DNA from: an uncultured Eubacteriales bacterium
GTDB lineage: Bacteria > Bacillota > Clostridia > Lachnospirales > Lachnospiraceae
NCBI GenBank assembly: GCA_949289145.1
Contig: CASEML010000103.1
Location: 1 to 54,946 of the forward strand
Direction: 5' to 3'
DNA length: 54,946 nt
This document shows, in pieces, positions 1 through 54,946 of the stretch; positions within the stretch are counted from its first letter, which is position 1, and every line of letters begins with the position of its first letter. A model generated the notes under the pieces. That model searched no databases. It was not told the origin of the DNA and saw only the letters and a list, made by a program, of their open reading frames with translations. The position numbers and the translations under genes were made by a program.

Positions 1-1721
1 CGGCGCCCCTTCTTCTTATCCATAATCCGCAGATTCCCTTCCATAGTATGAGGGTTCACTGCTAATAATCTGGTATGCCTGTACTGCTTGCCAATGGCAA
101 GAAACCAGTCATAAGGAATAACTGCCGCCTGACCTATAAGCATTCTTTTGGGCAGATAATGGCCATTGTAGGTCAACCTGTGAAGCACCATGGTAGCTTT
201 GCTATATGGCACATCTTTATATAAATTCCTAACATCTACCGGAATTTCAGGATATTCCGATAATGGTCTCAACTTCTCATTTTTCTGAGATTTTTCTTTT
301 ATGATTTCCGCTCCTGAAGCTGTTCTCAAAAAATCAGGTCCCTTACAGAAATCCTCCACTGCCTCTAACAACAGTTCTGCGCTGTCATACCGAAACCGCA
401 TAATTTCTATACGCACAAAATACTCCATTCGGTTTAAAAAATCACATTCCATGCAGACCTGACTGATAGCCTGAAACATTAAACTGTTTCTGTGCACCTG
501 ATAAAGTTCCATAGCAGCATTGAATTTTTGGTTAAATCCCATATGCCACACACAAATTCCATTCATGGTAAGAAATTTTGCCTTGTTGCGAAGGCTGTAT
601 TCCACGTCATCACATCTTACGAATAGAGGTAACGGAAGGTTATCTTCCTTTACATATTTTATTGGAATACAACAGTACCACCAGCCTGCATACTGGTTCT
701 TCCGATCTAGTTTTATCACTTCATTATAACAGCAGTCCTCAATTTTATAAAAATCCATAGCAGGCTTTACCGGACCATAGCCGCCATTTTCTTCCGGTAT
801 CACATATCCTACATCCTCATGCTGTATATGCATATTTTCATAAAACAACATAGCACCACTTAAAAAATGGTTTTCATACTGGGATTTTAAGATTTTCAAT
901 AAAATATAAGTACGTTTTATGCTTTCCGTCTGAATAAGAACGTCATCATCCATCAATAAAATATGAGTAGCCTTTACAGGTTGTTTCATAGTTTCAATCA
1001 TGCCTCTGGCAAAGCCGCCGCTGCCACCGGCATTTATATTGGCATGTATCTGAATACGACTGTGCTTTCCTGCATCCGTATCTAATGTTCTTCCATTATC
1101 TACCACATGCACATAAAAGTGATCTGCAATATCTTCCTTTGACTCTAAAATTTCCTTCCGCAAAAGTTCTATATTTCGCAAAATAAATTCTTCTTTTTGA
1201 AAGGTAGTGATTGCCATGGATAAAGTGACCGGTCGGATATCCCTTTGGTTTATACTTCCTTCATAGCTTGCCTCATAAAATTCACATTCTCCATGAGCTA
1301 TGATAACAAAGGCCACCAGTCCTTCCTGCACCTTTGGATACTGCAGCACCACTTCCTCCGGCTCCTGAATGGAAAACTGACGGCTTATCAGTATTTCCTC
1401 ATGGGTTTCTAAGGAAAATTTTGCATTTTCCTCTATGGGAGTGATATCTTCTACCCTGTATTGGGTAAGCTTTAAGGTAAAATCGCCTTTGCCTCTGATT
1501 TTTAACTGTAACCCTGTAATTTCTGTATACTCAAACCATTTCCCGGCAGAACAGGAGTTAAAATAAGTGCTTCCATCAAACACCTGTCCTTTTTCCATGT
1601 AAAGGATGCCATCTTCCCTTATTATTTTCTTTTCCCCCCTATCGTACATTTTATACAGGGATGTATATGGTTCTCCCATTGGCAGTAAAATATTCTGCAG
1701 TTTAATTATTTCCTTGCCCAT
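1..1721 (-). CDS. GlfT2-like galactofuranosyltransferase-family glycosyltransferase (C-terminus cut by window edge)
   Basis: Reading the minus strand from an ATG at 1721 gives 573 open codons running off the left edge. The layout matches mycobacterial GlfT2: an N-terminal beta-rich region (about residues 1-160), then a GT-A core with the glycine-rich loop AGGSGGFARGM (231-241), metal-binding MDDD (Asp258-260), a Trp pair (347-348), an acidic pair CDDVEY (371-372) and VWH (His393). GlfT2 transfers galactofuranose from UDP-Galf; activity on Galf here is inference from the family. The start overlaps the stop of the upstream paralogue by 20 bp, so translation is probably coupled. Together with the next gene it forms a tandem pair downstream of an ABC exporter. 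The C-terminal helical domain lies outside the window. Confidence 0.85.
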   Translation of the reverse strand, partial: MGKEIIKLQNILLPMGEPYTSLYKMYDRGEKKIIREDGILYMEKGQVFDGSTYFNSCSAGKWFEYTEITGLQLKIRGKGDFTLKLTQYRVEDITPIEENAKFSLETHEEILISRQFSIQEPEEVVLQYPKVQEGLVAFVIIAHGECEFYEASYEGSINQRDIRPVTLSMAITTFQKEEFILRNIELLRKEILESKEDIADHFYVHVVDNGRTLDTDAGKHSRIQIHANINAGGSGGFARGMIETMKQPVKATHILLMDDDVLIQTESIKRTYILLKILKSQYENHFLSGAMLFYENMHIQHEDVGYVIPEENGGYGPVKPAMDFYKIEDCCYNEVIKLDRKNQYAGWWYCCIPIKYVKEDNLPLPLFVRCDDVEYSLRNKAKFLTMNGICVWHMGFNQKFNAAMELYQVHRNSLMFQAISQVCMECDFLNRMEYFVRIEIMRFRYDSAELLLEAVEDFCKGPDFLRTASGAEIIKEKSQKNEKLRPLSEYPEIPVDVRNLYKDVPYSKATMVLHRLTYNGHYLPKRMLIGQAAVIPYDWFLAIGKQYRHTRLLAVNPHTMEGNLRIMDKKKGR

Positions 1722-3534
1722 GAAATTCTCCTTTATCCATCTTTAAATAATCCATCCAAAATTGTTTCCCGGTAAGCTCTGTATACCGCTGTGCATATTC
1801 CTTACGCCTGCATTCAAAACTTCTGTGGATTAATTTCTTAAGCTTCCACAGTTTTTTATAACATCTCAGCGCTTTACTCAGACTCCTTTTTACCAATACA
1901 GCCTTTCCGGTCGAATCCACATATAGAATTTCTCTTTGCCGATACATATCATAAATATTGTCGTGAGGCATGGCAACTAGAATTTTCCCTTTTTTACTCG
2001 GAAGAAAATAACCGTTTAGGGTTATCTGACGCAGAATTTTTTCTGATTTTCCAATATTGCGCTGCTTTACCTTCTCAATGCGCTCCCACTGTATATCTTC
2101 CTCTGTAATACCTTTATAACCAACGAAATCTTTGGCAGGAACCGCCTTATAATTCATAGAAAAAATACTTTGATGAAGCGCTGGAGCATCCTGTACTTTT
2201 AGCCAGTCAATTCCCTTTAAAAAATCTTCAATTCCCTTTAAATTCATATCAACATACTGATACCGATAACGAATCACATTGGCAGTCACCCATTTGAACA
2301 GAAAACGGAACAGCTCTTTTTCGTTAAAATCCGGATAATGAATGGAATTTACAATAGCAAGGTTCCTCCAGTCATAATATTCTGTCGCCCCAGGCATCTT
2401 GTTTTCAAAGGCTTCATGCCATACTCCAATTCCATTTAAAAAGATAAATTGTTCACGTCCGGTTCGCAGCCCGTACTCAATATCATCCCTATGGATAAAC
2501 AACGGCAGAGGCAGTCCGTATTTTTTTATCTGTTCCACAGGAATACAGCTAAACCACCAGCCTGCATATTCTATTCTTTCTTCTATTTCATTACTCAGTA
2601 TGTCTTTCAATTTGCCCATATCCAGATGGTGCTTTCTGGCTTTGATCCTTCCCCGGTTCCAAACTGCACCGGACTCATACTGTATACAGGGTGTATTTTC
2701 CCTGAGAAGTCCGCCTCCTATGGTATATTCCCAATATTTCTTTTTTAATACAGCAAGAAAGATATATGTTTTTACAATAGCCGAAGGTTCCATTACCGCA
2801 TCATCGTCCATAATAAGAATATGGGTAAACTTTTCTTCCTTCATGGCTTCTAACATTCCTCTGGTAAAACCGCCCACACCGCCAACATTTTCATTGGGCA
2901 TCACTTTTACTTTGGAAAATCCTGATAGACAGTTTCCTAAGGTACAGCCGTTGTCGGAAATAAATACCTGAGCCTTCCCATACAATGGTGAAGATGGGTT
3001 TTCCAATACATATCTGTTTAGTTCTTCTATATTTCGTTTTACATAAGGTTCTCGCTTAAAGGTACAAATATCCAATGCTAGAAAAATTTCATCTCTTATG
3101 TTTTCATATAATTTTCCCTCATAACTAATCTGCTCCAAAACAACTCTCTCCGACAATGCCTCCACAACTGGATAGCATATCCCTGTGGCGGCAGAGTCGG
3201 AAACGGCAAAAACACTTTCCGATTCCATGGAAAGTTCTATCTCTCTCTCCAACAAAACTTTTGTAACTGCCTCTTCCCCTTCCAGAAAGCTGTGATATAA
3301 AGAAACCCTCGCCTTTCCACTGCCTTTTATTACGATGTTATATTCTCCCGTTACTGTGTATTTTCTCCACTTTTCCAAGGAAAAACTATTAAAATAGGTA
3401 CCAAAAGATATAACTGCTCCCTTTTCCAGACAAACTTTTCCTTCGCTTTTCCCTATGGAGCCGCTGCACTTATAGTACAATGATTGTTTCTTTTCATTTT
3501 CTTGATAATCTGTCAGAATATCCTGCAGCTTCAT
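1702..3534 (-). CDS. GlfT2-like galactofuranosyltransferase-family glycosyltransferase
   Basis: 610 aa. An in-frame upstream Met at 3624 would overlap the ABC ATPase gene. The ATG at 3534 is preferred because GGGAGAAAG lies just before it. Motifs in order: VFISDNG (190-195), GGVGGFTRGM (218-227), MDDDA (Asp243-245), YAGWWF (Trp326-327), HRDDIEYGL (Asp350-351), VWHEAF (His373). This set of acidic, WW and His motifs is that of bifunctional GlfT2-type UDP-Galf transferases. It is a diverged paralogue of the next gene downstream, so the two may add alternate linkages or start versus extend the chain. It is cotranscribed with the Wzm/Wzt-like exporter. No UDP-galactopyranose mutase is visible in this window. 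Confidence 0.85.
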   Translation of the reverse strand: MKLQDILTDYQENEKKQSLYYKCSGSIGKSEGKVCLEKGAVISFGTYFNSFSLEKWRKYTVTGEYNIVIKGSGKARVSLYHSFLEGEEAVTKVLLEREIELSMESESVFAVSDSAATGICYPVVEALSERVVLEQISYEGKLYENIRDEIFLALDICTFKREPYVKRNIEELNRYVLENPSSPLYGKAQVFISDNGCTLGNCLSGFSKVKVMPNENVGGVGGFTRGMLEAMKEEKFTHILIMDDDAVMEPSAIVKTYIFLAVLKKKYWEYTIGGGLLRENTPCIQYESGAVWNRGRIKARKHHLDMGKLKDILSNEIEERIEYAGWWFSCIPVEQIKKYGLPLPLFIHRDDIEYGLRTGREQFIFLNGIGVWHEAFENKMPGATEYYDWRNLAIVNSIHYPDFNEKELFRFLFKWVTANVIRYRYQYVDMNLKGIEDFLKGIDWLKVQDAPALHQSIFSMNYKAVPAKDFVGYKGITEEDIQWERIEKVKQRNIGKSEKILRQITLNGYFLPSKKGKILVAMPHDNIYDMYRQREILYVDSTGKAVLVKRSLSKALRCYKKLWKLKKLIHRSFECRRKEYAQRYTELTGKQFWMDYLKMDKGEFHGQGNN

Positions 3535-3557
3535 CTTACTTTCTCCCAGCACTTTTT

Positions 3558-4298
3558 TTATATATTCAGACTTTCTGTATAGGCATCGCAGACTTCGTTT
3601 ACTTCTCCTGCTTGCACTAAACATCCTTTTTCAATCCATGCAGCATGGTCACATAATTCTTTTACTTGATTGATATTATGTGAAACAAAAATCAAAGTGG
3701 TGCCGCTGGACAACATTTCCTTCATTCTTGCCTCGCATTTTTTCCTAAACTTGGCATCTCCTACGGATAAAACCTCATCACAGATCAAGATGTCTGGATT
3801 TACCATAGTTGCAACGGAAAATCCAAGTCTTGCTTTCATACCTGATGAGAAATTCTTAATTGGAGAATCCAGAAATTTTTCAATTTCTGCAAATTCTACA
3901 ATTTTATCAAAATGCTCCTCCATAAATTTTTTAGAGTGCCCTAGAATCAATCCATTTAGGTAAATATTTTCTCTTGCTGTCAGATTTGCGTCAAATCCTG
4001 CACCTAACTCAATCATTGGTGCAATAGTGCCATGCACCTTAATATTCCCTTTATATGGCTTCATAATACCACTGATGGCCTTTAGCAGAGTAGATTTTCC
4101 TGAGCCGTTCACACCTACCAGTGCCCATGCTTCTCCTCTTTTTATATTAAGTGAAAAATCTTTAATTGCCAAAAATTCCTGAAACATCAGCTCTCTTTTT
4201 AACAATTTTATGAAATACTCCTTAATATTATCTATTTTTTCACTGGCCAGATTAAAACGAATGGTCAAATCATTAATTTCAATTATATTTTCTGCCAT
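3558..4298 (-). CDS. ABC transporter ATP-binding protein for polysaccharide/teichoic acid export (Wzt/TagH type)
   Basis: 246 aa cytoplasmic ATPase with Walker A GVNGSGKST (62-70), an SSGMKARLG signature (151-158), Walker B ILICDE (170-175) and a switch His in FVSHN. It is short compared with full Wzt: it has the nucleotide-binding domain but no C-terminal O-antigen-binding domain, so chain termination is not coupled through this subunit. The start has a strong AAGGAGG site. It sits 9 bp after the permease gene, and the two should form the exporter that moves a lipid-linked polymer across the membrane. Confidence 0.93.
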   Translation of the reverse strand: MAENIIEINDLTIRFNLASEKIDNIKEYFIKLLKRELMFQEFLAIKDFSLNIKRGEAWALVGVNGSGKSTLLKAISGIMKPYKGNIKVHGTIAPMIELGAGFDANLTARENIYLNGLILGHSKKFMEEHFDKIVEFAEIEKFLDSPIKNFSSGMKARLGFSVATMVNPDILICDEVLSVGDAKFRKKCEARMKEMLSSGTTLIFVSHNINQVKELCDHAAWIEKGCLVQAGEVNEVCDAYTESLNI

Positions 4299-4307
4299 GT
4301 TGCCTCC

Positions 4308-5096
4308 TTAAATATAAAGAATAAATTTATCCTGAGAGCGCTTAAATGTAATCATTCCGAAAAGCATCATTGCCACCGCCCAGACGCATCCTGCAACAAC
4401 GAGCCAAGGCTCCGGAAATGTTCTGTCTAATACAAGTGTCCTAAACTGGGCAATATATGCATACAACGGATTCACATGTATTACCAGCCACTGCAACTGT
4501 TCCGGCAACTGTTCCACCGGGTAAAAAATCGGTGTCAGATACATCCATGCTGTGGTTACTGCTTTATAGATATACTGCAAATCCCGAAAAAACACCACTC
4601 CCTGTGCCAGAAAAAAGCCCAGCCCGCAGCTAAAAATATAAACCTGAAGAATCACAAAAGGAAACAACAGAAAATAAGGGCTCAGCGGTGTTCTTGTGAA
4701 AATCATAACAATTAAAAGAGCCCCCAAAGAAAACACACAGTCCACCATTCCACTGGTAACTTTTGCCAACGGAAATACATACTTTGGTATATATACCTTC
4801 TTAATCAATGCATAATTGGTACGAATGGATACCATTGCCTGAGAGGTGGAATTTGTCATAAAGTCAAACAAGGTACGCCCTATAATTAGGTATACCGCAT
4901 AATTTTCAATATTTCGATTAAACATTCTGGAAAATACCATAGTCATAATGATCATAATAAGCAATGGATTTAAAATACTCCATAAATATCCCAGAAAGCT
5001 CCTGCGGTACTTCAATTTCAAATCTCTGGATACCAGTTCTTTGATCAAATCCGTATAATGAAAAAATGTGTCTATTCTTAGTTTCCAAATATTCAT
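4308..5096 (-). CDS. ABC-2 type polysaccharide/teichoic acid export permease (Wzm/TagG type)
   Basis: 262 aa integral membrane protein with about six hydrophobic segments. It opens with the family's amphipathic stretch IDTFFHYTDLIKELVSRDLK, followed by YRRSFLGYLWSILNPLL, typical of TagG/Wzm/KpsM permeases, and a WMYLTPIFYP motif near residue 185. Its start overlaps the stop of the upstream GT2 by 4 bp (ATGA), so translation is coupled. It pairs with the ATPase immediately downstream. The substrate is most likely the undecaprenyl-linked polymer assembled by the products of this operon. Confidence 0.93.
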   Translation of the reverse strand: MNIWKLRIDTFFHYTDLIKELVSRDLKLKYRRSFLGYLWSILNPLLIMIIMTMVFSRMFNRNIENYAVYLIIGRTLFDFMTNSTSQAMVSIRTNYALIKKVYIPKYVFPLAKVTSGMVDCVFSLGALLIVMIFTRTPLSPYFLLFPFVILQVYIFSCGLGFFLAQGVVFFRDLQYIYKAVTTAWMYLTPIFYPVEQLPEQLQWLVIHVNPLYAYIAQFRTLVLDRTFPEPWLVVAGCVWAVAMMLFGMITFKRSQDKFILYI

Positions 5097-6100
5097 TTTG
5101 ATTTTATCCTTTCTGATAGCTTGTAACCTAACTGTGCTGCAAAATAAAAATGAAATCTGCTTTTTCTCAAAATCAGAACTGCCTTTTGCTTCACGGCATA
5201 ATAGATTTCAGGATAATTTCGCCTGATATTTTCATCAAACCTTTTCATTTCGCATTTTATCTTATGGCTATATGGAAAACTCAAAAAAATCTTAAATCTG
5301 CTTGCCGTCACTCTAGCAAGGTAATGCTTCAGATAATTCAGCTTTTCGTTTCCAATTTTCTGCTCCTTACATTCCTTATAGAATGCCAGCATTCTCTCCA
5401 AAACACGATCAAAGTTATCCTTATTCCGCTGCATTTTATTTATATTCATACTCTGCCCCGCCAAACCGATTCGGTACATATACACAAAATCCGGAATACA
5501 AACCACCGTCTCAATCCACGGAATTGGAAATAAAACATACTCCACATCCACGTAAAAACAATGCTCATCTATTTTAGGTATCTTCTTTAAGATTTCTGTT
5601 TTTATAGTCATGGCATGCATCTTTACATACATATGCTCACACACGTCACAAAATCTATATTCCCTTCCGTATTCCACCCCCAAAAAGGGGGCTTTCATCT
5701 CCACACTGTTAGTCTTTTTCCGGTCATGATACCAATAAAAATTAGACACCACAAGATCAGAATCACAGGTTCTTAAGGTATGCATTAATTGAACCAGCCC
5801 CTGCTCTAACACCCAGTCATCTGCATCTACCACCTTAAAATACTTGCCCTTAGCTTCTTGAATTCCCCGGTTAATAGCAGATCCATGCCCGCCATTTTCT
5901 TTATTGACAATACGTACAGTATCCGGATACTGCTTGGCAAACTTTCCGGCAAGCAGTAGGGAATTATCGGTAGAGCCATCATTAATTACAAGCACTTCCA
6001 GTTCTTGTAAGACTTCTTCTATTATAAAAGAACTTAAATTTTGTTCTATATACTTTTCCACATTATAGGTAGGAACCACTACCGTCAACAATTTTCCCAT
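5093..6100 (-). CDS. Family 2 glycosyltransferase
   Basis: 335 aa. The N-terminal GT-A domain begins VVVPTYNVEKYI, with INDGSTDNS (about 39-47), NKENGGHGSAINRGI (66-80) and the metal-binding VDADDW (91-96). The C-terminal half is basic with no clear membrane spans, so it is probably a cytoplasmic, membrane-associated enzyme working on a lipid-linked acceptor. It lies between the UPF0104-type membrane protein and the ABC exporter in the same operon. Donor and acceptor cannot be read from the sequence. Confidence 0.88.
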   Translation of the reverse strand: MGKLLTVVVPTYNVEKYIEQNLSSFIIEEVLQELEVLVINDGSTDNSLLLAGKFAKQYPDTVRIVNKENGGHGSAINRGIQEAKGKYFKVVDADDWVLEQGLVQLMHTLRTCDSDLVVSNFYWYHDRKKTNSVEMKAPFLGVEYGREYRFCDVCEHMYVKMHAMTIKTEILKKIPKIDEHCFYVDVEYVLFPIPWIETVVCIPDFVYMYRIGLAGQSMNINKMQRNKDNFDRVLERMLAFYKECKEQKIGNEKLNYLKHYLARVTASRFKIFLSFPYSHKIKCEMKRFDENIRRNYPEIYYAVKQKAVLILRKSRFHFYFAAQLGYKLSERIKSK

Positions 6101-6124
6101 ATAATTATCCTATCTATGCTTAGT

Positions 6125-7072
6125 TTAAGACTCCATAAAACGCCACCGAATAATAAGCATAACCAAATACGCCATAAAATCTCCCACAATGGTAATCAGT
6201 CTATGTGTTACGGATAATGTAACCACAAGACTTTCGCCCACTACACTGCTTAAAAGCAAAGTAATCACTAATTCTCTGACACCGATTCCTCCCGGTGCAC
6301 CTGGAATTACAAATCCCAACACCCATGCAATGGTAAAACCTGAAACAATCAATGCAGCACTTCTCAGTTCAAATCTTCCGCCCATATAACAGTATAATAC
6401 TACCATAATAATTCCCAGGGTAATTAAAACTATCATGTACAATAATACATTTCCGATATAAGTCAATACAAAATCTGAGAATTTATAATCTGCCAGCACA
6501 CTTGCCACCTTGTTTTTAAATATAAATCCTGCCACAATCAGACAAACAAGCCCTGCCGCAATTACGCCCACTATAATTTGAACATAGTTTTCTCCAAATA
6601 TATTATAAAATGCACTCTGTAATTGGCCAAATGATACTGCGATTCCAATAATAAAAGCTGCGCTTACTAAAGTAAAGACCTCAAAAACTGTGCTTGCTGC
6701 AATCTTTTTCTGGCTGATTCCCAGTTTCCCTGCAAATAAATTTCGTTCTACATAATGCATTACATTTCCCGGAAGATATTTCCCTATATTCGCCTTTGCA
6801 TAGACACACAACGCTTCCTTTCGATGACACTTGGTTCCGGAAAAAAAATTCAGCCACCGATACCATGCTGTGCCAGACACATACACTGTGATGCACTTAG
6901 CCACGGTACACAGCAATGCAACTCCAAGAAAAAAAGGCCAGTTGTGCACTGCACTAAAATCAAATCCAAGTACATAGACAGCTCTTATGATAAATATAAT
7001 AGAAAGTATTGATACAGCTTTTCCTAAGTACTTTATGATTTTTTTTACCGTTTTCATCTGTTCTGCTTTCAT
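6125..7072 (-). CDS. UPF0104/lysylphosphatidylglycerol synthetase-type transmembrane protein
   Basis: 315 aa with about eight hydrophobic helices. Family marks include GKYLPGNVMHYVER near residue 93 and GFVIPGAPGGIGVRE near residue 255, which are typical of the LPG_synthase_TM (MprF flippase-like, YbhN/AglD) superfamily. Such proteins occur in polysaccharide operons and are suspected to flip or handle lipid-linked sugars. That role is inferred here from its place between a GT2 and the pyruvyl-transferase-family gene. There is no aminoacyl-transferase domain, so it is not a full MprF. AGGAAT lies upstream of the chosen ATG. Confidence 0.85.
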   Translation of the reverse strand: MKAEQMKTVKKIIKYLGKAVSILSIIFIIRAVYVLGFDFSAVHNWPFFLGVALLCTVAKCITVYVSGTAWYRWLNFFSGTKCHRKEALCVYAKANIGKYLPGNVMHYVERNLFAGKLGISQKKIAASTVFEVFTLVSAAFIIGIAVSFGQLQSAFYNIFGENYVQIIVGVIAAGLVCLIVAGFIFKNKVASVLADYKFSDFVLTYIGNVLLYMIVLITLGIIMVVLYCYMGGRFELRSAALIVSGFTIAWVLGFVIPGAPGGIGVRELVITLLLSSVVGESLVVTLSVTHRLITIVGDFMAYLVMLIIRWRFMES

Positions 7073-7088
7073 TCTTATTCCTATCCTT

Positions 7089-8345
7089 CTAATTCTTTTT
7101 TATTTTCTCGTCCAGAATTTCTGAAATATACTTTATATTTAATGCTGAACTATCCATTACTTCCTGATGATAAGTTTCCAATTTTTCTCTTATCTCATTT
7201 TCATCTTTCACAAATTTTGCAAATTCTTCTTTTAATAAATCCAAATCCAATTTTGAAAAATCAATGGCATATTGTCCTAAATGAAACATGTCAAGTACTT
7301 CCTGATACTTATGGCTCCAACCAATCAGCAACACCGGCACCTGTTTTTCCAAAGCTCCTATCATGGCATGGAATCTGGAGGCAATCAAAAAACGACATTT
7401 GGCGATATAGGCTCTGATTTCCTCTGCATCCATTTCCTTGTGATACCATCTGACCATTTCTTTATTGGCAGCACCTGCATAGATTTCATCTCCAACCATC
7501 AAGTCATTGTTTCTTGGTTTTTGGCTGTGAATCCTAGCTGCATTGGCTATCAAAAGCACCGGATATCCCTGCTCATTTAAGTAATTCACCAACTGTATCA
7601 TATTATTTTTATAATCAATATTTAATTTATCACATTTCTTTTCAACTACGGAACTGATTGACAGCCCAATTACATTTTCATTATAAAAGCTGTCTTTCCT
7701 GCAGACTTCATCCACTGCCTGGTTCCAGGATTCGCTGTCTTCCATGGTAAATGCACCATCTGCACACAGCTTTACATTTTTTGTAATCCCGATTCCTGCC
7801 AGATTATCATAAGTTCCCTGTCCTCTAGCACAGATCAAAGAAATTTTTGGAAGAATCCATTTGGCAAGAAAGCGATTGTACGGATTCTTAAAGGTACCCA
7901 TTGCCTGTGAATACTTCACTACCGGAGTTCCCACCAGCATAGGAACCGCCGCACACACAAAAGCATAAGTATTCATCACAAAGCCTCTGCTGTCCACAAA
8001 TGAAATTCCCGCTTCATCCACTACCAAATCTGTTTCTGTATATGCCTTGATAATTTTATTTTTTTTCAGCAGTGCCCTCATTCCCGGAATCCAGCCCAAT
8101 CCCTTATAAAGAATTGCCAATGGAAACGCAATGAACAGTAACTGCTCTGGTTTACAGGATACAATGTCAATAAATTTATGGGGAAGCTGCTCTTTATCTT
8201 CCTCTGGATATACTGACATTAAATTAATTTTCAACTGTTCTCCATATTTTTTATGAAGCTGTACAATGGAGCTCTGCAGCATAGCTGCGGCTCCTTTATT
8301 TCCACTGTAACTGGCAGCGGTAATAGCTACTACAATCTTTTTCAT
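7089..8345 (-). CDS. Polysaccharide pyruvyl transferase family protein
   Basis: 418 aa. It starts KKIVVAITAASYSGNKGAAAML, the family's glycine-rich opening. Near the C-terminus it has ASRFHAMIGALEKQVPVLLIGWSHKY (about 325-350), the conserved SRFH region of CsaB/WcaK-like enzymes, which transfer a ketal pyruvate from phosphoenolpyruvate to a sugar. Pyruvylation would add negative charge to the polymer. Many members have unproven substrates, so the reaction is family inference. It is 3 bp downstream of a polyprenyl-phosphate GT2 in the same operon. Confidence 0.85.
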   Translation of the reverse strand: MKKIVVAITAASYSGNKGAAAMLQSSIVQLHKKYGEQLKINLMSVYPEEDKEQLPHKFIDIVSCKPEQLLFIAFPLAILYKGLGWIPGMRALLKKNKIIKAYTETDLVVDEAGISFVDSRGFVMNTYAFVCAAVPMLVGTPVVKYSQAMGTFKNPYNRFLAKWILPKISLICARGQGTYDNLAGIGITKNVKLCADGAFTMEDSESWNQAVDEVCRKDSFYNENVIGLSISSVVEKKCDKLNIDYKNNMIQLVNYLNEQGYPVLLIANAARIHSQKPRNNDLMVGDEIYAGAANKEMVRWYHKEMDAEEIRAYIAKCRFLIASRFHAMIGALEKQVPVLLIGWSHKYQEVLDMFHLGQYAIDFSKLDLDLLKEEFAKFVKDENEIREKLETYHQEVMDSSALNIKYISEILDEKIKKN

Positions 8346-8348
8346 GAT

Positions 8349-9344
8349 TTACTCTTCCTCTTTTTTCACATTTACTTTATCTGCTTCCCAGGCTTTTTCC
8401 TGTTCCCTGTCAAAGTCTAATCTTCTTACATGGTATTGCACATCTTCTAAAATTTTGCGATTAGCAGAAATAATATCCGCTAACAACCCCACAATAAATG
8501 TCTGGAATCCCAAAAGCATTAACGTGCTGGCAAGAATCAGGGACTGAATATGTCCCACCCCCGTTCCGCCAATATAAAAGATAAGGAAACGCACTCCTAC
8601 TGCCAAACCAAAAGCAAAAATAATAGCACCAATAACGGAAAATACCATTAACGGACGATACATCATAAAAGCTCTTAAAATGGTCAGCATAGATTTCTTT
8701 ACATATCCAAACATGCTGTTAAACAGTCTGGAAGGTCTTAATTCGCCATTGGTACGAATCGGTACCGATTCCATTGCAATCTTGCTTCTTCCTGCCTGTA
8801 CAATAGTTTCTAAAGTATACGTATATTCATTTACTACATTCAAACGCATAGCAGCTTCACGGCTGTACGCCCGGAAACCACTTGGCGCATCGGGAATATC
8901 AGATTTAGATGCTTTACGCACCACAAAGCTTCCAAAATGCTGCAATTTTTTCTTCAAAGGCGAAAAATGCTCTGTCTGATCGATGGGACGCCCTCCAATC
9001 ACAATATCTGTTTTTCCCTCCAAAATCGGGCGAACCAATTTTTCAATATCGTCTGCATTGTACTGATTATCTGCATCTGTATTGACAATGATGTCTGCTC
9101 CATTTCTAAGACAGGCATCTAAACCAGCCATAAAGCCCTTGGCAAGTCCTTTATTCCTTTTTAAGTCTACAATATAGTGTACCCCCCAGTTTCTTGCCAC
9201 CTCCATAGTATTATCTTTGCTTCCATCATTAATAATAAGATATTCAATGGTATCAATGCCATCGATGTGCTTTGGCAAATCATTCAAAGCAATTTCTAAT
9301 GTTTCGGATTCATTGTAACATGGTATCTGAATAATTAGTTTCAT
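8349..9344 (-). CDS. DPM1/GtrB-like GT2 (polyprenyl-phosphate glycosyltransferase) with C-terminal membrane segments
   Basis: 331 aa. The GT-A domain begins IQIPCYNESETLE, with INDGSKDNT (39-47), VNTDADNQY (about 87-95) and FRAYSREAAMRL. Two hydrophobic hairpin helices follow at about 230-300 (YRPLMVFSVIGAIIFAFGL; SLILASTLMLLGFQTFIVGLL). This layout fits enzymes that load a sugar onto undecaprenyl phosphate on the inner face for later use by GT-C transferases outside. It lies between the RPE-like epimerase and the pyruvyl-transferase-family gene. The plus-strand membrane protein at 13271 is one candidate user of the product. Confidence 0.9.
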   Translation of the reverse strand: MKLIIQIPCYNESETLEIALNDLPKHIDGIDTIEYLIINDGSKDNTMEVARNWGVHYIVDLKRNKGLAKGFMAGLDACLRNGADIIVNTDADNQYNADDIEKLVRPILEGKTDIVIGGRPIDQTEHFSPLKKKLQHFGSFVVRKASKSDIPDAPSGFRAYSREAAMRLNVVNEYTYTLETIVQAGRSKIAMESVPIRTNGELRPSRLFNSMFGYVKKSMLTILRAFMMYRPLMVFSVIGAIIFAFGLAVGVRFLIFYIGGTGVGHIQSLILASTLMLLGFQTFIVGLLADIISANRKILEDVQYHVRRLDFDREQEKAWEADKVNVKKEEE

Positions 9345-9375
9345 TTCCTTTTCCTCTTTTCATTTGGATACTGTA

Positions 9376-10071
9376 TCAAACATTGGATGTATTAATAAAT
9401 TCTTTATGTTCCGTATATTCAGCAAACGTTTTTAAGGATTCTTCAAAGGTCATATCTCCCTTAAATAAAGAAGATGAGCCTGCCACCAGAATATCTCCTC
9501 CTAACTTATGCATCAGCCTTGCTCTCTCATAAGTTACGCTTCCATCTACCATGATTTTAATATCATATCTTTTCTGGGCATCCAACCATTTTCGGGTTTC
9601 CATAATCTTTTCAATCATTCCGTCCACAATAGGCTGACCCGCAAAGCCCGGTGCTATCATCATCAGATTAACAAATTCGATTTTGTCCACATACGGCACC
9701 AACAATTCATAGCTGTCTTCGGTATCTAACACAATTCCCGCATTGGCTCCCAGTTCATGTATTAATTTAATACATCTTCCAATACTGTCTGCCGCATGGT
9801 AATGAAAACTAACCAAATCATTTTCCCCGGCATCCAACAGCGGAATAATTTCATCCGGCTTATTTACCAGCAAATGAAAATCACTTCTCACATTTACTCT
9901 TTTTTGAATCTCACAGATGGTTTCCAGTCCCAGTGTCATATTAGGCACAAAATGACCATCCATAATATCATAATGAAAATAATCTACACCTGCCTGTTCC
10001 AAAGCTTTAATGTCTCTCTCTAAATTTAATAAATCTGCACACATTATCGATGCTGTAATTTCTGCTCTCAT
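9376..10071 (-). CDS. Ribulose-phosphate 3-epimerase family protein, AlsE-like variant
   Basis: 231 aa TIM-barrel enzyme. The N-terminal ASIMCADLLNLERDI replaces the usual PSILSAD. HYDIMDGHFVPN (about 32-43) carries the metal His and catalytic Asp. The second catalytic region is MVDGSVT rather than VDGGI. IAPGFAGQP replaces NPGFGGQ, and SSLFKGD is near the end. These substitutions resemble allulose-6-phosphate epimerase, so the substrate may not be only ribulose/xylulose 5-phosphate. It is 7 bp downstream of the TarJ-type dehydrogenase and TarI-type cytidylyltransferase. Its likely job is to provide or redirect a ketose phosphate for CDP-polyol synthesis. Confidence 0.85.
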   Translation of the reverse strand: MRAEITASIMCADLLNLERDIKALEQAGVDYFHYDIMDGHFVPNMTLGLETICEIQKRVNVRSDFHLLVNKPDEIIPLLDAGENDLVSFHYHAADSIGRCIKLIHELGANAGIVLDTEDSYELLVPYVDKIEFVNLMMIAPGFAGQPIVDGMIEKIMETRKWLDAQKRYDIKIMVDGSVTYERARLMHKLGGDILVAGSSSLFKGDMTFEESLKTFAEYTEHKEFINTSNV

Positions 10072-10078
10072 ATTTCCC

Positions 10079-11119
10079 CTACCGTATAATCATTACTTTG
10101 TTGTAGAATTCCCTGCGTTCTTTCATAATCCCAAGCCCTTTATGAAGTTCATCAAAGGGAAGCTTGTGAGTAATCTGCAGCGATGCTTTCAAGTCTCCGT
10201 TTACTATGGCTTTAAGTGCTTCTGTCCAGTCGCTGTCCAGTCCGCCATGATAGCTGGAATTCCATGTTCCATAAATTTTAAGCTGTTTTCTAAGTATCTG
10301 CCAAAATACTGCCTTTTCTATCTGTACATCTCCATGAGGGTTTGCCACAATCAACAAATCACCGCTCGGCTTCACTGCCTGCAGACAGCGTGCCAAAGTT
10401 TCATTGTTTCCTACTCCTTCAATGGCAATATCTACGCCCTGCTCTTTGGTATTTCTCTGTATAAATTCTTCTACATTCTGTGTATTAACATTGCAGAATT
10501 TATCAAATCCCAGCTTTGCAGCCAATTCTGCCTGCTCCTTCTTGGTCCCTACAAGAAGCACCTCAGATGCTTCCATAATCCGCAACCACTGTGCCATAAG
10601 AAGTCCTATGGTTCCAGGTCCAAAGATACAAACCGTCTTTCCCTGCACTTTCTGCAGCTGTTTCAACGCATGTCTTGCAACGCAGATTGGTTCTAACATA
10701 GCACCTTCCTCAAAGCTGACTTCTGCCGGAAGAGGAAGCAGATTCCATACCGGTACCAACACATATTCCGCGAAACCACCGTCACAGCGGGAACCTAAAT
10801 AGTTATAATTTCTGCAAAGTTCATAGATTCCTTCCTTGCATGGCATACATTCCCTGCAGGGAATCAACGGAAACACACCAACCTTTTCTCCTACTAGGTC
10901 CTCGTATGCTTCATCTGCCACTTCTCTTACAATTCCCGAAAACTCATGTCCCGGAATGGTAGGAAAATGATAAGTTCCCGTTTCAAAAATTCTTGGAATG
11001 TCAGAACCGCAGATACTGGCTGCCTTAACTTCTACCAAGGCATAACCACTTTTACATTTGGGAGTTTCTACTTCTTTGTATACCAGTTCATTTACTGCTT
11101 CTAATACATATGCTTTCAT
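10079..11119 (-). CDS. Zinc-dependent medium-chain dehydrogenase (TarJ or galactitol-1-phosphate dehydrogenase type)
   Basis: 346 aa. The N-terminal GroES-like domain has catalytic zinc ligands in ICGSD (about Cys37) and PGHEFSG (about His58). A structural-zinc-type cysteine cluster PCRECMPCKEGIYELC lies at about 88-103. A Rossmann NAD(P) motif GPGTIG follows at about 170. The family includes sugar-alcohol-phosphate dehydrogenases and TarJ, which reduces ribulose 5-phosphate to ribitol 5-phosphate. The abutting cytidylyltransferase supports a polyol-phosphate product. Which pentitol is formed depends on the epimerase downstream and cannot be read from sequence. Confidence 0.87.
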   Translation of the reverse strand: MKAYVLEAVNELVYKEVETPKCKSGYALVEVKAASICGSDIPRIFETGTYHFPTIPGHEFSGIVREVADEAYEDLVGEKVGVFPLIPCRECMPCKEGIYELCRNYNYLGSRCDGGFAEYVLVPVWNLLPLPAEVSFEEGAMLEPICVARHALKQLQKVQGKTVCIFGPGTIGLLMAQWLRIMEASEVLLVGTKKEQAELAAKLGFDKFCNVNTQNVEEFIQRNTKEQGVDIAIEGVGNNETLARCLQAVKPSGDLLIVANPHGDVQIEKAVFWQILRKQLKIYGTWNSSYHGGLDSDWTEALKAIVNGDLKASLQITHKLPFDELHKGLGIMKERREFYNKVMIIR

Positions 11120-11821
11120 TTATACTCCTTCCTTATTCAATTCCGCCTCAAAATTTGTTAAATCTTCCATGGTTGTTATTTTAAAATTTTTTTCTGCTCC
11201 CGGAAAAAGCCGTATTTCCATTCCGTTTTTATAAGCAATCTCACTGCTGCCTCTGGTATTCGCCAATTCTTCATCTGTTGCCGCATCATGAATTCTCCGA
11301 TATTTTCCATAACGGAAACTTTCCGGTGCCTGCCCTGCAAACAGCTGACTTCGTTCCAGCAAACTGGCAATACTTTTCCCGTCTTTACTGCAATATACAG
11401 TATCTTTCACCGTAATCACCGGCATAGCGCCATCCATCTCTTTTGCCCCTGCAATGCACTCATCAATAATCTCTTCTGTCACAAAAGGTCTTGCCGCATC
11501 ATGAATAATCACAACGGCCTCTTCTCCTGCACTCTGTTCGCAGGCAATCAAACCATTATAAATCGAATGTTGTCTGGATTTTCCTGCGGGTGCAAAACCG
11601 CAGAACTTAGTGATTTTATCTTTTTTTATCCAATCTGTAATATAATCTTGCCAGCTCACATCTGCTACAATATAAATTTCATCAACTTCCTTATGACGCT
11701 GAAAAGTTCTCAAGCAATAATTAATGATCGGCCTTCCTTTTACTTCTATATACTGCTTGGGCCGGTCTATTGTTTTCATCCGGCTACCCACACCGCCTGC
11801 AAGAATAATTGCTATATTCAT
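11120..11821 (-). CDS. TarI/IspD-type polyol-phosphate cytidylyltransferase
   Basis: 233 aa. N-terminal nucleotide-binding ILAGGVGSRM and PKQYIEVKGRPII (about 7-35), IYIVAD, and IIHDAARPFVTEEII (about 104-118) are the signature of the IspD/TarI family. Family members join CTP to methylerythritol phosphate (IspD) or to ribitol 5-phosphate (TarI). The dehydrogenase abutting it points to a polyol phosphate, giving a CDP-polyol for polymer synthesis. Its stop abuts the dehydrogenase start, and its own start overlaps the stop of the acyltransferase by 4 bp. Confidence 0.87.
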   Translation of the reverse strand: MNIAIILAGGVGSRMKTIDRPKQYIEVKGRPIINYCLRTFQRHKEVDEIYIVADVSWQDYITDWIKKDKITKFCGFAPAGKSRQHSIYNGLIACEQSAGEEAVVIIHDAARPFVTEEIIDECIAGAKEMDGAMPVITVKDTVYCSKDGKSIASLLERSQLFAGQAPESFRYGKYRRIHDAATDEELANTRGSSEIAYKNGMEIRLFPGAEKNFKITTMEDLTNFEAELNKEGV

Positions 11822-12816
11822 CTATATTTCCTTTCCTGCCTATATATCCTCCATCGGTTCATCTCCGTGGAAATCACAGTACATACACTAATTATAAGAA
11901 CAGTAACAAGAATGGAATAAATAAACCGTTCTAGACTACTGCTTAATTCTTTTATTACTCCAAATTTTTCTAGAAATTTTATTACTGGCACATGACTATA
12001 GTAAATCACCATTAAATTTCTCGCCAACGTAGTGGCGTAAGCCTTTTCTCCCGGTATGATAGCAAATAGCAATACACCGCATATTGCAGCCACCACATAC
12101 TGCACCAGCCGAAAATACACCGTATAGCCTTGAAATGCATAAGAGGTATAGCCAAACAACGCCCATGTATTTATCATTTGACTTACCAGATAAGTCCCTG
12201 CAAACATCATGAAAAATACTGCAAGACACACTGCTCTCACCCATTTTTTCTCTTTATATATTCTTCCCTTTCCTATCAATTTTGAACCAAGCTTTTCCTG
12301 TCTTATATAATATCCTGCCAGAAAAAACGGGAAAAATACAAGTATTCTGGAAAGAGAAAACGCTTTCCCTATCCAGTCCACATACCCGGCCAGCAGACCT
12401 ACTACCGCACTTCCTGACAGTAAAAATAACTGCTTTCTTTTGTTTCCCTTTGTTTTAAACAAGGGAAGTACAAAGTTCCACACTGCCAATGCTAATATAT
12501 ACCACAATACATAATAGCTTTCTATAAAATGAAATCCATCTGCTTTCATAACATACACGTCAAATATTCCATATAATGTTTGGAAAACAACATATGGAAT
12601 CAGATACTTTTTCAATATTCTCTTTTTATCAGATTTGGCAAATGCTCCGGAACAGAATACAAACAATGGCATATGAAAAAAATAAATAAAATTATATATG
12701 CCAAGAAACAGTTTGTCATCAAAACGTATCTGTTCAATGGCATGTCCAAAAACCACCAGACAGATAAGCAACGCTCGAACATTGTCAAATAAAAGATTTC
12801 TTTTCTTTTCCACCAT
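11818..12816 (-). CDS. Acyltransferase 3 family membrane protein
   Basis: 332 aa, about ten membrane helices. The N-terminal FDNVRALLICLVVFGHAIEQ (about 10-29) carries the conserved R and H of the family, and FFHMPLFVFCSGAF (about 47-60) is the second family motif. Members move acetyl or similar groups onto extracytoplasmic sugars. It is the first sizeable gene of the left operon, and its stop overlaps the start of the cytidylyltransferase gene. It probably O-acetylates the polymer or its lipid intermediate; the acyl group is unknown. Confidence 0.88.
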   Translation of the reverse strand: MVEKKRNLLFDNVRALLICLVVFGHAIEQIRFDDKLFLGIYNFIYFFHMPLFVFCSGAFAKSDKKRILKKYLIPYVVFQTLYGIFDVYVMKADGFHFIESYYVLWYILALAVWNFVLPLFKTKGNKRKQLFLLSGSAVVGLLAGYVDWIGKAFSLSRILVFFPFFLAGYYIRQEKLGSKLIGKGRIYKEKKWVRAVCLAVFFMMFAGTYLVSQMINTWALFGYTSYAFQGYTVYFRLVQYVVAAICGVLLFAIIPGEKAYATTLARNLMVIYYSHVPVIKFLEKFGVIKELSSSLERFIYSILVTVLIISVCTVISTEMNRWRIYRQERKYR

Positions 12817-12861
12817 AGTTCTTCCTGCTATTATATGGTAAATCCACTCAATATCGTTCCT

Positions 12862-12890
12862 ATGTTATCATATTCTTTTAAAAAAATCAA
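12862..12890 (-). promoter_or_regulatory. SigA-type promoter for the left polysaccharide operon
   Basis: On the minus strand TTGATT (12890-12885), a 17-nt spacer and TAACAT (12867-12862) lie about 46 bp before the acyltransferase start. A second, stronger-looking promoter lies farther upstream at 13066-13094, so the operon may have two starts. Confidence 0.55.
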
Positions 12891-12921
12891 TGTTTGCTGA
12901 CCGCAGGGTGTCAACTTTTGT

Positions 12922-13002
12922 CTAAACGCACGTAGAGCAGGTTCCCAAGAACCTGCTCCTTATATATAATACCTTCCCCAAAATACTATACTCTTCCATC
13001 AT
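12922..13002 (-). CDS. Possible 26-codon leader ORF upstream of the left operon
   Basis: The minus strand has GGGAGGAAATGATG followed by 26 sense codons (MMEEYSILGKVLY...) ending in TAG at 12922. The ribosome site sits in the loop of a short hairpin formed by CATCATTT and AAATGATG, which includes the start codons. The 3' half of the ORF contains a perfect 10-bp stem GAGCAGGTTC/GAACCTGCTC with a 4-nt loop (12935-12958). The ORF lies between two minus-strand promoters. It could be a leader peptide, the stub of a lost regulator, or chance. I recognise no family. Confidence 0.3.
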   Translation of the reverse strand: MMEEYSILGKVLYIRSRFLGTCSTCV

Positions 13003-13008
13003 TTCCTC

Positions 13009-13094
13009 CCTAAAAATGATGAAATCCGACTACCGATATATGTATCAGGCAGTCTTTATGGTGTAATATTACCTCAGTTCCTGTCAAAAGTCAA
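13009..13094 (-). promoter_or_regulatory. Upstream minus-strand promoter with palindromic operator-like site
   Basis: TTGACT (13094-13089), a 17-nt spacer and TAATAT (13071-13066) form a good SigA promoter on the minus strand. Just downstream lies the imperfect palindrome CCTGATA-N3-TATCGG flanked by GACTG and AGTC, placed where a repressor would block early transcription. It would drive the small ORF at 12922-13002 and read on into the acyltransferase operon. Confidence 0.45.
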
Positions 13095-13194
13095 TACTTT
13101 TTTGTAATTTTGCACATATTTCTTTTACTTTTTTCCTAGTTTTTGCGCATTTTTAACAGCACTTTAATTTTTTTGTAATACTTTAGTATACGTT

Positions 13195-13222
13195 TTGTTA
13201 TATTTGCCCTTTTGCCTATAAT
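13195..13222 (+). promoter_or_regulatory. SigA-type promoter for the plus-strand membrane protein
   Basis: TTGTTA (13195-13200), a 16-nt spacer and consensus TATAAT (13217-13222) lie 48 bp before the ATG at 13271. The rest of the 12817-13270 intergenic region holds the minus-strand elements listed separately and AT-rich sequence with nothing else recognisable. Confidence 0.6.
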
Positions 13223-13270
13223 ATGTTAACATAAATAACACAAATTTTTAGAAAGAGCAGGAGAATTTTG

Positions 13271-14707
13271 ATGAACTGGTTTAAAAATACTACCAAACCA
13301 TACAAGGCTGAATTTTTTGTAGCCTGTGTTACTTTACTTATTTTTTATCTGACTTATTTTTATACGGATGTGGCCATTACCACCCGCTCTGGAATTGACT
13401 TTTGGACTTATCTTTTTGATGGACAGATCACTAAATTTTATGAGTTAAGCAAAAACATGACTTTTTATGATACTTTACACTGTGATGCCCTTTATGATTT
13501 TAGTGTTTATATCATATTCGCTATTTGGGATTTTCCTTTGTGGCTGGCAGAAAAATTTGGAGGTATTGATGCGTTATATTCTACCCCCTGCCTGCTTTGG
13601 GCAAAAGGTATTATGCTTCCCTTTCTTGCAGGAACTGTTGTGTATTTGAAAAAGATTGGGGAAGAATTAAAATTTTCCAAAGAAAAAATAAACTGGTGTA
13701 TTTTAATTTACCTGACGTCTGCCTTTGTGATGTCATCTATTTTTGTACTTTGCCAGTATGATATTATCGGAATTTTCTTTTCTCTAATTGCCCTTTATTA
13801 CTATATTAAAGGGGATATGAAAAAATTCATTTTATTTATGGCAATTTCTATCACCATGAAAAATTTTGCACTGTTTATTTTTCTGCCTCTCCTTCTTTTA
13901 AAGGTGAAAAAGGTAAGTAAAATTGTGCTTTACACTGTTTGCAGTATGTCTATTTTTCTACTGTCCCAGATTCTTTTTACGCTGTTAGGTACCACACCTG
14001 CCGGCTCTTTTCTGTTTGCTCAGATGAATAAAATGCTGATGGGGACCATAGATTTAGGACTTGGTAAAGCTTCTTTATTTATTATTGTTTATCTTGGAAT
14101 TCTATTATTCTGCTATTTGAAACAGATTGACAGTAATTACGAACTGCAGCGTTTCAGCACCTATATCCCTTTCGCCGTGTGGGCTGCTTTTTTCGTGTTC
14201 TCAGAATCAAGTCCTTACTGGATTATACTGATCACACCATACTTTGCATTGCTGGTATGCCAAAACGTAGCTTTACTAAAAGTGAATCTTTGGCTGGATG
14301 CCTTTGCCGGTGTGGGACTCATTTTAGCACAAAACCTGTTCTTTCCATGGGTATTCAGCTATAAATGGCTGATGCCTTTAATGCCTTTTGCAAAACTCAT
14401 ACATCCACTGGAAACTATGGTACAAGAAAATAATCTTGCCATCTTTGGAAATGAGGAAAGTCTTGAAGTATTTACTAATACCTTCGGCCTTCCACTAACA
14501 TTGGCATTGTTTGCCTTTTCCATGATCGCACTGGTGGTATTAAATTTCCCAAGAAAAAAGCAGACAGAAGCCAATCTGTCCGCCGGTATCAGCGATTTTT
14601 CCACACCGCTGCAAGTGGAACGCAGTGTAATCTGGTTTCGCTATGCTTTGAGCACAGGGGTATGTATGGTGCCATTATTCTTTTATTTTCTAGATTGGAT
14701 TTTCTGA
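13271..14707 (+). CDS. Multi-pass membrane protein, possible GT-C type glycosyltransferase
   Basis: 478 aa with about eleven hydrophobic helices. An in-frame TTG lies just before, but the ATG at 13271 is preferred because AGGAG (13259-13263) is 7 nt upstream. Residues 30-60 form an extracytoplasmic-looking loop with acidic residues (VAITTRSGIDFWTYLFDG). This is where GT-C enzymes carry their catalytic Asp, although no perfect motif is seen. It is the only plus-strand gene in the first 25 kb. Its position beside the left operon suggests it uses a polyprenyl-phosphate sugar made there. A pure transporter or polymerase role is not excluded. Confidence 0.7.
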   Translation: MNWFKNTTKPYKAEFFVACVTLLIFYLTYFYTDVAITTRSGIDFWTYLFDGQITKFYELSKNMTFYDTLHCDALYDFSVYIIFAIWDFPLWLAEKFGGIDALYSTPCLLWAKGIMLPFLAGTVVYLKKIGEELKFSKEKINWCILIYLTSAFVMSSIFVLCQYDIIGIFFSLIALYYYIKGDMKKFILFMAISITMKNFALFIFLPLLLLKVKKVSKIVLYTVCSMSIFLLSQILFTLLGTTPAGSFLFAQMNKMLMGTIDLGLGKASLFIIVYLGILLFCYLKQIDSNYELQRFSTYIPFAVWAAFFVFSESSPYWIILITPYFALLVCQNVALLKVNLWLDAFAGVGLILAQNLFFPWVFSYKWLMPLMPFAKLIHPLETMVQENNLAIFGNEESLEVFTNTFGLPLTLALFAFSMIALVVLNFPRKKQTEANLSAGISDFSTPLQVERSVIWFRYALSTGVCMVPLFFYFLDWIF

Positions 14708-14780
14708 CACAAAATATTAAACCAAAATCATTGACCGTATTAGCTTAAAAAAATATCCAACAATAATAAGGCTCTGCGAA

Positions 14781-14818
14781 TAAAGGGTGTCCATCAGATT
14801 TGATGAAACACCCTTTTA
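14781..14818. terminator. Bidirectional intrinsic terminator between convergent genes
   Basis: AAAGGGTGT (14782-14790) pairs with ACACCCTTT (14808-14816), with an inner CATCA/TGATG stem. It has A-rich sequence on one side and TTTT on the other, and it separates the plus-strand membrane protein from the convergent sirtuin gene. Confidence 0.75.
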
Positions 14819-14859
14819 CTTACAGCATAAATGCCAGTAATATTTTATTTTGTCTGAAC

Positions 14860-15780
14860 TTATAATTTTTCTAAAATTTCCCCAATATCACCATTGATAC
14901 AGATAGACTTTTTTTTAATTTCATTAGGTGCATATGCTTCACCGTAATTAAGGCAGGCATACGTTGCGTTTTTCCATTCGTGTGTCATACGCCAAAAACT
15001 ATATTTTATTATGGCAGGCGTATTGAATCCGACTGCTGCCTCTAAAAACAATATCTTCATATTCTGATGCCTGCGCAGGAAGTCCGCATAACGATGCGAT
15101 GCACAATGCCAACCTTCATCTTCAACAAATGTATCATCTGAACGAAGATTCATGCTCATAGGTTTTCCACATTTCGGACAGCGCGGAACGAGTTCAGAGG
15201 GAACCACCATCTTCGGTGTTATACCGTTAGGCAAAGACAACGCACCGTTCTCGTCGGTTATATAGCCCTGCGCTTCCACCATCCTACGGATCATATTCTC
15301 GTTCTCATAGGTCCCCTGATGACACGGCTGGCTGCACTGAAATAAACCATAATCCCCCTGAGTATAGAATAACCGGTGCTTGTCAAAACCGGCTTTCTGG
15401 AAACAGTGATCCACATTCGTAGTCAGCACAAAATAGTCTTTATCCTTAATCAACTCATATAACTTGTTATAAACTGGCTTCGCTGCATCCGTGTAGCGGT
15501 TGATGTAAATGTACCGGCTCCAATATGCCCAGTGTTCCTCTAAAGTTTTATATGGATAAAAACCTCCGGAGTACATATCGTTAAAATGGTACTTTTCTGC
15601 AAAATCCTGGAAATACCTGCGAAAGCGTTCCCCGGTATAAACAAAACCAGCCGAAGTGGAAAGACCGGCTCCTGCGCCAACAATGACAGCCTCCGCATTG
15701 TTTAATGTCTCTCGCAGCTTGTTAATACTATCTGTCGTATCCTCTGATTTAGAAATTCTCCAACCTTTCATTACGCCCAC
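14860..15780 (-). CDS. SirTM-type (class M) sirtuin, probable protein ADP-ribosyltransferase
   Basis: 306 aa. The start is GTG at 15780 because AGGAGG lies 7 nt upstream; an in-frame ATG nine bases later is too far from it. NAD-binding GAGAGLSTSAGF (35-46) and TTNVDH (120-125) are clear. At the position of the catalytic His-Gly of deacetylase sirtuins it has TQGDY (Gln141), the hallmark of class M sirtuins, which ADP-ribosylate lipoylated GcvH-L in Staphylococcus and Streptococcus. Zinc ligands are probably Cys149, Cys153, Cys201 and Cys204. It is last in an operon after a macrodomain hydrolase, its usual partner. The target protein here is unknown. Confidence 0.9.
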   Translation of the reverse strand: MGVMKGWRISKSEDTTDSINKLRETLNNAEAVIVGAGAGLSTSAGFVYTGERFRRYFQDFAEKYHFNDMYSGGFYPYKTLEEHWAYWSRYIYINRYTDAAKPVYNKLYELIKDKDYFVLTTNVDHCFQKAGFDKHRLFYTQGDYGLFQCSQPCHQGTYENENMIRRMVEAQGYITDENGALSLPNGITPKMVVPSELVPRCPKCGKPMSMNLRSDDTFVEDEGWHCASHRYADFLRRHQNMKILFLEAAVGFNTPAIIKYSFWRMTHEWKNATYACLNYGEAYAPNEIKKKSICINGDIGEILEKL

Positions 15781-15840
15781 CGCCTTTCCTCCTACTTTAG
15801 CATCGTGGTACTGACTTCTTCTATAGCCCTTCTTAGCCGC

Positions 15841-16620
15841 TCAATACTTTCGCAGTAACTTTCCGTAGATTTCTTTATCCAACTCTTTGAAAACATTGAA
15901 AATCACCTTCTTTACACTGGAGTCTTTCTTCATAAATTCATCTACTGCTTCAACAGCAATCTCCGCAGCCCTGTCATTAGGAAAATGGAATTCCCCTGTG
16001 GAGATGCAACAAAAAGCAACACTTTCCAATCCCTTTTCTGCCGCCAACCTTAAACAAGAACGATAGCAAGAAGCAAGCATGTTACAATCTTTGGCCGTCA
16101 GCTTTCCTGTAATGATAGGTCCAACTGTATGCAGGATATATTTGCAAGGAAGATTATATGCGGGCGTAATTTTGGCTTGCCCCACAGGTTCGTCATACCC
16201 TTGCTTTTGCATCATTTGCGCACAGGCAATCCGAAGCTGAATTCCGCTGAAAGAGTGAATGCAGTTGTCAATACAGCGGTGATTTGGAACATAGCATCCA
16301 GTCATACCGCTGTTGGCAGCATTTACAATCCCATCACAACGGAGTGTGGTAATGTCCCCCTGCCAAAGATAAATGCCGTCCCGCACAGGAATCAGTTCAT
16401 CTACGTCCACGATTCCTTTCGCCTCCGTTTCTTGGATTAAATACGCATCCTGAATACGCAGGAATTCTCTGCTGATGTGCCTCGGTGCCCGGATATTCAT
16501 GAGCCCGCGCAAAAGCTGTTTCTGTTCTTCTTCTTCGGCAGGTATCATTATACCCTCATACCTTTCATCTTCATTCAGCAATTCTCTGATTAAATAATTT
16601 CTTCTCTCACTCTGATTCAT
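15841..16620 (-). CDS. Zinc-type macrodomain protein-ADP-ribose hydrolase
   Basis: 259 aa. An N-terminal helical extension (about 1-75) precedes a macrodomain starting LWQGDITTLRCDGIVNAANSG (85-105). The Cys/His-rich loop GCYVPNHRCIDNCIH (108-122) is typical of SirTM-linked zinc macrodomains. KYILHTVGP (160-168) and ISTGEFHFPNDRAAEIA (206-222) form the ligand-binding loops. Enzymes of this class remove ADP-ribose added by the neighbouring SirTM. It starts 2 bp after the stop of the flavin/ferredoxin gene, and the sirtuin follows after 60 bp. Confidence 0.9.
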   Translation of the reverse strand: MNQSERRNYLIRELLNEDERYEGIMIPAEEEEQKQLLRGLMNIRAPRHISREFLRIQDAYLIQETEAKGIVDVDELIPVRDGIYLWQGDITTLRCDGIVNAANSGMTGCYVPNHRCIDNCIHSFSGIQLRIACAQMMQKQGYDEPVGQAKITPAYNLPCKYILHTVGPIITGKLTAKDCNMLASCYRSCLRLAAEKGLESVAFCCISTGEFHFPNDRAAEIAVEAVDEFMKKDSSVKKVIFNVFKELDKEIYGKLLRKY

Positions 16621-16622
16621 AC

Positions 16623-17231
16623 TTATCCTCGTTTCTCAATCACCTGCTTTGGACAGGTTTCTGCGCATCGGCCACAGTGCAGGCACCGATTTTGGTCGAT
16701 GACTACCGGTTTGACAGATATATCAATGCATTTCTGAGGGCAGACGGAGTAGCACAACTTGCATCCTATGCAACCCTGACCTGCAAAATACCCAGTCTGC
16801 TTTATTTCTGCCATTCCTATTATAATACCTTCTCTGACCACATGAGTCGGAACGCTGATATCAAAATATTCTCCCTGCGCTTCATACAGCCAAAATACCT
16901 CCAAAGCACTGCGGGTATCGCCGGGATAAATTTTCTGCATATATAGATTTGCTTCAAAAATTTCATCCAGCTTTTGGGAACCGATATTTCGAATTTTTCC
17001 CCGAAGAGATATTGACATTTTGTCTTTGACAGCTGATAGCGCAATGAACGATTGCTCCATTAACTGTTCATAAAAAGCTTTTCCCTTGGCGGTTAGAAAA
17101 TAGACCCCTTTATCGTCCCAAAGCATCATATCAATGACACGGGTCTGCGGCAAACCGTCTGTCCCGATTGTTGCTACGGTAGTGGAATGAATCTGCTCCA
17201 CCAATATTTTCAAATAATCATTTGTTGTCAT
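16623..17231 (-). CDS. Pyridoxamine 5'-phosphate oxidase-like flavin domain fused to a 2[4Fe-4S] ferredoxin
   Basis: 202 aa. Residues 1-145 form a split-barrel flavin-binding domain (TTVATIGTDGLPQTRVIDMMLWDDKGVYFLT near the N-terminus). The last 50 residues carry two clusters, CIGCKLCYSVCP and CLHCGRCAETCP, each with four Cys, enough for two [4Fe-4S] centres. It should move electrons between a ferredoxin pool and FMN. It heads the operon with the macrodomain and SirTM genes, tying that ADP-ribosylation system to redox state. Its own substrate is not known. Confidence 0.88.
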   Translation of the reverse strand: MTTNDYLKILVEQIHSTTVATIGTDGLPQTRVIDMMLWDDKGVYFLTAKGKAFYEQLMEQSFIALSAVKDKMSISLRGKIRNIGSQKLDEIFEANLYMQKIYPGDTRSALEVFWLYEAQGEYFDISVPTHVVREGIIIGMAEIKQTGYFAGQGCIGCKLCYSVCPQKCIDISVKPVVIDQNRCLHCGRCAETCPKQVIEKRG

Positions 17232-17233
17232 AA

Positions 17234-17379
17234 CTAATCAACTCCTTTCAGCACAGGCGCCAGCCGCTTATCAACTATCATGATAACTACGCCGATGACA
17301 AGCTCCTTCAGCACATGAAAAGGGATAACAGCATCCCATAAGGTATGATCTTGCCTAAAAAAATTCCAAGATGCAGTTA
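17234..17379 (-). pseudogene. Decayed C-terminal remnant of a membrane protein (perhaps an ECF transporter S component)
   Basis: In the minus frame that ends in TAG at 17236-17234, an open stretch of about 45 codons reads ...LWDAVIPFHVLKELVIGVV and then a hydrophobic segment plus DKRLAPVLKG. It has no start codon with a ribosome site, and its upstream part is missing. The pattern resembles the last helix of ECF-type substrate-binding membrane proteins, but this is a weak resemblance. The piece may mark a deletion between the two flavin-protein genes. Confidence 0.35.
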
Positions 17380-17775
17380 TTAAAATTTATACGGTGGATT
17401 TCCTGAGAAATCGGCAATCACACCGTGGGGATTCTCCAAATAAAACACCTGAAAAATTGGATTATCAGCAGTCTGATATTGCCCCTTAACAATCGGATTG
17501 CTCATGCAGCCTTCTTTGATTTCCATATTATTTTCAAACACAGCCTTTCCCGCCAGACGAATCCATGCATACTCAGGAGATGATACCGAAATCTCAATAT
17601 TAGGATTCTCCTGCATATCCTTGTAAACCTCTTTCGTGTTGTTGGTACAAAACCACAGCTTGCCATCCTGCTCAAAACAGAACATAAACGGACGGCATTT
17701 TGCCTTACCGTCACGGCCTACAGTTGCCAGATACTGAACCGGGTTTGCCTGCAAAAATTCTACTACTTTCTTCAT
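17380..17775 (-). CDS. Pyridoxamine 5'-phosphate oxidase family (split-barrel flavin) protein
   Basis: 131 aa single-domain protein. FLQANPVQYLATVGRDGKAKCRPFMFCFEQDGKLWFCT holds the usual split-barrel FMN-binding start, followed by VYKDMQENPNIEIS. The small size matches nitroimidazole-reductase-like and general FMN-binding family members. AGGAGGAATATATC lies just before the ATG. Two 21-bp operators flank its promoter, and an identical-type operator sits at the promoter of the adjacent Rrf2 regulator. It is therefore likely to be an Rrf2-controlled redox gene. Confidence 0.85.
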   Translation of the reverse strand: MKKVVEFLQANPVQYLATVGRDGKAKCRPFMFCFEQDGKLWFCTNNTKEVYKDMQENPNIEISVSSPEYAWIRLAGKAVFENNMEIKEGCMSNPIVKGQYQTADNPIFQVFYLENPHGVIADFSGNPPYKF

Positions 17776-17806
17776 GATATATTCCTCCTATTAATTAATA
17801 ATTCTG

Positions 17807-17869
17807 TTGTAATGTTTTTTGTTACAACGCAATAGTACCACGCCATTGTTGTAATGTCAATAGTTACAA
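17807..17869 (-). promoter_or_regulatory. Promoter with two Rrf2-type operators upstream of the flavin protein gene
   Basis: The minus-strand promoter is TTGACA (17860-17855), a 17-nt spacer and TACTAT (17837-17832). Two inverted repeats of form TTGTAA-N9-TTACAA occur at 17807-17827 and 17849-17869. The second has the -35 box inside its spacer and the first lies just downstream of the -10. A repressor bound at both would block RNA polymerase. The same 21-bp site is in front of the Rrf2 gene. Confidence 0.8.
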
Positions 17870-17944
17870 CTAAATTTTCTAAAAAATTGTAATTGTTCTG
17901 CCTTATTGCTTATCTTTACGCCTATAAGCAATACAAATGATTCT

Positions 17945-17985
17945 ACTTATGAGCTGTTCTTAAATACCGATAAGATTCTATGTCC
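17945..17985 (+). repeat. Dispersed short repeat (TATGAGCTGTTCTT family), copy at 17.95 kb
   Basis: ACTTATGAGCTGTTCTT followed by AAATACCGATAAGATT. The first 17 bases are identical to the reverse complement of the sequence at 51.09-51.11 kb, and the following bases match partly (GCCGATAGGTTT there). TATGAGCTGTTCTT also occurs at 27.15 kb. It lies in the gap between the flavin-protein promoter and the Rrf2 terminator. Confidence 0.5.
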
Positions 17986-18022
17986 ATGGGGATCTTACCA
18001 CCCCAGCAGACTGTACTGATAC

Positions 18023-18059
18023 AAAAATTAGGGCATTTGGAATACTGCTCCAAATGCCC
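18023..18059 (-). terminator. Intrinsic terminator of the Rrf2 gene
   Basis: GGGCATTTGG (18031-18040) and CCAAATGCCC (18050-18059) form a 10-bp stem with a 9-nt loop just past the stop codon. On the minus strand it is followed by TAATTTTTG, a U-tract. Confidence 0.8.
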
Positions 18060-18063
18060 CATA

Positions 18064-18510
18064 TTATAGCTTTTCTTCTTTTCCAATATATTTTTCTGTA
18101 TCCCGCTTCACATCCTCCAGCGTGATAGAAGCCAATTCGTTTTCCATTGCTTTCTGTACCCGCATCAGTTTATCATCCAAAATTACATGAATGTTTCGCC
18201 CAACAGGGCAGGCCGTATTAGGATTTTCATGAAAATGAAACAATTCCCCATGCTCCACACATTCCACAGCATTGTAAATATCAAGAAAAGTAATCTCATT
18301 TAATGGCTTGCTAATAGAAGCTCCTCCAGAACCTCTCACCACATTAACTAGACCGGCTGCCTTTAATTGAGACAGTATTTTTCGGATAATAACGGGATTG
18401 ACATTGGTGCTGCCCGCCAAAAAATCGCTGGTAACTTTATACTCGTCCTTAAATGTATCTATGCAGGCGAAGATATGAACTGCCAGTGTAAATCTGCTTG
18501 AAATCTGCAT
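18064..18510 (-). CDS. Rrf2 family transcriptional regulator (YwnA/HypR-like)
   Basis: 148 aa. The N-terminal winged helix begins ISSRFTLAVHIFACI, with the recognition region around TNVNPVIIRKILSQLKAAGLVNVVRGSGG (35-63). Cysteines are at 16, 84 and 101. Cys101 in the NTACPVGRNI stretch matches the single conserved cysteine of HypR/YwnA-like redox sensors, and there is no three-Cys iron-sulfur cluster motif as in IscR or NsrR. It should repress under reduced conditions and respond to thiol-reactive or oxidative stress. Its own promoter carries the same operator as the flavin gene, implying autoregulation. Confidence 0.88.
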   Translation of the reverse strand: MQISSRFTLAVHIFACIDTFKDEYKVTSDFLAGSTNVNPVIIRKILSQLKAAGLVNVVRGSGGASISKPLNEITFLDIYNAVECVEHGELFHFHENPNTACPVGRNIHVILDDKLMRVQKAMENELASITLEDVKRDTEKYIGKEEKL

Positions 18511-18536
18511 TTTAATATACCTCTCTTCCTGCTGTT

Positions 18537-18574
18537 ATTTTACTGCATTGTTGTTGTAATGTCAATTATTACAA
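18537..18574 (-). promoter_or_regulatory. Autoregulated promoter of the Rrf2 gene with 21-bp operator
   Basis: TTGACA (18565-18560), a 17-nt spacer and TAAAAT (18542-18537) form the promoter. The inverted repeat TTGTAA-N9-TTACAA at 18554-18574 places the -35 box in its centre, in the same geometry as the operator at 17849-17869. Confidence 0.8.
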
Positions 18575-18834
18575 TATATTTTTAGTTTTGCAGCCTTTTC
18601 ATTAGCAGTTAAGGGATTGGTTTCTCAAGATTACTCTGTTGTTAAATTTACGTTATAGCTGTCGATATTTTCTATGTGCGTGGCAAGCTCCAGTCTGGCA
18701 TTGGCAGCTTTCTCGCTATATGCAAACTCTAAAATTGGATCATGGATTCTGTGCTGTTCACATTATTTTTTCCGTATCCTCCACATTAGTATCCATTGTA
18801 TGCTATTTAACAAACAGCAACTTATTTAGACCAC
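18575..18834. other. Non-coding or decayed stretch
   Basis: About 260 bp with no convincing gene. A 67-codon plus-strand frame at 18639-18842 lacks a ribosome site and has no recognisable family. The piece may be remains of a lost membrane-protein gene, as hydrophobic fragments appear in two frames. Nothing else is supported. Confidence 0.4.
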
Positions 18835-19677
18835 TTATCTGACCAGACTTGTCAGCATTTCTACAGTTGCCGGATCATAGTGAGAGAAGAACAAGCTTTC
18901 CCCCTCATCTAACGACTGAATTGCAGCCATATCTGCCTCGTCCAATATAAAATCAAACACATCCATATTCTGAATCATACGCTCTTTGTGGGTAGACTTT
19001 GGAATCACCACAACGCCGCTCTGAATCAAGAATCGAAGTGCTGCCTGAGCAGCTGTCTTGCCATACTTTGCTCCAATCTCAGTCAGCACCGGATTTGTAA
19101 AAAAGTCTTTTCGTCCTTCAGCAAAGGGGCCCCAAGATTCATGCTGCACGCCGTATTTCTCCATATACTGGTGGGCTACCTTTTGCTGTTGGAACACATG
19201 AGTTTCCACCTGATTGACTGCAGGTTTGATCTCCACGAACCGACAAAGATCAATGAAGCGATCTGGATAAAAATTCGATACGCCAATAGCCCGGAGCCAC
19301 CCTTCCTTATAGGCTTCTTCCATGGCCCGATAAGTGCCGTAATAGTCATTAAAAGGCTGATGGATCAGCACAAGGTCAATATACTCCATCTGCAATTTCC
19401 GCAGGGATTCCCGAAGAGACTCTTTTGCCTTCTCATAGCCGCCGTTGCTGATCCATATTTTTGTTGTAATAAACAGTTCTTCACGGGGAATTCCACACTT
19501 TCGGACAGCGCTACCCACCGCTTCTTCGTTGCCATAGGCCTGCGCGGTGTCAATGGAGCGATAACCTACGCTGATTGCATCTGATACGCAGCGTTCACAT
19601 TCCTCATTTGTCACCTGATATACACCATAACCAAGAATCGGCATTTTGATTCCATTATTTAATGTTACATATTCCAT
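18835..19677 (-). CDS. Aldo/keto reductase (2,5-diketo-gluconate reductase-like, AKR5 type)
   Basis: 280 aa TIM-barrel NADPH-dependent reductase. The catalytic Asp and Tyr are in YRSIDTAQAYGNE (about 38-50), the Lys in FITTKIWIS (about 69-77) and the His in LVLIHQP (about 101-107). The NADPH-binding VIPKSTHKERM is near residue 235. GGAGGAACAATT lies before the ATG. A close paralogue (about 70% identical by eye) is at 27213-28052. It probably detoxifies reactive carbonyls, in keeping with the redox genes around it, though physiological substrates of the family are rarely proven. Confidence 0.92.
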   Translation of the reverse strand: MEYVTLNNGIKMPILGYGVYQVTNEECERCVSDAISVGYRSIDTAQAYGNEEAVGSAVRKCGIPREELFITTKIWISNGGYEKAKESLRESLRKLQMEYIDLVLIHQPFNDYYGTYRAMEEAYKEGWLRAIGVSNFYPDRFIDLCRFVEIKPAVNQVETHVFQQQKVAHQYMEKYGVQHESWGPFAEGRKDFFTNPVLTEIGAKYGKTAAQAALRFLIQSGVVVIPKSTHKERMIQNMDVFDFILDEADMAAIQSLDEGESLFFSHYDPATVEMLTSLVR

Positions 19678-19788
19678 AATTGTTCCTCCATTCTATAACG
19701 ATCCTGTTGCTGTCTTTATTGTAACAAATACTGCCCTCTGGCAGAAATCTCCATTGATTTTCCGGTTTAACCGAAAGGTGTTAGCTAA

Positions 19789-20346
19789 TTATTTCAGCGC
19801 TGTACCATCCTTAAAAGCGTTTCCTACTTTTTCCCCCAGCTTTAAATAGGCGTTATGAACCGGATCATAAGAGATAGCTTGCAGTTTGGCAGAATCAATC
19901 ATTCCATCTTGATCTAAAACACTTTTATCCGCACTAACATTTACGATTTCACCGATAATATTGCCATCCTCATTCACCTTTACCAGCCGGCACTCCAACG
20001 CCACAGGCAGCTCGTCAATAACAGGTGCATCCACATACTCGCTTTTCGTAGTGTGAAAGCCCGCTCGCTCCAGCTTATCTGGAACAGTATTAGCCGAGAC
20101 CAGCCCAACATAATCTGCTGCAACCGTATGGGCAACATCGGCAAAACTCACCGTAAATGCTCCTTTTGCTTTGATATTCTTTGTAGTTTTATGCCCTGCA
20201 CTGAGGCAAAGTACCACATGATTTGTGTCATAAATACCGCCCCAAGCTGCATTCATGGCATCCGCCTTTCCATTTTCATCATAGCTGCCTATAATCAATA
20301 CCGGCATAGGATAAAACCAAGTGTTCTGTCCAAAATTCTTTCTCAT
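19789..20346 (-). CDS. Flavin reductase-like FMN-binding protein
   Basis: 185 aa. It begins FGQNTWFYPMPVLIIGSYDENGKADAMNAAWGG, the start of the flavin reductase-like split barrel, then VVLCLSAGHKTTKNIKAKGAFTVSFAD (about 46-72), where family members bind FMN phosphate, and a C-terminal YDPVHNAYLKLGEKVGNAF. Such proteins bind FMN and reduce flavin or act as small flavoproteins of anaerobes. It is 16 bp downstream of an aldo/keto reductase gene and cotranscribed with it. Confidence 0.88.
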   Translation of the reverse strand: MRKNFGQNTWFYPMPVLIIGSYDENGKADAMNAAWGGIYDTNHVVLCLSAGHKTTKNIKAKGAFTVSFADVAHTVAADYVGLVSANTVPDKLERAGFHTTKSEYVDAPVIDELPVALECRLVKVNEDGNIIGEIVNVSADKSVLDQDGMIDSAKLQAISYDPVHNAYLKLGEKVGNAFKDGTALK

Positions 20347-20362
20347 ATTTCTTACGCTCCTT

Positions 20363-21367
20363 TTAGATTTTTTTTACAACTCTAGAACCGCCGAATACTT
20401 CGGACATTTCCATTCCGTCCAAAGCCTGATCTATTGCCTCCACTTCCTGAGTTGTAAGCAATATATCGGCAGCCTTGGCATTTTCCATTAAACGTTGTAC
20501 TTTTCTGGTTCCGGGAATCGGAACAAGATAAGGCTTTTTGCATAGTATCCAAGCAAGGGAAACCTGCGCCGGGGTTGCCTGTTTTTCTGCCGCCATTTGA
20601 TGCAGAAGCTCCAACAACGCCTGATTCTTTTGAATACCCTCCAGCGTAAATTGAGGCATAGTACTTCGATAATCATAAACCCCATCAAACACCGTATCTT
20701 TTCCGTACTTTGCAGATAAAAAGCCGTTTGCTAACGGCGAAAAAGCCACATAGCCAATCTTTAATTCTTCCAATACCGGAAACAGTGGCTCATACCAACG
20801 AGCCATCATAGAGTAGCGATTCTGAATAGCTGTTACAGGGCAGACTGCATGGGCACGGCGAATGATATCCTCCGCAGCCTCCGAAAGCCCCCAATGGGTA
20901 ATTTTGCCCTCTTTTATCAAATCTGCCATAACACCGGCAACTTCCTCAATGGGAATGTTTGGATCGGTTCGATGCTGATAGTACAAGTCAATGTGATCAG
21001 TGCCAAGTCTTTTCAGCGAACATTCTACAGAAGTGCGGATTACTTCAGGCCGAGAATCAGGAATCAACGGTTTATTCACCTGTGGATCGGATAAATCAAA
21101 ACGGATACCAAATTTAGTAGCCAGCACAATTTTATTCCGATAAGGCTTCAGCGCCGCACCTACCAATTCTTCATTGTGATGGGGATTCTCCTGAGTGCCA
21201 TAAACTTCTGCAGTGTCAAAAAAGGTATATCCCATATCCACAGCCTGAGCCAACAGAGACTTCATCTCTTTTTCGTCTGCAGGTGCGCCATAGGCATGAC
21301 TCATTCCCATACAACCAAGCCCCACAGCGGACACAGTTAAATCTTTTCCAATCGTTCTATACTGCAT
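20363..21367 (-). CDS. Aldo/keto reductase (AKR13/YajO-like)
   Basis: 334 aa. VGLGCMGMSHAYG at the N-terminus is typical of the AKR13-type branch. FFDTAEVYG (about 49-57) contains the catalytic Asp and Tyr, VLATKFG the Lys and LYYQHRTDP the His. VPIPGTRKVQRLMENAKA near residue 285 binds NADPH. It forms a two-gene operon with the downstream flavin reductase-like gene. It differs clearly from the two AKR5-like paralogues in the window. Likely role: aldehyde or ketone reduction in stress. Confidence 0.9.
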   Translation of the reverse strand: MQYRTIGKDLTVSAVGLGCMGMSHAYGAPADEKEMKSLLAQAVDMGYTFFDTAEVYGTQENPHHNEELVGAALKPYRNKIVLATKFGIRFDLSDPQVNKPLIPDSRPEVIRTSVECSLKRLGTDHIDLYYQHRTDPNIPIEEVAGVMADLIKEGKITHWGLSEAAEDIIRRAHAVCPVTAIQNRYSMMARWYEPLFPVLEELKIGYVAFSPLANGFLSAKYGKDTVFDGVYDYRSTMPQFTLEGIQKNQALLELLHQMAAEKQATPAQVSLAWILCKKPYLVPIPGTRKVQRLMENAKAADILLTTQEVEAIDQALDGMEMSEVFGGSRVVKKI

Positions 21368-21442
21368 ATATTCTCCTTCTTTCTCTAATTATTTGCAAAA
21401 ACATCTACCATTCCTTAATCCTATGCTATACCCGATCTAGGT

Positions 21443-22351
21443 TTATTTAGAAAACAACCACCCCATTATTTCCTCATCATAAGCAAAAACACTACCTCCG
21501 CTATGTTCGTCCCGTGCATTTCTCTCCGTAAAATAATCGTGTTCCTTGATGTCTAAAACAAGCAGTTCATTAATCTCTTCTTCGCTCAATCCCTGCTCCT
21601 CATACAGTGCATAAAGTGTATCGTAGGCCTCCTGAGTTGGTTCTGAACCATAATATTCATCATTTCTGCCAATGACAAAATATACTGGCAAACGATGTTC
21701 CGCTACAGATACATATTCACCGTCCCACTGGGAACTGATATGAGGATACGCTGAAAATAAGTGAGGGCACTTGCCCATCACAATGGACATGGTTTCTCCT
21801 CCTCCGGAATATCCACTTGCATACACCTTTGATGTATCAATGTTATATTGCTCTAAGAAATACTCCGTCAGGGCAATGGTTTGATCTGCGGAAGTTTCTC
21901 CCCAATCGTTAAGCTGCGGTGCTACAACAATCATTTTGCTGTTATATTTCTGAGCCTCAAAGCCAAATTCCTCCATTTTAAGATTAGCCCCAACACCCTG
22001 AAAATAGAGCCCCCCGTACCCCGGCAGCGTAAAGTACAGAGCATAGGGTTTGCTTGCGTCATAATCTTCCGGAATATAGACGTTATAATGAATGTCACCT
22101 TCGCTTACAGAATGAAACACGTTGTCAATCACAAAGCCACGGTATTCTTCAGTTCCCTCGGTCACATACCCAAGCTTATTTTCCTCTGGCTGACTATAAG
22201 TTATCTCCTTAGCAGTCTCTGCCAGATTGTCCTCTGCTTCATCCGATCTCTTAATCTGTTTGGAAACATCCATATGCTGCAGCCAAACTCCAATCCCAAG
22301 CACCAAAATGAAAACCGCAGCTATAATCAGCCATATTTTTCGTTTAATCAT
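21443..22351 (-). CDS. Membrane-anchored alpha/beta hydrolase (esterase)
   Basis: 302 aa. An N-terminal hydrophobic anchor (IWLIIAAVFILVLGIGVWL, about 5-23) puts the enzyme outside the cell. The nucleophile elbow is YSGGGE (Ser about 183 in SGYSGGG), and Asp and His are probably supplied by IGRNDEYYG and the C-terminal DEHSGGSVFAYDEE. The fold resembles feruloyl esterase/PHB depolymerase-type hydrolases. It follows the lipoprotein flavodoxin gene by 43 bp in the same direction. The substrate is unknown; an acyl group on a surface or dietary glycan is plausible. Confidence 0.82.
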   Translation of the reverse strand: MIKRKIWLIIAAVFILVLGIGVWLQHMDVSKQIKRSDEAEDNLAETAKEITYSQPEENKLGYVTEGTEEYRGFVIDNVFHSVSEGDIHYNVYIPEDYDASKPYALYFTLPGYGGLYFQGVGANLKMEEFGFEAQKYNSKMIVVAPQLNDWGETSADQTIALTEYFLEQYNIDTSKVYASGYSGGGETMSIVMGKCPHLFSAYPHISSQWDGEYVSVAEHRLPVYFVIGRNDEYYGSEPTQEAYDTLYALYEEQGLSEEEINELLVLDIKEHDYFTERNARDEHSGGSVFAYDEEIMGWLFSK

Positions 22352-22394
22352 ACCTCTCCTTTCTCAATTTATCTATATTGTTTGTATTTCTGCT

Positions 22395-23081
22395 TTACAG
22401 CCCAAGACCTTCTACCCAAGCCTGAACGGTTTCTTCAGAAGCTCCGGAAGAAAACCTCTCACCTTCCAACCAGTTTCCCGTCCCAGCCGCCTCAGCCAGC
22501 AGCTCACCGCTTTCGCCCAAACCAGAACTGGCAGAAGTGCAGAAGGGTATCACTGTTTTTCCTGTAAAGTCATTTTCCTCAATAAAACTATCTAATGGCC
22601 ATGCGGCAATTCCCCACCAAATAGGATAACCGATAAAAACGGTATCATAGGACTCCCAATCAGAGACGGTTGCAGTCACCAGTTCCACAACTCTAGCTTC
22701 GGGATTGTCATGCTCGTACACCACTCGGCTGTTTTCATCAGTCCAATTCAGATCATCATCACTGTACGGTTCCACCGGCTCCAGTTCAAAAACATCAGCA
22801 TTGGCTGCCGCAGCAATATAATTTGCAACTTCTTCTGTATTTCCCGTTGCAGAATAATAAACCACTAACGTTTTTCCTTTCTCGGATTCCGACTCTACAT
22901 CAGAAGTTTCCGCTGGAGAGTCTGTGGGTGTCTCGGCAAGTGTTTCGCTGGACTGTTCAGACAATAGACTTTCCTGTGCCGCACTCTCAGTATCAGGCTG
23001 TGATGTAGATGCCTGGTTACCGCAGGCAGCAAGGCTGAATATCATCAACAGGTTCAAAAATAATGCAATCATCTTTTTCAG
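22395..23081 (-). CDS. Lipoprotein flavodoxin (probable CTG start)
   Basis: The ATG at 23072 has no ribosome site at a workable distance. The codon CTG at 23081 stands 6 nt after GGAG, giving (M)KKMIALFLNLLMIFSLAAC, a standard lipoprotein signal with lipobox SLAAC. The neighbouring lipoprotein at 24281 has the same leader with ATG in that place. After a Ser/Thr/Glu-rich linker, the flavodoxin domain starts at about residue 70 with the FMN phosphate loop YSATGNTEEVA. GYPIWWGIAAWP and CTSASSGLGESG form the other FMN loops. A surface-tethered flavodoxin is unusual and suggests extracytoplasmic electron transfer. Confidence 0.85.
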   Translation of the reverse strand: MKKMIALFLNLLMIFSLAACGNQASTSQPDTESAAQESLLSEQSSETLAETPTDSPAETSDVESESEKGKTLVVYYSATGNTEEVANYIAAAANADVFELEPVEPYSDDDLNWTDENSRVVYEHDNPEARVVELVTATVSDWESYDTVFIGYPIWWGIAAWPLDSFIEENDFTGKTVIPFCTSASSGLGESGELLAEAAGTGNWLEGERFSSGASEETVQAWVEGLGL

Positions 23082-23261
23082 GGTAATCTCCTTTCATTGT
23101 ACCACCCAAGTTTCCTGGGCATCATCATATTTTTCATTGGAAACAAATGGCCTTGCAGCAATCCATTACCTGGTCATAAATGCCATTTTTTGATGGAGCC
23201 GCCGCCATCAGCCATCATCTCATTCATTCCATAGTGACTGGAAAAACAGGTCAAATTTTTA
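23082..23261 (-). other. Intergenic region with possible decayed coding fragments
   Basis: Upstream of the flavodoxin gene the minus strand reads a short frame ending PFVSNEKYDDAQETWVVQ and stopping at 23097-23095 just before its ribosome site, broken by an in-frame TAA farther up. A second fragment reads GMNEMMADGGGSIKKW. They look like pieces of lost redox-enzyme genes, but I recognise no family with confidence. No promoter is obvious. Confidence 0.3.
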
Positions 23262-24281
23262 TTATTTATACATTTGCTTTTCCCAAAATGCTACGGCATC
23301 ATTAAGCCATCCCTCTGCCGCCGTACCGGTTCCTAGGCCAAAACCGTGACTTAAGCCCGGATATTTATGAAATTCGGTATCAATACCAAGAGCCTTTAAA
23401 TTGTTTATGCGATTTTCCATGGTACGCCAGTTTGCGATTCCATCATTTTCACCTACACACGCATAAGTAGGCGGATCATTTTGCGTATAGTCGCTGTGAC
23501 CAGTGTATTGCATAATAACTGCACCGGGTCTTGGCAAATCGTCACCACCAAATGCAGCCGTACCGTAAGATCCCAGCCAAGCAGCCATTCGTCCACCAGC
23601 CGAACCTCCCCATAGTGAATAGCAATCTGTATCCACCTCAAGCTCCTCAGCATGTTCGAAAATGAAACTGATAGCCCGCGCCAAATCTTCGCACGCTGTC
23701 TGCGCTCCCGGACGGTAAATCAAGGCAAATGCGTTATAGCCCTTTTTTGATAACTCCAGAGCATGGGGAAAGCTGTCTTGCATGGCTCCTACATAAGCAA
23801 AACCGCCGCCGGCATTACATACCGCAAATTTCTCCCCAACATTTCCTTTGAAAAAAAATAATCCGGTGTCCTTTTTGTCCGGGTCAGCCGCTTTTTCTTC
23901 CTCTGTATAAATATCATAAAAAATGGTGTCACCCGCTTTTGCATGTTCCTTCATGTAACCCACAATTTCTACCGTCTTATTCGGGTCTATATTGTTGTAC
24001 CAGGTAAGCTGCAGATCTCCCAGTGTATTTCCGTTATAGTATCCGCTATCAACCGGGAAGATCAGTCTGCCATACTCTCCAAAAGCAGGATCACTTATGA
24101 CTTCCGATATTTTGGTATCCACTGTGTACAGTTCACTCATATTTTTGTCTGCCTGCATGGTTTGCCTATCTTGCATCAGCGCTGTTGCTTCGCTATTATC
24201 TGATGGGTCTGTATTCCCACATGCACCAAGTAATACGGCAGTCAAGATTGTTGAAACACTCATTGCCATAATCCTTTTCAT
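23262..24281 (-). CDS. Lipoprotein alpha/beta hydrolase (esterase)
   Basis: 339 aa. The ATG at 24281 is chosen because AAGGAG is 6 nt before it; an in-frame ATG seven codons earlier has none. The signal MKRIMAMSVSTILTAVLLGAC ends in lipobox LLGAC. The hydrolase domain has an oxyanion loop GGGFAY (about 158-163), the nucleophile in WGGSAGGRMAAW (about 228-239) and the catalytic His in LSHGFGLG near the C-terminus. It resembles the HSL/BD-FAE-type carbohydrate esterases. Extracellular ester cleavage is likely. It is separated from the LysR gene upstream by a strong terminator. Confidence 0.85.
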   Translation of the reverse strand: MKRIMAMSVSTILTAVLLGACGNTDPSDNSEATALMQDRQTMQADKNMSELYTVDTKISEVISDPAFGEYGRLIFPVDSGYYNGNTLGDLQLTWYNNIDPNKTVEIVGYMKEHAKAGDTIFYDIYTEEEKAADPDKKDTGLFFFKGNVGEKFAVCNAGGGFAYVGAMQDSFPHALELSKKGYNAFALIYRPGAQTACEDLARAISFIFEHAEELEVDTDCYSLWGGSAGGRMAAWLGSYGTAAFGGDDLPRPGAVIMQYTGHSDYTQNDPPTYACVGENDGIANWRTMENRINNLKALGIDTEFHKYPGLSHGFGLGTGTAAEGWLNDAVAFWEKQMYK

Positions 24282-24333
24282 AGTAATCTCCTTGGCATAC
24301 AATTTTTTTCCTACCGTTTTTCTTTTATATTAT

Positions 24334-24365
24334 AAAAAAATCGAGCCTTCTATAGAAGTCTCGAT
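24334..24365 (-). terminator. Intrinsic terminator downstream of LysR gene
   Basis: ATCGAGCCTTC (24340-24350) and GAAGTCTCGAT (24355-24365) pair around TATA. On the minus strand the stem is followed by a run of seven T. A 14-bp perfect palindrome CAGGTTATAACCTG at 24387-24400 lies between this and the LysR stop and could be an operator. Confidence 0.85.
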
Positions 24366-24453
24366 TCGTTCATCAGTTTATACCCACAGGTTATAACCTG
24401 CAAAAAACTTTTTAACTGCACAGCCCAATCGACTAAACAGTTACAAAACTGTT

Positions 24454-25347
24454 TTATTGCTCCAATATCGCTTGAATTGCCGAAAGAAAACGCTTTACGG
24501 TCTCCGATGGTGTGGGAGAATGAAGCAGCCCATAAGGAATAGAATGATCCCAATCTACAGGAATAACTTTTAATAGCGGATGCACATTATCCCAGGCTTG
24601 AACAGCCATCAAAATATCGTTGCTGTTTTCACAGCGGTTAAAAACTTCCACACTGTAAAAATCAAAATCTACAATGTGAATTTGATTGTGATTCTGCCAA
24701 ATGTCATCCCGAAGTTTATCCACATAGCGGCTCCAATCCCTATGCATCAGCATTAAATTTTCTCCGTACAAATCTTGAATGGCAAGCTTGTTTTTATTTG
24801 CAAGCCGGTGATGAATCGACACCGCACAGCAAAGTGGCTGTCTGGAAATTTCAAAACCTGCGCAGTTTCGCACATCTAGCATTGTATCATCAAAAATACC
24901 CGCAACCACATCAATATTTCGACCTAGGTTTTTCAGAATCTCCCGTGCATTTTCCGGCGTATTTTCAAAAGGGACAATCTGAAATTTAATGTCTGGGCAA
25001 TGCGCATGAATCTTTGGCCAAAGCTCCACAAGAATTTGGGCCGGCGTCATGGGGGAGGTCCCAATGCGGATAACATTCCCTTCCTCCTGCATGGCGTTTT
25101 TCGCCCGTATCACAGAATCCCGACAATACTGAATGATGTATTTTGCGTCTTTATAAAGAGAAGTTCCTGCTCTCGTCAGTGTCAAACCTCTATGTGTCCG
25201 TTCAAATAGCTTGACACCTAAATCTGCTTCCAACAAATTAACCTGCTTAATCACCGCCGTAGGAGTGATATAGGATAACTCTGCAGCCTTATTAAAACTG
25301 CCAGCATCAGCCACTCGGAGAAATGTTTCAAGTTGGGGGTTGTACAT
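24454..25347 (-). CDS. LysR family transcriptional regulator
   Basis: 297 aa from the ATG at 25347, which follows GGTGAG; a GTG three codons earlier is possible. The N-terminal winged helix is LETFLRVADAGSFNKAAELSYITPTAVIKQVNLLEADLGVKLF (about 5-47, described by its start FLRVADAGSFNKAAE). The C-terminal effector domain begins near residue 90 (VIRIGTSPMTPAQIL). It is divergent from the DUF368 gene, and downstream lies the esterase lipoprotein beyond a terminator. The target genes and ligand are not evident. Confidence 0.9.
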   Translation of the reverse strand: MYNPQLETFLRVADAGSFNKAAELSYITPTAVIKQVNLLEADLGVKLFERTHRGLTLTRAGTSLYKDAKYIIQYCRDSVIRAKNAMQEEGNVIRIGTSPMTPAQILVELWPKIHAHCPDIKFQIVPFENTPENAREILKNLGRNIDVVAGIFDDTMLDVRNCAGFEISRQPLCCAVSIHHRLANKNKLAIQDLYGENLMLMHRDWSRYVDKLRDDIWQNHNQIHIVDFDFYSVEVFNRCENSNDILMAVQAWDNVHPLLKVIPVDWDHSIPYGLLHSPTPSETVKRFLSAIQAILEQ

Positions 25348-25579
25348 AATACTCACCGCCTTTTCTTTTTTTAACCTTCTAGAATTATATCGTAAAATAT
25401 CCGGATAAGCAATAAGGTGGGGGCGTTCTCAAACAGCGGATAGGTAAATGCAAAAACTATGGACTTTGGATATATATTGTGTTAATATAAAACGTGAATC
25501 TTAGATATGGGTAAGTAAGATACCCAAACGTGCGCGTCTGTTTTCTAAAACAGAAACTGTATTTATGAAGGAGGACTTT

Positions 25580-26431
25580 ATGAAACAACATTCAACCGGA
25601 TTTCATCCGGCACAATTTCTTTTTCGCATTTTTCAAGGAGTTTTGATTGGCTTAGGCGCAGTTCTTCCCGGAATTTCCGGCGGAGTGCTTAGCGTTATTT
25701 TCGGAATTTATAAACCGATTATGGAATTGATTTCACATCCCTTCGCCAATTTTAAAACTCACGTACCAAAACTGATTCCAGTCATTATCGGTGGAATCAT
25801 CGGTTTCCTTGGAATAGCTAATCTTCTTGCATTCTTTCTGGAAAAATATCCTGCTCCATCCGTATGTCTGTTTATCGGACTGATTACGGGAATGCTGCCC
25901 TCTCTTTTTCGGGAAGCCGGTGAACAGGGTAGAACCAAAGGCTCATTTATTTCCTTGTTTGTATGTATGGCAGTAATCTTTTTAGTTCTCAATGTGCTGA
26001 ATATGTCTTCTGTAACCATTGTTCCAAATTTCTTCTGGTACGTATTCTGCGGCTTTTGCCTTGCACTCAGTATTATTGCTCCAGGTATGAGCTTTTCCAC
26101 ACTGCTTATGCCGCTGGGTCTTTATACGCCTTTTATTGATGGAATCGGACATTTGGATTTTTCTATTCTGATTCCAGGAGGAATCGGTGCTTTACTTACG
26201 ATCATTGCTCTTGCAAAAGCAGTCAATGCATTGTTTACCCATTATTATTCCATTGCCTTTCATGGTATTGTGGGAATTGTAATTGCAGCCACTGTCATGA
26301 TTATTCCTTTTTCCAGCTTTGCGGTGTCTGTGCAACAGGCTTTGATTAACATCGTATGTATCATTGTGGGCATTGTATGTGCATTGCTTTTGGATAAATT
26401 TAACAGCCGCGTAGATGTCAGTGCGGAATAA
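25580..26431 (+). CDS. DUF368 membrane protein, PopT-type polyprenyl-phosphate translocase
   Basis: 283 aa. The ATG at 25580 follows GGAGG (25570-25574); an ATG at 25565 lies upstream of that site and is not used. About eight hydrophobic helices carry the family motif GLGAVLPGISGGVLSVIFGIY (start near residue 27) and the repeat-like IIAPGMSFSTLLMPLGLY (about 160-177). DUF368 proteins (PopT) have been shown in other bacteria to recycle undecaprenyl phosphate from the outer to the inner membrane leaflet. That fits an organism with the large lipid-carrier-dependent polysaccharide operons seen here. Confidence 0.9.
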   Translation: MKQHSTGFHPAQFLFRIFQGVLIGLGAVLPGISGGVLSVIFGIYKPIMELISHPFANFKTHVPKLIPVIIGGIIGFLGIANLLAFFLEKYPAPSVCLFIGLITGMLPSLFREAGEQGRTKGSFISLFVCMAVIFLVLNVLNMSSVTIVPNFFWYVFCGFCLALSIIAPGMSFSTLLMPLGLYTPFIDGIGHLDFSILIPGGIGALLTIIALAKAVNALFTHYYSIAFHGIVGIVIAATVMIIPFSSFAVSVQQALINIVCIIVGIVCALLLDKFNSRVDVSAE

Positions 26432-26479
26432 AGATAAAAGAAACCTTGTAGCCGTTTAGACTTAACGATTATTTAAGAC

Positions 26480-26559
26480 GCCCCTAACCAATACCCATTC
26501 TGCTCAGAAAGGCAGAACATATAACAGCCTTTCTGAGCAGAACAGTATTGGTTAGGGGC
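26480..26559. repeat. 80-nt long hairpin element, copy 1
   Basis: Outer stem GCCCCTAACCAATAC (26480-26494) pairs with 26545-26559 over 15 bp. The inner stem TTCTGCTCAGAAAGGC (26498-26513) pairs with 26527-26542 over 16 bp. The loop is 13 nt. The plus strand continues CTATTTTTAG, so it can end transcription of the DUF368 gene. A related element at 50910-50988 keeps the stem through paired base changes. Flanking sequence is also partly shared by the two copies. Confidence 0.85.
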
Positions 26560-26598
26560 TATTTTTAGCAAAGATCAAATTTGAATGCCGCAAATTTT

Positions 26599-27111
26599 TT
26601 AGTCACTTCCAAACTCCTTAGGATATATTACAGTTCCTTTGATATCTGGTGCAGTTTCGCTTAGTTTAAACGCCATGTAATTCTCACTAGGCACATCAAA
26701 CGGCGGTTTTATGCCAAATATCTCCGCCGGTAAATAGCCTGTTCTTTGATAATATGCTTCACTTCCCAACACAATGGAATAATTATAACCTAATTCACTT
26801 GCTTTTTTATGCCCTTCCTTGACCAATGCCGTTCCTATACCTTTTCTTTGATATGCAGGCAACACAGAAAGAGGAGCTAATGCCAGTTCAATGTCATCTC
26901 CCACTTTCACTTGAGTAAACAAAATATGCCCTACGACTGTTCCATCTATTTCCGCCACCAAAGACAGTTCCGGAATAAATGCATCACTTTCTCTTAATGC
27001 ATTCACAAGCTTATGTTCATTACCATCACTGTGTTCTGCAGCAGAAAATGCTTTTTCTACTACGGAATAAATATTTTCATAGTCTTTTATTTCTTCTTTT
27101 CTTATTATCAT
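26599..27111 (-). CDS. GNAT family N-acetyltransferase
   Basis: 170 aa. LAPLSVLPAYQRKGIGTALVKEG (about 79-101) contains the acetyl-CoA pyrophosphate loop QRKGIG. The N-terminal IRKEEIKDYENIYSVVEKAF and the C-terminal LGSEAYYQRTGYLPAEIFGIKPPFDVP match the YhbS-like group of GNAT proteins. The substrate is unknown. The stop is 40 bp from the hairpin repeat at 26480-26559, which may separate it from the convergent DUF368 gene. Confidence 0.9.
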   Translation of the reverse strand: MIIRKEEIKDYENIYSVVEKAFSAAEHSDGNEHKLVNALRESDAFIPELSLVAEIDGTVVGHILFTQVKVGDDIELALAPLSVLPAYQRKGIGTALVKEGHKKASELGYNYSIVLGSEAYYQRTGYLPAEIFGIKPPFDVPSENYMAFKLSETAPDIKGTVIYPKEFGSD

Positions 27112-27152
27112 ATCAAAGATACCTCTATTATTTCTCGTTTTTATAATAACAC

Positions 27153-27200
27153 TATGAGCTGTTCTTGAAAAACAGGAAATTCAAATGCGAACAGCTCATA
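27153..27200. repeat. 48-bp palindromic copy of the TATGAGCTGTTCTT repeat
   Basis: TATGAGCTGTTC (27153-27164) and its exact inverse GAACAGCTCATA (27189-27200) enclose a spacer reading TTGAAAAACAGGAAATTC and AAATGC. The spacer resembles the flank of the hairpin element at 50.99 kb (GAAAACGGCAAGTCTGAATGCG). It lies between the GNAT and aldo/keto reductase genes, where it may also stop transcription. Confidence 0.7.
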
Positions 27201-27212
27201 ACTGATGCCTTT

Positions 27213-28052
27213 TTATACCATGGTCATAAACCACTCAACTGTCTTTGGGTCATAATGTGAGAAAAACAGGCTCTCTCCTCCATCCAAACCTTCAATTCTG
27301 GTCATTTCATCCTCTGTCAGTTTAAAGTCAAAAACGTTGAAATTTTCTTGCATCCTCTCTTTATGCGTAGACTTTGGTATTACGATCACATCGCTCTGAA
27401 GCAGGAACCGCAATGCTACCTGTGCTACTGATTTTCCATGCTTTGCACCGATTTCCTTTAAAACAGGATTATTAAAATAGTCATTCTTTCCTTCTGCAAA
27501 AGGTCCCCATGACTCAATCTGTATGCCATTCTTTTTCATATATTCTTTCGCAACCTTTTGTTGCTGAAACACATGGGTCTCTACCTGATTCACCGCCGGT
27601 TTAATTTCCGCAAAGTGACAAAGATCAAGAAATCTGTCCGGATAGAAGTTAGATACACCAATTGCTCTTACCTTACCTGCTTTGTAAGCTTCCTCCATAG
27701 CGCGATAAGTTCCATAATAATCACCAAACGGTTGGTGAATTAACAACAGGTCCATATAGGACGTCTGAAGTTTCTTTAATGATTCCTCAATGGAAGCTTT
27801 CGCTTTCTCATAACCCGCATTTGAAATCCACACCTTGGTAGTGATAAAAAATTCTTCTCTTGGCAATCCGCATTTCATCAAAGCACTTCCTACGCCCTCT
27901 TCATTTCCATAGGCTTGTGCAGTATCAATGCTTCTGTACCCTACATCAATGGCATCCAGCACACACCTCTCCGTTTCCTGAGGCGGTGTCTGGTACACAC
28001 TATATCCTAACATAGGCATCTTTACTCCGTTATTCAATGTTACATATTCCAT
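27213..28052 (-). CDS. Aldo/keto reductase (AKR5 type), paralogue of the one at 18.8 kb
   Basis: 279 aa, about 70% identical by eye to the protein at 18835-19677, with the same catalytic residues (Asp/Tyr in YRSIDTAQAYGNE, Lys in FITTKVWIS, His in LLLIHQP) and the same C-terminal GGESLFFSHYDPKTVEW. It is divergent from a LysR regulator, with a palindromic site in its promoter, so its control differs from the paralogue. AGGAGGACAAAAA precedes the ATG. Probable carbonyl-detoxifying reductase. Confidence 0.92.
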   Translation of the reverse strand: MEYVTLNNGVKMPMLGYSVYQTPPQETERCVLDAIDVGYRSIDTAQAYGNEEGVGSALMKCGLPREEFFITTKVWISNAGYEKAKASIEESLKKLQTSYMDLLLIHQPFGDYYGTYRAMEEAYKAGKVRAIGVSNFYPDRFLDLCHFAEIKPAVNQVETHVFQQQKVAKEYMKKNGIQIESWGPFAEGKNDYFNNPVLKEIGAKHGKSVAQVALRFLLQSDVIVIPKSTHKERMQENFNVFDFKLTEDEMTRIEGLDGGESLFFSHYDPKTVEWFMTMV

Positions 28053-28106
28053 TTTTTGTCCTCCTAATATTCAAATTCTTAAATCTATATTTATCTTGAT
28101 GATTTC

Positions 28107-28136
28107 ATTTTACATTCCTTTCAAAGAAATGTACAA
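28107..28136 (-). promoter_or_regulatory. Aldo/keto reductase promoter overlapping a LysR-type palindrome
   Basis: Minus strand TTGTAC (28136-28131), an 18-nt spacer and TAAAAT (28112-28107). Between and over these boxes lies a 23-bp near-perfect inverted repeat at 28111-28133, TACATT...AATGTA with CTTT/AAAG inside. This is a likely binding site for the divergently encoded LysR protein. Confidence 0.65.
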
Positions 28137-28192
28137 TAAGAATATAGAAATCTACCTTTCATAAAATGAATACTAAAATCTGGAGGATAATT

Positions 28193-29044
28193 ATGTTAGA
28201 TTTAAATGAATTAGAACAGCTTATTACTTTCGCAGATACAGGAACACTGTCCATGGCTGCGGAGAAACTTCATATTTCACAACCCACCATTACAAGAACC
28301 ATGCAGCATCTGGAAGAAACCTTTGGTGTCTCTTTATTTGCCAGAGGAAAAAATAAGATTGCCTTGAATGATACCGGCATAAAAGCAGTAGAACAAGCAA
28401 AGCAGCTTCTATCAGCAGCAGAAGACGCCCTGAAAAGGGTAAGGGAGTTTGACAAAAGTCTGCATACCATTACCGTCAGTTCCTGTGCTCCAGCCCCTTT
28501 ATGGTATGTCCTTCCGGCACTTTCTTCTGTCTATCCTGATATGACTATTGCCTCCTCCTTAAAGGAGATCTCTGCTATTCTGGAAGATATCTGCTCCGGC
28601 GCCTGCCAGTTGGGGATCCTTCCCATAGATGTGAAGCTTGACAATTATTTAAGTATTCCTTTTTTGGAGGAAAGCCTATCTATTTGTGTGCCTGCATCCC
28701 ATAATCTTGCAGGGAAATCTTCTGTGACTTTTTCTGAAATCAATGGGTTTAACTTCCTTCTCAGATCAGAAATCGGGTTTTGGGATGAAATGTGTCGTGT
28801 TCAGATGCCATCCTCTAAATTTTTAGTGCAGACAGATAAATTTGCGTTTGATGAATTAATCAGGGAATCTTCCTTGCCATGCTTTACCACCAATCTGGCT
28901 GATGATTATAAAAATCTGCTTGCAGACAGAGTAACAATCCCCATTACTGACCCTGAAGCAAATGTTACCTATTTCATGATCTGCCATTCAGATGATAAAG
29001 CATATACAGATATGATAAACCATATACAGAGAAGATTAAGATAA
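28193..29044 (+). CDS. LysR family transcriptional regulator
   Basis: 283 aa. The ATG at 28193 has GGAGG just upstream; an in-frame ATG at 28166 is before that site. The N-terminal helix-turn-helix begins LEQLITFADTGTLSMAAEKLHIS, followed by QPTITRTMQHLEETFGVSLF. The effector domain starts near residue 88 (HTITVSSCAPAPLWY). It is divergent from the aldo/keto reductase gene, whose promoter holds a palindrome, so regulation of that gene is likely. Its 3' end overlaps the convergent SDR gene by 9 bp. Confidence 0.92.
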   Translation: MLDLNELEQLITFADTGTLSMAAEKLHISQPTITRTMQHLEETFGVSLFARGKNKIALNDTGIKAVEQAKQLLSAAEDALKRVREFDKSLHTITVSSCAPAPLWYVLPALSSVYPDMTIASSLKEISAILEDICSGACQLGILPIDVKLDNYLSIPFLEESLSICVPASHNLAGKSSVTFSEINGFNFLLRSEIGFWDEMCRVQMPSSKFLVQTDKFAFDELIRESSLPCFTTNLADDYKNLLADRVTIPITDPEANVTYFMICHSDDKAYTDMINHIQRRLR

Positions 29045-29941
29045 TAGGCATTTTTTCTTTACCCATTCCTCGAATTTCATAGGGTACGTGATTCCTGCCG
29101 CCCCATCCAATTTGTCGGAATTAAATACCGTGTCGCCGGATTCTATTTTCAAGGCTGTTTCCGGCCATTCCACATAGGACACTCCCACATGGTAATGCTT
29201 TGCAATTAGCTTTGCCATTTCATCTAAGCTATAATCTTCTCCACCAATATTGTATATATCATTAGCTAAAGCTTTCGATTCTGCTCCCTGAATCATGGCA
29301 TTACACAAATCTTCCATATAAGTCAGAGTTCTGCGCTGGGAACCATCACCATATAAACTGATGTTTTCTCCTTTTTCTGCCTTGCTTAAGAAAAATTCTG
29401 CTGTTCCATAGGATTTAGCTCCCGGAATAATGGTTCCGTAAGGGACGCAGATACGAAAAATACGATAGGAAATTCCATACACATTTTCATACATTTTTAA
29501 ATACTGCTCACAGCTGTATTTATTAGCTGCATATATGGTTTTAAATTCTTTTTCAGCATCTTCCTTTAGTTTTCCAGGCCTTCCTTTGTATACAAGTCGG
29601 GTGGATGGGAAGATGATTTTTGCCTTGGAATTTTGCTGTCTGCATGCATTTAGTACATTTAACAGTGCACGTTCATTTACATCGATAAAATTATTATATT
29701 CATCAAATCCCTGCACACTTCCTGTTCTTCCCACAAACATATATACAATATCACAGGAAAACTCAAGACAGTTTACTGCTTCTGCATCTAATATATTCAA
29801 GGAGCGGTATCCGTCTATGCCGTCCTTATGTTCATTTTCCCTGTCATATAGATCTAGCTGATATTTTTCCGGGGTCCTTAACAGCACCTGAGCTATATTT
29901 CTGGCAATATAGCTGTTAGCACCTAAAATCATTATTTTCAT
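29036..29941 (-). CDS. NAD-dependent epimerase/dehydratase family protein, probable dTDP-4-keto-2,6-dideoxyhexose 4-ketoreductase
   Basis: 301 aa extended SDR. The N-terminal GANSYIA (7-13) is a variant of GxxGxxG with Ala in the last position. The catalytic Tyr-Lys pair is in YAANKYSCEQ (about 138-147), with the Ser/Thr of FPSTRLVY before it. GDGSQRRTLTYMEDLCNAM is the usual sugar-nucleotide SDR C-terminal motif. It is the last of three genes after a 2,3-dehydratase and a Gfo/Idh/MocA reductase, where 2,6-dideoxysugar pathways place a 4-ketoreductase. That specific role is inferred from context. Confidence 0.8.
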   Translation of the reverse strand: MKIMILGANSYIARNIAQVLLRTPEKYQLDLYDRENEHKDGIDGYRSLNILDAEAVNCLEFSCDIVYMFVGRTGSVQGFDEYNNFIDVNERALLNVLNACRQQNSKAKIIFPSTRLVYKGRPGKLKEDAEKEFKTIYAANKYSCEQYLKMYENVYGISYRIFRICVPYGTIIPGAKSYGTAEFFLSKAEKGENISLYGDGSQRRTLTYMEDLCNAMIQGAESKALANDIYNIGGEDYSLDEMAKLIAKHYHVGVSYVEWPETALKIESGDTVFNSDKLDGAAGITYPMKFEEWVKKKCLLS

Positions 29942-29984
29942 ATTTTCCTCTTTTCTTTGCTTATTTCATAGTGCTGTACGCTTA

Positions 29985-31007
29985 TCACTTCGATAACTCC
30001 ATAAACTCCTCCAACAGTTCCGCCTGCCTTTCTATTACCTTGTAATTTTCTTCCCTTTCTTCTTTCTGTCTCACACAGTCCCGAAATTTTAAAATAGACT
30101 TCTTAAAGGTATCATCTGCCGGAAGTTCCTTCACCTGCTCTCCCTCTGCTGTCTTAATGGTCATGCTGGGGACGAAACCTGCCGGGGCAGTCAGTATTCT
30201 GCCGGTAAATATACTTCCCTTACTTCCCCACACTTCTAAATCGCACTTATATCCATTATCCATGCCAAAAGAAATCTGAACAGTATCTCCCTTTTCATTT
30301 TCCATCACCGCACTGCCATATAAATCCACGTTAAATTCTTCCGTATAATTTCTTTTAGCATAAACCACTTTTGCCTTATCCCCCAATAACATGGCACCCA
30401 ATTTCAGCGTGTAGCCGCCGCAGTCTAAAATTGCGCCGCCGCCAAGGGCTTTATTGTATCGAAAGTCCCCCGCTGCCCTTCTTGGAAAACCAAAGGAAAC
30501 CCGGTACAATCTTACATCACCGATACCTCCCCTCTCTATTTCCTCTTTGATAGCAGAAAGCTGATCATGAAAAACAAACATGTAATTTTCATGAAGTGCA
30601 AGATTCTTTTCCTTTGCTGCTGCAATCAAATCCATTGCTTCTTTTTTACATGGGGTGAAAGGCTTCTCCAGAAAAACGTGTTTTCCGTAGGATAAGGCTT
30701 TCTTCGCCCACTGATAATGAAGTGCCGGCGGAAGGGGCAGATAAACTGCATCGATCTGTTCTGAAGCTAACATTGCTTCATAACCTTCGAAAATTTCCCC
30801 TCCATAATTTTTCCGAAATTCTTCTGCTTTTTCCCGCTCTTTACCTAATATAGCTGCTGCCTTTTCCTCTGAGACTTGCTCTTGAAACCATTCCTCTTTG
30901 GTGGCAACGGCTACTCCTCCATAGGAAAATTCCGGGGTTTCTTTTAGCGCCGGAAGAAAACGTCTGTATGCAATTTCTGACGGACATATTATTCCAATAC
31001 GAATCAT
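29985..31007 (-). CDS. Gfo/Idh/MocA family oxidoreductase, probable NDP-sugar 3-ketoreductase
   Basis: 340 aa. An N-terminal Rossmann domain ends in the family motif GKHVFLEKPFTPCKKEA (about 108-124), where the EKP lysine is catalytic. The C-terminal alpha/beta domain has GGGAILDCGGYTLKLGAMLLG (about 188-208). Homologues beside 2,3-dehydratases (TylC1, UrdT type) reduce the 3-keto group of dTDP-3,4-diketo-2,6-dideoxyglucose. It is 4 bp downstream of just such a dehydratase gene, which supports that role. Confidence 0.85.
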   Translation of the reverse strand: MIRIGIICPSEIAYRRFLPALKETPEFSYGGVAVATKEEWFQEQVSEEKAAAILGKEREKAEEFRKNYGGEIFEGYEAMLASEQIDAVYLPLPPALHYQWAKKALSYGKHVFLEKPFTPCKKEAMDLIAAAKEKNLALHENYMFVFHDQLSAIKEEIERGGIGDVRLYRVSFGFPRRAAGDFRYNKALGGGAILDCGGYTLKLGAMLLGDKAKVVYAKRNYTEEFNVDLYGSAVMENEKGDTVQISFGMDNGYKCDLEVWGSKGSIFTGRILTAPAGFVPSMTIKTAEGEQVKELPADDTFKKSILKFRDCVRQKEEREENYKVIERQAELLEEFMELSK

Positions 31008-31011
31008 ATTA

Positions 31012-32403
31012 CTATACCTCCAATAATGATAATAAATTTCTAAGCTGGATATTCAAACAATTATTCACCTGCACCAGATAATTCAGGGAACTGTAATTTA
31101 CCCAAAAATATCCTTCCGGCAGTACTCCAAATCTCTCTTTATCCACTTCCATAATCACGTTTCGGTTCTGTTCATGGTAAAAACGTCCGCCTTCCTCAGA
31201 AAGCATCACATCTAACAGGATTCCTTTTCTTATTTTTAAGTTTTTCTCAAATATCTGTTCTACCAAGTCCCTGTTTTTCGTCTTTTCAATGGGTTCTTTC
31301 TGTATGCTGGGTCCCAGCTCTATCTTATCAAAAGAACCAATTTCTGGTCGGGCACACACCAAAAATTTGCGTATCCCATCCTCCACACAAGTGATCAACC
31401 CAAACACAGCCTGTCCGATGGCTTTAAACAATGGCTGCGTCCATTCCTGCACTTCTCTGCCAGAAATGGCAATATCATAAAAACACACTTTAAAGTTTGC
31501 TTCTTTTCTGCAGGTGACACCTCTTTCATCCACCTGCCAGTCCACCAGTTCATTTAAAGGGACCGCTTTTGTTTTCACTTCATGGAACATTTTGTAATTA
31601 TTCATATACTGATAAACATCTGCCAGATCACCTATCATATCAGTACAGAAAATGGACCGAAAGAAAGCTTCGTCACAAAAACATTCCTTCAATTCCATTA
31701 AATCAGCTTCACTATACTTACTGGTAACAAAAGGAATTCCTGATAAAACGGTACGGGTATCCATATTTACCAGGTTATCAATTTTCATTAATTCCTTAAT
31801 CTGCCCCAGGGTCAGCCATTTATAATTAGCGTACACTTCTATATCGTCCTCAATCAGCATGATCATGTTCCTGTTACGCTTCTTATAAAATCTGGCAGAC
31901 TGCTCTGACTGTATCTGATCATAAATCACCTGATATTTGCCGGAATTTTCAAAATATTCAAAATACGTGGGCAGCTTGCCTCCGTGTGCTCTGGTAAAGT
32001 TGCTTTTTGTTGCCTGAATGGTAGGCGATATCTGGACACAATTTACGTTTCCCGGCTCAATTTTCGCCTGCATCAAGAAATTCAATTCCCCCTCTATTAT
32101 TTTGCAGATAATTCCCAAATAACCAATTTCCGGCTGAATAATTACCGGCTGCTCACACACAAACTTGTCATCCACAAAATTTCTCATGCCTGTTACAGAA
32201 AAGAAACTGCGCTTGCGGTTTAGGATCTCCCCATTATAGTCATCATAAAACCAAAAGGTGCTGTCGGAGATATTACATTCCCTGATATCCACATAAGTTT
32301 CTTTATTCAGCTTTTGTATCCACTCAATCACCTCCTCTGTGGAATTTACATTTCCCTCTGAATTTTTCCATGACCTTACTATGCTCTTTATAATTTCTTT
32401 CAT
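31012..32403 (-). CDS. NDP-hexose 2,3-dehydratase (EvaA/TylX3 family)
   Basis: 463 aa. The ATG at 32403 is used (AAGGA 6 nt upstream); an earlier in-frame ATG overlaps the GT2 gene. The protein is an internal duplication. The first half has QPVIIQPEIGYLGIICK and FLMQAKIEPGNVNCVQISPT followed by IQATKSN (about 86-140); the second has QPLFKAIGQAVFGLI and FLVCARPEIGSFDKIELGPS with IQKEP. This is the pattern of EvaA, which removes water from C2-C3 of dTDP-4-keto-6-deoxyglucose to start 2-deoxygenation. It is well known in antibiotic clusters and unusual in a Clostridial wall-polysaccharide operon. Confidence 0.9.
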   Translation of the reverse strand: MKEIIKSIVRSWKNSEGNVNSTEEVIEWIQKLNKETYVDIRECNISDSTFWFYDDYNGEILNRKRSFFSVTGMRNFVDDKFVCEQPVIIQPEIGYLGIICKIIEGELNFLMQAKIEPGNVNCVQISPTIQATKSNFTRAHGGKLPTYFEYFENSGKYQVIYDQIQSEQSARFYKKRNRNMIMLIEDDIEVYANYKWLTLGQIKELMKIDNLVNMDTRTVLSGIPFVTSKYSEADLMELKECFCDEAFFRSIFCTDMIGDLADVYQYMNNYKMFHEVKTKAVPLNELVDWQVDERGVTCRKEANFKVCFYDIAISGREVQEWTQPLFKAIGQAVFGLITCVEDGIRKFLVCARPEIGSFDKIELGPSIQKEPIEKTKNRDLVEQIFEKNLKIRKGILLDVMLSEEGGRFYHEQNRNVIMEVDKERFGVLPEGYFWVNYSSLNYLVQVNNCLNIQLRNLLSLLEV

Positions 32404-32405
32404 AT

Positions 32406-33368
32406 CTATTCCTTTTCTCTGCCACATACCATATCATGTTCTGTAATATTTAATTGCTCCCCAATTACAAACTGCGGAGAAGCATTAATACAGATATAAA
32501 TACGTCCCACATATTCGCCTACCAGTCCAATCATTACCATCAGCATACCCCCAATAAATAAAAGAACTGCCATAAGGGAACTGTAACCGGGAACCAGTTC
32601 AGGATTCATCAGTTTTTTCACAATGGTAAAAATAATGAAAATCACACCTACAATGGAAGTACACACACCCACCCCCGTTGCCATCCGCAGAGGCTTTACA
32701 GAAAATGCGGTAAATCCATTCAGCCATAAGTTAATCAACTTTGCAAAGGTGTAGCCTGATTTTCCTTCCGCCCGTTCCTTATGGTTGATTTCCACATTTA
32801 CAATGTTCTTGGTAGTACGAAGCACCAGCCCCCATATATATGGGTATGGATTCTGATATTTTGTAATTTCCTCAATAATATAACGCTTTGCCACAAAATA
32901 ACTGGTCAAATGCACATCCTTTGGTTTTTCAATCATCATCTCCAACATTTTATTGTTCATTAATGTACCAAACTTCCGGAAAATACTATCCTTTCGTTCT
33001 GCATAATAGCCATAAGCCACATCATATCCTTCTTTTACCTTATCTACCAGCTTAAATACCTCTTCTGCCGGTGTCTGTCCATCATCATCCAATGTTGCAA
33101 TGAAATCTCCAGTGACAAAAGTATAGCCTGCCATCAATGCAGAATGTTGTCCAAAATTTTTTGCAAGATGAATGGCACGGATATGAGAATCTTTTTCACA
33201 AAGTTTTGTGATTACCTTCCACACATTATCAGGAGAGCAATCATTTACCAGAAGTATTTCATAATCATATTCTGCTCGGGTATGCATGACCTGCTTAATC
33301 TGTTCTGTAACATTTGCAATTGTATGTTCTGAGCCATAACATGGTATGACAAAAGATATTTTTTCCAT
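32406..33368 (-). CDS. GtrB/ArnC-like polyprenyl-phosphate glycosyltransferase
   Basis: 320 aa. The GT2 domain begins FVIPCYGSEHTI, with VNDCSPDNVW (42-51), HLAKNFGQHSALMAGY (69-84) and TLDDDGQTP (91-99), where DDD binds metal. Two C-terminal membrane helices (about 230-300) end the protein. The layout matches enzymes that make an undecaprenyl-phosphate sugar. It is immediately upstream of the 2,6-dideoxysugar genes, so the dideoxysugar may be loaded onto the lipid carrier here; that link is inference. Confidence 0.9.
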   Translation of the reverse strand: MEKISFVIPCYGSEHTIANVTEQIKQVMHTRAEYDYEILLVNDCSPDNVWKVITKLCEKDSHIRAIHLAKNFGQHSALMAGYTFVTGDFIATLDDDGQTPAEEVFKLVDKVKEGYDVAYGYYAERKDSIFRKFGTLMNNKMLEMMIEKPKDVHLTSYFVAKRYIIEEITKYQNPYPYIWGLVLRTTKNIVNVEINHKERAEGKSGYTFAKLINLWLNGFTAFSVKPLRMATGVGVCTSIVGVIFIIFTIVKKLMNPELVPGYSSLMAVLLFIGGMLMVMIGLVGEYVGRIYICINASPQFVIGEQLNITEHDMVCGREKE

Positions 33369-33370
33369 AG

Positions 33371-34402
33371 CTATTCCTTTCTTAATAAGGGTATAAAGTC
33401 ACGAATTTTTATTACCATGATTGGAATTACCATTCCAAATATTATAATCACTACTTTGGAAATCCATAAATCTGCAGGAATATGTAATATTCCCCAGACG
33501 GTTTGTAATAGTGCAAACACAAATAAATGCAGACACAGGATATCCATGGTATTTACTCCTATTATCATAAGCACTTTCCCTAAGAAATGCAAATATTTTT
33601 CTATAAAAAAGGAAAACATGATACACAGGAAAGTTCCTAAAAATGAGCTGATTAAAAACAGCACCATACTTTTTCCGTAATTTCCTATAGATATATTACC
33701 TGAGCCGTTACACACTGTAATGACCACAAACAAGAATGCTGCCATAGGCATCAGCCAAAGTTTTTTTCTTGTGTAAGCTACATAATCTATGCCTGCAAGC
33801 TTTTCTCCTGCGTAAAGCAACGGTATCATGGTAAAAGCCGTATCTATGCTCCAGGGCAGAAGAACAGGCACCATATAATGATATAACATGGCGAAAGCAA
33901 AGACCGCCAATACACCCCATATCTTTTTTTCACCCAAGAAATCACTTAATATAAAATACACCACAAGACTAATAAATAATGCCGGTAAAAACCACAGCGG
34001 TGCGTTCATAATCTCCATCAGGTATACCTTATTCTCCCTATTGGGAAAAACATAGGTTCTTGCATATAGACAGCCTGCCAGTTTTTTTGCAAAATCTGAT
34101 AAATCAAAAGCTCCTGCTGCCACGGAACGCAGACTATACCATGCCAAATAAAACAAACTGTAAATTCCATAAGGAAGTAATAAACGTTTTGCCTTTTTAG
34201 CAGTAAAACCACGCAGTGTTTCCCCTTCTCTTTTACGAAACGTCATTCCCGATATCATAAAAAATTCAGAAACAAAAAATACACCTAAAAACTGGTTCGC
34301 CCTGCCTAAGGACAATTCCATATGATTGATTAAAACAATAATGATACCGATTGCCTTGGCAATATCCAAATATCCTTTTCTGGTTTTGTTAATTCTCTCC
34401 AT
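33371..34402 (-). CDS. Acyltransferase 3 family membrane protein (small O-acetyltransferase type)
   Basis: 343 aa. The ATG at 34402 follows GAGGA by 8 nt and overlaps the stop of the preceding acyltransferase gene. About ten helices; the opening YLDIAKAIGIIIVLINHME has the conserved His near residue 28. FVSEFFMISGMTFRKR follows (about 45-60). The protein resembles the NodX/Wzy-linked type seen in capsule loci. It may acetylate a sugar of this polymer. It follows another acyltransferase 3 gene, so two sites may be modified. Confidence 0.87.
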   Translation of the reverse strand: MERINKTRKGYLDIAKAIGIIIVLINHMELSLGRANQFLGVFFVSEFFMISGMTFRKREGETLRGFTAKKAKRLLLPYGIYSLFYLAWYSLRSVAAGAFDLSDFAKKLAGCLYARTYVFPNRENKVYLMEIMNAPLWFLPALFISLVVYFILSDFLGEKKIWGVLAVFAFAMLYHYMVPVLLPWSIDTAFTMIPLLYAGEKLAGIDYVAYTRKKLWLMPMAAFLFVVITVCNGSGNISIGNYGKSMVLFLISSFLGTFLCIMFSFFIEKYLHFLGKVLMIIGVNTMDILCLHLFVFALLQTVWGILHIPADLWISKVVIIIFGMVIPIMVIKIRDFIPLLRKE

Positions 34403-35573
34403 GTTTCTTGTCCTCTGCAAAGCATATATCTGCTACTTTATTGGCCAGTTTGATTCCTTTGACATCCACAAATTTTGTCAGCAATACTGCCAGTGCACCA
34501 ATGACCGCCATAGTGATACAATAATCAAGTAATACTAATTTATAATAGGACAAAGCTCCTCCTGCATATCTGACAATAATATAACTGGACAGGCTGATCA
34601 TTACAGGCCAATGTACCAGATATAACCCAAAGGAATATTTTCCCAAAAAGGCAAAAGGCTTTAGTTCAAAGAACTTTTGAAGCACTCCGCTGTTTAAGAT
34701 GGCAAAAAACATCAATGCTGCTCCAATAAAATGATATACCGTTACTGTATCCATCCACTGATTTAAATTAAACAGGCGGTACATAGTCTGACTCTGGTCT
34801 GTGCCGGAAGGATAGCTGGAGAAAAATAACCCCACAAAGAAAGTAATCCACACCAGCCATTTCTTTGACTGGTACTTTTCCACATATTTCCCTCCGTGCA
34901 CCATAATATCACAGACAGCAACCCCAACGATAAACTGGGAATAATTAGACTCCCGAAATAACAACAGAAAGATCACATACAGAGGATAACGCACTTTTTC
35001 CTTACCAAACAGGGAAAGAAAAGCAAATACCAGCAAAGAGCCGTACATTTCATAGGTCATAGTCCAGAGAGGTCCCACATAAGTTGCCTCATTTTCAAAG
35101 AAGTTCCCAATAAACGCTTCCTTTAACATGCCCAAAAGGCTGGGTTCAAAATTATTAAACACCACCAGCCAGTCATAGCTTTTTGATATCATGGCGGCTT
35201 CCTGATGATAGGTTAGTCCAAATTTCATTAACAAATAAGCAGCGATATTTACCACCACTACTGGAAGGATCAATCGAAAATACCGTTTCACTGCTCCACG
35301 CTTTAAATAATTTTCATTTCCGCTTCGAAAAAAAGCATAACTTAAAACAAAACCGCTGGTAATAAAAAATACACGCACGCCAAAATTACCATTGTAAAAT
35401 AGATTCAACGGCGTTTTTCCTATGAGAAGTTCAAACTTTGAACCATTATGAATCCGCTCCGGCAATGCAGTGATCCACACATTACAAAAAGCAGCAATAA
35501 AATGGGACATCATCACACAAAAACATGCAAACCCCTTATATCCTTCAATGTATTCCAGTCTTTTCTTATTCAC
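34389..35573 (-). CDS. Acyltransferase 3 family membrane protein (OafA-like)
   Basis: 394 aa, about ten helices. It opens YIEGYKGFACFCVMMSHFIAAF, with the family's conserved His near residue 23 and an Arg-rich second motif KRYFRLILPVVVVN (about 113-126). FITSGFVLSYAFFR (about 71-84) is the usual third motif. It lacks the C-terminal SGNH domain of long OafA proteins. Its start overlaps the SGNH-like gene by 8 bp and its stop overlaps the next acyltransferase, so this O-acylation set is tightly coupled. Confidence 0.88.
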   Translation of the reverse strand: MNKKRLEYIEGYKGFACFCVMMSHFIAAFCNVWITALPERIHNGSKFELLIGKTPLNLFYNGNFGVRVFFITSGFVLSYAFFRSGNENYLKRGAVKRYFRLILPVVVVNIAAYLLMKFGLTYHQEAAMISKSYDWLVVFNNFEPSLLGMLKEAFIGNFFENEATYVGPLWTMTYEMYGSLLVFAFLSLFGKEKVRYPLYVIFLLLFRESNYSQFIVGVAVCDIMVHGGKYVEKYQSKKWLVWITFFVGLFFSSYPSGTDQSQTMYRLFNLNQWMDTVTVYHFIGAALMFFAILNSGVLQKFFELKPFAFLGKYSFGLYLVHWPVMISLSSYIIVRYAGGALSYYKLVLLDYCITMAVIGALAVLLTKFVDVKGIKLANKVADICFAEDKKHGEN

Positions 35574-36486
35574 CGTTCTCCTCCTTAGCTTCTGATACAG
35601 CCTCTAACAACAGTTTCGTATAAGTTCTTCTTCCTTCACCGGAAAGATGAAACAGATCCTGATAATACGCCGGATTCTTATTATCAAAAGAAATATCTGA
35701 TGCCTTGATAATCCTTTCTTCAGCTACCACAGCTTCCAATTCACTGCGAAGTCTCACATAATAATCCGCCTGAGCCAAAGTGTAATACTTTGGCACTTCC
35801 ACAAAATAGACCTGAATATCTTCTTCTTTACAAATATCGATAATTTCCAACAATGATGCCTTCTGAGTTTTGTCAATGCCTTCCCGTTCCCCAGGAGTAC
35901 TCAGATTATCTAAAATTTCCTTCGTACTTCCTGAGGTTTCTCTAATGTTTCCCCCTTTATAAAATTCCTTTTCCATAACCGCTTGAAATATAGGATACAT
36001 TATCATATACTGATTATTTGAGGCAATAAAAAAATCAACAAATTCGGAAAATCCTGCTTCACTGTAAGTTACCATATCTTGATAAACCCTGCATTTCCCC
36101 TGAAAATCAAGATCCCATATCAGCCTGGTATCACTGATTGCCGGACGGAGTGCAGAGGAATATACATACAGATCCATATAAAGACTGCCTATTTCCACAT
36201 CATTGCGCAGTAACATTTTTAATTCTTCTAACATCTGCACCGGCTGATTTCCATTGTAAGATAACACGAAGCTGTTACCCTCTAACATCTCCTCTGCAGT
36301 ATAGATATCAATTCCCTGACGAAACAGAGATGAGCCTATAAACAGATGGTCTATCCTTCCCTGATGAATGGCCGCCTGCATTCCGCTGCTGGAATTAGGA
36401 AATTTATATGCTATGAAATTTTTCACACCAAGAAAGCATAGGGCTATGAAAAACCCCACTGCTGCTGCCTTCACATATTTCTTCAT
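35566..36486 (-). CDS. DltD/AlgJ-like SGNH-fold membrane-anchored protein
   Basis: 306 aa. An N-terminal anchor (about 5-25) leads to an outside domain. FIGSSLFRQGID (about 49-60) fits the SGNH nucleophile block with Ser53, and DLFHLSGEG near residue 272 fits the Asp-x-x-His block. This is the layout of DltD and AlgX/J proteins that work with an MBOAT to acylate an outside polymer. It lies 8 bp downstream of an MBOAT gene. No DltA or DltC is seen, so the acyl donor is probably not D-alanine. Confidence 0.8.
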   Translation of the reverse strand: MKKYVKAAAVGFFIALCFLGVKNFIAYKFPNSSSGMQAAIHQGRIDHLFIGSSLFRQGIDIYTAEEMLEGNSFVLSYNGNQPVQMLEELKMLLRNDVEIGSLYMDLYVYSSALRPAISDTRLIWDLDFQGKCRVYQDMVTYSEAGFSEFVDFFIASNNQYMIMYPIFQAVMEKEFYKGGNIRETSGSTKEILDNLSTPGEREGIDKTQKASLLEIIDICKEEDIQVYFVEVPKYYTLAQADYYVRLRSELEAVVAEERIIKASDISFDNKNPAYYQDLFHLSGEGRRTYTKLLLEAVSEAKEENGE

Positions 36487-36494
36487 ATACTCAC

Positions 36495-37946
36495 CTAAAA
36501 ATTAGCATAAATAAAACCCTGGGTTCCAAAGTTTCCTAAACAAATAATTGCAAACACACAAAAAGCCGTCCAACCCAGTGCTTCCCTTTCCTTGCTTTCC
36601 ATGGAAGCCTTTGATAATCTTCCATAAGTATATCGATACTCTCTTATTAAGAGTAATAAGCATAACACCACACTGCTTACAAAGTAAGCAAGGCTCATGA
36701 TGTCTCCAGTAAATACCAGCACTGTCTGTAAAATAGAGTCCATAGAAAAGGAGGTTTGGGTGCAAATCTTCTCCAGTACCTGAAAGGCTTTTTCAAAACT
36801 GCCTGCTCGAAAAAATATCCACCCCACCGTTACAAAAAGAAATGTTGCCAGAATCTTTCCAAAGCGGTATAAATGCCTTATTCCGGAAAGTTTTGCTTCT
36901 GTTGTTATTTTTTTGCAAAAACAGTTTAATATGCCATGATAAAGTCCCCAAAATATATAAGTAAATGCTGCTCCATGCCACAAACCACTGATCATAAAAG
37001 TAATGATCGTATTGCGTATTTTTACTAGGCGGCCCTTTTTATTGCCTCCGCACGGAATATAAATGTAATCGCGCAGCCATGAAGAAAGACTTATATGCCA
37101 CCTTCTCCAAAAGTCCTTAATACTGACAGCAAGATAAGGGCAATTAAAATTCCTTTCCACTTTAATTCCAAACAATGCTGAAATCCCAATGCTAATATCC
37201 GAATACCCGGAAAAATCACAGTAAATCTGCATGGAATAAAACAATGCTCCAACCAGACAGGACAAACCGTTCTGACTTTCAGTACTTGCATAAATAGTAT
37301 CCACATATCCTGCCATCACATTAGAAATTGCCAGTTTCTTCATATAACCTGATGCAATCAGCACAATGGCTTTCTTTATATTGTCTTCTCTATAAATCAG
37401 AGGCTGGTTTATCTGTCCCAGAAAGCTACCCGGTGTATCAATGGGCCCTGCTATAATCTGCGGGAAAAACAAAAGATAGGTACCGTAGGACACTAGACTT
37501 TTTTCTGCTTTCATCTTTCCCCGGTACACTTCCACCAAATAACTGATGGCTTTTAAGGAATAATAGGATATCCCTATCATCGCCAGCAGTTCAAATACCC
37601 TACCGCTATGCTCCACATGAAATAATTTCAGTACCATACCAATTAATTCTGAAAAAAAGTTCAAATATTTCGAAAGCGCTAAGGCCAGCAAAAGAATTAC
37701 AACTGCTCCCACAAGCAAACCTTTTGCAGATTTTCCCTGTTCTTTTTGCCTTTCTATTTGTCTGCCCGCAGAAAAGGTGAATAACACCGTCACTGCCGCC
37801 AGACAAAATACTTTCCAGTCCAAACTTATGTAAAATACCATACTTCCCAGAAAAAGCAGATATTTTCGATACTTTACCGGCATGAGATAAAAAACAAGCA
37901 GCATAACAGCCATAAATATACAAAAACTTATGGTATCAAAGGTCAT
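36495..37946 (-). CDS. MBOAT family O-acyltransferase (AlgI/DltB-like)
   Basis: 483 aa with about eleven helices. FFPQIIAGPIDTP (about 169-181), DFWRRWHISLSSWLRDYIYIPCGGNKKG (about 284-311, described by its start DFWRRWHIS) and ISGLWHGAAFTYIFWG (about 325-340, catalytic His) are the core AlgI motifs. The enzyme passes an acyl group through the membrane to an outside acceptor together with the SGNH-like partner encoded downstream. It follows a membrane glycosyltransferase in the operon. Confidence 0.92.
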   Translation of the reverse strand: MTFDTISFCIFMAVMLLVFYLMPVKYRKYLLFLGSMVFYISLDWKVFCLAAVTVLFTFSAGRQIERQKEQGKSAKGLLVGAVVILLLALALSKYLNFFSELIGMVLKLFHVEHSGRVFELLAMIGISYYSLKAISYLVEVYRGKMKAEKSLVSYGTYLLFFPQIIAGPIDTPGSFLGQINQPLIYREDNIKKAIVLIASGYMKKLAISNVMAGYVDTIYASTESQNGLSCLVGALFYSMQIYCDFSGYSDISIGISALFGIKVERNFNCPYLAVSIKDFWRRWHISLSSWLRDYIYIPCGGNKKGRLVKIRNTIITFMISGLWHGAAFTYIFWGLYHGILNCFCKKITTEAKLSGIRHLYRFGKILATFLFVTVGWIFFRAGSFEKAFQVLEKICTQTSFSMDSILQTVLVFTGDIMSLAYFVSSVVLCLLLLIREYRYTYGRLSKASMESKEREALGWTAFCVFAIICLGNFGTQGFIYANF

Positions 37947-37964
37947 GTGTTTCCTCCCATCCCT

Positions 37965-39164
37965 TTATAGATTTTCTGTTACTTCTTCAGGCTGGCGGTA
38001 TTTATAATAAAAGTCCTTTCCCACATCATACATAGCAAACAAAAAGCCCAATGCCAGTGCCACATAAGGAATTGGGAAGGTTCCTGTCACAAATCCCACA
38101 TAGCCTCCCAGAGAACACCCCACCGTCAATATGGGAATATAAAATTTCTTTACATTGTATAATCCATAAGCCACAGCAAGTAAATCTGCCACATAACCAT
38201 ACCTTTCATGCATATAGGGCAGGAAGAAGGTTACTACCATCAAGATCAACAAACCGGCATGTATCATAAATTCCACATCAGGAGTATTTCTTTTAGCCGC
38301 CATATAAAACATCAGAAGAATCAGCAGACCCAAAGTGAACCATACTCCGGCTCCTCCAATGTATTCCTGTAACATATCCACCACCGTGAGAAAATAAGCA
38401 TTTGGACGGTTCATGGACAAAATTTCCGTATACTCACCATAGTGATTAAAATAAATAAACAACAAATCCTTGAGACTTCTTCCAGCAATCCATGCAGGTA
38501 TTACGCTGACAAAGTAAGTAAGCGGGATCAAAAGAAAATGCCATACCTTCATATTTTTCTTTTTTACCCACAGCACAATATATAACGGCAGTAAAAATAG
38601 ACACTGCAGTTTCAATGCGAAAGATAAACCATAAAATAAGAAAGATTTCACCGGCTTGTCCTTTGCTAGAAAATACATACTTAAAATCAACGGTGCTGCG
38701 TACGAAGAATCCACCTGTGCCCACAGCGCACTGTCCACAGCCACCGTTGGCAACAAAAGAACAATGGCATACATAACAAGTGCCATTGTCTTGTTCTTTT
38801 TTCCCTCATATACCAGCAAAGCGCAGGCAAAAGCCAGTACATAGTCACACAGACAGAAAAATACCTTTACAGAAATAAGATAAGAACAGGGCAGATAGGA
38901 AAGCAAGGTAAATACATACATGTAAAGAGGCGGATAATTTCCCACTTCCACACCCAGAGAGCGCAGCCCGCCCAGTTCCTGGATTTTCTTCATCCACGGT
39001 TCAATAAAGAGATTATAGTCTGCTCCTGCAAATCCCTTCATAGAATACCGCATCACAAATCCTGCAAAGGATACCCCCAATATAAATAAAATTTCCAATA
39101 CCGTTAGTTTGAACTTACCTATATTTACTTCTTTTTTTATCCATTCTCTTATTGCATTATCCAT
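37965..39164 (-). CDS. Multi-pass membrane glycosyltransferase, GT-C/GT87-like
   Basis: 399 aa with about ten helices. After the first helix an extracytoplasmic loop reads KGFAGADYNLFIEPWMKKI (about 44-62), with the acidic residue GT-C enzymes use for catalysis, followed by GNYPPLYMYVFTLLS (about 77-91). These features match the mannosyltransferase-related/GT87 group. It probably transfers sugar from a polyprenyl-phosphate donor made by a GT2 of this operon. The operon position is between RmlD and the MBOAT. Confidence 0.8.
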   Translation of the reverse strand: MDNAIREWIKKEVNIGKFKLTVLEILFILGVSFAGFVMRYSMKGFAGADYNLFIEPWMKKIQELGGLRSLGVEVGNYPPLYMYVFTLLSYLPCSYLISVKVFFCLCDYVLAFACALLVYEGKKNKTMALVMYAIVLLLPTVAVDSALWAQVDSSYAAPLILSMYFLAKDKPVKSFLFYGLSFALKLQCLFLLPLYIVLWVKKKNMKVWHFLLIPLTYFVSVIPAWIAGRSLKDLLFIYFNHYGEYTEILSMNRPNAYFLTVVDMLQEYIGGAGVWFTLGLLILLMFYMAAKRNTPDVEFMIHAGLLILMVVTFFLPYMHERYGYVADLLAVAYGLYNVKKFYIPILTVGCSLGGYVGFVTGTFPIPYVALALGFLFAMYDVGKDFYYKYRQPEEVTENL

Positions 39165-39179
39165 CGGTAAACTTCTCCA

Positions 39180-40022
39180 TTAATTTAATTCTTTCAAATA
39201 TTCTGCAATCGCATCTTCCCACTGAGCAAATTTATAGTCTGTGGTCAGCTTCAACATATAGTTTTCCAGCACAGAATAAGCAGGTCTTGGGGCCTTTGCA
39301 TTAAATTCCGCTGAAGTAATGCGGTTTACCTTGGTGGAAAGTCCTTTCAGCCGAAAAATTTCTTCGGTAAAGTCTGCCCAGCTACACACACCTTCACAGG
39401 TTCCGTGGAACAGTCCATAATTATCGGTAGGAATCAGATGTGCAATGGCTCCTGCCAATTCCTTTGCACTGGTGGGAGAGCCTACCTGATCATTGACTAC
39501 ACTGACAGCATCGTTTGTTTCGGATAAACGCAGCATTGTTTTAACAAAGTTCTTCCCGTCTCCATAAAGCCATGCTGTTCGGATAATGAAATATTTGTTG
39601 GCAAAAGCTTTTACAAATTCTTCTCCCGCCAACTTTGTTTTTCCGTATGCTCCCTGAGGATTTACCTTATCAAATTCTGTATATGGTCTACTTCCCTTTC
39701 CGTCAAATACATAATCTGTGGAAATATGTACCAACTTTGCATTCACTTCATTGGCTGCCAGACTTAAATTACGAGGTCCAATGGCGTTAATCCTGTAAGC
39801 ATTATCCCAGTCTGTCTCGCAGGCATCCACTGCAGTATGTGCGGCGCAGTTTACTATCACATCAGGCTTTTCTGCCTTTACTGCACTGATCACATCATCT
39901 ACCTTAGTAATATCTAAGTCTGCCACATCGGTATTTACAAAAGTTACCTTTGGATCATCCTTATACTGCAAATTTACTGCTCTGCCTAACTGTCCATTAC
40001 ATCCCGTTACAAAAACCTTCAT
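39180..40022 (-). CDS. rmlD: dTDP-4-dehydrorhamnose reductase
   Basis: 280 aa SDR. GCNGQLG (7-13) binds NADPH. HISTDYVFDG (about 103-112) and PYTEFDKVNPQGAYGKTKLAGE (Tyr-x3-Lys about 128-132, described by YGKTK) give the catalytic residues. RTAWLYG follows. It makes the last step to dTDP-L-rhamnose. RmlA, RmlB and RmlC are not in the window, so they lie elsewhere. RmlB's product would also feed the 2,3-dehydratase of this operon. Confidence 0.93.
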   Translation of the reverse strand: MKVFVTGCNGQLGRAVNLQYKDDPKVTFVNTDVADLDITKVDDVISAVKAEKPDVIVNCAAHTAVDACETDWDNAYRINAIGPRNLSLAANEVNAKLVHISTDYVFDGKGSRPYTEFDKVNPQGAYGKTKLAGEEFVKAFANKYFIIRTAWLYGDGKNFVKTMLRLSETNDAVSVVNDQVGSPTSAKELAGAIAHLIPTDNYGLFHGTCEGVCSWADFTEEIFRLKGLSTKVNRITSAEFNAKAPRPAYSVLENYMLKLTTDYKFAQWEDAIAEYLKELN

Positions 40023-40073
40023 TTTACAATTCCTCCGATTTCTATTGTCGCTATTTTCTTATTCTGTTCCTAT

Positions 40074-40475
40074 TTATTCTTTACTCTGGATTTGACTTTG
40101 TTCCAGACTTATTTTTAACTCCTTAAGCTCCTGTGTTTCCTCTTCCCTAAGTTTCTCCTCAATGGCAAGCCGCTGTGTCAGCTGCTTTAGTTTGTCCTCT
40201 AGCTGTGAATGTTCTATGGTCTGCATGAAAAGTTTGATCATCAGTGTAAAGATAACCAAAAGGAATACGCAGTTGATTGGCGACTGCATGCCCACTGCTC
40301 TGGTCAGCATGATCATAAGATTTGGAAAGATACTGATGATCAGCAGCATTCCCGCAAATAAAAGCCAAAAGATAGCATATTCTATCTGAAGTTTGGCATG
40401 CCTGATCCTTTTTAAAATATAAAGAGTAGTACTCAAAGAAGCTATAATCAGCAGTAAACGTATTACAATCCCCAT
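40074..40475 (-). CDS. DUF2304 small membrane protein (GacJ-like)
   Basis: 133 aa. Three hydrophobic helices (about 3-22, 31-50, 70-90) are followed by a long charged helix rich in Glu, Gln and Lys (about 90-130) likely to form a coiled coil. In group A Streptococcus GacJ is such a protein and stimulates its partner GacI, an undecaprenyl-phosphate GlcNAc synthase. Here it is 3 bp after a DPM-like GT2, the same pair. Partnership with that GT2 is inferred from this. Confidence 0.88.
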   Translation of the reverse strand: MGIVIRLLLIIASLSTTLYILKRIRHAKLQIEYAIFWLLFAGMLLIISIFPNLMIMLTRAVGMQSPINCVFLLVIFTLMIKLFMQTIEHSQLEDKLKQLTQRLAIEEKLREEETQELKELKISLEQSQIQSKE

Positions 40476-40478
40476 AAG

Positions 40479-41168
40479 CTACCTCCTTCTCTTTCTAAAG
40501 TTCTGAATAAACAAAATGGATATAAGCATCCGCAGCATGTAATTCATAGAGCGTCCAAAGGTCAGATAACTTTCTCCCTCAATCCGTTCCTCCATATCTG
40601 CCTGCACCTCCGTAATGGTTGCCCCTTGCTTCAGCAAAAAGGAAATAGTATCCGGTTCCGGACCATAATTCAGACTTAAGGCAAATTCCTTGATCATCTT
40701 TTTACTGAACATACGCATACCGGAAGTAGGGTCCTTTACCTTACATCCGGTACTCATACGCATGGCGGTGGAAATAAAGAAACTACCAAGCATTCTAAGG
40801 CTTTTCGGCTTTTTCTTTTCCACAAAACGGGAACCGATGACAATGTCATACCCTTCTTTAATTTTCTCTATCATCGCAGCAATAAATTCCGGACGATGCT
40901 GTCCGTCTGCATCAAACTGTATGGCACAATCATATTTCTTTATATATGCATATTTTAAACCTGTCTGAAAAGCGCCAGCAAGCCCTAAATTTATAGGAAG
41001 ATCAATAAGATTATACCCTCTCTTCCGACATATCTTTGCGGTGTTATCCCCAGAGCCGTCGTTAATCACCACATAATCATATTGGGGATAGTCACGCTGT
41101 AGTTCTTCTACCACCCTTACAATGTTTTTTTCTTCATTGTAAGCCGGTATGATTATCAAACACTTCAT
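40479..41168 (-). CDS. DPM1/GacI-like polyprenyl-phosphate glycosyltransferase
   Basis: 229 aa. The ATG at 41168 has GGAGG before it. IIIPAYNEEKNI at the N-terminus, INDGSGDNT (about 34-42), FDADGQHRPEF (about 84-94) and KVKDPTSGMRMFSKKM (about 145-160) define the dolichyl-phosphate-mannose synthase-like group. The protein has no C-terminal membrane helices, so the DUF2304 partner encoded just downstream should anchor or activate it, as for GacI/GacJ. It probably makes a lipid-linked side-chain sugar. Confidence 0.9.
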   Translation of the reverse strand: MKCLIIIPAYNEEKNIVRVVEELQRDYPQYDYVVINDGSGDNTAKICRKRGYNLIDLPINLGLAGAFQTGLKYAYIKKYDCAIQFDADGQHRPEFIAAMIEKIKEGYDIVIGSRFVEKKKPKSLRMLGSFFISTAMRMSTGCKVKDPTSGMRMFSKKMIKEFALSLNYGPEPDTISFLLKQGATITEVQADMEERIEGESYLTFGRSMNYMLRMLISILFIQNFRKRRR

Positions 41169-41183
41169 AGTATCCTCCATCAT

Positions 41184-42644
41184 TTACTTTCCAAGCAGTA
41201 TCCACTGTTCCTTCTGATACAGCACATCACAGTCTGCCAAAGCCTGAAGATTCTGTTCATACAAATCCATGGAAAGATAGATTACTGCATGTTCCTGCTG
41301 CAAGAAGGCCTGTATACCGCCATCTTTACAGTGGTAATCTCCCTCCAGCTCACCTAACAGGTGGTTACACTGTGTCCAATACTCGGGATATTCCGGCACA
41401 TTTAACTGGATATACGCGTCAGAGCCTGCATATTCCGAATCTCTGTCCACACTTTCTGCCAGAAAATTCTGGAATTCATCTCCTGCAAGGTCACGTATAT
41501 ACGTATAAGTATCCTTCATGCCCCGCGCCAGTGCTATAAGACAAAGGCAAAGACAAACAACCTTCAAAGAATAAATCAGTTTCTCATCTTTCAGTAACCT
41601 GTCCATAAAAACCGCTGCACAGATAAACAACGGAATTAATACCGGATACACATACCAGTTTAATTTAGTGGCCGCAATGGAAAATCCTAAGAACGGTATG
41701 ATAAACCAACACACATACCCTGTAATTTCACCTACATTCTTTTTTACAAACATCCTGCTAAAATACAGTATTCCACTAAAGCAGATGATCAATGCGGGCA
41801 AATATATTTTATCATCACAAAAAATAAATTCAAAATAATAGTTAAATGGGAAACTATGGTTTTCAATACCTTCTCCCGTTCTCTTCAGTAAATCGTATTC
41901 TAACATTCCCTGAAGAAAAGTGATTCCATCTTGTGAATATCGTACTCCCGCCCAAATGCCTAAAGGCAAAAGAAAACTCAGCCCAAAAACAATCCACTGC
42001 TTTAAGAAAATCTTTTTTATCTCACCGGAAAGTAGCAGATAGAGCCCGCCGATTGCCACAATCATCATGGCATGCCAGCTTTTAGTAAGAAAAGCGCAGG
42101 CAAAGCAGAAGCCGCAAATATACAACATATATTTCTTCTTCGGTATTAGAAACATGGCAAGCATAGCGAAGGTAAAAAACATTACATACATACAGTCCGC
42201 ATCCCCAGATCGAATCATATGATACTCAAAGCACCGGAAATTTGCTGCCAAAAATGCCAGCACAAACAGGGAGGCCAGCTTACCATACCGTTTCACGAAC
42301 AAACCAACTACCAGACTCATAATACAATAACAGAGTGCAGAATAAAAACGCATTCCAAACACGCTGTAACCGAATAATTTATAGCCTAACATGACACCAT
42401 AAAAGCTAAATGGAGGTTTGTAATTCCAATAATCCGTTTCATAACCGTAAGTATTTACCACATAGTTTCCATTCTGCATCATTTCATAGGCATTCACACC
42501 GTGTCTTGCTTCATCCCAGCTGTTGACGTAAGCTGCATCTAACCGCCAGAAGCTGAAAAACACGATCAATGCCATCAGCAATGCAAACAGAATCCAATAA
42601 TATTTTTCCACAATCTGTATCATTGTATCGTATATTTTCTTCAT
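41184..42644 (-). CDS. GT39/ArnT-like membrane glycosyltransferase
   Basis: 486 aa. The ATG at 42644 is used with AGGGAA upstream; a TTG two codons before is less likely. About eleven helices. The first outside loop WRLDAAYVNSWDEARHGVNA (about 30-49) has the acidic Asp-Glu pair of PMT/ArnT enzymes, and DYWNYKPPFSFYGVMLGYKLFG (about 70-90, key KPP) is the second motif. It should move a sugar from a polyprenyl-phosphate donor onto the growing wall polysaccharide. The GacI-like gene directly downstream may provide the donor. Confidence 0.88.
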   Translation of the reverse strand: MKKIYDTMIQIVEKYYWILFALLMALIVFFSFWRLDAAYVNSWDEARHGVNAYEMMQNGNYVVNTYGYETDYWNYKPPFSFYGVMLGYKLFGYSVFGMRFYSALCYCIMSLVVGLFVKRYGKLASLFVLAFLAANFRCFEYHMIRSGDADCMYVMFFTFAMLAMFLIPKKKYMLYICGFCFACAFLTKSWHAMMIVAIGGLYLLLSGEIKKIFLKQWIVFGLSFLLPLGIWAGVRYSQDGITFLQGMLEYDLLKRTGEGIENHSFPFNYYFEFIFCDDKIYLPALIICFSGILYFSRMFVKKNVGEITGYVCWFIIPFLGFSIAATKLNWYVYPVLIPLFICAAVFMDRLLKDEKLIYSLKVVCLCLCLIALARGMKDTYTYIRDLAGDEFQNFLAESVDRDSEYAGSDAYIQLNVPEYPEYWTQCNHLLGELEGDYHCKDGGIQAFLQQEHAVIYLSMDLYEQNLQALADCDVLYQKEQWILLGK

Positions 42645-42666
42645 AAACAATTCCCTTCATAGAAAT

Positions 42667-43422
42667 TTAAGACTTTTTCTCTTTGCGTACAAACTGTAAT
42701 AAAACCCTGACAGTACGCACAATATCCACCCACCAGGCAAATTTTATGCCATTTTCTTTTAACGCACGATGTCCTTCTTTCAATCCATCCAAATAGGAAC
42801 CTAAACTGTTGGTACTAGTTCCTCCATGGGACATCATGATCAGCACACGGTCAATATAGGAAAGCTTCACCTTTCCATCCTTTAAAATTCGTATCATATA
42901 TTCATAATCTGCGGAAATCCGGTAATCTGTCTTATATAGCCCATAAGTGTCATAAACGGACTTTTTCAAATACAAAGTAGGGTGTCCTGGCATCCAGCCC
43001 TTTCGTATATTTCCCTGTCCCTGCTTCCAGTAGCGGACAATTTTTTCTCCGTCCATGTAATATAAATCTCCATGAACACCATCAGTGCCCTCTCTTTCTA
43101 TGATTTCCACCATGTCAGAAATCACATGTTCATCTGCAAATCGGTCAAAGCAGCAGCCTATAATATCTCCGGTTGCCATGAATATCCCCTTATTTAAAGC
43201 ATCGTAGATCCCTTGATCTTTTTCAGATATATATTTCATTTTCCCCTGAAACAGCGGCTTGTATTCTTCTAATACTTCTATGGTATTATCACTGGACTTT
43301 CCGTCCACCACAATATATTCTATATTTTTATAATCCTGCTTTAAAATTTCTTCCATAATCCGTTTTAAGTTTTCCGCATCATTATAAGTAGTTGTAATAA
43401 TAGATACCTTTAATTCCGACAT
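42667..43422 (-). CDS. Family 2 glycosyltransferase (WcaE/colanic-acid-type)
   Basis: 251 aa. The ATG at 43422 lies just after the GT4 stop, with AGGAGA overlapping that stop. SIITTTYNDAENLKRIM, VVDGKSSDNTIEV (about 35-47) and SEKDQGIYDALNKGI (about 66-80) are typical of the short colanic acid-type GT2. GHPTLYLKKSVYDTYG (about 147-162) follows. It is a cytoplasmic transferase; donor unknown. Confidence 0.9.
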   Translation of the reverse strand: MSELKVSIITTTYNDAENLKRIMEEILKQDYKNIEYIVVDGKSSDNTIEVLEEYKPLFQGKMKYISEKDQGIYDALNKGIFMATGDIIGCCFDRFADEHVISDMVEIIEREGTDGVHGDLYYMDGEKIVRYWKQGQGNIRKGWMPGHPTLYLKKSVYDTYGLYKTDYRISADYEYMIRILKDGKVKLSYIDRVLIMMSHGGTSTNSLGSYLDGLKEGHRALKENGIKFAWWVDIVRTVRVLLQFVRKEKKS

Positions 43423-43423
43423 A

Positions 43424-44671
43424 TTATTCTCCTGCATTTTTTTCTATCATTTTCCTGTAAAGAGCAATGTATTCTTCAAACCTCTTATTTTTATCATATT
43501 CTTTGCCGCGCTTTAAGCACTCTTCCCGGTTAAGGGGATGGCGCTGCATCTGAAGCAGAGCATTATATATTCCTTGGGCACTCTTTTCTTTAATTACCAG
43601 TCCGCAGGATTCACTCAGCGCTTCTGCACTGCCTCCGGTATCAAACGTAACCACTGGTGTGCCGCAGGCTAATGACTCTATATTTGTAGTTGGAAAATTG
43701 TCTTCTAACGTAGCATTCACATACACATCGGCTGCCCTGTATGCTGCAGCCAGTTCTCTTGCCCCATTAGTGCGTCCCAGCGCAATGATGGATTCCGGAA
43801 GCATTTTCTTATCTTTTTTATTAATGCCTATTAAGGTAATTACTGCATTTTTATTATTAATTTCTTTATCTTCTCCTGCCTCTTCTAACATTCTTGCTAA
43901 ATTTACAAAATGCTCCAGACCTTTTCGTTTCTCCCACACATTGGCAACACCGAGAATCATGAATTTATCCTGAATCCCATATTTCTTTCGAAAAGCTTTT
44001 CCATCTGCACTTTCATTAAAATTCTGCAACTCAATGCCGTTTGGTATCACTTCCACCGGATATTCACAAAGCATAGACTGCTTCACCAATTTCGCAAGCC
44101 AATGAGAGGGGGTTACTATTGTTAAGTTTTTCACACCCTGAAAGGCTTTTTTCTTGCGTTGGTAAGCTTTTTCCGAATAGTCCCTTAAACTGTATGGATA
44201 TACTTGTCTGTGCTGGGGACATAGACCGCAGCCCTGTTTCCATTTGTCACACCCGGCATAATCAAAATAAGCGCAGTGTCCGGTAAAACTCCAACAATCA
44301 TGAAGCGTCCAGACCACCGGAATGCCTGCTTCTTTTAAATAAGAAAATAACTGCTCTATCTGCACATAAAATCCATGAATGTTATGCAGATGAATAATGT
44401 CCGGCTGTTCCTCCTTGATTTTCTCAATCATGTTTTGGGTAATTTTCCCCGAACCAAAGCCACCCTTACCGGTTACTATCCCCAAAAGGGCATGACGGAA
44501 AAAGTCAGATTTACTTCCGATTTTAACAGCGTTGGCCTGATCCGGTGCCTGATTTCGACCGTATAGAATGATGGCGTCCTCTCCTGCCTGTTTTAATGTA
44601 TCATAAATATCTGATGTAATCTTTCCCACACTGCCGCTGCCACAGACAGTATTTATAAGCAAAACCTTCAT
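43424..44671 (-). CDS. Family 4 glycosyltransferase
   Basis: 415 aa GT-B enzyme. The N-terminal VLLINTVCGSGSVGKITSDIY and HLHNIHGFY (about 95-103) form the acceptor-side domain. The C-terminal ESLACGTPVVTFDTGGSAEAL (about 336-356) holds the EX7E-type donor site. A Cys-rich insert around residues 138-152 (CAYFDYAGCDKWKQGCGLC) is seen in WcaL/WfbB-like members with metal-binding character. It is the first gene of the right-hand operon, with GAGGAAAC before the ATG. Confidence 0.9.
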   Translation of the reverse strand: MKVLLINTVCGSGSVGKITSDIYDTLKQAGEDAIILYGRNQAPDQANAVKIGSKSDFFRHALLGIVTGKGGFGSGKITQNMIEKIKEEQPDIIHLHNIHGFYVQIEQLFSYLKEAGIPVVWTLHDCWSFTGHCAYFDYAGCDKWKQGCGLCPQHRQVYPYSLRDYSEKAYQRKKKAFQGVKNLTIVTPSHWLAKLVKQSMLCEYPVEVIPNGIELQNFNESADGKAFRKKYGIQDKFMILGVANVWEKRKGLEHFVNLARMLEEAGEDKEINNKNAVITLIGINKKDKKMLPESIIALGRTNGARELAAAYRAADVYVNATLEDNFPTTNIESLACGTPVVTFDTGGSAEALSESCGLVIKEKSAQGIYNALLQMQRHPLNREECLKRGKEYDKNKRFEEYIALYRKMIEKNAGE

Positions 44672-44691
44672 GTTTCCTCCATGCCTTTTCC

Positions 44692-44775
44692 TTTACATCA
44701 TCCCAAAGTATGGTATAATGCAAGAGGAACTTTATTCATGACAATAGAAAGTCAGCAAAGCCTGCCTTCTATTGT
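44692..44775 (+). promoter_or_regulatory. Promoter and structured 5' leader of the fucosyltransferase-like gene
   Basis: TTTACA (44692-44697), a 16-nt spacer and TATAAT (44714-44719) on the plus strand. The leader contains a 9-bp stem, ACAATAGAA (44741-44749) with TTCTATTGT (44767-44775). The divergent GT4 gene must have its own promoter in this 137-bp gap, but I could not fix its boxes. Confidence 0.55.
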
Positions 44776-44808
44776 ATCCAAATTTATATATAGAAAGTTG
44801 GACATACT

Positions 44809-45600
44809 ATGATAATAATACAACCTTCCGGCGGTTTATGCAATAGAATGAGGGTAATTAATTCTGCCTATATCCTTGCACAAAAAAAGAATTGTAAGCT
44901 TTTAGTGCTTTGGAAAATGTGTGATGAATTGAACTGTCCCTTTGAAGAATTATTTTTACCGCCAAAAGAATTTCAAATAATTAATTTCAAAAGTAATTTT
45001 AACATAAAAAAAATTTTTTACCAATGTACCGCAAAACAGCGGTTTCAAAATGATATAATAGAGAACAATAAAACGGACGGTGTATTACATACTGATTTCT
45101 TTGACCGTCTGTCTTCTTCCTGCTATATCTCCACCTGGGAGCATTTTTATCCGGCAAATGACTATCATTTGTTTGTCCCTACCGCCAGCCTGACAAAACG
45201 AATCGATGAAATTGCCAAAGATTTTGGACCACATGCTGTAGGGGTGCATATTCGAAGGACAGACAATACTTGGGCCATTGCCAACAGTAAAAGTGATGAA
45301 TTTTCCACTGCCATTCGGGAAGAACTTAAGCAGTTTCCAGATGCAAAATTTTATATTGCAACGGATGACATCAGTGAAGAGGAACGTTTGAGAGAAGAAT
45401 TCGGCAATGCTATCATTTCTAATACTTCCAAAACTCTGGCCCGTGACAGTGTGGAGGGTATGCACGATGCATTAATCGATCTGTTCTGCTTATCAAAAAC
45501 CTGTAAGATTTTTGGAAGCTTTTACAGTTCTTTTACGGATATCGCAGCAGATATGCAGGGAATTGAAAAGATTGTGGTTGGGAAAACCCAGAAAAACTGA
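44809..45600 (+). CDS. Fucosyltransferase-fold protein (NodZ/FUT8/O-FucT-like)
   Basis: 263 aa. The N-terminal PSGGLCNRMRVINSAYILAQ (about 5-24) is the conserved opening of this superfamily, and GVHIRRTDN (about 143-151) is its GDP-fucose-binding HxRR motif. FGSFYSSFTDIA near the C-terminus is the third motif. Members use GDP-fucose. It is the lone plus-strand gene here, between two minus-strand blocks and with its own promoter and terminator. The ribosome site is weak. Its gene is AT-rich at the 5' part compared with neighbours, which may mean transfer. Confidence 0.8.
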   Translation: MIIIQPSGGLCNRMRVINSAYILAQKKNCKLLVLWKMCDELNCPFEELFLPPKEFQIINFKSNFNIKKIFYQCTAKQRFQNDIIENNKTDGVLHTDFFDRLSSSCYISTWEHFYPANDYHLFVPTASLTKRIDEIAKDFGPHAVGVHIRRTDNTWAIANSKSDEFSTAIREELKQFPDAKFYIATDDISEEERLREEFGNAIISNTSKTLARDSVEGMHDALIDLFCLSKTCKIFGSFYSSFTDIAADMQGIEKIVVGKTQKN

Positions 45601-45614
45601 TCTGCCAAAACAAC

Positions 45615-45660
45615 AATGTGGTTGGTATATAACGCTTTTGCGTTGTATTCCAACCACATT
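45615..45660. terminator. Strong bidirectional terminator
   Basis: AATGTGGTTGG (45615-45625) pairs with CCAACCACATT (45650-45660), and the stem continues inward to AACGC/GCGTT around a TTTT loop, making nearly the whole 46 nt one hairpin. It separates the convergent fucosyltransferase-like and CNNM genes. Confidence 0.85.
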
Positions 45661-45685
45661 TCCATGTCACTTAATAGGTTTCCGC

Positions 45686-46993
45686 CTAGCAAGTGGGGCT
45701 TTCTTCTTTAAGTTTAACAATTGCTTCCACAATTTTGTGATTTTCTACAGAATTTACATGAATCACCATACCATATGCCTCACAAGTAAATTGACTGCCT
45801 TCTTCCGGAATCTTATCAATCACATTGTAAATAAATCCGTTAAAGGTATCGCAGTAATCATCAGGCAGTTTTATATGCAGTTGATTCTCAACATCGCTCA
45901 TTTCAGCATCGCCTCGAATACGCCATGTATTAGGAGAAAGCAACTCGATTTTTTCCATATCTTGTTCATTTTCCTCATAGATTTCTCCTACAAGCGCTTC
46001 CACAAGGTCGTGAAGAGTTGCAATGCCTGACATTTCACCATACTCGTTTAAAAGCACCGAAAAATAATTTCTGGTATGCTTCATCTGTTTAAATAATTTG
46101 GTGGCTTTCATATTTTCAGGTATAAAATAAGCAGGTTTAATTGCCTGTTCAAAAATAGCTGTTAAAGATTTTTCTTCTAATCTAAAATAGTCTTTCGTAT
46201 CTAAGATACCTATAATATTTTCTTTCGTATCTTTGCATACCGGATAGAAACTATGACGATTTTTATAAATGATTTCTTTCCACTCCTCCACACTATCGTC
46301 CATATCTAGAACAATCACATCGGCTCTATGTGTACAAATCTGCTCTGCCGATATATCGTTGAATTCAAAAACGTTTTGAATAATTTCATTTTCCTGCTTG
46401 TCGATGATTCCCTGAGCATTTCCCTCAATTAACATCATTTGAATTTCTTCTTTCGTTATCTGATCCTCCTCATCTGTAGGATTGATTCCCAAAATACGAA
46501 GAAGTAAATTAGCTGAAAATGTTAATAAAGAAACAATTGGCGAAAATATACGTGCTATGCCATATAAAGTAGGAGCTAATCCTAATGCCAGTGCTTCAGA
46601 ATTTTTCATAGCAATACGTTTGGGAACCAGTTCTCCAAACACAATGCTGATATATGATAATATAATCGTAACGCCGAATACCGCAATAGAATTTAATGTT
46701 TTCTCTGGAATCCGAACTCCTATTGACACTAGTGCTTCAACAATTATACCTGCAAAATTATCCGCAGCAAATGCACTATTTAAAAATCCCGCTAATGTTA
46801 TTGCAACTTGGATTGTAGCAAGGAAGCGGGAAGGCTGCTCTGTTAAAGCATACAATTTCTTTGCTCTCTTATTTCCACTGTCCACAAGATGCTTCAGTTT
46901 TGTTTCTTTCATAGAAATTACGGCAATTTCTGCACTGGCAAATACCGCATTTAAAAATGTAAACACAATAATTAAAATGATAGAACCTAACAT
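45686..46993 (-). CDS. CNNM/CorC (HlyC) family membrane protein with CBS pair, probable Mg2+ transport
   Basis: 435 aa. The ATG at 46993 has GAGAGG upstream; the longer frame from 47047 starts inside a hairpin without a ribosome site. Domain order: DUF21/CNNM membrane domain (about 1-185, with the helix LGSIILIIVFTFLNAVFASAEIA), CBS pair (about 200-325), and CorC_HlyC domain (about 345-425). Relatives (MpfA, YhdP, CNNM) are linked to magnesium export and tolerance. A short acidic leader ORF and an attenuator-like hairpin lie upstream. Confidence 0.9.
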   Translation of the reverse strand: MLGSIILIIVFTFLNAVFASAEIAVISMKETKLKHLVDSGNKRAKKLYALTEQPSRFLATIQVAITLAGFLNSAFAADNFAGIIVEALVSIGVRIPEKTLNSIAVFGVTIILSYISIVFGELVPKRIAMKNSEALALGLAPTLYGIARIFSPIVSLLTFSANLLLRILGINPTDEEDQITKEEIQMMLIEGNAQGIIDKQENEIIQNVFEFNDISAEQICTHRADVIVLDMDDSVEEWKEIIYKNRHSFYPVCKDTKENIIGILDTKDYFRLEEKSLTAIFEQAIKPAYFIPENMKATKLFKQMKHTRNYFSVLLNEYGEMSGIATLHDLVEALVGEIYEENEQDMEKIELLSPNTWRIRGDAEMSDVENQLHIKLPDDYCDTFNGFIYNVIDKIPEEGSQFTCEAYGMVIHVNSVENHKIVEAIVKLKEESPTC

Positions 46994-47027
46994 ACAAAAT
47001 CCTCTCTTTATGTATCGTAAATTTTTT

Positions 47028-47073
47028 AAAATACCAAAAATAGGCATAGCCAGTAAGTCAACTTACTAACTAT
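47028..47073 (-). promoter_or_regulatory. Attenuator-like hairpin between leader ORF and CNNM gene
   Basis: On the minus strand ATAGTTAGTAAG (47073-47062) pairs with CTTACTGGCTAT (47057-47046) around TTGA: 12 bp including two G-U pairs. The next bases read GCCTATTTTTGGTATTTT, rich in U. It begins 4 nt after the leader stop codon, so ribosome behaviour on the leader could decide whether it forms. Confidence 0.5.
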
Positions 47074-47077
47074 ACCT

Positions 47078-47149
47078 CTATATATCCATAATTGCTAATG
47101 CATAAGAGTTCATTATTGTAGTATGGTTGTCGTCCGAATCATCCTCCAT
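47078..47149 (-). CDS. Asp-rich 23-aa leader peptide upstream of the CNNM gene
   Basis: Minus-strand ATG at 47149, preceded by GGAAGTGA with 7-nt spacing, opens a 23-codon frame beginning MEDDSDDNHTT and ending at TAG 47078. Five of the first seven residues are Asp or Glu. A consensus promoter ends about 35 bp upstream, and a hairpin follows the stop. In E. coli, acidic N-termini such as that of MgtL destabilise translating ribosomes when Mg2+ is low and so control a Mg2+ transporter gene. The placement before a CNNM gene makes a similar role plausible, but this is inference. Confidence 0.5.
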   Translation of the reverse strand: MEDDSDDNHTTIMNSYALAIMDI

Positions 47150-47183
47150 GCAATTTTCACTTCCTTTCTCTAATATATACAAA

Positions 47184-47212
47184 TATATATCATATTTATT
47201 ATTTGATGTCAA
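47184..47212 (-). promoter_or_regulatory. SigA promoter of the leader/CNNM transcript
   Basis: Consensus TTGACA (47212-47207), a 17-nt spacer and TATATA (47189-47184) on the minus strand. Transcription would start near 47177, about 28 nt before the leader ATG. Confidence 0.7.
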
Positions 47213-47270
47213 ATATAAGCCATGCCAAACAGAAGGTTATATGTAATAGTTCACCTGTTACGCTTATATA

Positions 47271-48278
47271 CTAATGGATTCTATGATTTTCTTTAAGCCA
47301 GGTTATGGTGTCTCTTATTGTTTCCTTTAATTCTCTATTCTTATATCCTAATTCTTGTTTTGCTTTCTCATTGGAAAAATTTGAATTGGAGTTTAAAGTA
47401 TATAGCGAATATTTCGTATATAAAGGAGGCTGTTTTAATACAGCATAATATAACTCAGATAATGGTGCAGTCAGCTTTGCCAGCCACATGGGAAGTATAA
47501 ACCTTATCATTTTCGTATTACTAACCTCGCTTACCATATCTAATAACTCTCTTATTTCAACATATCTATTTGACAGAATGTAACACTCTCCAGGTTGCCC
47601 TTTATAACAAGCATTTATGATTCCATCTGCTACATCTCTCACATCTACAAAGTCATATCCACCTTTCACACACGCCTTTAATCTTCCATTTGCAAAGTCT
47701 ATGATTAACTGTGTTAAATGACTATTTCCAAAATCATTTGGTCCTATAATTCCAGAAGGATGTACAATACAGGCATTTAACTTTTCCTCTTTTACCATGT
47801 TCAAGACATAATCTGCAATCTCTGCTTTGGTTTTAGCATATTGCCCCTCTACCTCTTTCGGATTAAATTTACTTATTTCAGTTATAGTTTCATTATTTGG
47901 TTTTTCTGTAATGGCATGAATGCTGCTGACATAAACTAATTTAGCGTTTTTTTCTAATACTTTTTCAATAACATTTTTTGTGCCATTTACATTTACATCA
48001 TACACTTTTGGGTTATATTTTGATTTAATATATACAATGGCTGCACAGTGAATTATGTATAGTTCTGCATTTTCGGAAGTTTCAAAAATTGGATTTAAAG
48101 ATTCCTTTTTTGTAACATCCCCCCTGTAAATTTTACACCCTAAACCATTAAGCGAGTTTATCTTATCTCCCGGCAGAACTAAAGCACGAACTTCATTGTC
48201 TTTATCTTCTATTAATTTTCTTACGATATTATTTCCTAAGAATCCGCTGGCCCCTGTTATAATATATATCTTTTTCAA
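47271..48278 (-). CDS. NAD-dependent epimerase/dehydratase family protein (dihydroflavonol reductase-like)
   Basis: 335 aa from TTG at 48278, which follows AGAGGTGA by 7 nt; GTG four codons earlier sits inside that site. ITGASGFLGNNIVRKL at the N-terminus binds NAD(P). YVSSIHAI and GQYAKTKAEIADYV (Tyr-x3-Lys, about 146-150) form the active site. The protein has a bacterial dihydroflavonol-4-reductase-like C-terminus. Substrate unknown. No partner gene is in the same operon, though the maltose acetyltransferase gene lies 75 bp upstream. Confidence 0.87.
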   Translation of the reverse strand: MKKIYIITGASGFLGNNIVRKLIEDKDNEVRALVLPGDKINSLNGLGCKIYRGDVTKKESLNPIFETSENAELYIIHCAAIVYIKSKYNPKVYDVNVNGTKNVIEKVLEKNAKLVYVSSIHAITEKPNNETITEISKFNPKEVEGQYAKTKAEIADYVLNMVKEEKLNACIVHPSGIIGPNDFGNSHLTQLIIDFANGRLKACVKGGYDFVDVRDVADGIINACYKGQPGECYILSNRYVEIRELLDMVSEVSNTKMIRFILPMWLAKLTAPLSELYYAVLKQPPLYTKYSLYTLNSNSNFSNEKAKQELGYKNRELKETIRDTITWLKENHRIH

Positions 48279-48353
48279 AATTATTCTCACCTCTGTAAAT
48301 TAAAATACGCTCCTCATACGGTATTTTGCTAAAATTTCCTTTGTTTATCTGTG

Positions 48354-48983
48354 TTAAAACTTCATTCGCGCTACGATATCACTCCATGCTTCCTCGTCTA
48401 TCTCCTCATCGCCAAATAATTTCTTTTTATCCCCATCGGTAATCTTCCGCATAACTTTACATGGATTTCCTGCTGCCACACACCAATCCGGAATATCTTT
48501 GGTCACCACACTGCCGGCTCCGATGACCACATTGTTTCCAATATGCACTCCAGGACAGACTACGGTGTTTCCTCCAATCCATACATTATCGCCTATGGTT
48601 ACCTCCTTTCCATATTCATAAGCAGAATTGCGGCTAACCGGATGAATTGGATGTCCTGCCGTATAAATCGCCACATTGGGCGCTAGCTGACAGTTATCGC
48701 CTATCTTAATTTTGGCAACATCCAAAAGCGTACAGTTATAATTGGCAAAGAAATTTTTGCCTACTTCAATATGTTTCCCATAATCACAGTAAAATGGAGG
48801 GTTAATAAAGGCACCGTCTGATTTTCCTAAAAGTTCCTTTACGATCTTACTTATTCCCTCAAAATCAGAGCGGTCTATAAAATTCAATTTCTGCAGGGTC
48901 TTCCTGCATACCAGTTGTTCTTCAAAAATACTGTGATCTGAAATATAAGCTAAACCTGCATCTCTTCGCTCTCTATTTGTCAT
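48354..48983 (-). CDS. Maltose/galactoside O-acetyltransferase
   Basis: 209 aa. The ATG at 48983 follows GGGAGAG; a Met five codons upstream lacks a site. An N-terminal Mac domain (about 1-55: TNRERRDAGLAYISDHSIF) is followed by left-handed beta-helix hexapeptide repeats with the catalytic His in TAGHPIHPVSRN (about 110-121) and NVVIGAGSVVTKDIPDW. It acetylates sugars using acetyl-CoA. It is 26 bp downstream of an alpha-glucosidase gene and probably cotranscribed, as in maltose-use operons. Confidence 0.92.
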   Translation of the reverse strand: MTNRERRDAGLAYISDHSIFEEQLVCRKTLQKLNFIDRSDFEGISKIVKELLGKSDGAFINPPFYCDYGKHIEVGKNFFANYNCTLLDVAKIKIGDNCQLAPNVAIYTAGHPIHPVSRNSAYEYGKEVTIGDNVWIGGNTVVCPGVHIGNNVVIGAGSVVTKDIPDWCVAAGNPCKVMRKITDGDKKKLFGDEEIDEEAWSDIVARMKF

Positions 48984-49009
48984 TGTTTTCTCTCCCATCT
49001 CTTTGCTGT

Positions 49010-50704
49010 TTATAAAGTATGATCACATTCCAGAACCACTACCTGGCAGCTTCCCAACTTTAGTATTTGCTCTGGCTTTTTTGTATCTTGCTCTGTTGTG
49101 TTCTTCTGATTTGATAAAACAATATGCTTAACAGGATATTCCAGTTTTAACGCTACTGTATCTTTTCCAAAATTAGCAGCTACCAGCATCCGCTTTTTTT
49201 CATCTGCACGGTAGTATGCCATAATGTTTTCCGTATCCTGATAAACCGGAATAAATTTACCATAGGTAAATACCTCTTTGTATTCCGGAGATTTACGCAC
49301 TGCCACTAGCTTGCGGTAATAATGCAGCACCGAATCCATATCTTTTTCTTGGCTTTCCACATTGATTTCTTTATAATTGGAATTCACTTTGAGCCAAGGA
49401 GTTCCTGTGGTAAAGCCTGCATTTTCCTTATCACTCCACTGTACCGGAGTTCTGGCATTGTCACGGCTCATTCTGCCACAAACCTCTAATGCCTCCTCAT
49501 TGGAAAGTCCCGCTTCTCTTGCAATACGATACTGATCCTTGGTGCTGATATCATCGTATTCCTCGATACTATTCCATACTGCATTCTGCATACCAATTTC
49601 CTGTCCCTGATAGATAAATGGAATTCCTCGAAGCAGAATATTTACTGTACCCAACATTTTAGTTCCTGCCGGAGTTTTGGCATATTCCGGCAAAAATCGG
49701 GACACACCTCGTGGTTCATCATGGTTTTCAATAATATTGGCTTTAAATCCATACTTTTGTGCTTCAAGCTGCGCATTTATCACTGTTTCCCGCCACTTTT
49801 TAAATTCCATTTGCGGTGCGTCATACCAGCCATGTTCTCCGTCACTAAGACAATGGGCACTGAAATCAAAAATAGTAGAAAAGTGTCCTTCTTCACCGAT
49901 AAACTGATCCAGTTCTCCCTCCTTCATGTTAAATACTTCTGCAACAGTAAATGCATCATATTTTTGGAACGTATGTTTCTTTAAATCTTCCAAAAATTCA
50001 CCTACGCCATCCACGCTTTCTACCATTTTCCAACAGCCCGCCAGTCCGTCTTTTCCATCGGGTTCAAAATCAGGAAAATCTAGATTCTTCTTAATATTGA
50101 TAATAGCATCAATACGAAAACCGGCTAATCCTTTTTCCAGCCACCAATTTACCATCTTATAAAGTTCCTGCCTTAATTTTGGATTTTCCCAGTTTAAGTC
50201 CGGCTGTTCCTTTGCAAACATATGAAGATAATATTTGTCAGTTCCTGGTACCACTTCCCAACAGCTGCCGCCAAAATAAGAACGATAATTGCTGGGAGGA
50301 TTTCCGTTTTTTCCCTGCCGAAAATAAAAATAATCTGCATATTCTCCCTCTGGATCTGCCAATGCTTTCTGAAACCACTCATGCTGATTGGAACAGTGAT
50401 TGATTACCAAGTCCATAATAACATACATGTCCCTTTTCTTTGCCTCTGCCAGTAATTGGTCAAATTCTTCCATGGTTCCAAATTCTTCTGCAATCCCATA
50501 ATAATCTGCGATGTCATAACCTTGGTCTACAAAAGGAGATTTGTAGATTGGAGACAGCCAGATAATATCAATTCCCAATTCTTTTAGATAATCCAGCTTT
50601 GAAATAATTCCCGGCAAATCCCCGATACCATCCCCATTGGTATCAAGAAAACTTTTGGGATAAATCTGATATGCTACTTTGTCATTCCACCATTTTCTCT
50701 TCAT
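49010..50704 (-). CDS. malL: GH13 alpha-glucosidase (oligo-1,6-glucosidase/MalL family)
   Basis: 564 aa, the usual MalL length. YQIYPKSFLDTNGDGIGDLPG at the start and DLVINHCSNQHEW (98-110) are regions of the GH13_31/MalL group. The nucleophile is Asp199 in GFRIDA, the acid/base Glu256 in VAEVF and the third Asp329 in IENHDE. Residue 200 is Ala rather than Val, which in studied relatives shifts preference from alpha-1,6 toward alpha-1,4 bonds. No signal peptide: it acts on imported oligosaccharides. No sugar regulator or transporter is next to it. Confidence 0.93.
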   Translation of the reverse strand: MKRKWWNDKVAYQIYPKSFLDTNGDGIGDLPGIISKLDYLKELGIDIIWLSPIYKSPFVDQGYDIADYYGIAEEFGTMEEFDQLLAEAKKRDMYVIMDLVINHCSNQHEWFQKALADPEGEYADYFYFRQGKNGNPPSNYRSYFGGSCWEVVPGTDKYYLHMFAKEQPDLNWENPKLRQELYKMVNWWLEKGLAGFRIDAIINIKKNLDFPDFEPDGKDGLAGCWKMVESVDGVGEFLEDLKKHTFQKYDAFTVAEVFNMKEGELDQFIGEEGHFSTIFDFSAHCLSDGEHGWYDAPQMEFKKWRETVINAQLEAQKYGFKANIIENHDEPRGVSRFLPEYAKTPAGTKMLGTVNILLRGIPFIYQGQEIGMQNAVWNSIEEYDDISTKDQYRIAREAGLSNEEALEVCGRMSRDNARTPVQWSDKENAGFTTGTPWLKVNSNYKEINVESQEKDMDSVLHYYRKLVAVRKSPEYKEVFTYGKFIPVYQDTENIMAYYRADEKKRMLVAANFGKDTVALKLEYPVKHIVLSNQKNTTEQDTKKPEQILKLGSCQVVVLECDHTL

Positions 50705-50909
50705 GATTCAAACCTCTTCTCTCGTTTCATTTTTATTTTATAATTATCCGTCAAGATATCTCTTTAGATGTATTATACTGCTATTATAGAATGCAATATT
50801 CATTTTTTCTTGCAATATATTTTCATATAATAACACAATACTGCTCTTTTACAATTTTATGAAACATAAGGTTTTGATGTAACAGTTCAGCCTTGACGGT
50901 TATCAGGAC
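50705..50909. other. Upstream region of the alpha-glucosidase gene
   Basis: AT-rich region. On the minus strand TATAAT-like boxes occur near 50.78 kb, but no -35 box is spaced well enough to call a promoter. No CRE-like catabolite site or LacI-type palindrome was recognised. The piece CAGCCTTGACGG at 50889-50900 partly mirrors the far flank of the hairpin at 50910-50988. Confidence 0.4.
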
Positions 50910-50988
50910 GCCCCTAGCCGATACCATTCTTCTCAGAAAGGCTGTTAAATCTTCTGCCATTCTGAGAAGAATGGTATCGGCTAGGGGC
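50910..50988. repeat. 79-nt long hairpin element, copy 2
   Basis: GCCCCTAGCCGATACC (50910-50925), continuing through ATTCTTCTCAGAAAGGC to 50942, pairs with 50956-50988 over 33 bp with one mismatch around a 13-nt loop. Compared with copy 1 at 26480-26559, three stem positions changed on both arms (A-T to G-C twice, G-C to T-A once), keeping the pairing. The flank TTCTTAGAAAACGGC is partly shared too. Confidence 0.85.
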
Positions 50989-51032
50989 TGTTCTTAGAAA
51001 ACGGCAAGTCTGAATGCGACAATTTCATTTTG

Positions 51033-51161
51033 TTAGACCACTGTGCCTCGCAAATTCCAAAAGGTAAATTGCTCAAACCTATCGGCTTTGAAGAACAGCT
51101 CATAAGTATTGCAGCCGTTGATAAACATCCCGCAGGATTTTTCCCAGCTATTTCGATTCAT
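51033..51161 (-). CDS. Possible 42-aa ORF overlapping a dispersed repeat
   Basis: Minus-strand ATG at 51161 with GGAGG 9 nt upstream opens 42 codons beginning MNRNSWEKSCGMF and ending TAA at 51033. Its middle (NTYELFFKADRF) is encoded by the TATGAGCTGTTCTT repeat. The same frame in the copy at 17.95 kb reads STYELFLNTDK. It may be the start of a lost gene duplicated by the repeat, or chance. No family recognised. Confidence 0.3.
   Translation of the reverse strand: MNRNSWEKSCGMFINGCNTYELFFKADRFEQFTFWNLRGTVV
51093..51104 (-). repeat. TATGAGCTGTTC repeat copy at 51.1 kb
   Basis: GAACAGCTCATA here is the reverse complement of TATGAGCTGTTC. On the minus strand the site reads ACTTATGAGCTGTTCTT, the same 17 bases as at 17.95 kb, followed by CAAAGCCGATAGGTTT, which partly matches that copy. 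Confidence 0.55.
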
Positions 51162-51200
51162 CAATATTTTCCTCCTTCTTTCAAAACCACATAACTTTTT

Positions 51201-52232
51201 CTACCGGAACACCGCTTTCACTGCCAAGTAACAAAGCCTGTACATCTTATGCTTCATCAGGAAAATAAACACCTTTCCTGTGAGCATCAGCTTAGGCATA
51301 CGATATTCTTTTAATGCTTCCTGTACAAATTCATTTTCGCAAATTTCACCAACTCTCTGCACTACCTGTTTTGGCCTGTCCTCTTTATTTTTGTGAATTT
51401 CTTCTTTGATGCACATTAGTGTCAAAAATAAAAAATCATTAGTAATCTGTTCACTGTAATCATAGACAGATTTCGTTTCATTGATTTTCATCAGCTGGTT
51501 TCGCAATACAATTAATTTATCCAAATAATTCCTGTCATGCTTTCCTGTTAAAGAGCTTTCATTGATCCAATAATGGTATGGATAATAATCATGCATCGCA
51601 TAAATTGACTTTGTATCAATAAAAGCAGCAAATGTGATCACTAAATCTTCTCCAATGCTGACTTTATCACTGCAATATTTTATGTTTTCCGTAATAAGCT
51701 CACGGCGATACAGCTTCATTGCACGGGAAGCAGGAATGGCACGGCTGTCAAAGCTTCCATCGCAGAAAAATACAGGTACGATTTCTTTTTTAATTTCCTT
51801 GTCACCATAAAAGCTTTTGGTCAGCCGATCGGTCAGATAGGTTTTTTTACGTTTCTGATTTTCAAACTCTTTCACCAAACCACATAATACCATATCTGCA
51901 TCATAAGATTTTGCCTTTTTGTACATCCGCTTATACATATCCGTATCAATCCAGTCATCACTGTCCACAAAGCCCAGATAATCTCCTACAGAGGCTTTTA
52001 CACCGGCAATCCATGCAGAAGTCAATCCGCCGTTTTCTTTATGTATTACCTTTACTCTTGCATATTTTTTTGCATACTCGTCACAAATTTCCCCTGAATT
52101 GTCAGTAGAGCCGTCATCCACTAGGATAATCTCCAAATCGTGCTCTGTCTGTGCCAAAAGACTTTCCACACATCGTTTCAGATATTTTTCCACATTATAC
52201 ACGGGAACTATTACACTTAACATATGTTTCAC
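51201..52232 (-). CDS. Family 2 glycosyltransferase (EpsJ-like)
   Basis: 343 aa. VIVPVYNVEKYLKRCVESLLAQ, LVDDGSTDNSGEICDEYA (about 37-54), HKENGGLTSAWIAGV (about 65-79) and FVDSDDWID (about 88-96) are the classic EPS GT2 motifs. The C-terminal half is basic and helical (KVFIFLMKHKMYRLCYLAVKAVFR). It starts 4 bp after the preceding GT2 stop, in the same operon. Donor and acceptor are unknown. Confidence 0.92.
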   Translation of the reverse strand: MKHMLSVIVPVYNVEKYLKRCVESLLAQTEHDLEIILVDDGSTDNSGEICDEYAKKYARVKVIHKENGGLTSAWIAGVKASVGDYLGFVDSDDWIDTDMYKRMYKKAKSYDADMVLCGLVKEFENQKRKKTYLTDRLTKSFYGDKEIKKEIVPVFFCDGSFDSRAIPASRAMKLYRRELITENIKYCSDKVSIGEDLVITFAAFIDTKSIYAMHDYYPYHYWINESSLTGKHDRNYLDKLIVLRNQLMKINETKSVYDYSEQITNDFLFLTLMCIKEEIHKNKEDRPKQVVQRVGEICENEFVQEALKEYRMPKLMLTGKVFIFLMKHKMYRLCYLAVKAVFR

Positions 52233-52236
52233 CCCA

Positions 52237-53196
52237 CTACTTTCCCAATAACCTCTTATAAAGTATCGGATTTATCAGAAAGATTTGATAACCTATTTTT
52301 GTTTTCCAAGGCGTTTTACCATATTTCTTTAACTCTTTATATGTGCTTTTCAGCCGCCGTTTCAATTCTTTTGCTGTTTCCTTATCCTGCAAAAGATCCA
52401 TGATTTTATAATACAGATCAATGGTACCATCCATATATATTTTATACATAGGAATTAAAATTTCTGTTTCCTTCCTTTCTTTTAGAAAGGTCAGACGGTT
52501 CCTTACCGCCCACTCCCAATCCAGGCGCTTTAAGGAAAATTTATCTCTGGTAATACTGATTCCGCCAGTATAATAACCATATAAAAAACGATAGACAAAA
52601 GCCACCTGCTCGGCCTGATAAAACAGCCTGTGGGTGGTGGCTTCATCTTCATGAATCCGTCCTTCTGGATACCTGACACCTTCAAACACACTTTTGTGAT
52701 ACAGCTTGTTCCATGCAACCACATTATATGCACCATCCCGCCAGCTCATTCCTTTTATCATTTCTTTACCAGAAAATACTTCAGTAGGTTCTGTAACTTC
52801 TTCCTTATCCTTTGTCATAACGTCACCGTCCACATATTCATATCTGCACTGGGCAATCTGACTTCCAGTCTGCTTGCAAGCCTGATATAACACTTCTATA
52901 AATTCCGTCGAAACAAAATCATCTGAATCTACAAATGCCAAATATTCTCCCTTTGCTGCATCAATTCCGCTGTTTCTGGCAGCAGAAAGTCCTCCGTTTT
53001 CTCTGTGAATGACACGAATCCGCTTATCCTTTTCTGCCCAACAGTCACAAATAGTCGGACAATTATCTTTTGAACCGTCATCTACCAGAATGATTTCTAA
53101 ATTTTTATAAGTTTGACTAACGATAGAATTCAGGCATCTGTCCAGATAAAGTTCTACCATATAAACTGGAATGATTATGGTGATTAAATCTTGCAT
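52237..53196 (-). CDS. Family 2 glycosyltransferase (EpsJ-like)
   Basis: 319 aa. IIIPVYMVELYLDRCLNSIV, LVDDGSKDNCPTICDCWA (about 36-53), HRENGGLSAARNSGIDAA (about 64-81) and FVDSDDFVS (about 88-96) form the GT-A domain. The C-terminal part ends GYQIFLINPILYKRLLGK, similar to other Firmicute EPS transferases. It is one of three consecutive, clearly paralogous GT2 genes. Confidence 0.92.
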   Translation of the reverse strand: MQDLITIIIPVYMVELYLDRCLNSIVSQTYKNLEIILVDDGSKDNCPTICDCWAEKDKRIRVIHRENGGLSAARNSGIDAAKGEYLAFVDSDDFVSTEFIEVLYQACKQTGSQIAQCRYEYVDGDVMTKDKEEVTEPTEVFSGKEMIKGMSWRDGAYNVVAWNKLYHKSVFEGVRYPEGRIHEDEATTHRLFYQAEQVAFVYRFLYGYYTGGISITRDKFSLKRLDWEWAVRNRLTFLKERKETEILIPMYKIYMDGTIDLYYKIMDLLQDKETAKELKRRLKSTYKELKKYGKTPWKTKIGYQIFLINPILYKRLLGK

Positions 53197-53263
53197 TTTT
53201 TACTCCTTCTATTGTAGTTATAACGAAGCACCCCATGATACACACTAAAATATACAAAAGCAG

Positions 53264-54286
53264 TCATAATTTCCCTCTCTTTAGGATATTGAGCATCCAT
53301 TTTCGGAGACGGCATAAGTACCATAGTGATTTGATTCTGTTCTTTTTGAAAAAAAAGTTTAGTATCTTTAGGTCTGGAGGCAGGTTAGTAATATTATGAT
53401 TTATCTTTTGAATATAGGAATCGTTGGTATATTGGCTGGCTATTTGCCGGAAGGTTTGGCAACACATTGTTTTATCATAGACGCATTCTGCCAAATCACA
53501 TAAAAATTCAGATATCATGCGGGAATAGATGATTTCTTCTTTGCCCATTTGATTCAGATTCTGATGATAGAACTCTTCCGTAGCCTGACAGATTTGTCTG
53601 GCTATTTGAAGTTTGTCTTCTCTTCTCTGTGAAGAAAGGGTTACTTTGCCTCGCTCTTGTATATAATGGTACAAGGGCAGAGATATGAAAGATATTTTTT
53701 CTTTGCCTTTTAATTGTTTCAGATAGGATAAATTAAATAGTAAATCTTCTCCCAGACTTAGATTTTCTGAAAACTGTTCCACTATTTTTTCTTTTTTGTA
53801 CAGTTTATTCCAAGGCATGTTAAGAAACCCCTGCTCATATAACTCCAAAAATAAGCTGCCCAGTGTTTTCATTTCCACTGGAGAAGTCTGGCTTTCTTTA
53901 GTGCATTTTATAATATCCCTTCCAACATAGTGATGATGAAAACCAGAGATTACTAAATCCGACTGCTGTTCTTCCATAATTTTTTTCATACGTTCGCACA
54001 TGTCTTTTTCTAAATAATCATCACTGTCCACAAACTGGATATATTCTCCCTCTGCCGCCTGTATTCCTGCATTTCTTGCCTTAGACACACCACTATTCTT
54101 CTGGTGGATAACACGAACTCTGCTGTCTTCTTTGGCATACTTATCACAGATTTCCGGTGAACGGTCTGTGGAGCCGTCATTTACCAGAATCACCTCTATA
54201 TGCGTTTCTGACTGCTTCAGGATACTTTGTACACACCGCTCTAAATTTTCTTCACAGTTATAAACAGGAACTATTACTGATATCAT
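53264..54286 (-). CDS. Family 2 glycosyltransferase (EpsJ-like)
   Basis: 340 aa. VIVPVYNCEENLERCVQSIL, LVNDGSTDRSPEICDKYA (about 34-51), HQKNSGVSKARNAGIQAA (about 62-79) and FVDSDDYLE (about 86-94). The start abuts the stop of the hexapeptide acetyltransferase by one base. The C-terminal 90 residues are rich in Cys and aromatic residues and differ from the two sister proteins, suggesting another acceptor. Confidence 0.92.
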   Translation of the reverse strand: MISVIVPVYNCEENLERCVQSILKQSETHIEVILVNDGSTDRSPEICDKYAKEDSRVRVIHQKNSGVSKARNAGIQAAEGEYIQFVDSDDYLEKDMCERMKKIMEEQQSDLVISGFHHHYVGRDIIKCTKESQTSPVEMKTLGSLFLELYEQGFLNMPWNKLYKKEKIVEQFSENLSLGEDLLFNLSYLKQLKGKEKISFISLPLYHYIQERGKVTLSSQRREDKLQIARQICQATEEFYHQNLNQMGKEEIIYSRMISEFLCDLAECVYDKTMCCQTFRQIASQYTNDSYIQKINHNITNLPPDLKILNFFFKKNRIKSLWYLCRLRKWMLNILKRGKL

Positions 54287-54810
54287 TACTTTTCCACCAT
54301 AACTTTCTCTCGCCTGTTGAAATAGGTTGTATTAGAAGGAATCCGTCCACTTACAATACTTCCAGCGCCAATCACTGCTCCATCACCGATTACACTTCCC
54401 GGTAAAATCACACAATTGGCACCAATCCATACTTTTGCGCCAATAAGCACCGGTGCAGTGATGTAACCGCTGAAATCCTTTGTGTGGTTATGGTCGACAA
54501 TGACCACATTATTACCAATCTGACACCCCTCACCAATGACAATACGCTCCATACATGTAATGGAACAATTCAAATTAAAAAAACATTTATCCCCAATATG
54601 AATTACTCCACTTTCTCCACGAAGATAGAAATGATCTCTAGTTACCAGCTCTTTTCCCACCGTGACTGCTGCATGTCTTTTTATAACTATACGGGAATGC
54701 GCTCCCAAAGCATGTATCATAGGTGTCTGAAAACGTTTTCCATATTTTACCTTGTAGCCAATGATTTTTGGAAGGGAAATCACTGCCCTTTTTGCCAATT
54801 CTATATCCAT
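54286..54810 (-). CDS. Hexapeptide-repeat acyltransferase (CapG/WcaF-like)
   Basis: 174 aa from the ATG at 54810, which has GGAG 6 nt upstream; a GTG twelve codons earlier would place the start in a GC-rich hairpin. Left-handed beta-helix repeats run through the protein (GEGCQIGNNVVIVDHNHTKDF, with the catalytic His in VDHNHT at about 105-110; VWIGANCVILPGSVIG; GAVIGAGSIVSG). It probably O-acetylates a polysaccharide precursor. It is the first gene of the right-end GT2 operon seen here. Confidence 0.9.
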   Translation of the reverse strand: MDIELAKRAVISLPKIIGYKVKYGKRFQTPMIHALGAHSRIVIKRHAAVTVGKELVTRDHFYLRGESGVIHIGDKCFFNLNCSITCMERIVIGEGCQIGNNVVIVDHNHTKDFSGYITAPVLIGAKVWIGANCVILPGSVIGDGAVIGAGSIVSGRIPSNTTYFNRREKVMVEK

Positions 54811-54946
54811 TTTAATCTCCATTCCGCCGCCTTCGGCTGGCGGCACAAATAGTAATGAAAGTGTTTCATCTCTCTACACTGTGCTGTAAAATAGTTTGCA
54901 AGAAGCTACACTACAAAGCACGGAAGGAGGAGTTGTAACAACTTTC
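54811..54946 (-). other. Right-edge leader region with GC-rich hairpin
   Basis: GCCGCC (54826-54831) and GGCGGC (54839-54844) enclose TTCGGCT directly before the ribosome site of the acyltransferase gene. This GC-rich stem stands out from its AT-rich surroundings and could limit initiation or be the end of an upstream element. Farther right is GTTGTAACAAC near 54934-54944, a short palindrome. The region is cut by the window edge. Confidence 0.4.

Follow-up and report, generated by a model that had tools for sequence, protein, structure and literature searches.

An acidic leader peptide running into an intrinsic terminator precedes CNNM and other ion-transport genes in Clostridia and may act as a ribosome-based cation switch

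A short acidic leader peptide followed by an intrinsic terminator precedes, in recognisable form, many ion-transport genes across Clostridia, as judged by comparing sequences related to an element ahead of a CNNM/CorC-family gene in a 54,946-nucleotide stretch of DNA (hereafter the window). The leader, selection on its acidic codons, a covarying terminator, a frame that stays open up to it and the association with ion transport are all well supported by these comparisons, as is, statistically and in one group, a long-range helix designated P1. We consider it somewhat more probable than an even chance that the element is a cis-acting leader-peptide attenuator, in which the ribosome would be the sensor and translation-dependent antitermination, with an acidic gate, would turn the gene ON at high cation.

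In the window, the parts of the element are arranged as follows:

47184..47212, minus strand: sigma-70-type promoter TTGACA-17-TATATA, with the -35 at 47212-47207 and the -10 at 47189-47184 (read directly)
47157..47169, minus strand: extended Shine-Dalgarno AGAAAGGAAGTGA, 7 nt ahead of the start codon (read directly)
47078..47149, minus strand: leader ORF of 23 codons, MEDDSDDNHTTIMNSYALAIMDI and stop (MEDDSDD...; translation, with purifying selection at its head)
47129..47146, minus strand: putative acidic gate, leader codons 2-7 (E D D S D D; conservation and low pN/pS)
47144..47151, minus strand: 5' strand of the long-range helix P1, start-codon region GCAUGGAG (native versus swapped pairing)
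47100..47108, minus strand: 3' strand of P1, CUCUUAUGC, within the leader ORF (folds and pairing test)
47042..47077, minus strand: intrinsic terminator hairpin, its first base directly after the leader stop codon (fold and covariation)
47036..47041, minus strand: terminator U-run AUUUUU (ATTTTT in DNA; read directly)
45686..46993, minus strand: CNNM/CorC-family transporter gene, 435 aa (Pfam CNNM, CBS, CorC_HlyC)

Promoter, ribosome site, 23-codon ORF, hairpin with U-run and CNNM gene could all be read directly where the original prediction had placed them; the hairpin, described there as 12 bp, comprises 16 pairs counting G-U, with a loop of 4. Pairing of the Shine-Dalgarno with the 16S end, using what we take to be the anti-SD sequence, spans about 13 nt and yields a duplex of -15.7 kcal/mol, and the 11 close relatives have AGAAAGGATGTGA. 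The CNNM coding sequence begins 48 nt past the terminator hairpin; its start was set at 46993 on the basis of homology and a ribosome site, a longer ORF from 47047 beginning at the terminator. The region 45686-47212 adjoins ORFs resembling surface-polysaccharide genes and was possibly transferred.

Taken alone, the parts found in the window are within the chance expectation of shuffles, and the case therefore rests on comparison. There were 19 promoter-like sites vs. 19.5 in shuffles (the TTGACA/TATATA promoter is absent from these 19 because its -10 lacks the final T demanded by the scan), 3 terminator-like sites vs. 2.6, and a leader fold with a z of -1.95. In 17 of 28 leaders, the stretch before the ribosome site contains a promoter-like match scoring 9/12 or more, compared with 17% of base-shuffled copies, and 8 of the 28 scored nothing in this search. 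A known riboswitch was rejected on the negative outcome of Rfam: at gathering thresholds, neither the window nor nine other leader loci matched any family, and at E up to 5 there were only two weak matches, both to unrelated families.

The protein encoded downstream matches Pfam CNNM at 2e-48 and carries CBS and CorC_HlyC domains, and its nearest solved structures are hemolysin/CorC/CNNM proteins. Its best-scoring model is that of the PaeA polyamine exporter, below cut-off at 230 of 500 bits. By analogy with S. aureus MpfA, a Mg2+ exporter (PMC6711546), the window protein may export Mg2+ (or polyamine). Orthologs are present in other Lachnospiraceae and Clostridia; a search of four other genomes of the genus yielded no close CNNM ortholog and no leader DNA, one genome having a CNNM match at E <= 1e-60 with 33% identity.

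Upstream of the closest CNNM orthologs, the same arrangement recurs: the ribosome site is followed by an ORF that opens with acidic residues, for example VEDSSDDCHT, and whose stop codon adjoins the hairpin. Every one of the 11 orthologs sharing 65% identity or more has a leader, as does the window (the L036 leader included). The leader of L031 comes from Blautia caecimuris. When regions were classed by CNNM identity, an ORF satisfying the acidic criterion was found in 11/12 at 65% or above (the window being one of the 12), 23/35 at 50-65%, 15/32 at 40-50% and 0/40 below 40%, keeping in mind that shuffles give 0.6-3.9% of such ORFs and that some cases in the 40-50% class, e.g. L066, are doubtful. 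Acidic ORF and terminator occurred together in 11, 19, 8 and 0 regions of these classes, and the leader was absent from 24 of the 76 orthologs with at least 40% identity. A copy of the window locus (L027) was excluded from all counts.

A scan blind to acidity, which asked for a strong ribosome site, 14-40 codons and a terminator at the stop, returned a candidate leader in 31 of 119 CNNM upstream regions, window included. All 31 carry D or E at residue 2, and 29 have at least three acidic residues in positions 2-9, L009 and L128 having two; the set includes the near-duplicates L004/L110 and L005/L115, and since the leaders share descent, the counts are not independent. As a control, the same scan was run over 624,204 bases on both strands (the window itself was scanned; rows L001, L004, L005, L027 and L129-L131 were left out), and outside these regions it found the L036 leader and six others, two of which are nested starts of one ORF and one of which is acidic and lies inside a long ORF. 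The original prediction would have fallen with an absence of conservation in relatives; the leader is conserved, both in residue 2 of these 31 leaders and in the pN/pS values given below. Two loci are unusual in layout: in a Blautia MAG (L036:206-973), the CNNM gene lies about 700 nt away from the conserved leader and terminator, as if by insertion, and in L137 the leader is intact and the CNNM match covers only residues 1-58, which may reflect a decayed gene or an assembly break.

Substitution patterns point to selection at the peptide level. In two hand-picked groups, 12 Blautia-like leaders and 12 leaders of a second group (23 of the 24 also belong to the acidity-blind set), pN/pS over codons 2-8 was 0.28 and 0.33, respectively; over codons 9-11 it was 0.27 and 1.02, so that purifying selection extends to codons 2-11 in the Blautia-like group, and over codons 12-16 it was 0.96 and 0.93. 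When codons 2-8 were read in either of the two alternative frames, the ratio was 0.83-1.45. Between the window and L028, 7 of the 8 differing codons within codons 2-10 are synonymous, while all 5 differing codons beyond codon 10 alter the residue. Since pN/pS is low at the head and not at the tail, we conclude that selection at the peptide level acts on the acidic head but not on the tail. Per-position acidity was not used as evidence because that set had been selected for at least three acidic residues, which would be circular. A candidate conservation of the C-terminal peptide was rejected as well, the underlying motif TATGRATAKATAR being read in different frames (L034, L037, L114, L124).

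If the leader were an amino-acid attenuator in which Asp codons sense charged tRNA-Asp, in the manner of his or trp leaders, runs of Asp codons ahead of a terminator would be as expected; however, not only do GAC, GAT, GAA and GAG interchange in the acidic run (in a leader set preselected for acidity), but Asp, Glu, Ser, Ala and Pro interchange there too, the target genes are mostly ion transporters rather than genes of aspartate metabolism, and no antiterminator was seen by eye in the leader folds, so we hold this reading to be very improbable. Equally slight are the chances that the ORF is an independent gene for a small protein, closed by its own terminator, and that CNNM is expressed by incidental readthrough: promoter, ribosome site, ORF and terminator do make a complete anatomy, yet constraint covers the first 8-11 residues only, the rest drifting in sequence, length and frame, the leader stays with ion-transport genes across distant taxa, and the frame is open up to the hairpin.

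The terminator covaries, with compensatory double changes at 11 of the 16 pairs of the consensus helix (24 leaders). Together with the selected acidic start, this bears out the original view of the locus as an Asp-rich leader peptide with an attenuator before a CNNM gene. The terminator 5' arm GGYATARYCTG (alignment A2, columns 116-127) is conserved beyond the needs of pairing, even between leaders of unrelated genes. Within the leader tail, TATGRATAKATAR and CCATGTA are read in different frames among relatives, and since these motifs are kept across frames, part of the tail is maintained as RNA. The cross-frame conservation of the 3' part and the over-conserved 5' arm would suit an RNA-only element, protein-binding or an unknown riboswitch, with an incidental ORF; the pN/pS and open-frame results and the lack of an Rfam match at thresholds speak against it, and we give it very little credence.

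P1 is formed by base pairing between the start region and CCATGTA or its counterparts (for example UACAUGGA/UCCAUGUA, GCAUGGAAGA/UCUUUCUGCA, GCGUGGAA/UUCCCGC). P1 was examined in the CNNM-ortholog group, with L004, L005, L009, L030, L032 and L033 dropped; native pairing exceeded that obtained after the 3' regions were swapped between leaders (permutation p 0.0003 over 25 leaders), and 11 of the 25 leaders individually gave p below 0.05 against their own shuffles. The helix is weak in the window alone (z -1.4, p 0.11), and in the pairing test of this group it was absent in L108, L003, L110 and L006. An antiterminator pairing with the terminator 5' arm was also considered; folds cut before the 3' arm revealed no common partner by eye and showed P1 instead, which has no overlap with the terminator arms.

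The geometry of the reading frame was assessed in leaders found by covariance model, with no stop-codon criterion. Seven of 41 rows were set aside, L151 because no hairpin was found and six because they have fewer than three acidic residues. In all 34 remaining leaders, the acidic frame is open to within 15 nt of the hairpin or through it, and in 24 it ends inside or after the hairpin, while frames +1 and +2 are open to the terminator in only 8/34 and 3/34; the training leaders of model R1 had been chosen with a stop at the hairpin, and the count may thus be biased a little. Of the six leaders with fewer than three acidic residues, five likewise have their end at or in the hairpin, L205 being the exception. 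No other observation says more about mechanism than this open frame up to the terminator, for a ribosome finishing the leader would have to sit on or cross the terminator.

We propose that RNA polymerase first copies a short ORF headed by a very strong ribosome site and then an intrinsic terminator starting at the end of the ORF, and that over the first seven or eight codons the Asp/Glu-rich peptide would destabilise the translating ribosome. Given enough Mg2+ or other ribosome-stabilising cations such as polyamines, the ribosome would survive the gate, reach the stop at the hairpin base or cross the hairpin, and cover the terminator 5' arm, with the CNNM exporter ON; at low Mg2+, it would drop off or stall at the gate, letting the terminator fold, with the exporter OFF. 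In the CNNM-ortholog group, P1 probably shuts the start site after ribosome loss, so that each transcript would have one trial. Leader translation, acidic destabilisation in Clostridia, the Mg2+ or cation signal, the ON state at high cation and the role of P1 are the parts of this scheme that we infer. Transcription-translation coupling may be loose in Firmicutes, which counts against the proposal. To our knowledge, ribosome destabilisation by acidic chains is known only from enterobacteria and, as cited in PMC11282234, from eukaryotes. In E. coli, acidic residues near the start of a chain can make ribosomes pause or dislodge them (PMC11282234), and such residues are at work in mgtQ of Salmonella too (PMC8092293); by analogy with these two sources, a nascent acidic chain may do the same in Clostridia.

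The sign of this switch would be the reverse of what the original prediction, modelled on MgtL, had in mind, namely a gene turned ON by low Mg2+. Because the ORF runs up to or into the terminator at its 3' end, loss of the ribosome on the acidic codons should free the terminator and leave the gene OFF, and OFF on drop-off with ON on survival would suit an exporter such as S. aureus MpfA (PMC6711546). Bacterial relatives acting against excess Mg2+ likewise fit a gene ON at high Mg2+ (PMC6711546 and PMC12421838). For the MgtL-like sign to hold, abortion at low Mg2+ would have to leave a free RNA that, with P1, blocks termination, and CNNM would have to work in uptake. Such a switch has a precedent in MgtL and MgtQ, where drop-off turns a Mg2+ importer on (PMC11282234 and PMC8092293), and P1 could in principle steer folding. 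It is nevertheless improbable in our estimation, given that the terminator is at or inside the ORF end in 34/34 leaders with at least three acidic residues, so that ribosome loss frees it, that P1 does not overlap the terminator arms, that MpfA exports Mg2+ (PMC6711546) and high Mg2+ induces corC and mgpA, genes of Salmonella with a CorC domain (PMC12421838), and that the targets include P-type ATPases nearest to Ca2+ pumps.

Among described systems, MgtL of mgtA in E. coli and Salmonella shares with the element a short ORF, an acidic destabilising start, a cation transporter target and control of termination (PMC11282234), and the window likewise has early Asp/Glu codons in a short leader ORF before a cation transporter gene. 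MgtL differs in having a Rho-dependent terminator and the motif EPDP, and in that ribosome loss turns an importer ON, whereas the window leader, compared with MgtL by description, has an intrinsic terminator at or under the ORF end, where loss should turn an exporter OFF; nor was a conserved alternative pairing with the terminator 5' arm seen that would correspond to the alternative leader structures of the MgtL type. The MgtQ uORF differs in that it acts on translation of mgtB, an importer gene of Salmonella, via a stem-loop at the ribosome site and not on termination. The small ORF and intrinsic terminator of the window element recall the ribosome-mediated attenuators of Firmicutes (erm-type and others), in which the same two parts stand before the controlled gene and which rely on stalling together with an antiterminator or drug. 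In the window leader, by contrast, the ORF end meets or overlaps the terminator and the sensor would be an acidic run; as in a ribosome-dependent attenuator, the intrinsic terminator lies within reach of the ribosome (34/34 leaders, and 5/6 of those with fewer than three acidic residues).

A parallel in sign is the N-terminal IRD of E. coli CorC (YbeX), whose destabilising start should permit synthesis only at sufficient Mg2+, and the destabilising sequence in the N-terminus of CorC itself is suggested as the cause of corC induction by high Mg2+ (PMC12421838). There, the acidic run is in the protein and not in a separate leader with a terminator; the window anatomy would yield the same sign by another route. 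Some leaderless CNNM orthologs resemble CorC in having an acidic start of their own, such as MDSDP. An acidic N-terminus was found in 9 of 24 leaderless orthologs vs. 1 of 52 with a leader (Fisher 7e-5, a post hoc comparison; further examples are MLGDDP and MNEGDP), and 15 of the 24 have neither leader nor acidic start. This comparison left out L004, L005, L027, L058, L120 and regions under 300 nt except L117; the leaders of L113 and L119 were included on visual inspection and others on the strength of further scans (L009, L128, L036, L117 = L174), and for L054 and L112 the start was assigned by hand. The acidic CNNM N-termini of L016, L084, L042, L039 and L045 (MDDDPDGDS, MDPDSS, MDSDP) resemble leader peptides. 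Possibly, the leader is an acidic N-terminus that became detached and that other CNNM orthologs still carry. An acidic outside N-terminus could also serve membrane topology, and the association between leaderlessness and acidic start is for that reason only suggestive.

The element is broader than the single CNNM gene for which a leader had been predicted: the leader is there, and its scope is wider. Covariance model R1 gave matches in 42 of the 397 genomes of the family and model R2 in 69 of 397, at 91 distinct places altogether, of which 67 were leader-like by hand count. These 67 places precede the following genes:

CNNM: 48 places, comprising 35 CNNM orthologs (L137 truncated) and 13 of a second CNNM subfamily
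P-type ATPases (Ca2+-ATPase type): 6 places
UppP-PopT: 2 places, near-identical DNA in two genomes
TrkH: 2 places
AI-2E genes: 3 places
Na+-pump decarboxylase beta subunit, ABC ATPase and GNAT protein: 1 place each
Contig ends: 2 places
No near gene: 1 place

CNNM identity rests on tblastn for some places, on Pfam or NCBIfam for L165, L166 and L197, on adjacency to known matches for G032, G343 and G029, and on the printed N-terminus for others. Two of the six P-type ATPases were NCBIfam-scored, with a PMR1-type Ca2+-ATPase as best model, below cut-off; one of these two, compared with solved structures, was nearest to calcium-transporting ATPases including Listeria lmo0841, and of the remaining ATPases one was assigned by Pfam and the rest by resemblance of the printed sequence. 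Profile searches (NCBIfam/Pfam) identified UppP, the PopT-like protein and the decarboxylase beta subunit, and both TrkH genes, one AI-2E gene and the ABC and GNAT genes were also identified by profile. Model scores are weak for the TrkH leaders (E 6e-4 and 1e-3 per genome), the evidence for which comes from two genomes and the frame test. Other weak places kept among the 67 are L170 (degenerate, no near gene), L137 with its CNNM residues 1-58, L205 and L210 (AI-2E, with a single acidic residue among positions 2-9) and L191, L193, L202 and L206 (two). The other 24 of the 91 places were judged chance, mostly terminators without an acidic ORF; they include L208, L212 and L225, where an ORF of weak acidity was discounted on visual inspection, two antisense matches inside leaders (G177, G074) and G094, which was not inspected.

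In a class-wide search, 20 of 331 genomes gave matches, 13 of them leader-like, namely the window, G348 and 11 others in eight other families; nine of these 11 precede CNNM (G052 was already known as L009, and L234 was confirmed by Pfam), L232 precedes an E1-E2 ATPase of the Ca2+-ATPase type and one lies at a contig end. Of the remaining matches, four were judged chance, L238 is doubtful, and L240 and L246 were not viewed. A strict DNA pattern matched three of the 397 genomes, all at CNNM leaders, and is too strict to inform.

TrkH, UppP-PopT, AI-2E, GNAT and ABC ATPase targets are not simply explained by export of divalent cations, and with TrkH and uppP-popT among the targets, the signal may be wider than Mg2+. 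Polyamines also stabilise ribosomes. The same antiterminator could respond, through its acidic run, to polyamines, cytoplasmic pH, monovalent ions or ribosome-targeting inhibitors, as the TrkH, Na+-pump decarboxylase beta, UppP-PopT and AI-2E targets and the sub-threshold PaeA score of the window CNNM would allow; on the other hand, 48 of the 67 places before CNNM and six before Ca2+-ATPase-type genes point to divalent cations, and we see another signal as unlikely, if less so than the rivals above. That the CNNM, Ca2+-ATPase-type, TrkH, Na+-pump and uppP-popT genes form one regulon, ON when cations stabilise ribosomes and with a leader possibly derived from a detached N-terminus, is a tentative reading to which we assign slightly less than even chances.

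If the attenuator proposal is true, Clostridia, including many gut bacteria, would detect an excess of cations at the ribosome, by way of a short acidic peptide combined with a terminator, the MgtL switch would be reversed in sign, and nascent-chain ribosome destabilisation as a sensor would extend from enterobacteria to Gram-positives. It would also explain the acidic leaders or acidic starts at CNNM and Ca2+-ATPase-type genes and offer dozens of natural variants for dissecting the effect of the acidic run. No description of such leaders in Clostridia was found in the open-access papers searched, which is weak evidence of novelty.

In L176:1501-3319 and L162 (G177, G074), an acidic leader and terminator stand before uppP and a DUF368 gene resembling popT, which connects the recycling of undecaprenyl phosphate with the acidic leader element. 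In L211 and L213 (G207, G019), an acidic leader and terminator stand before TrkH-type genes, and the next ORF in L211 resembles KtrA.
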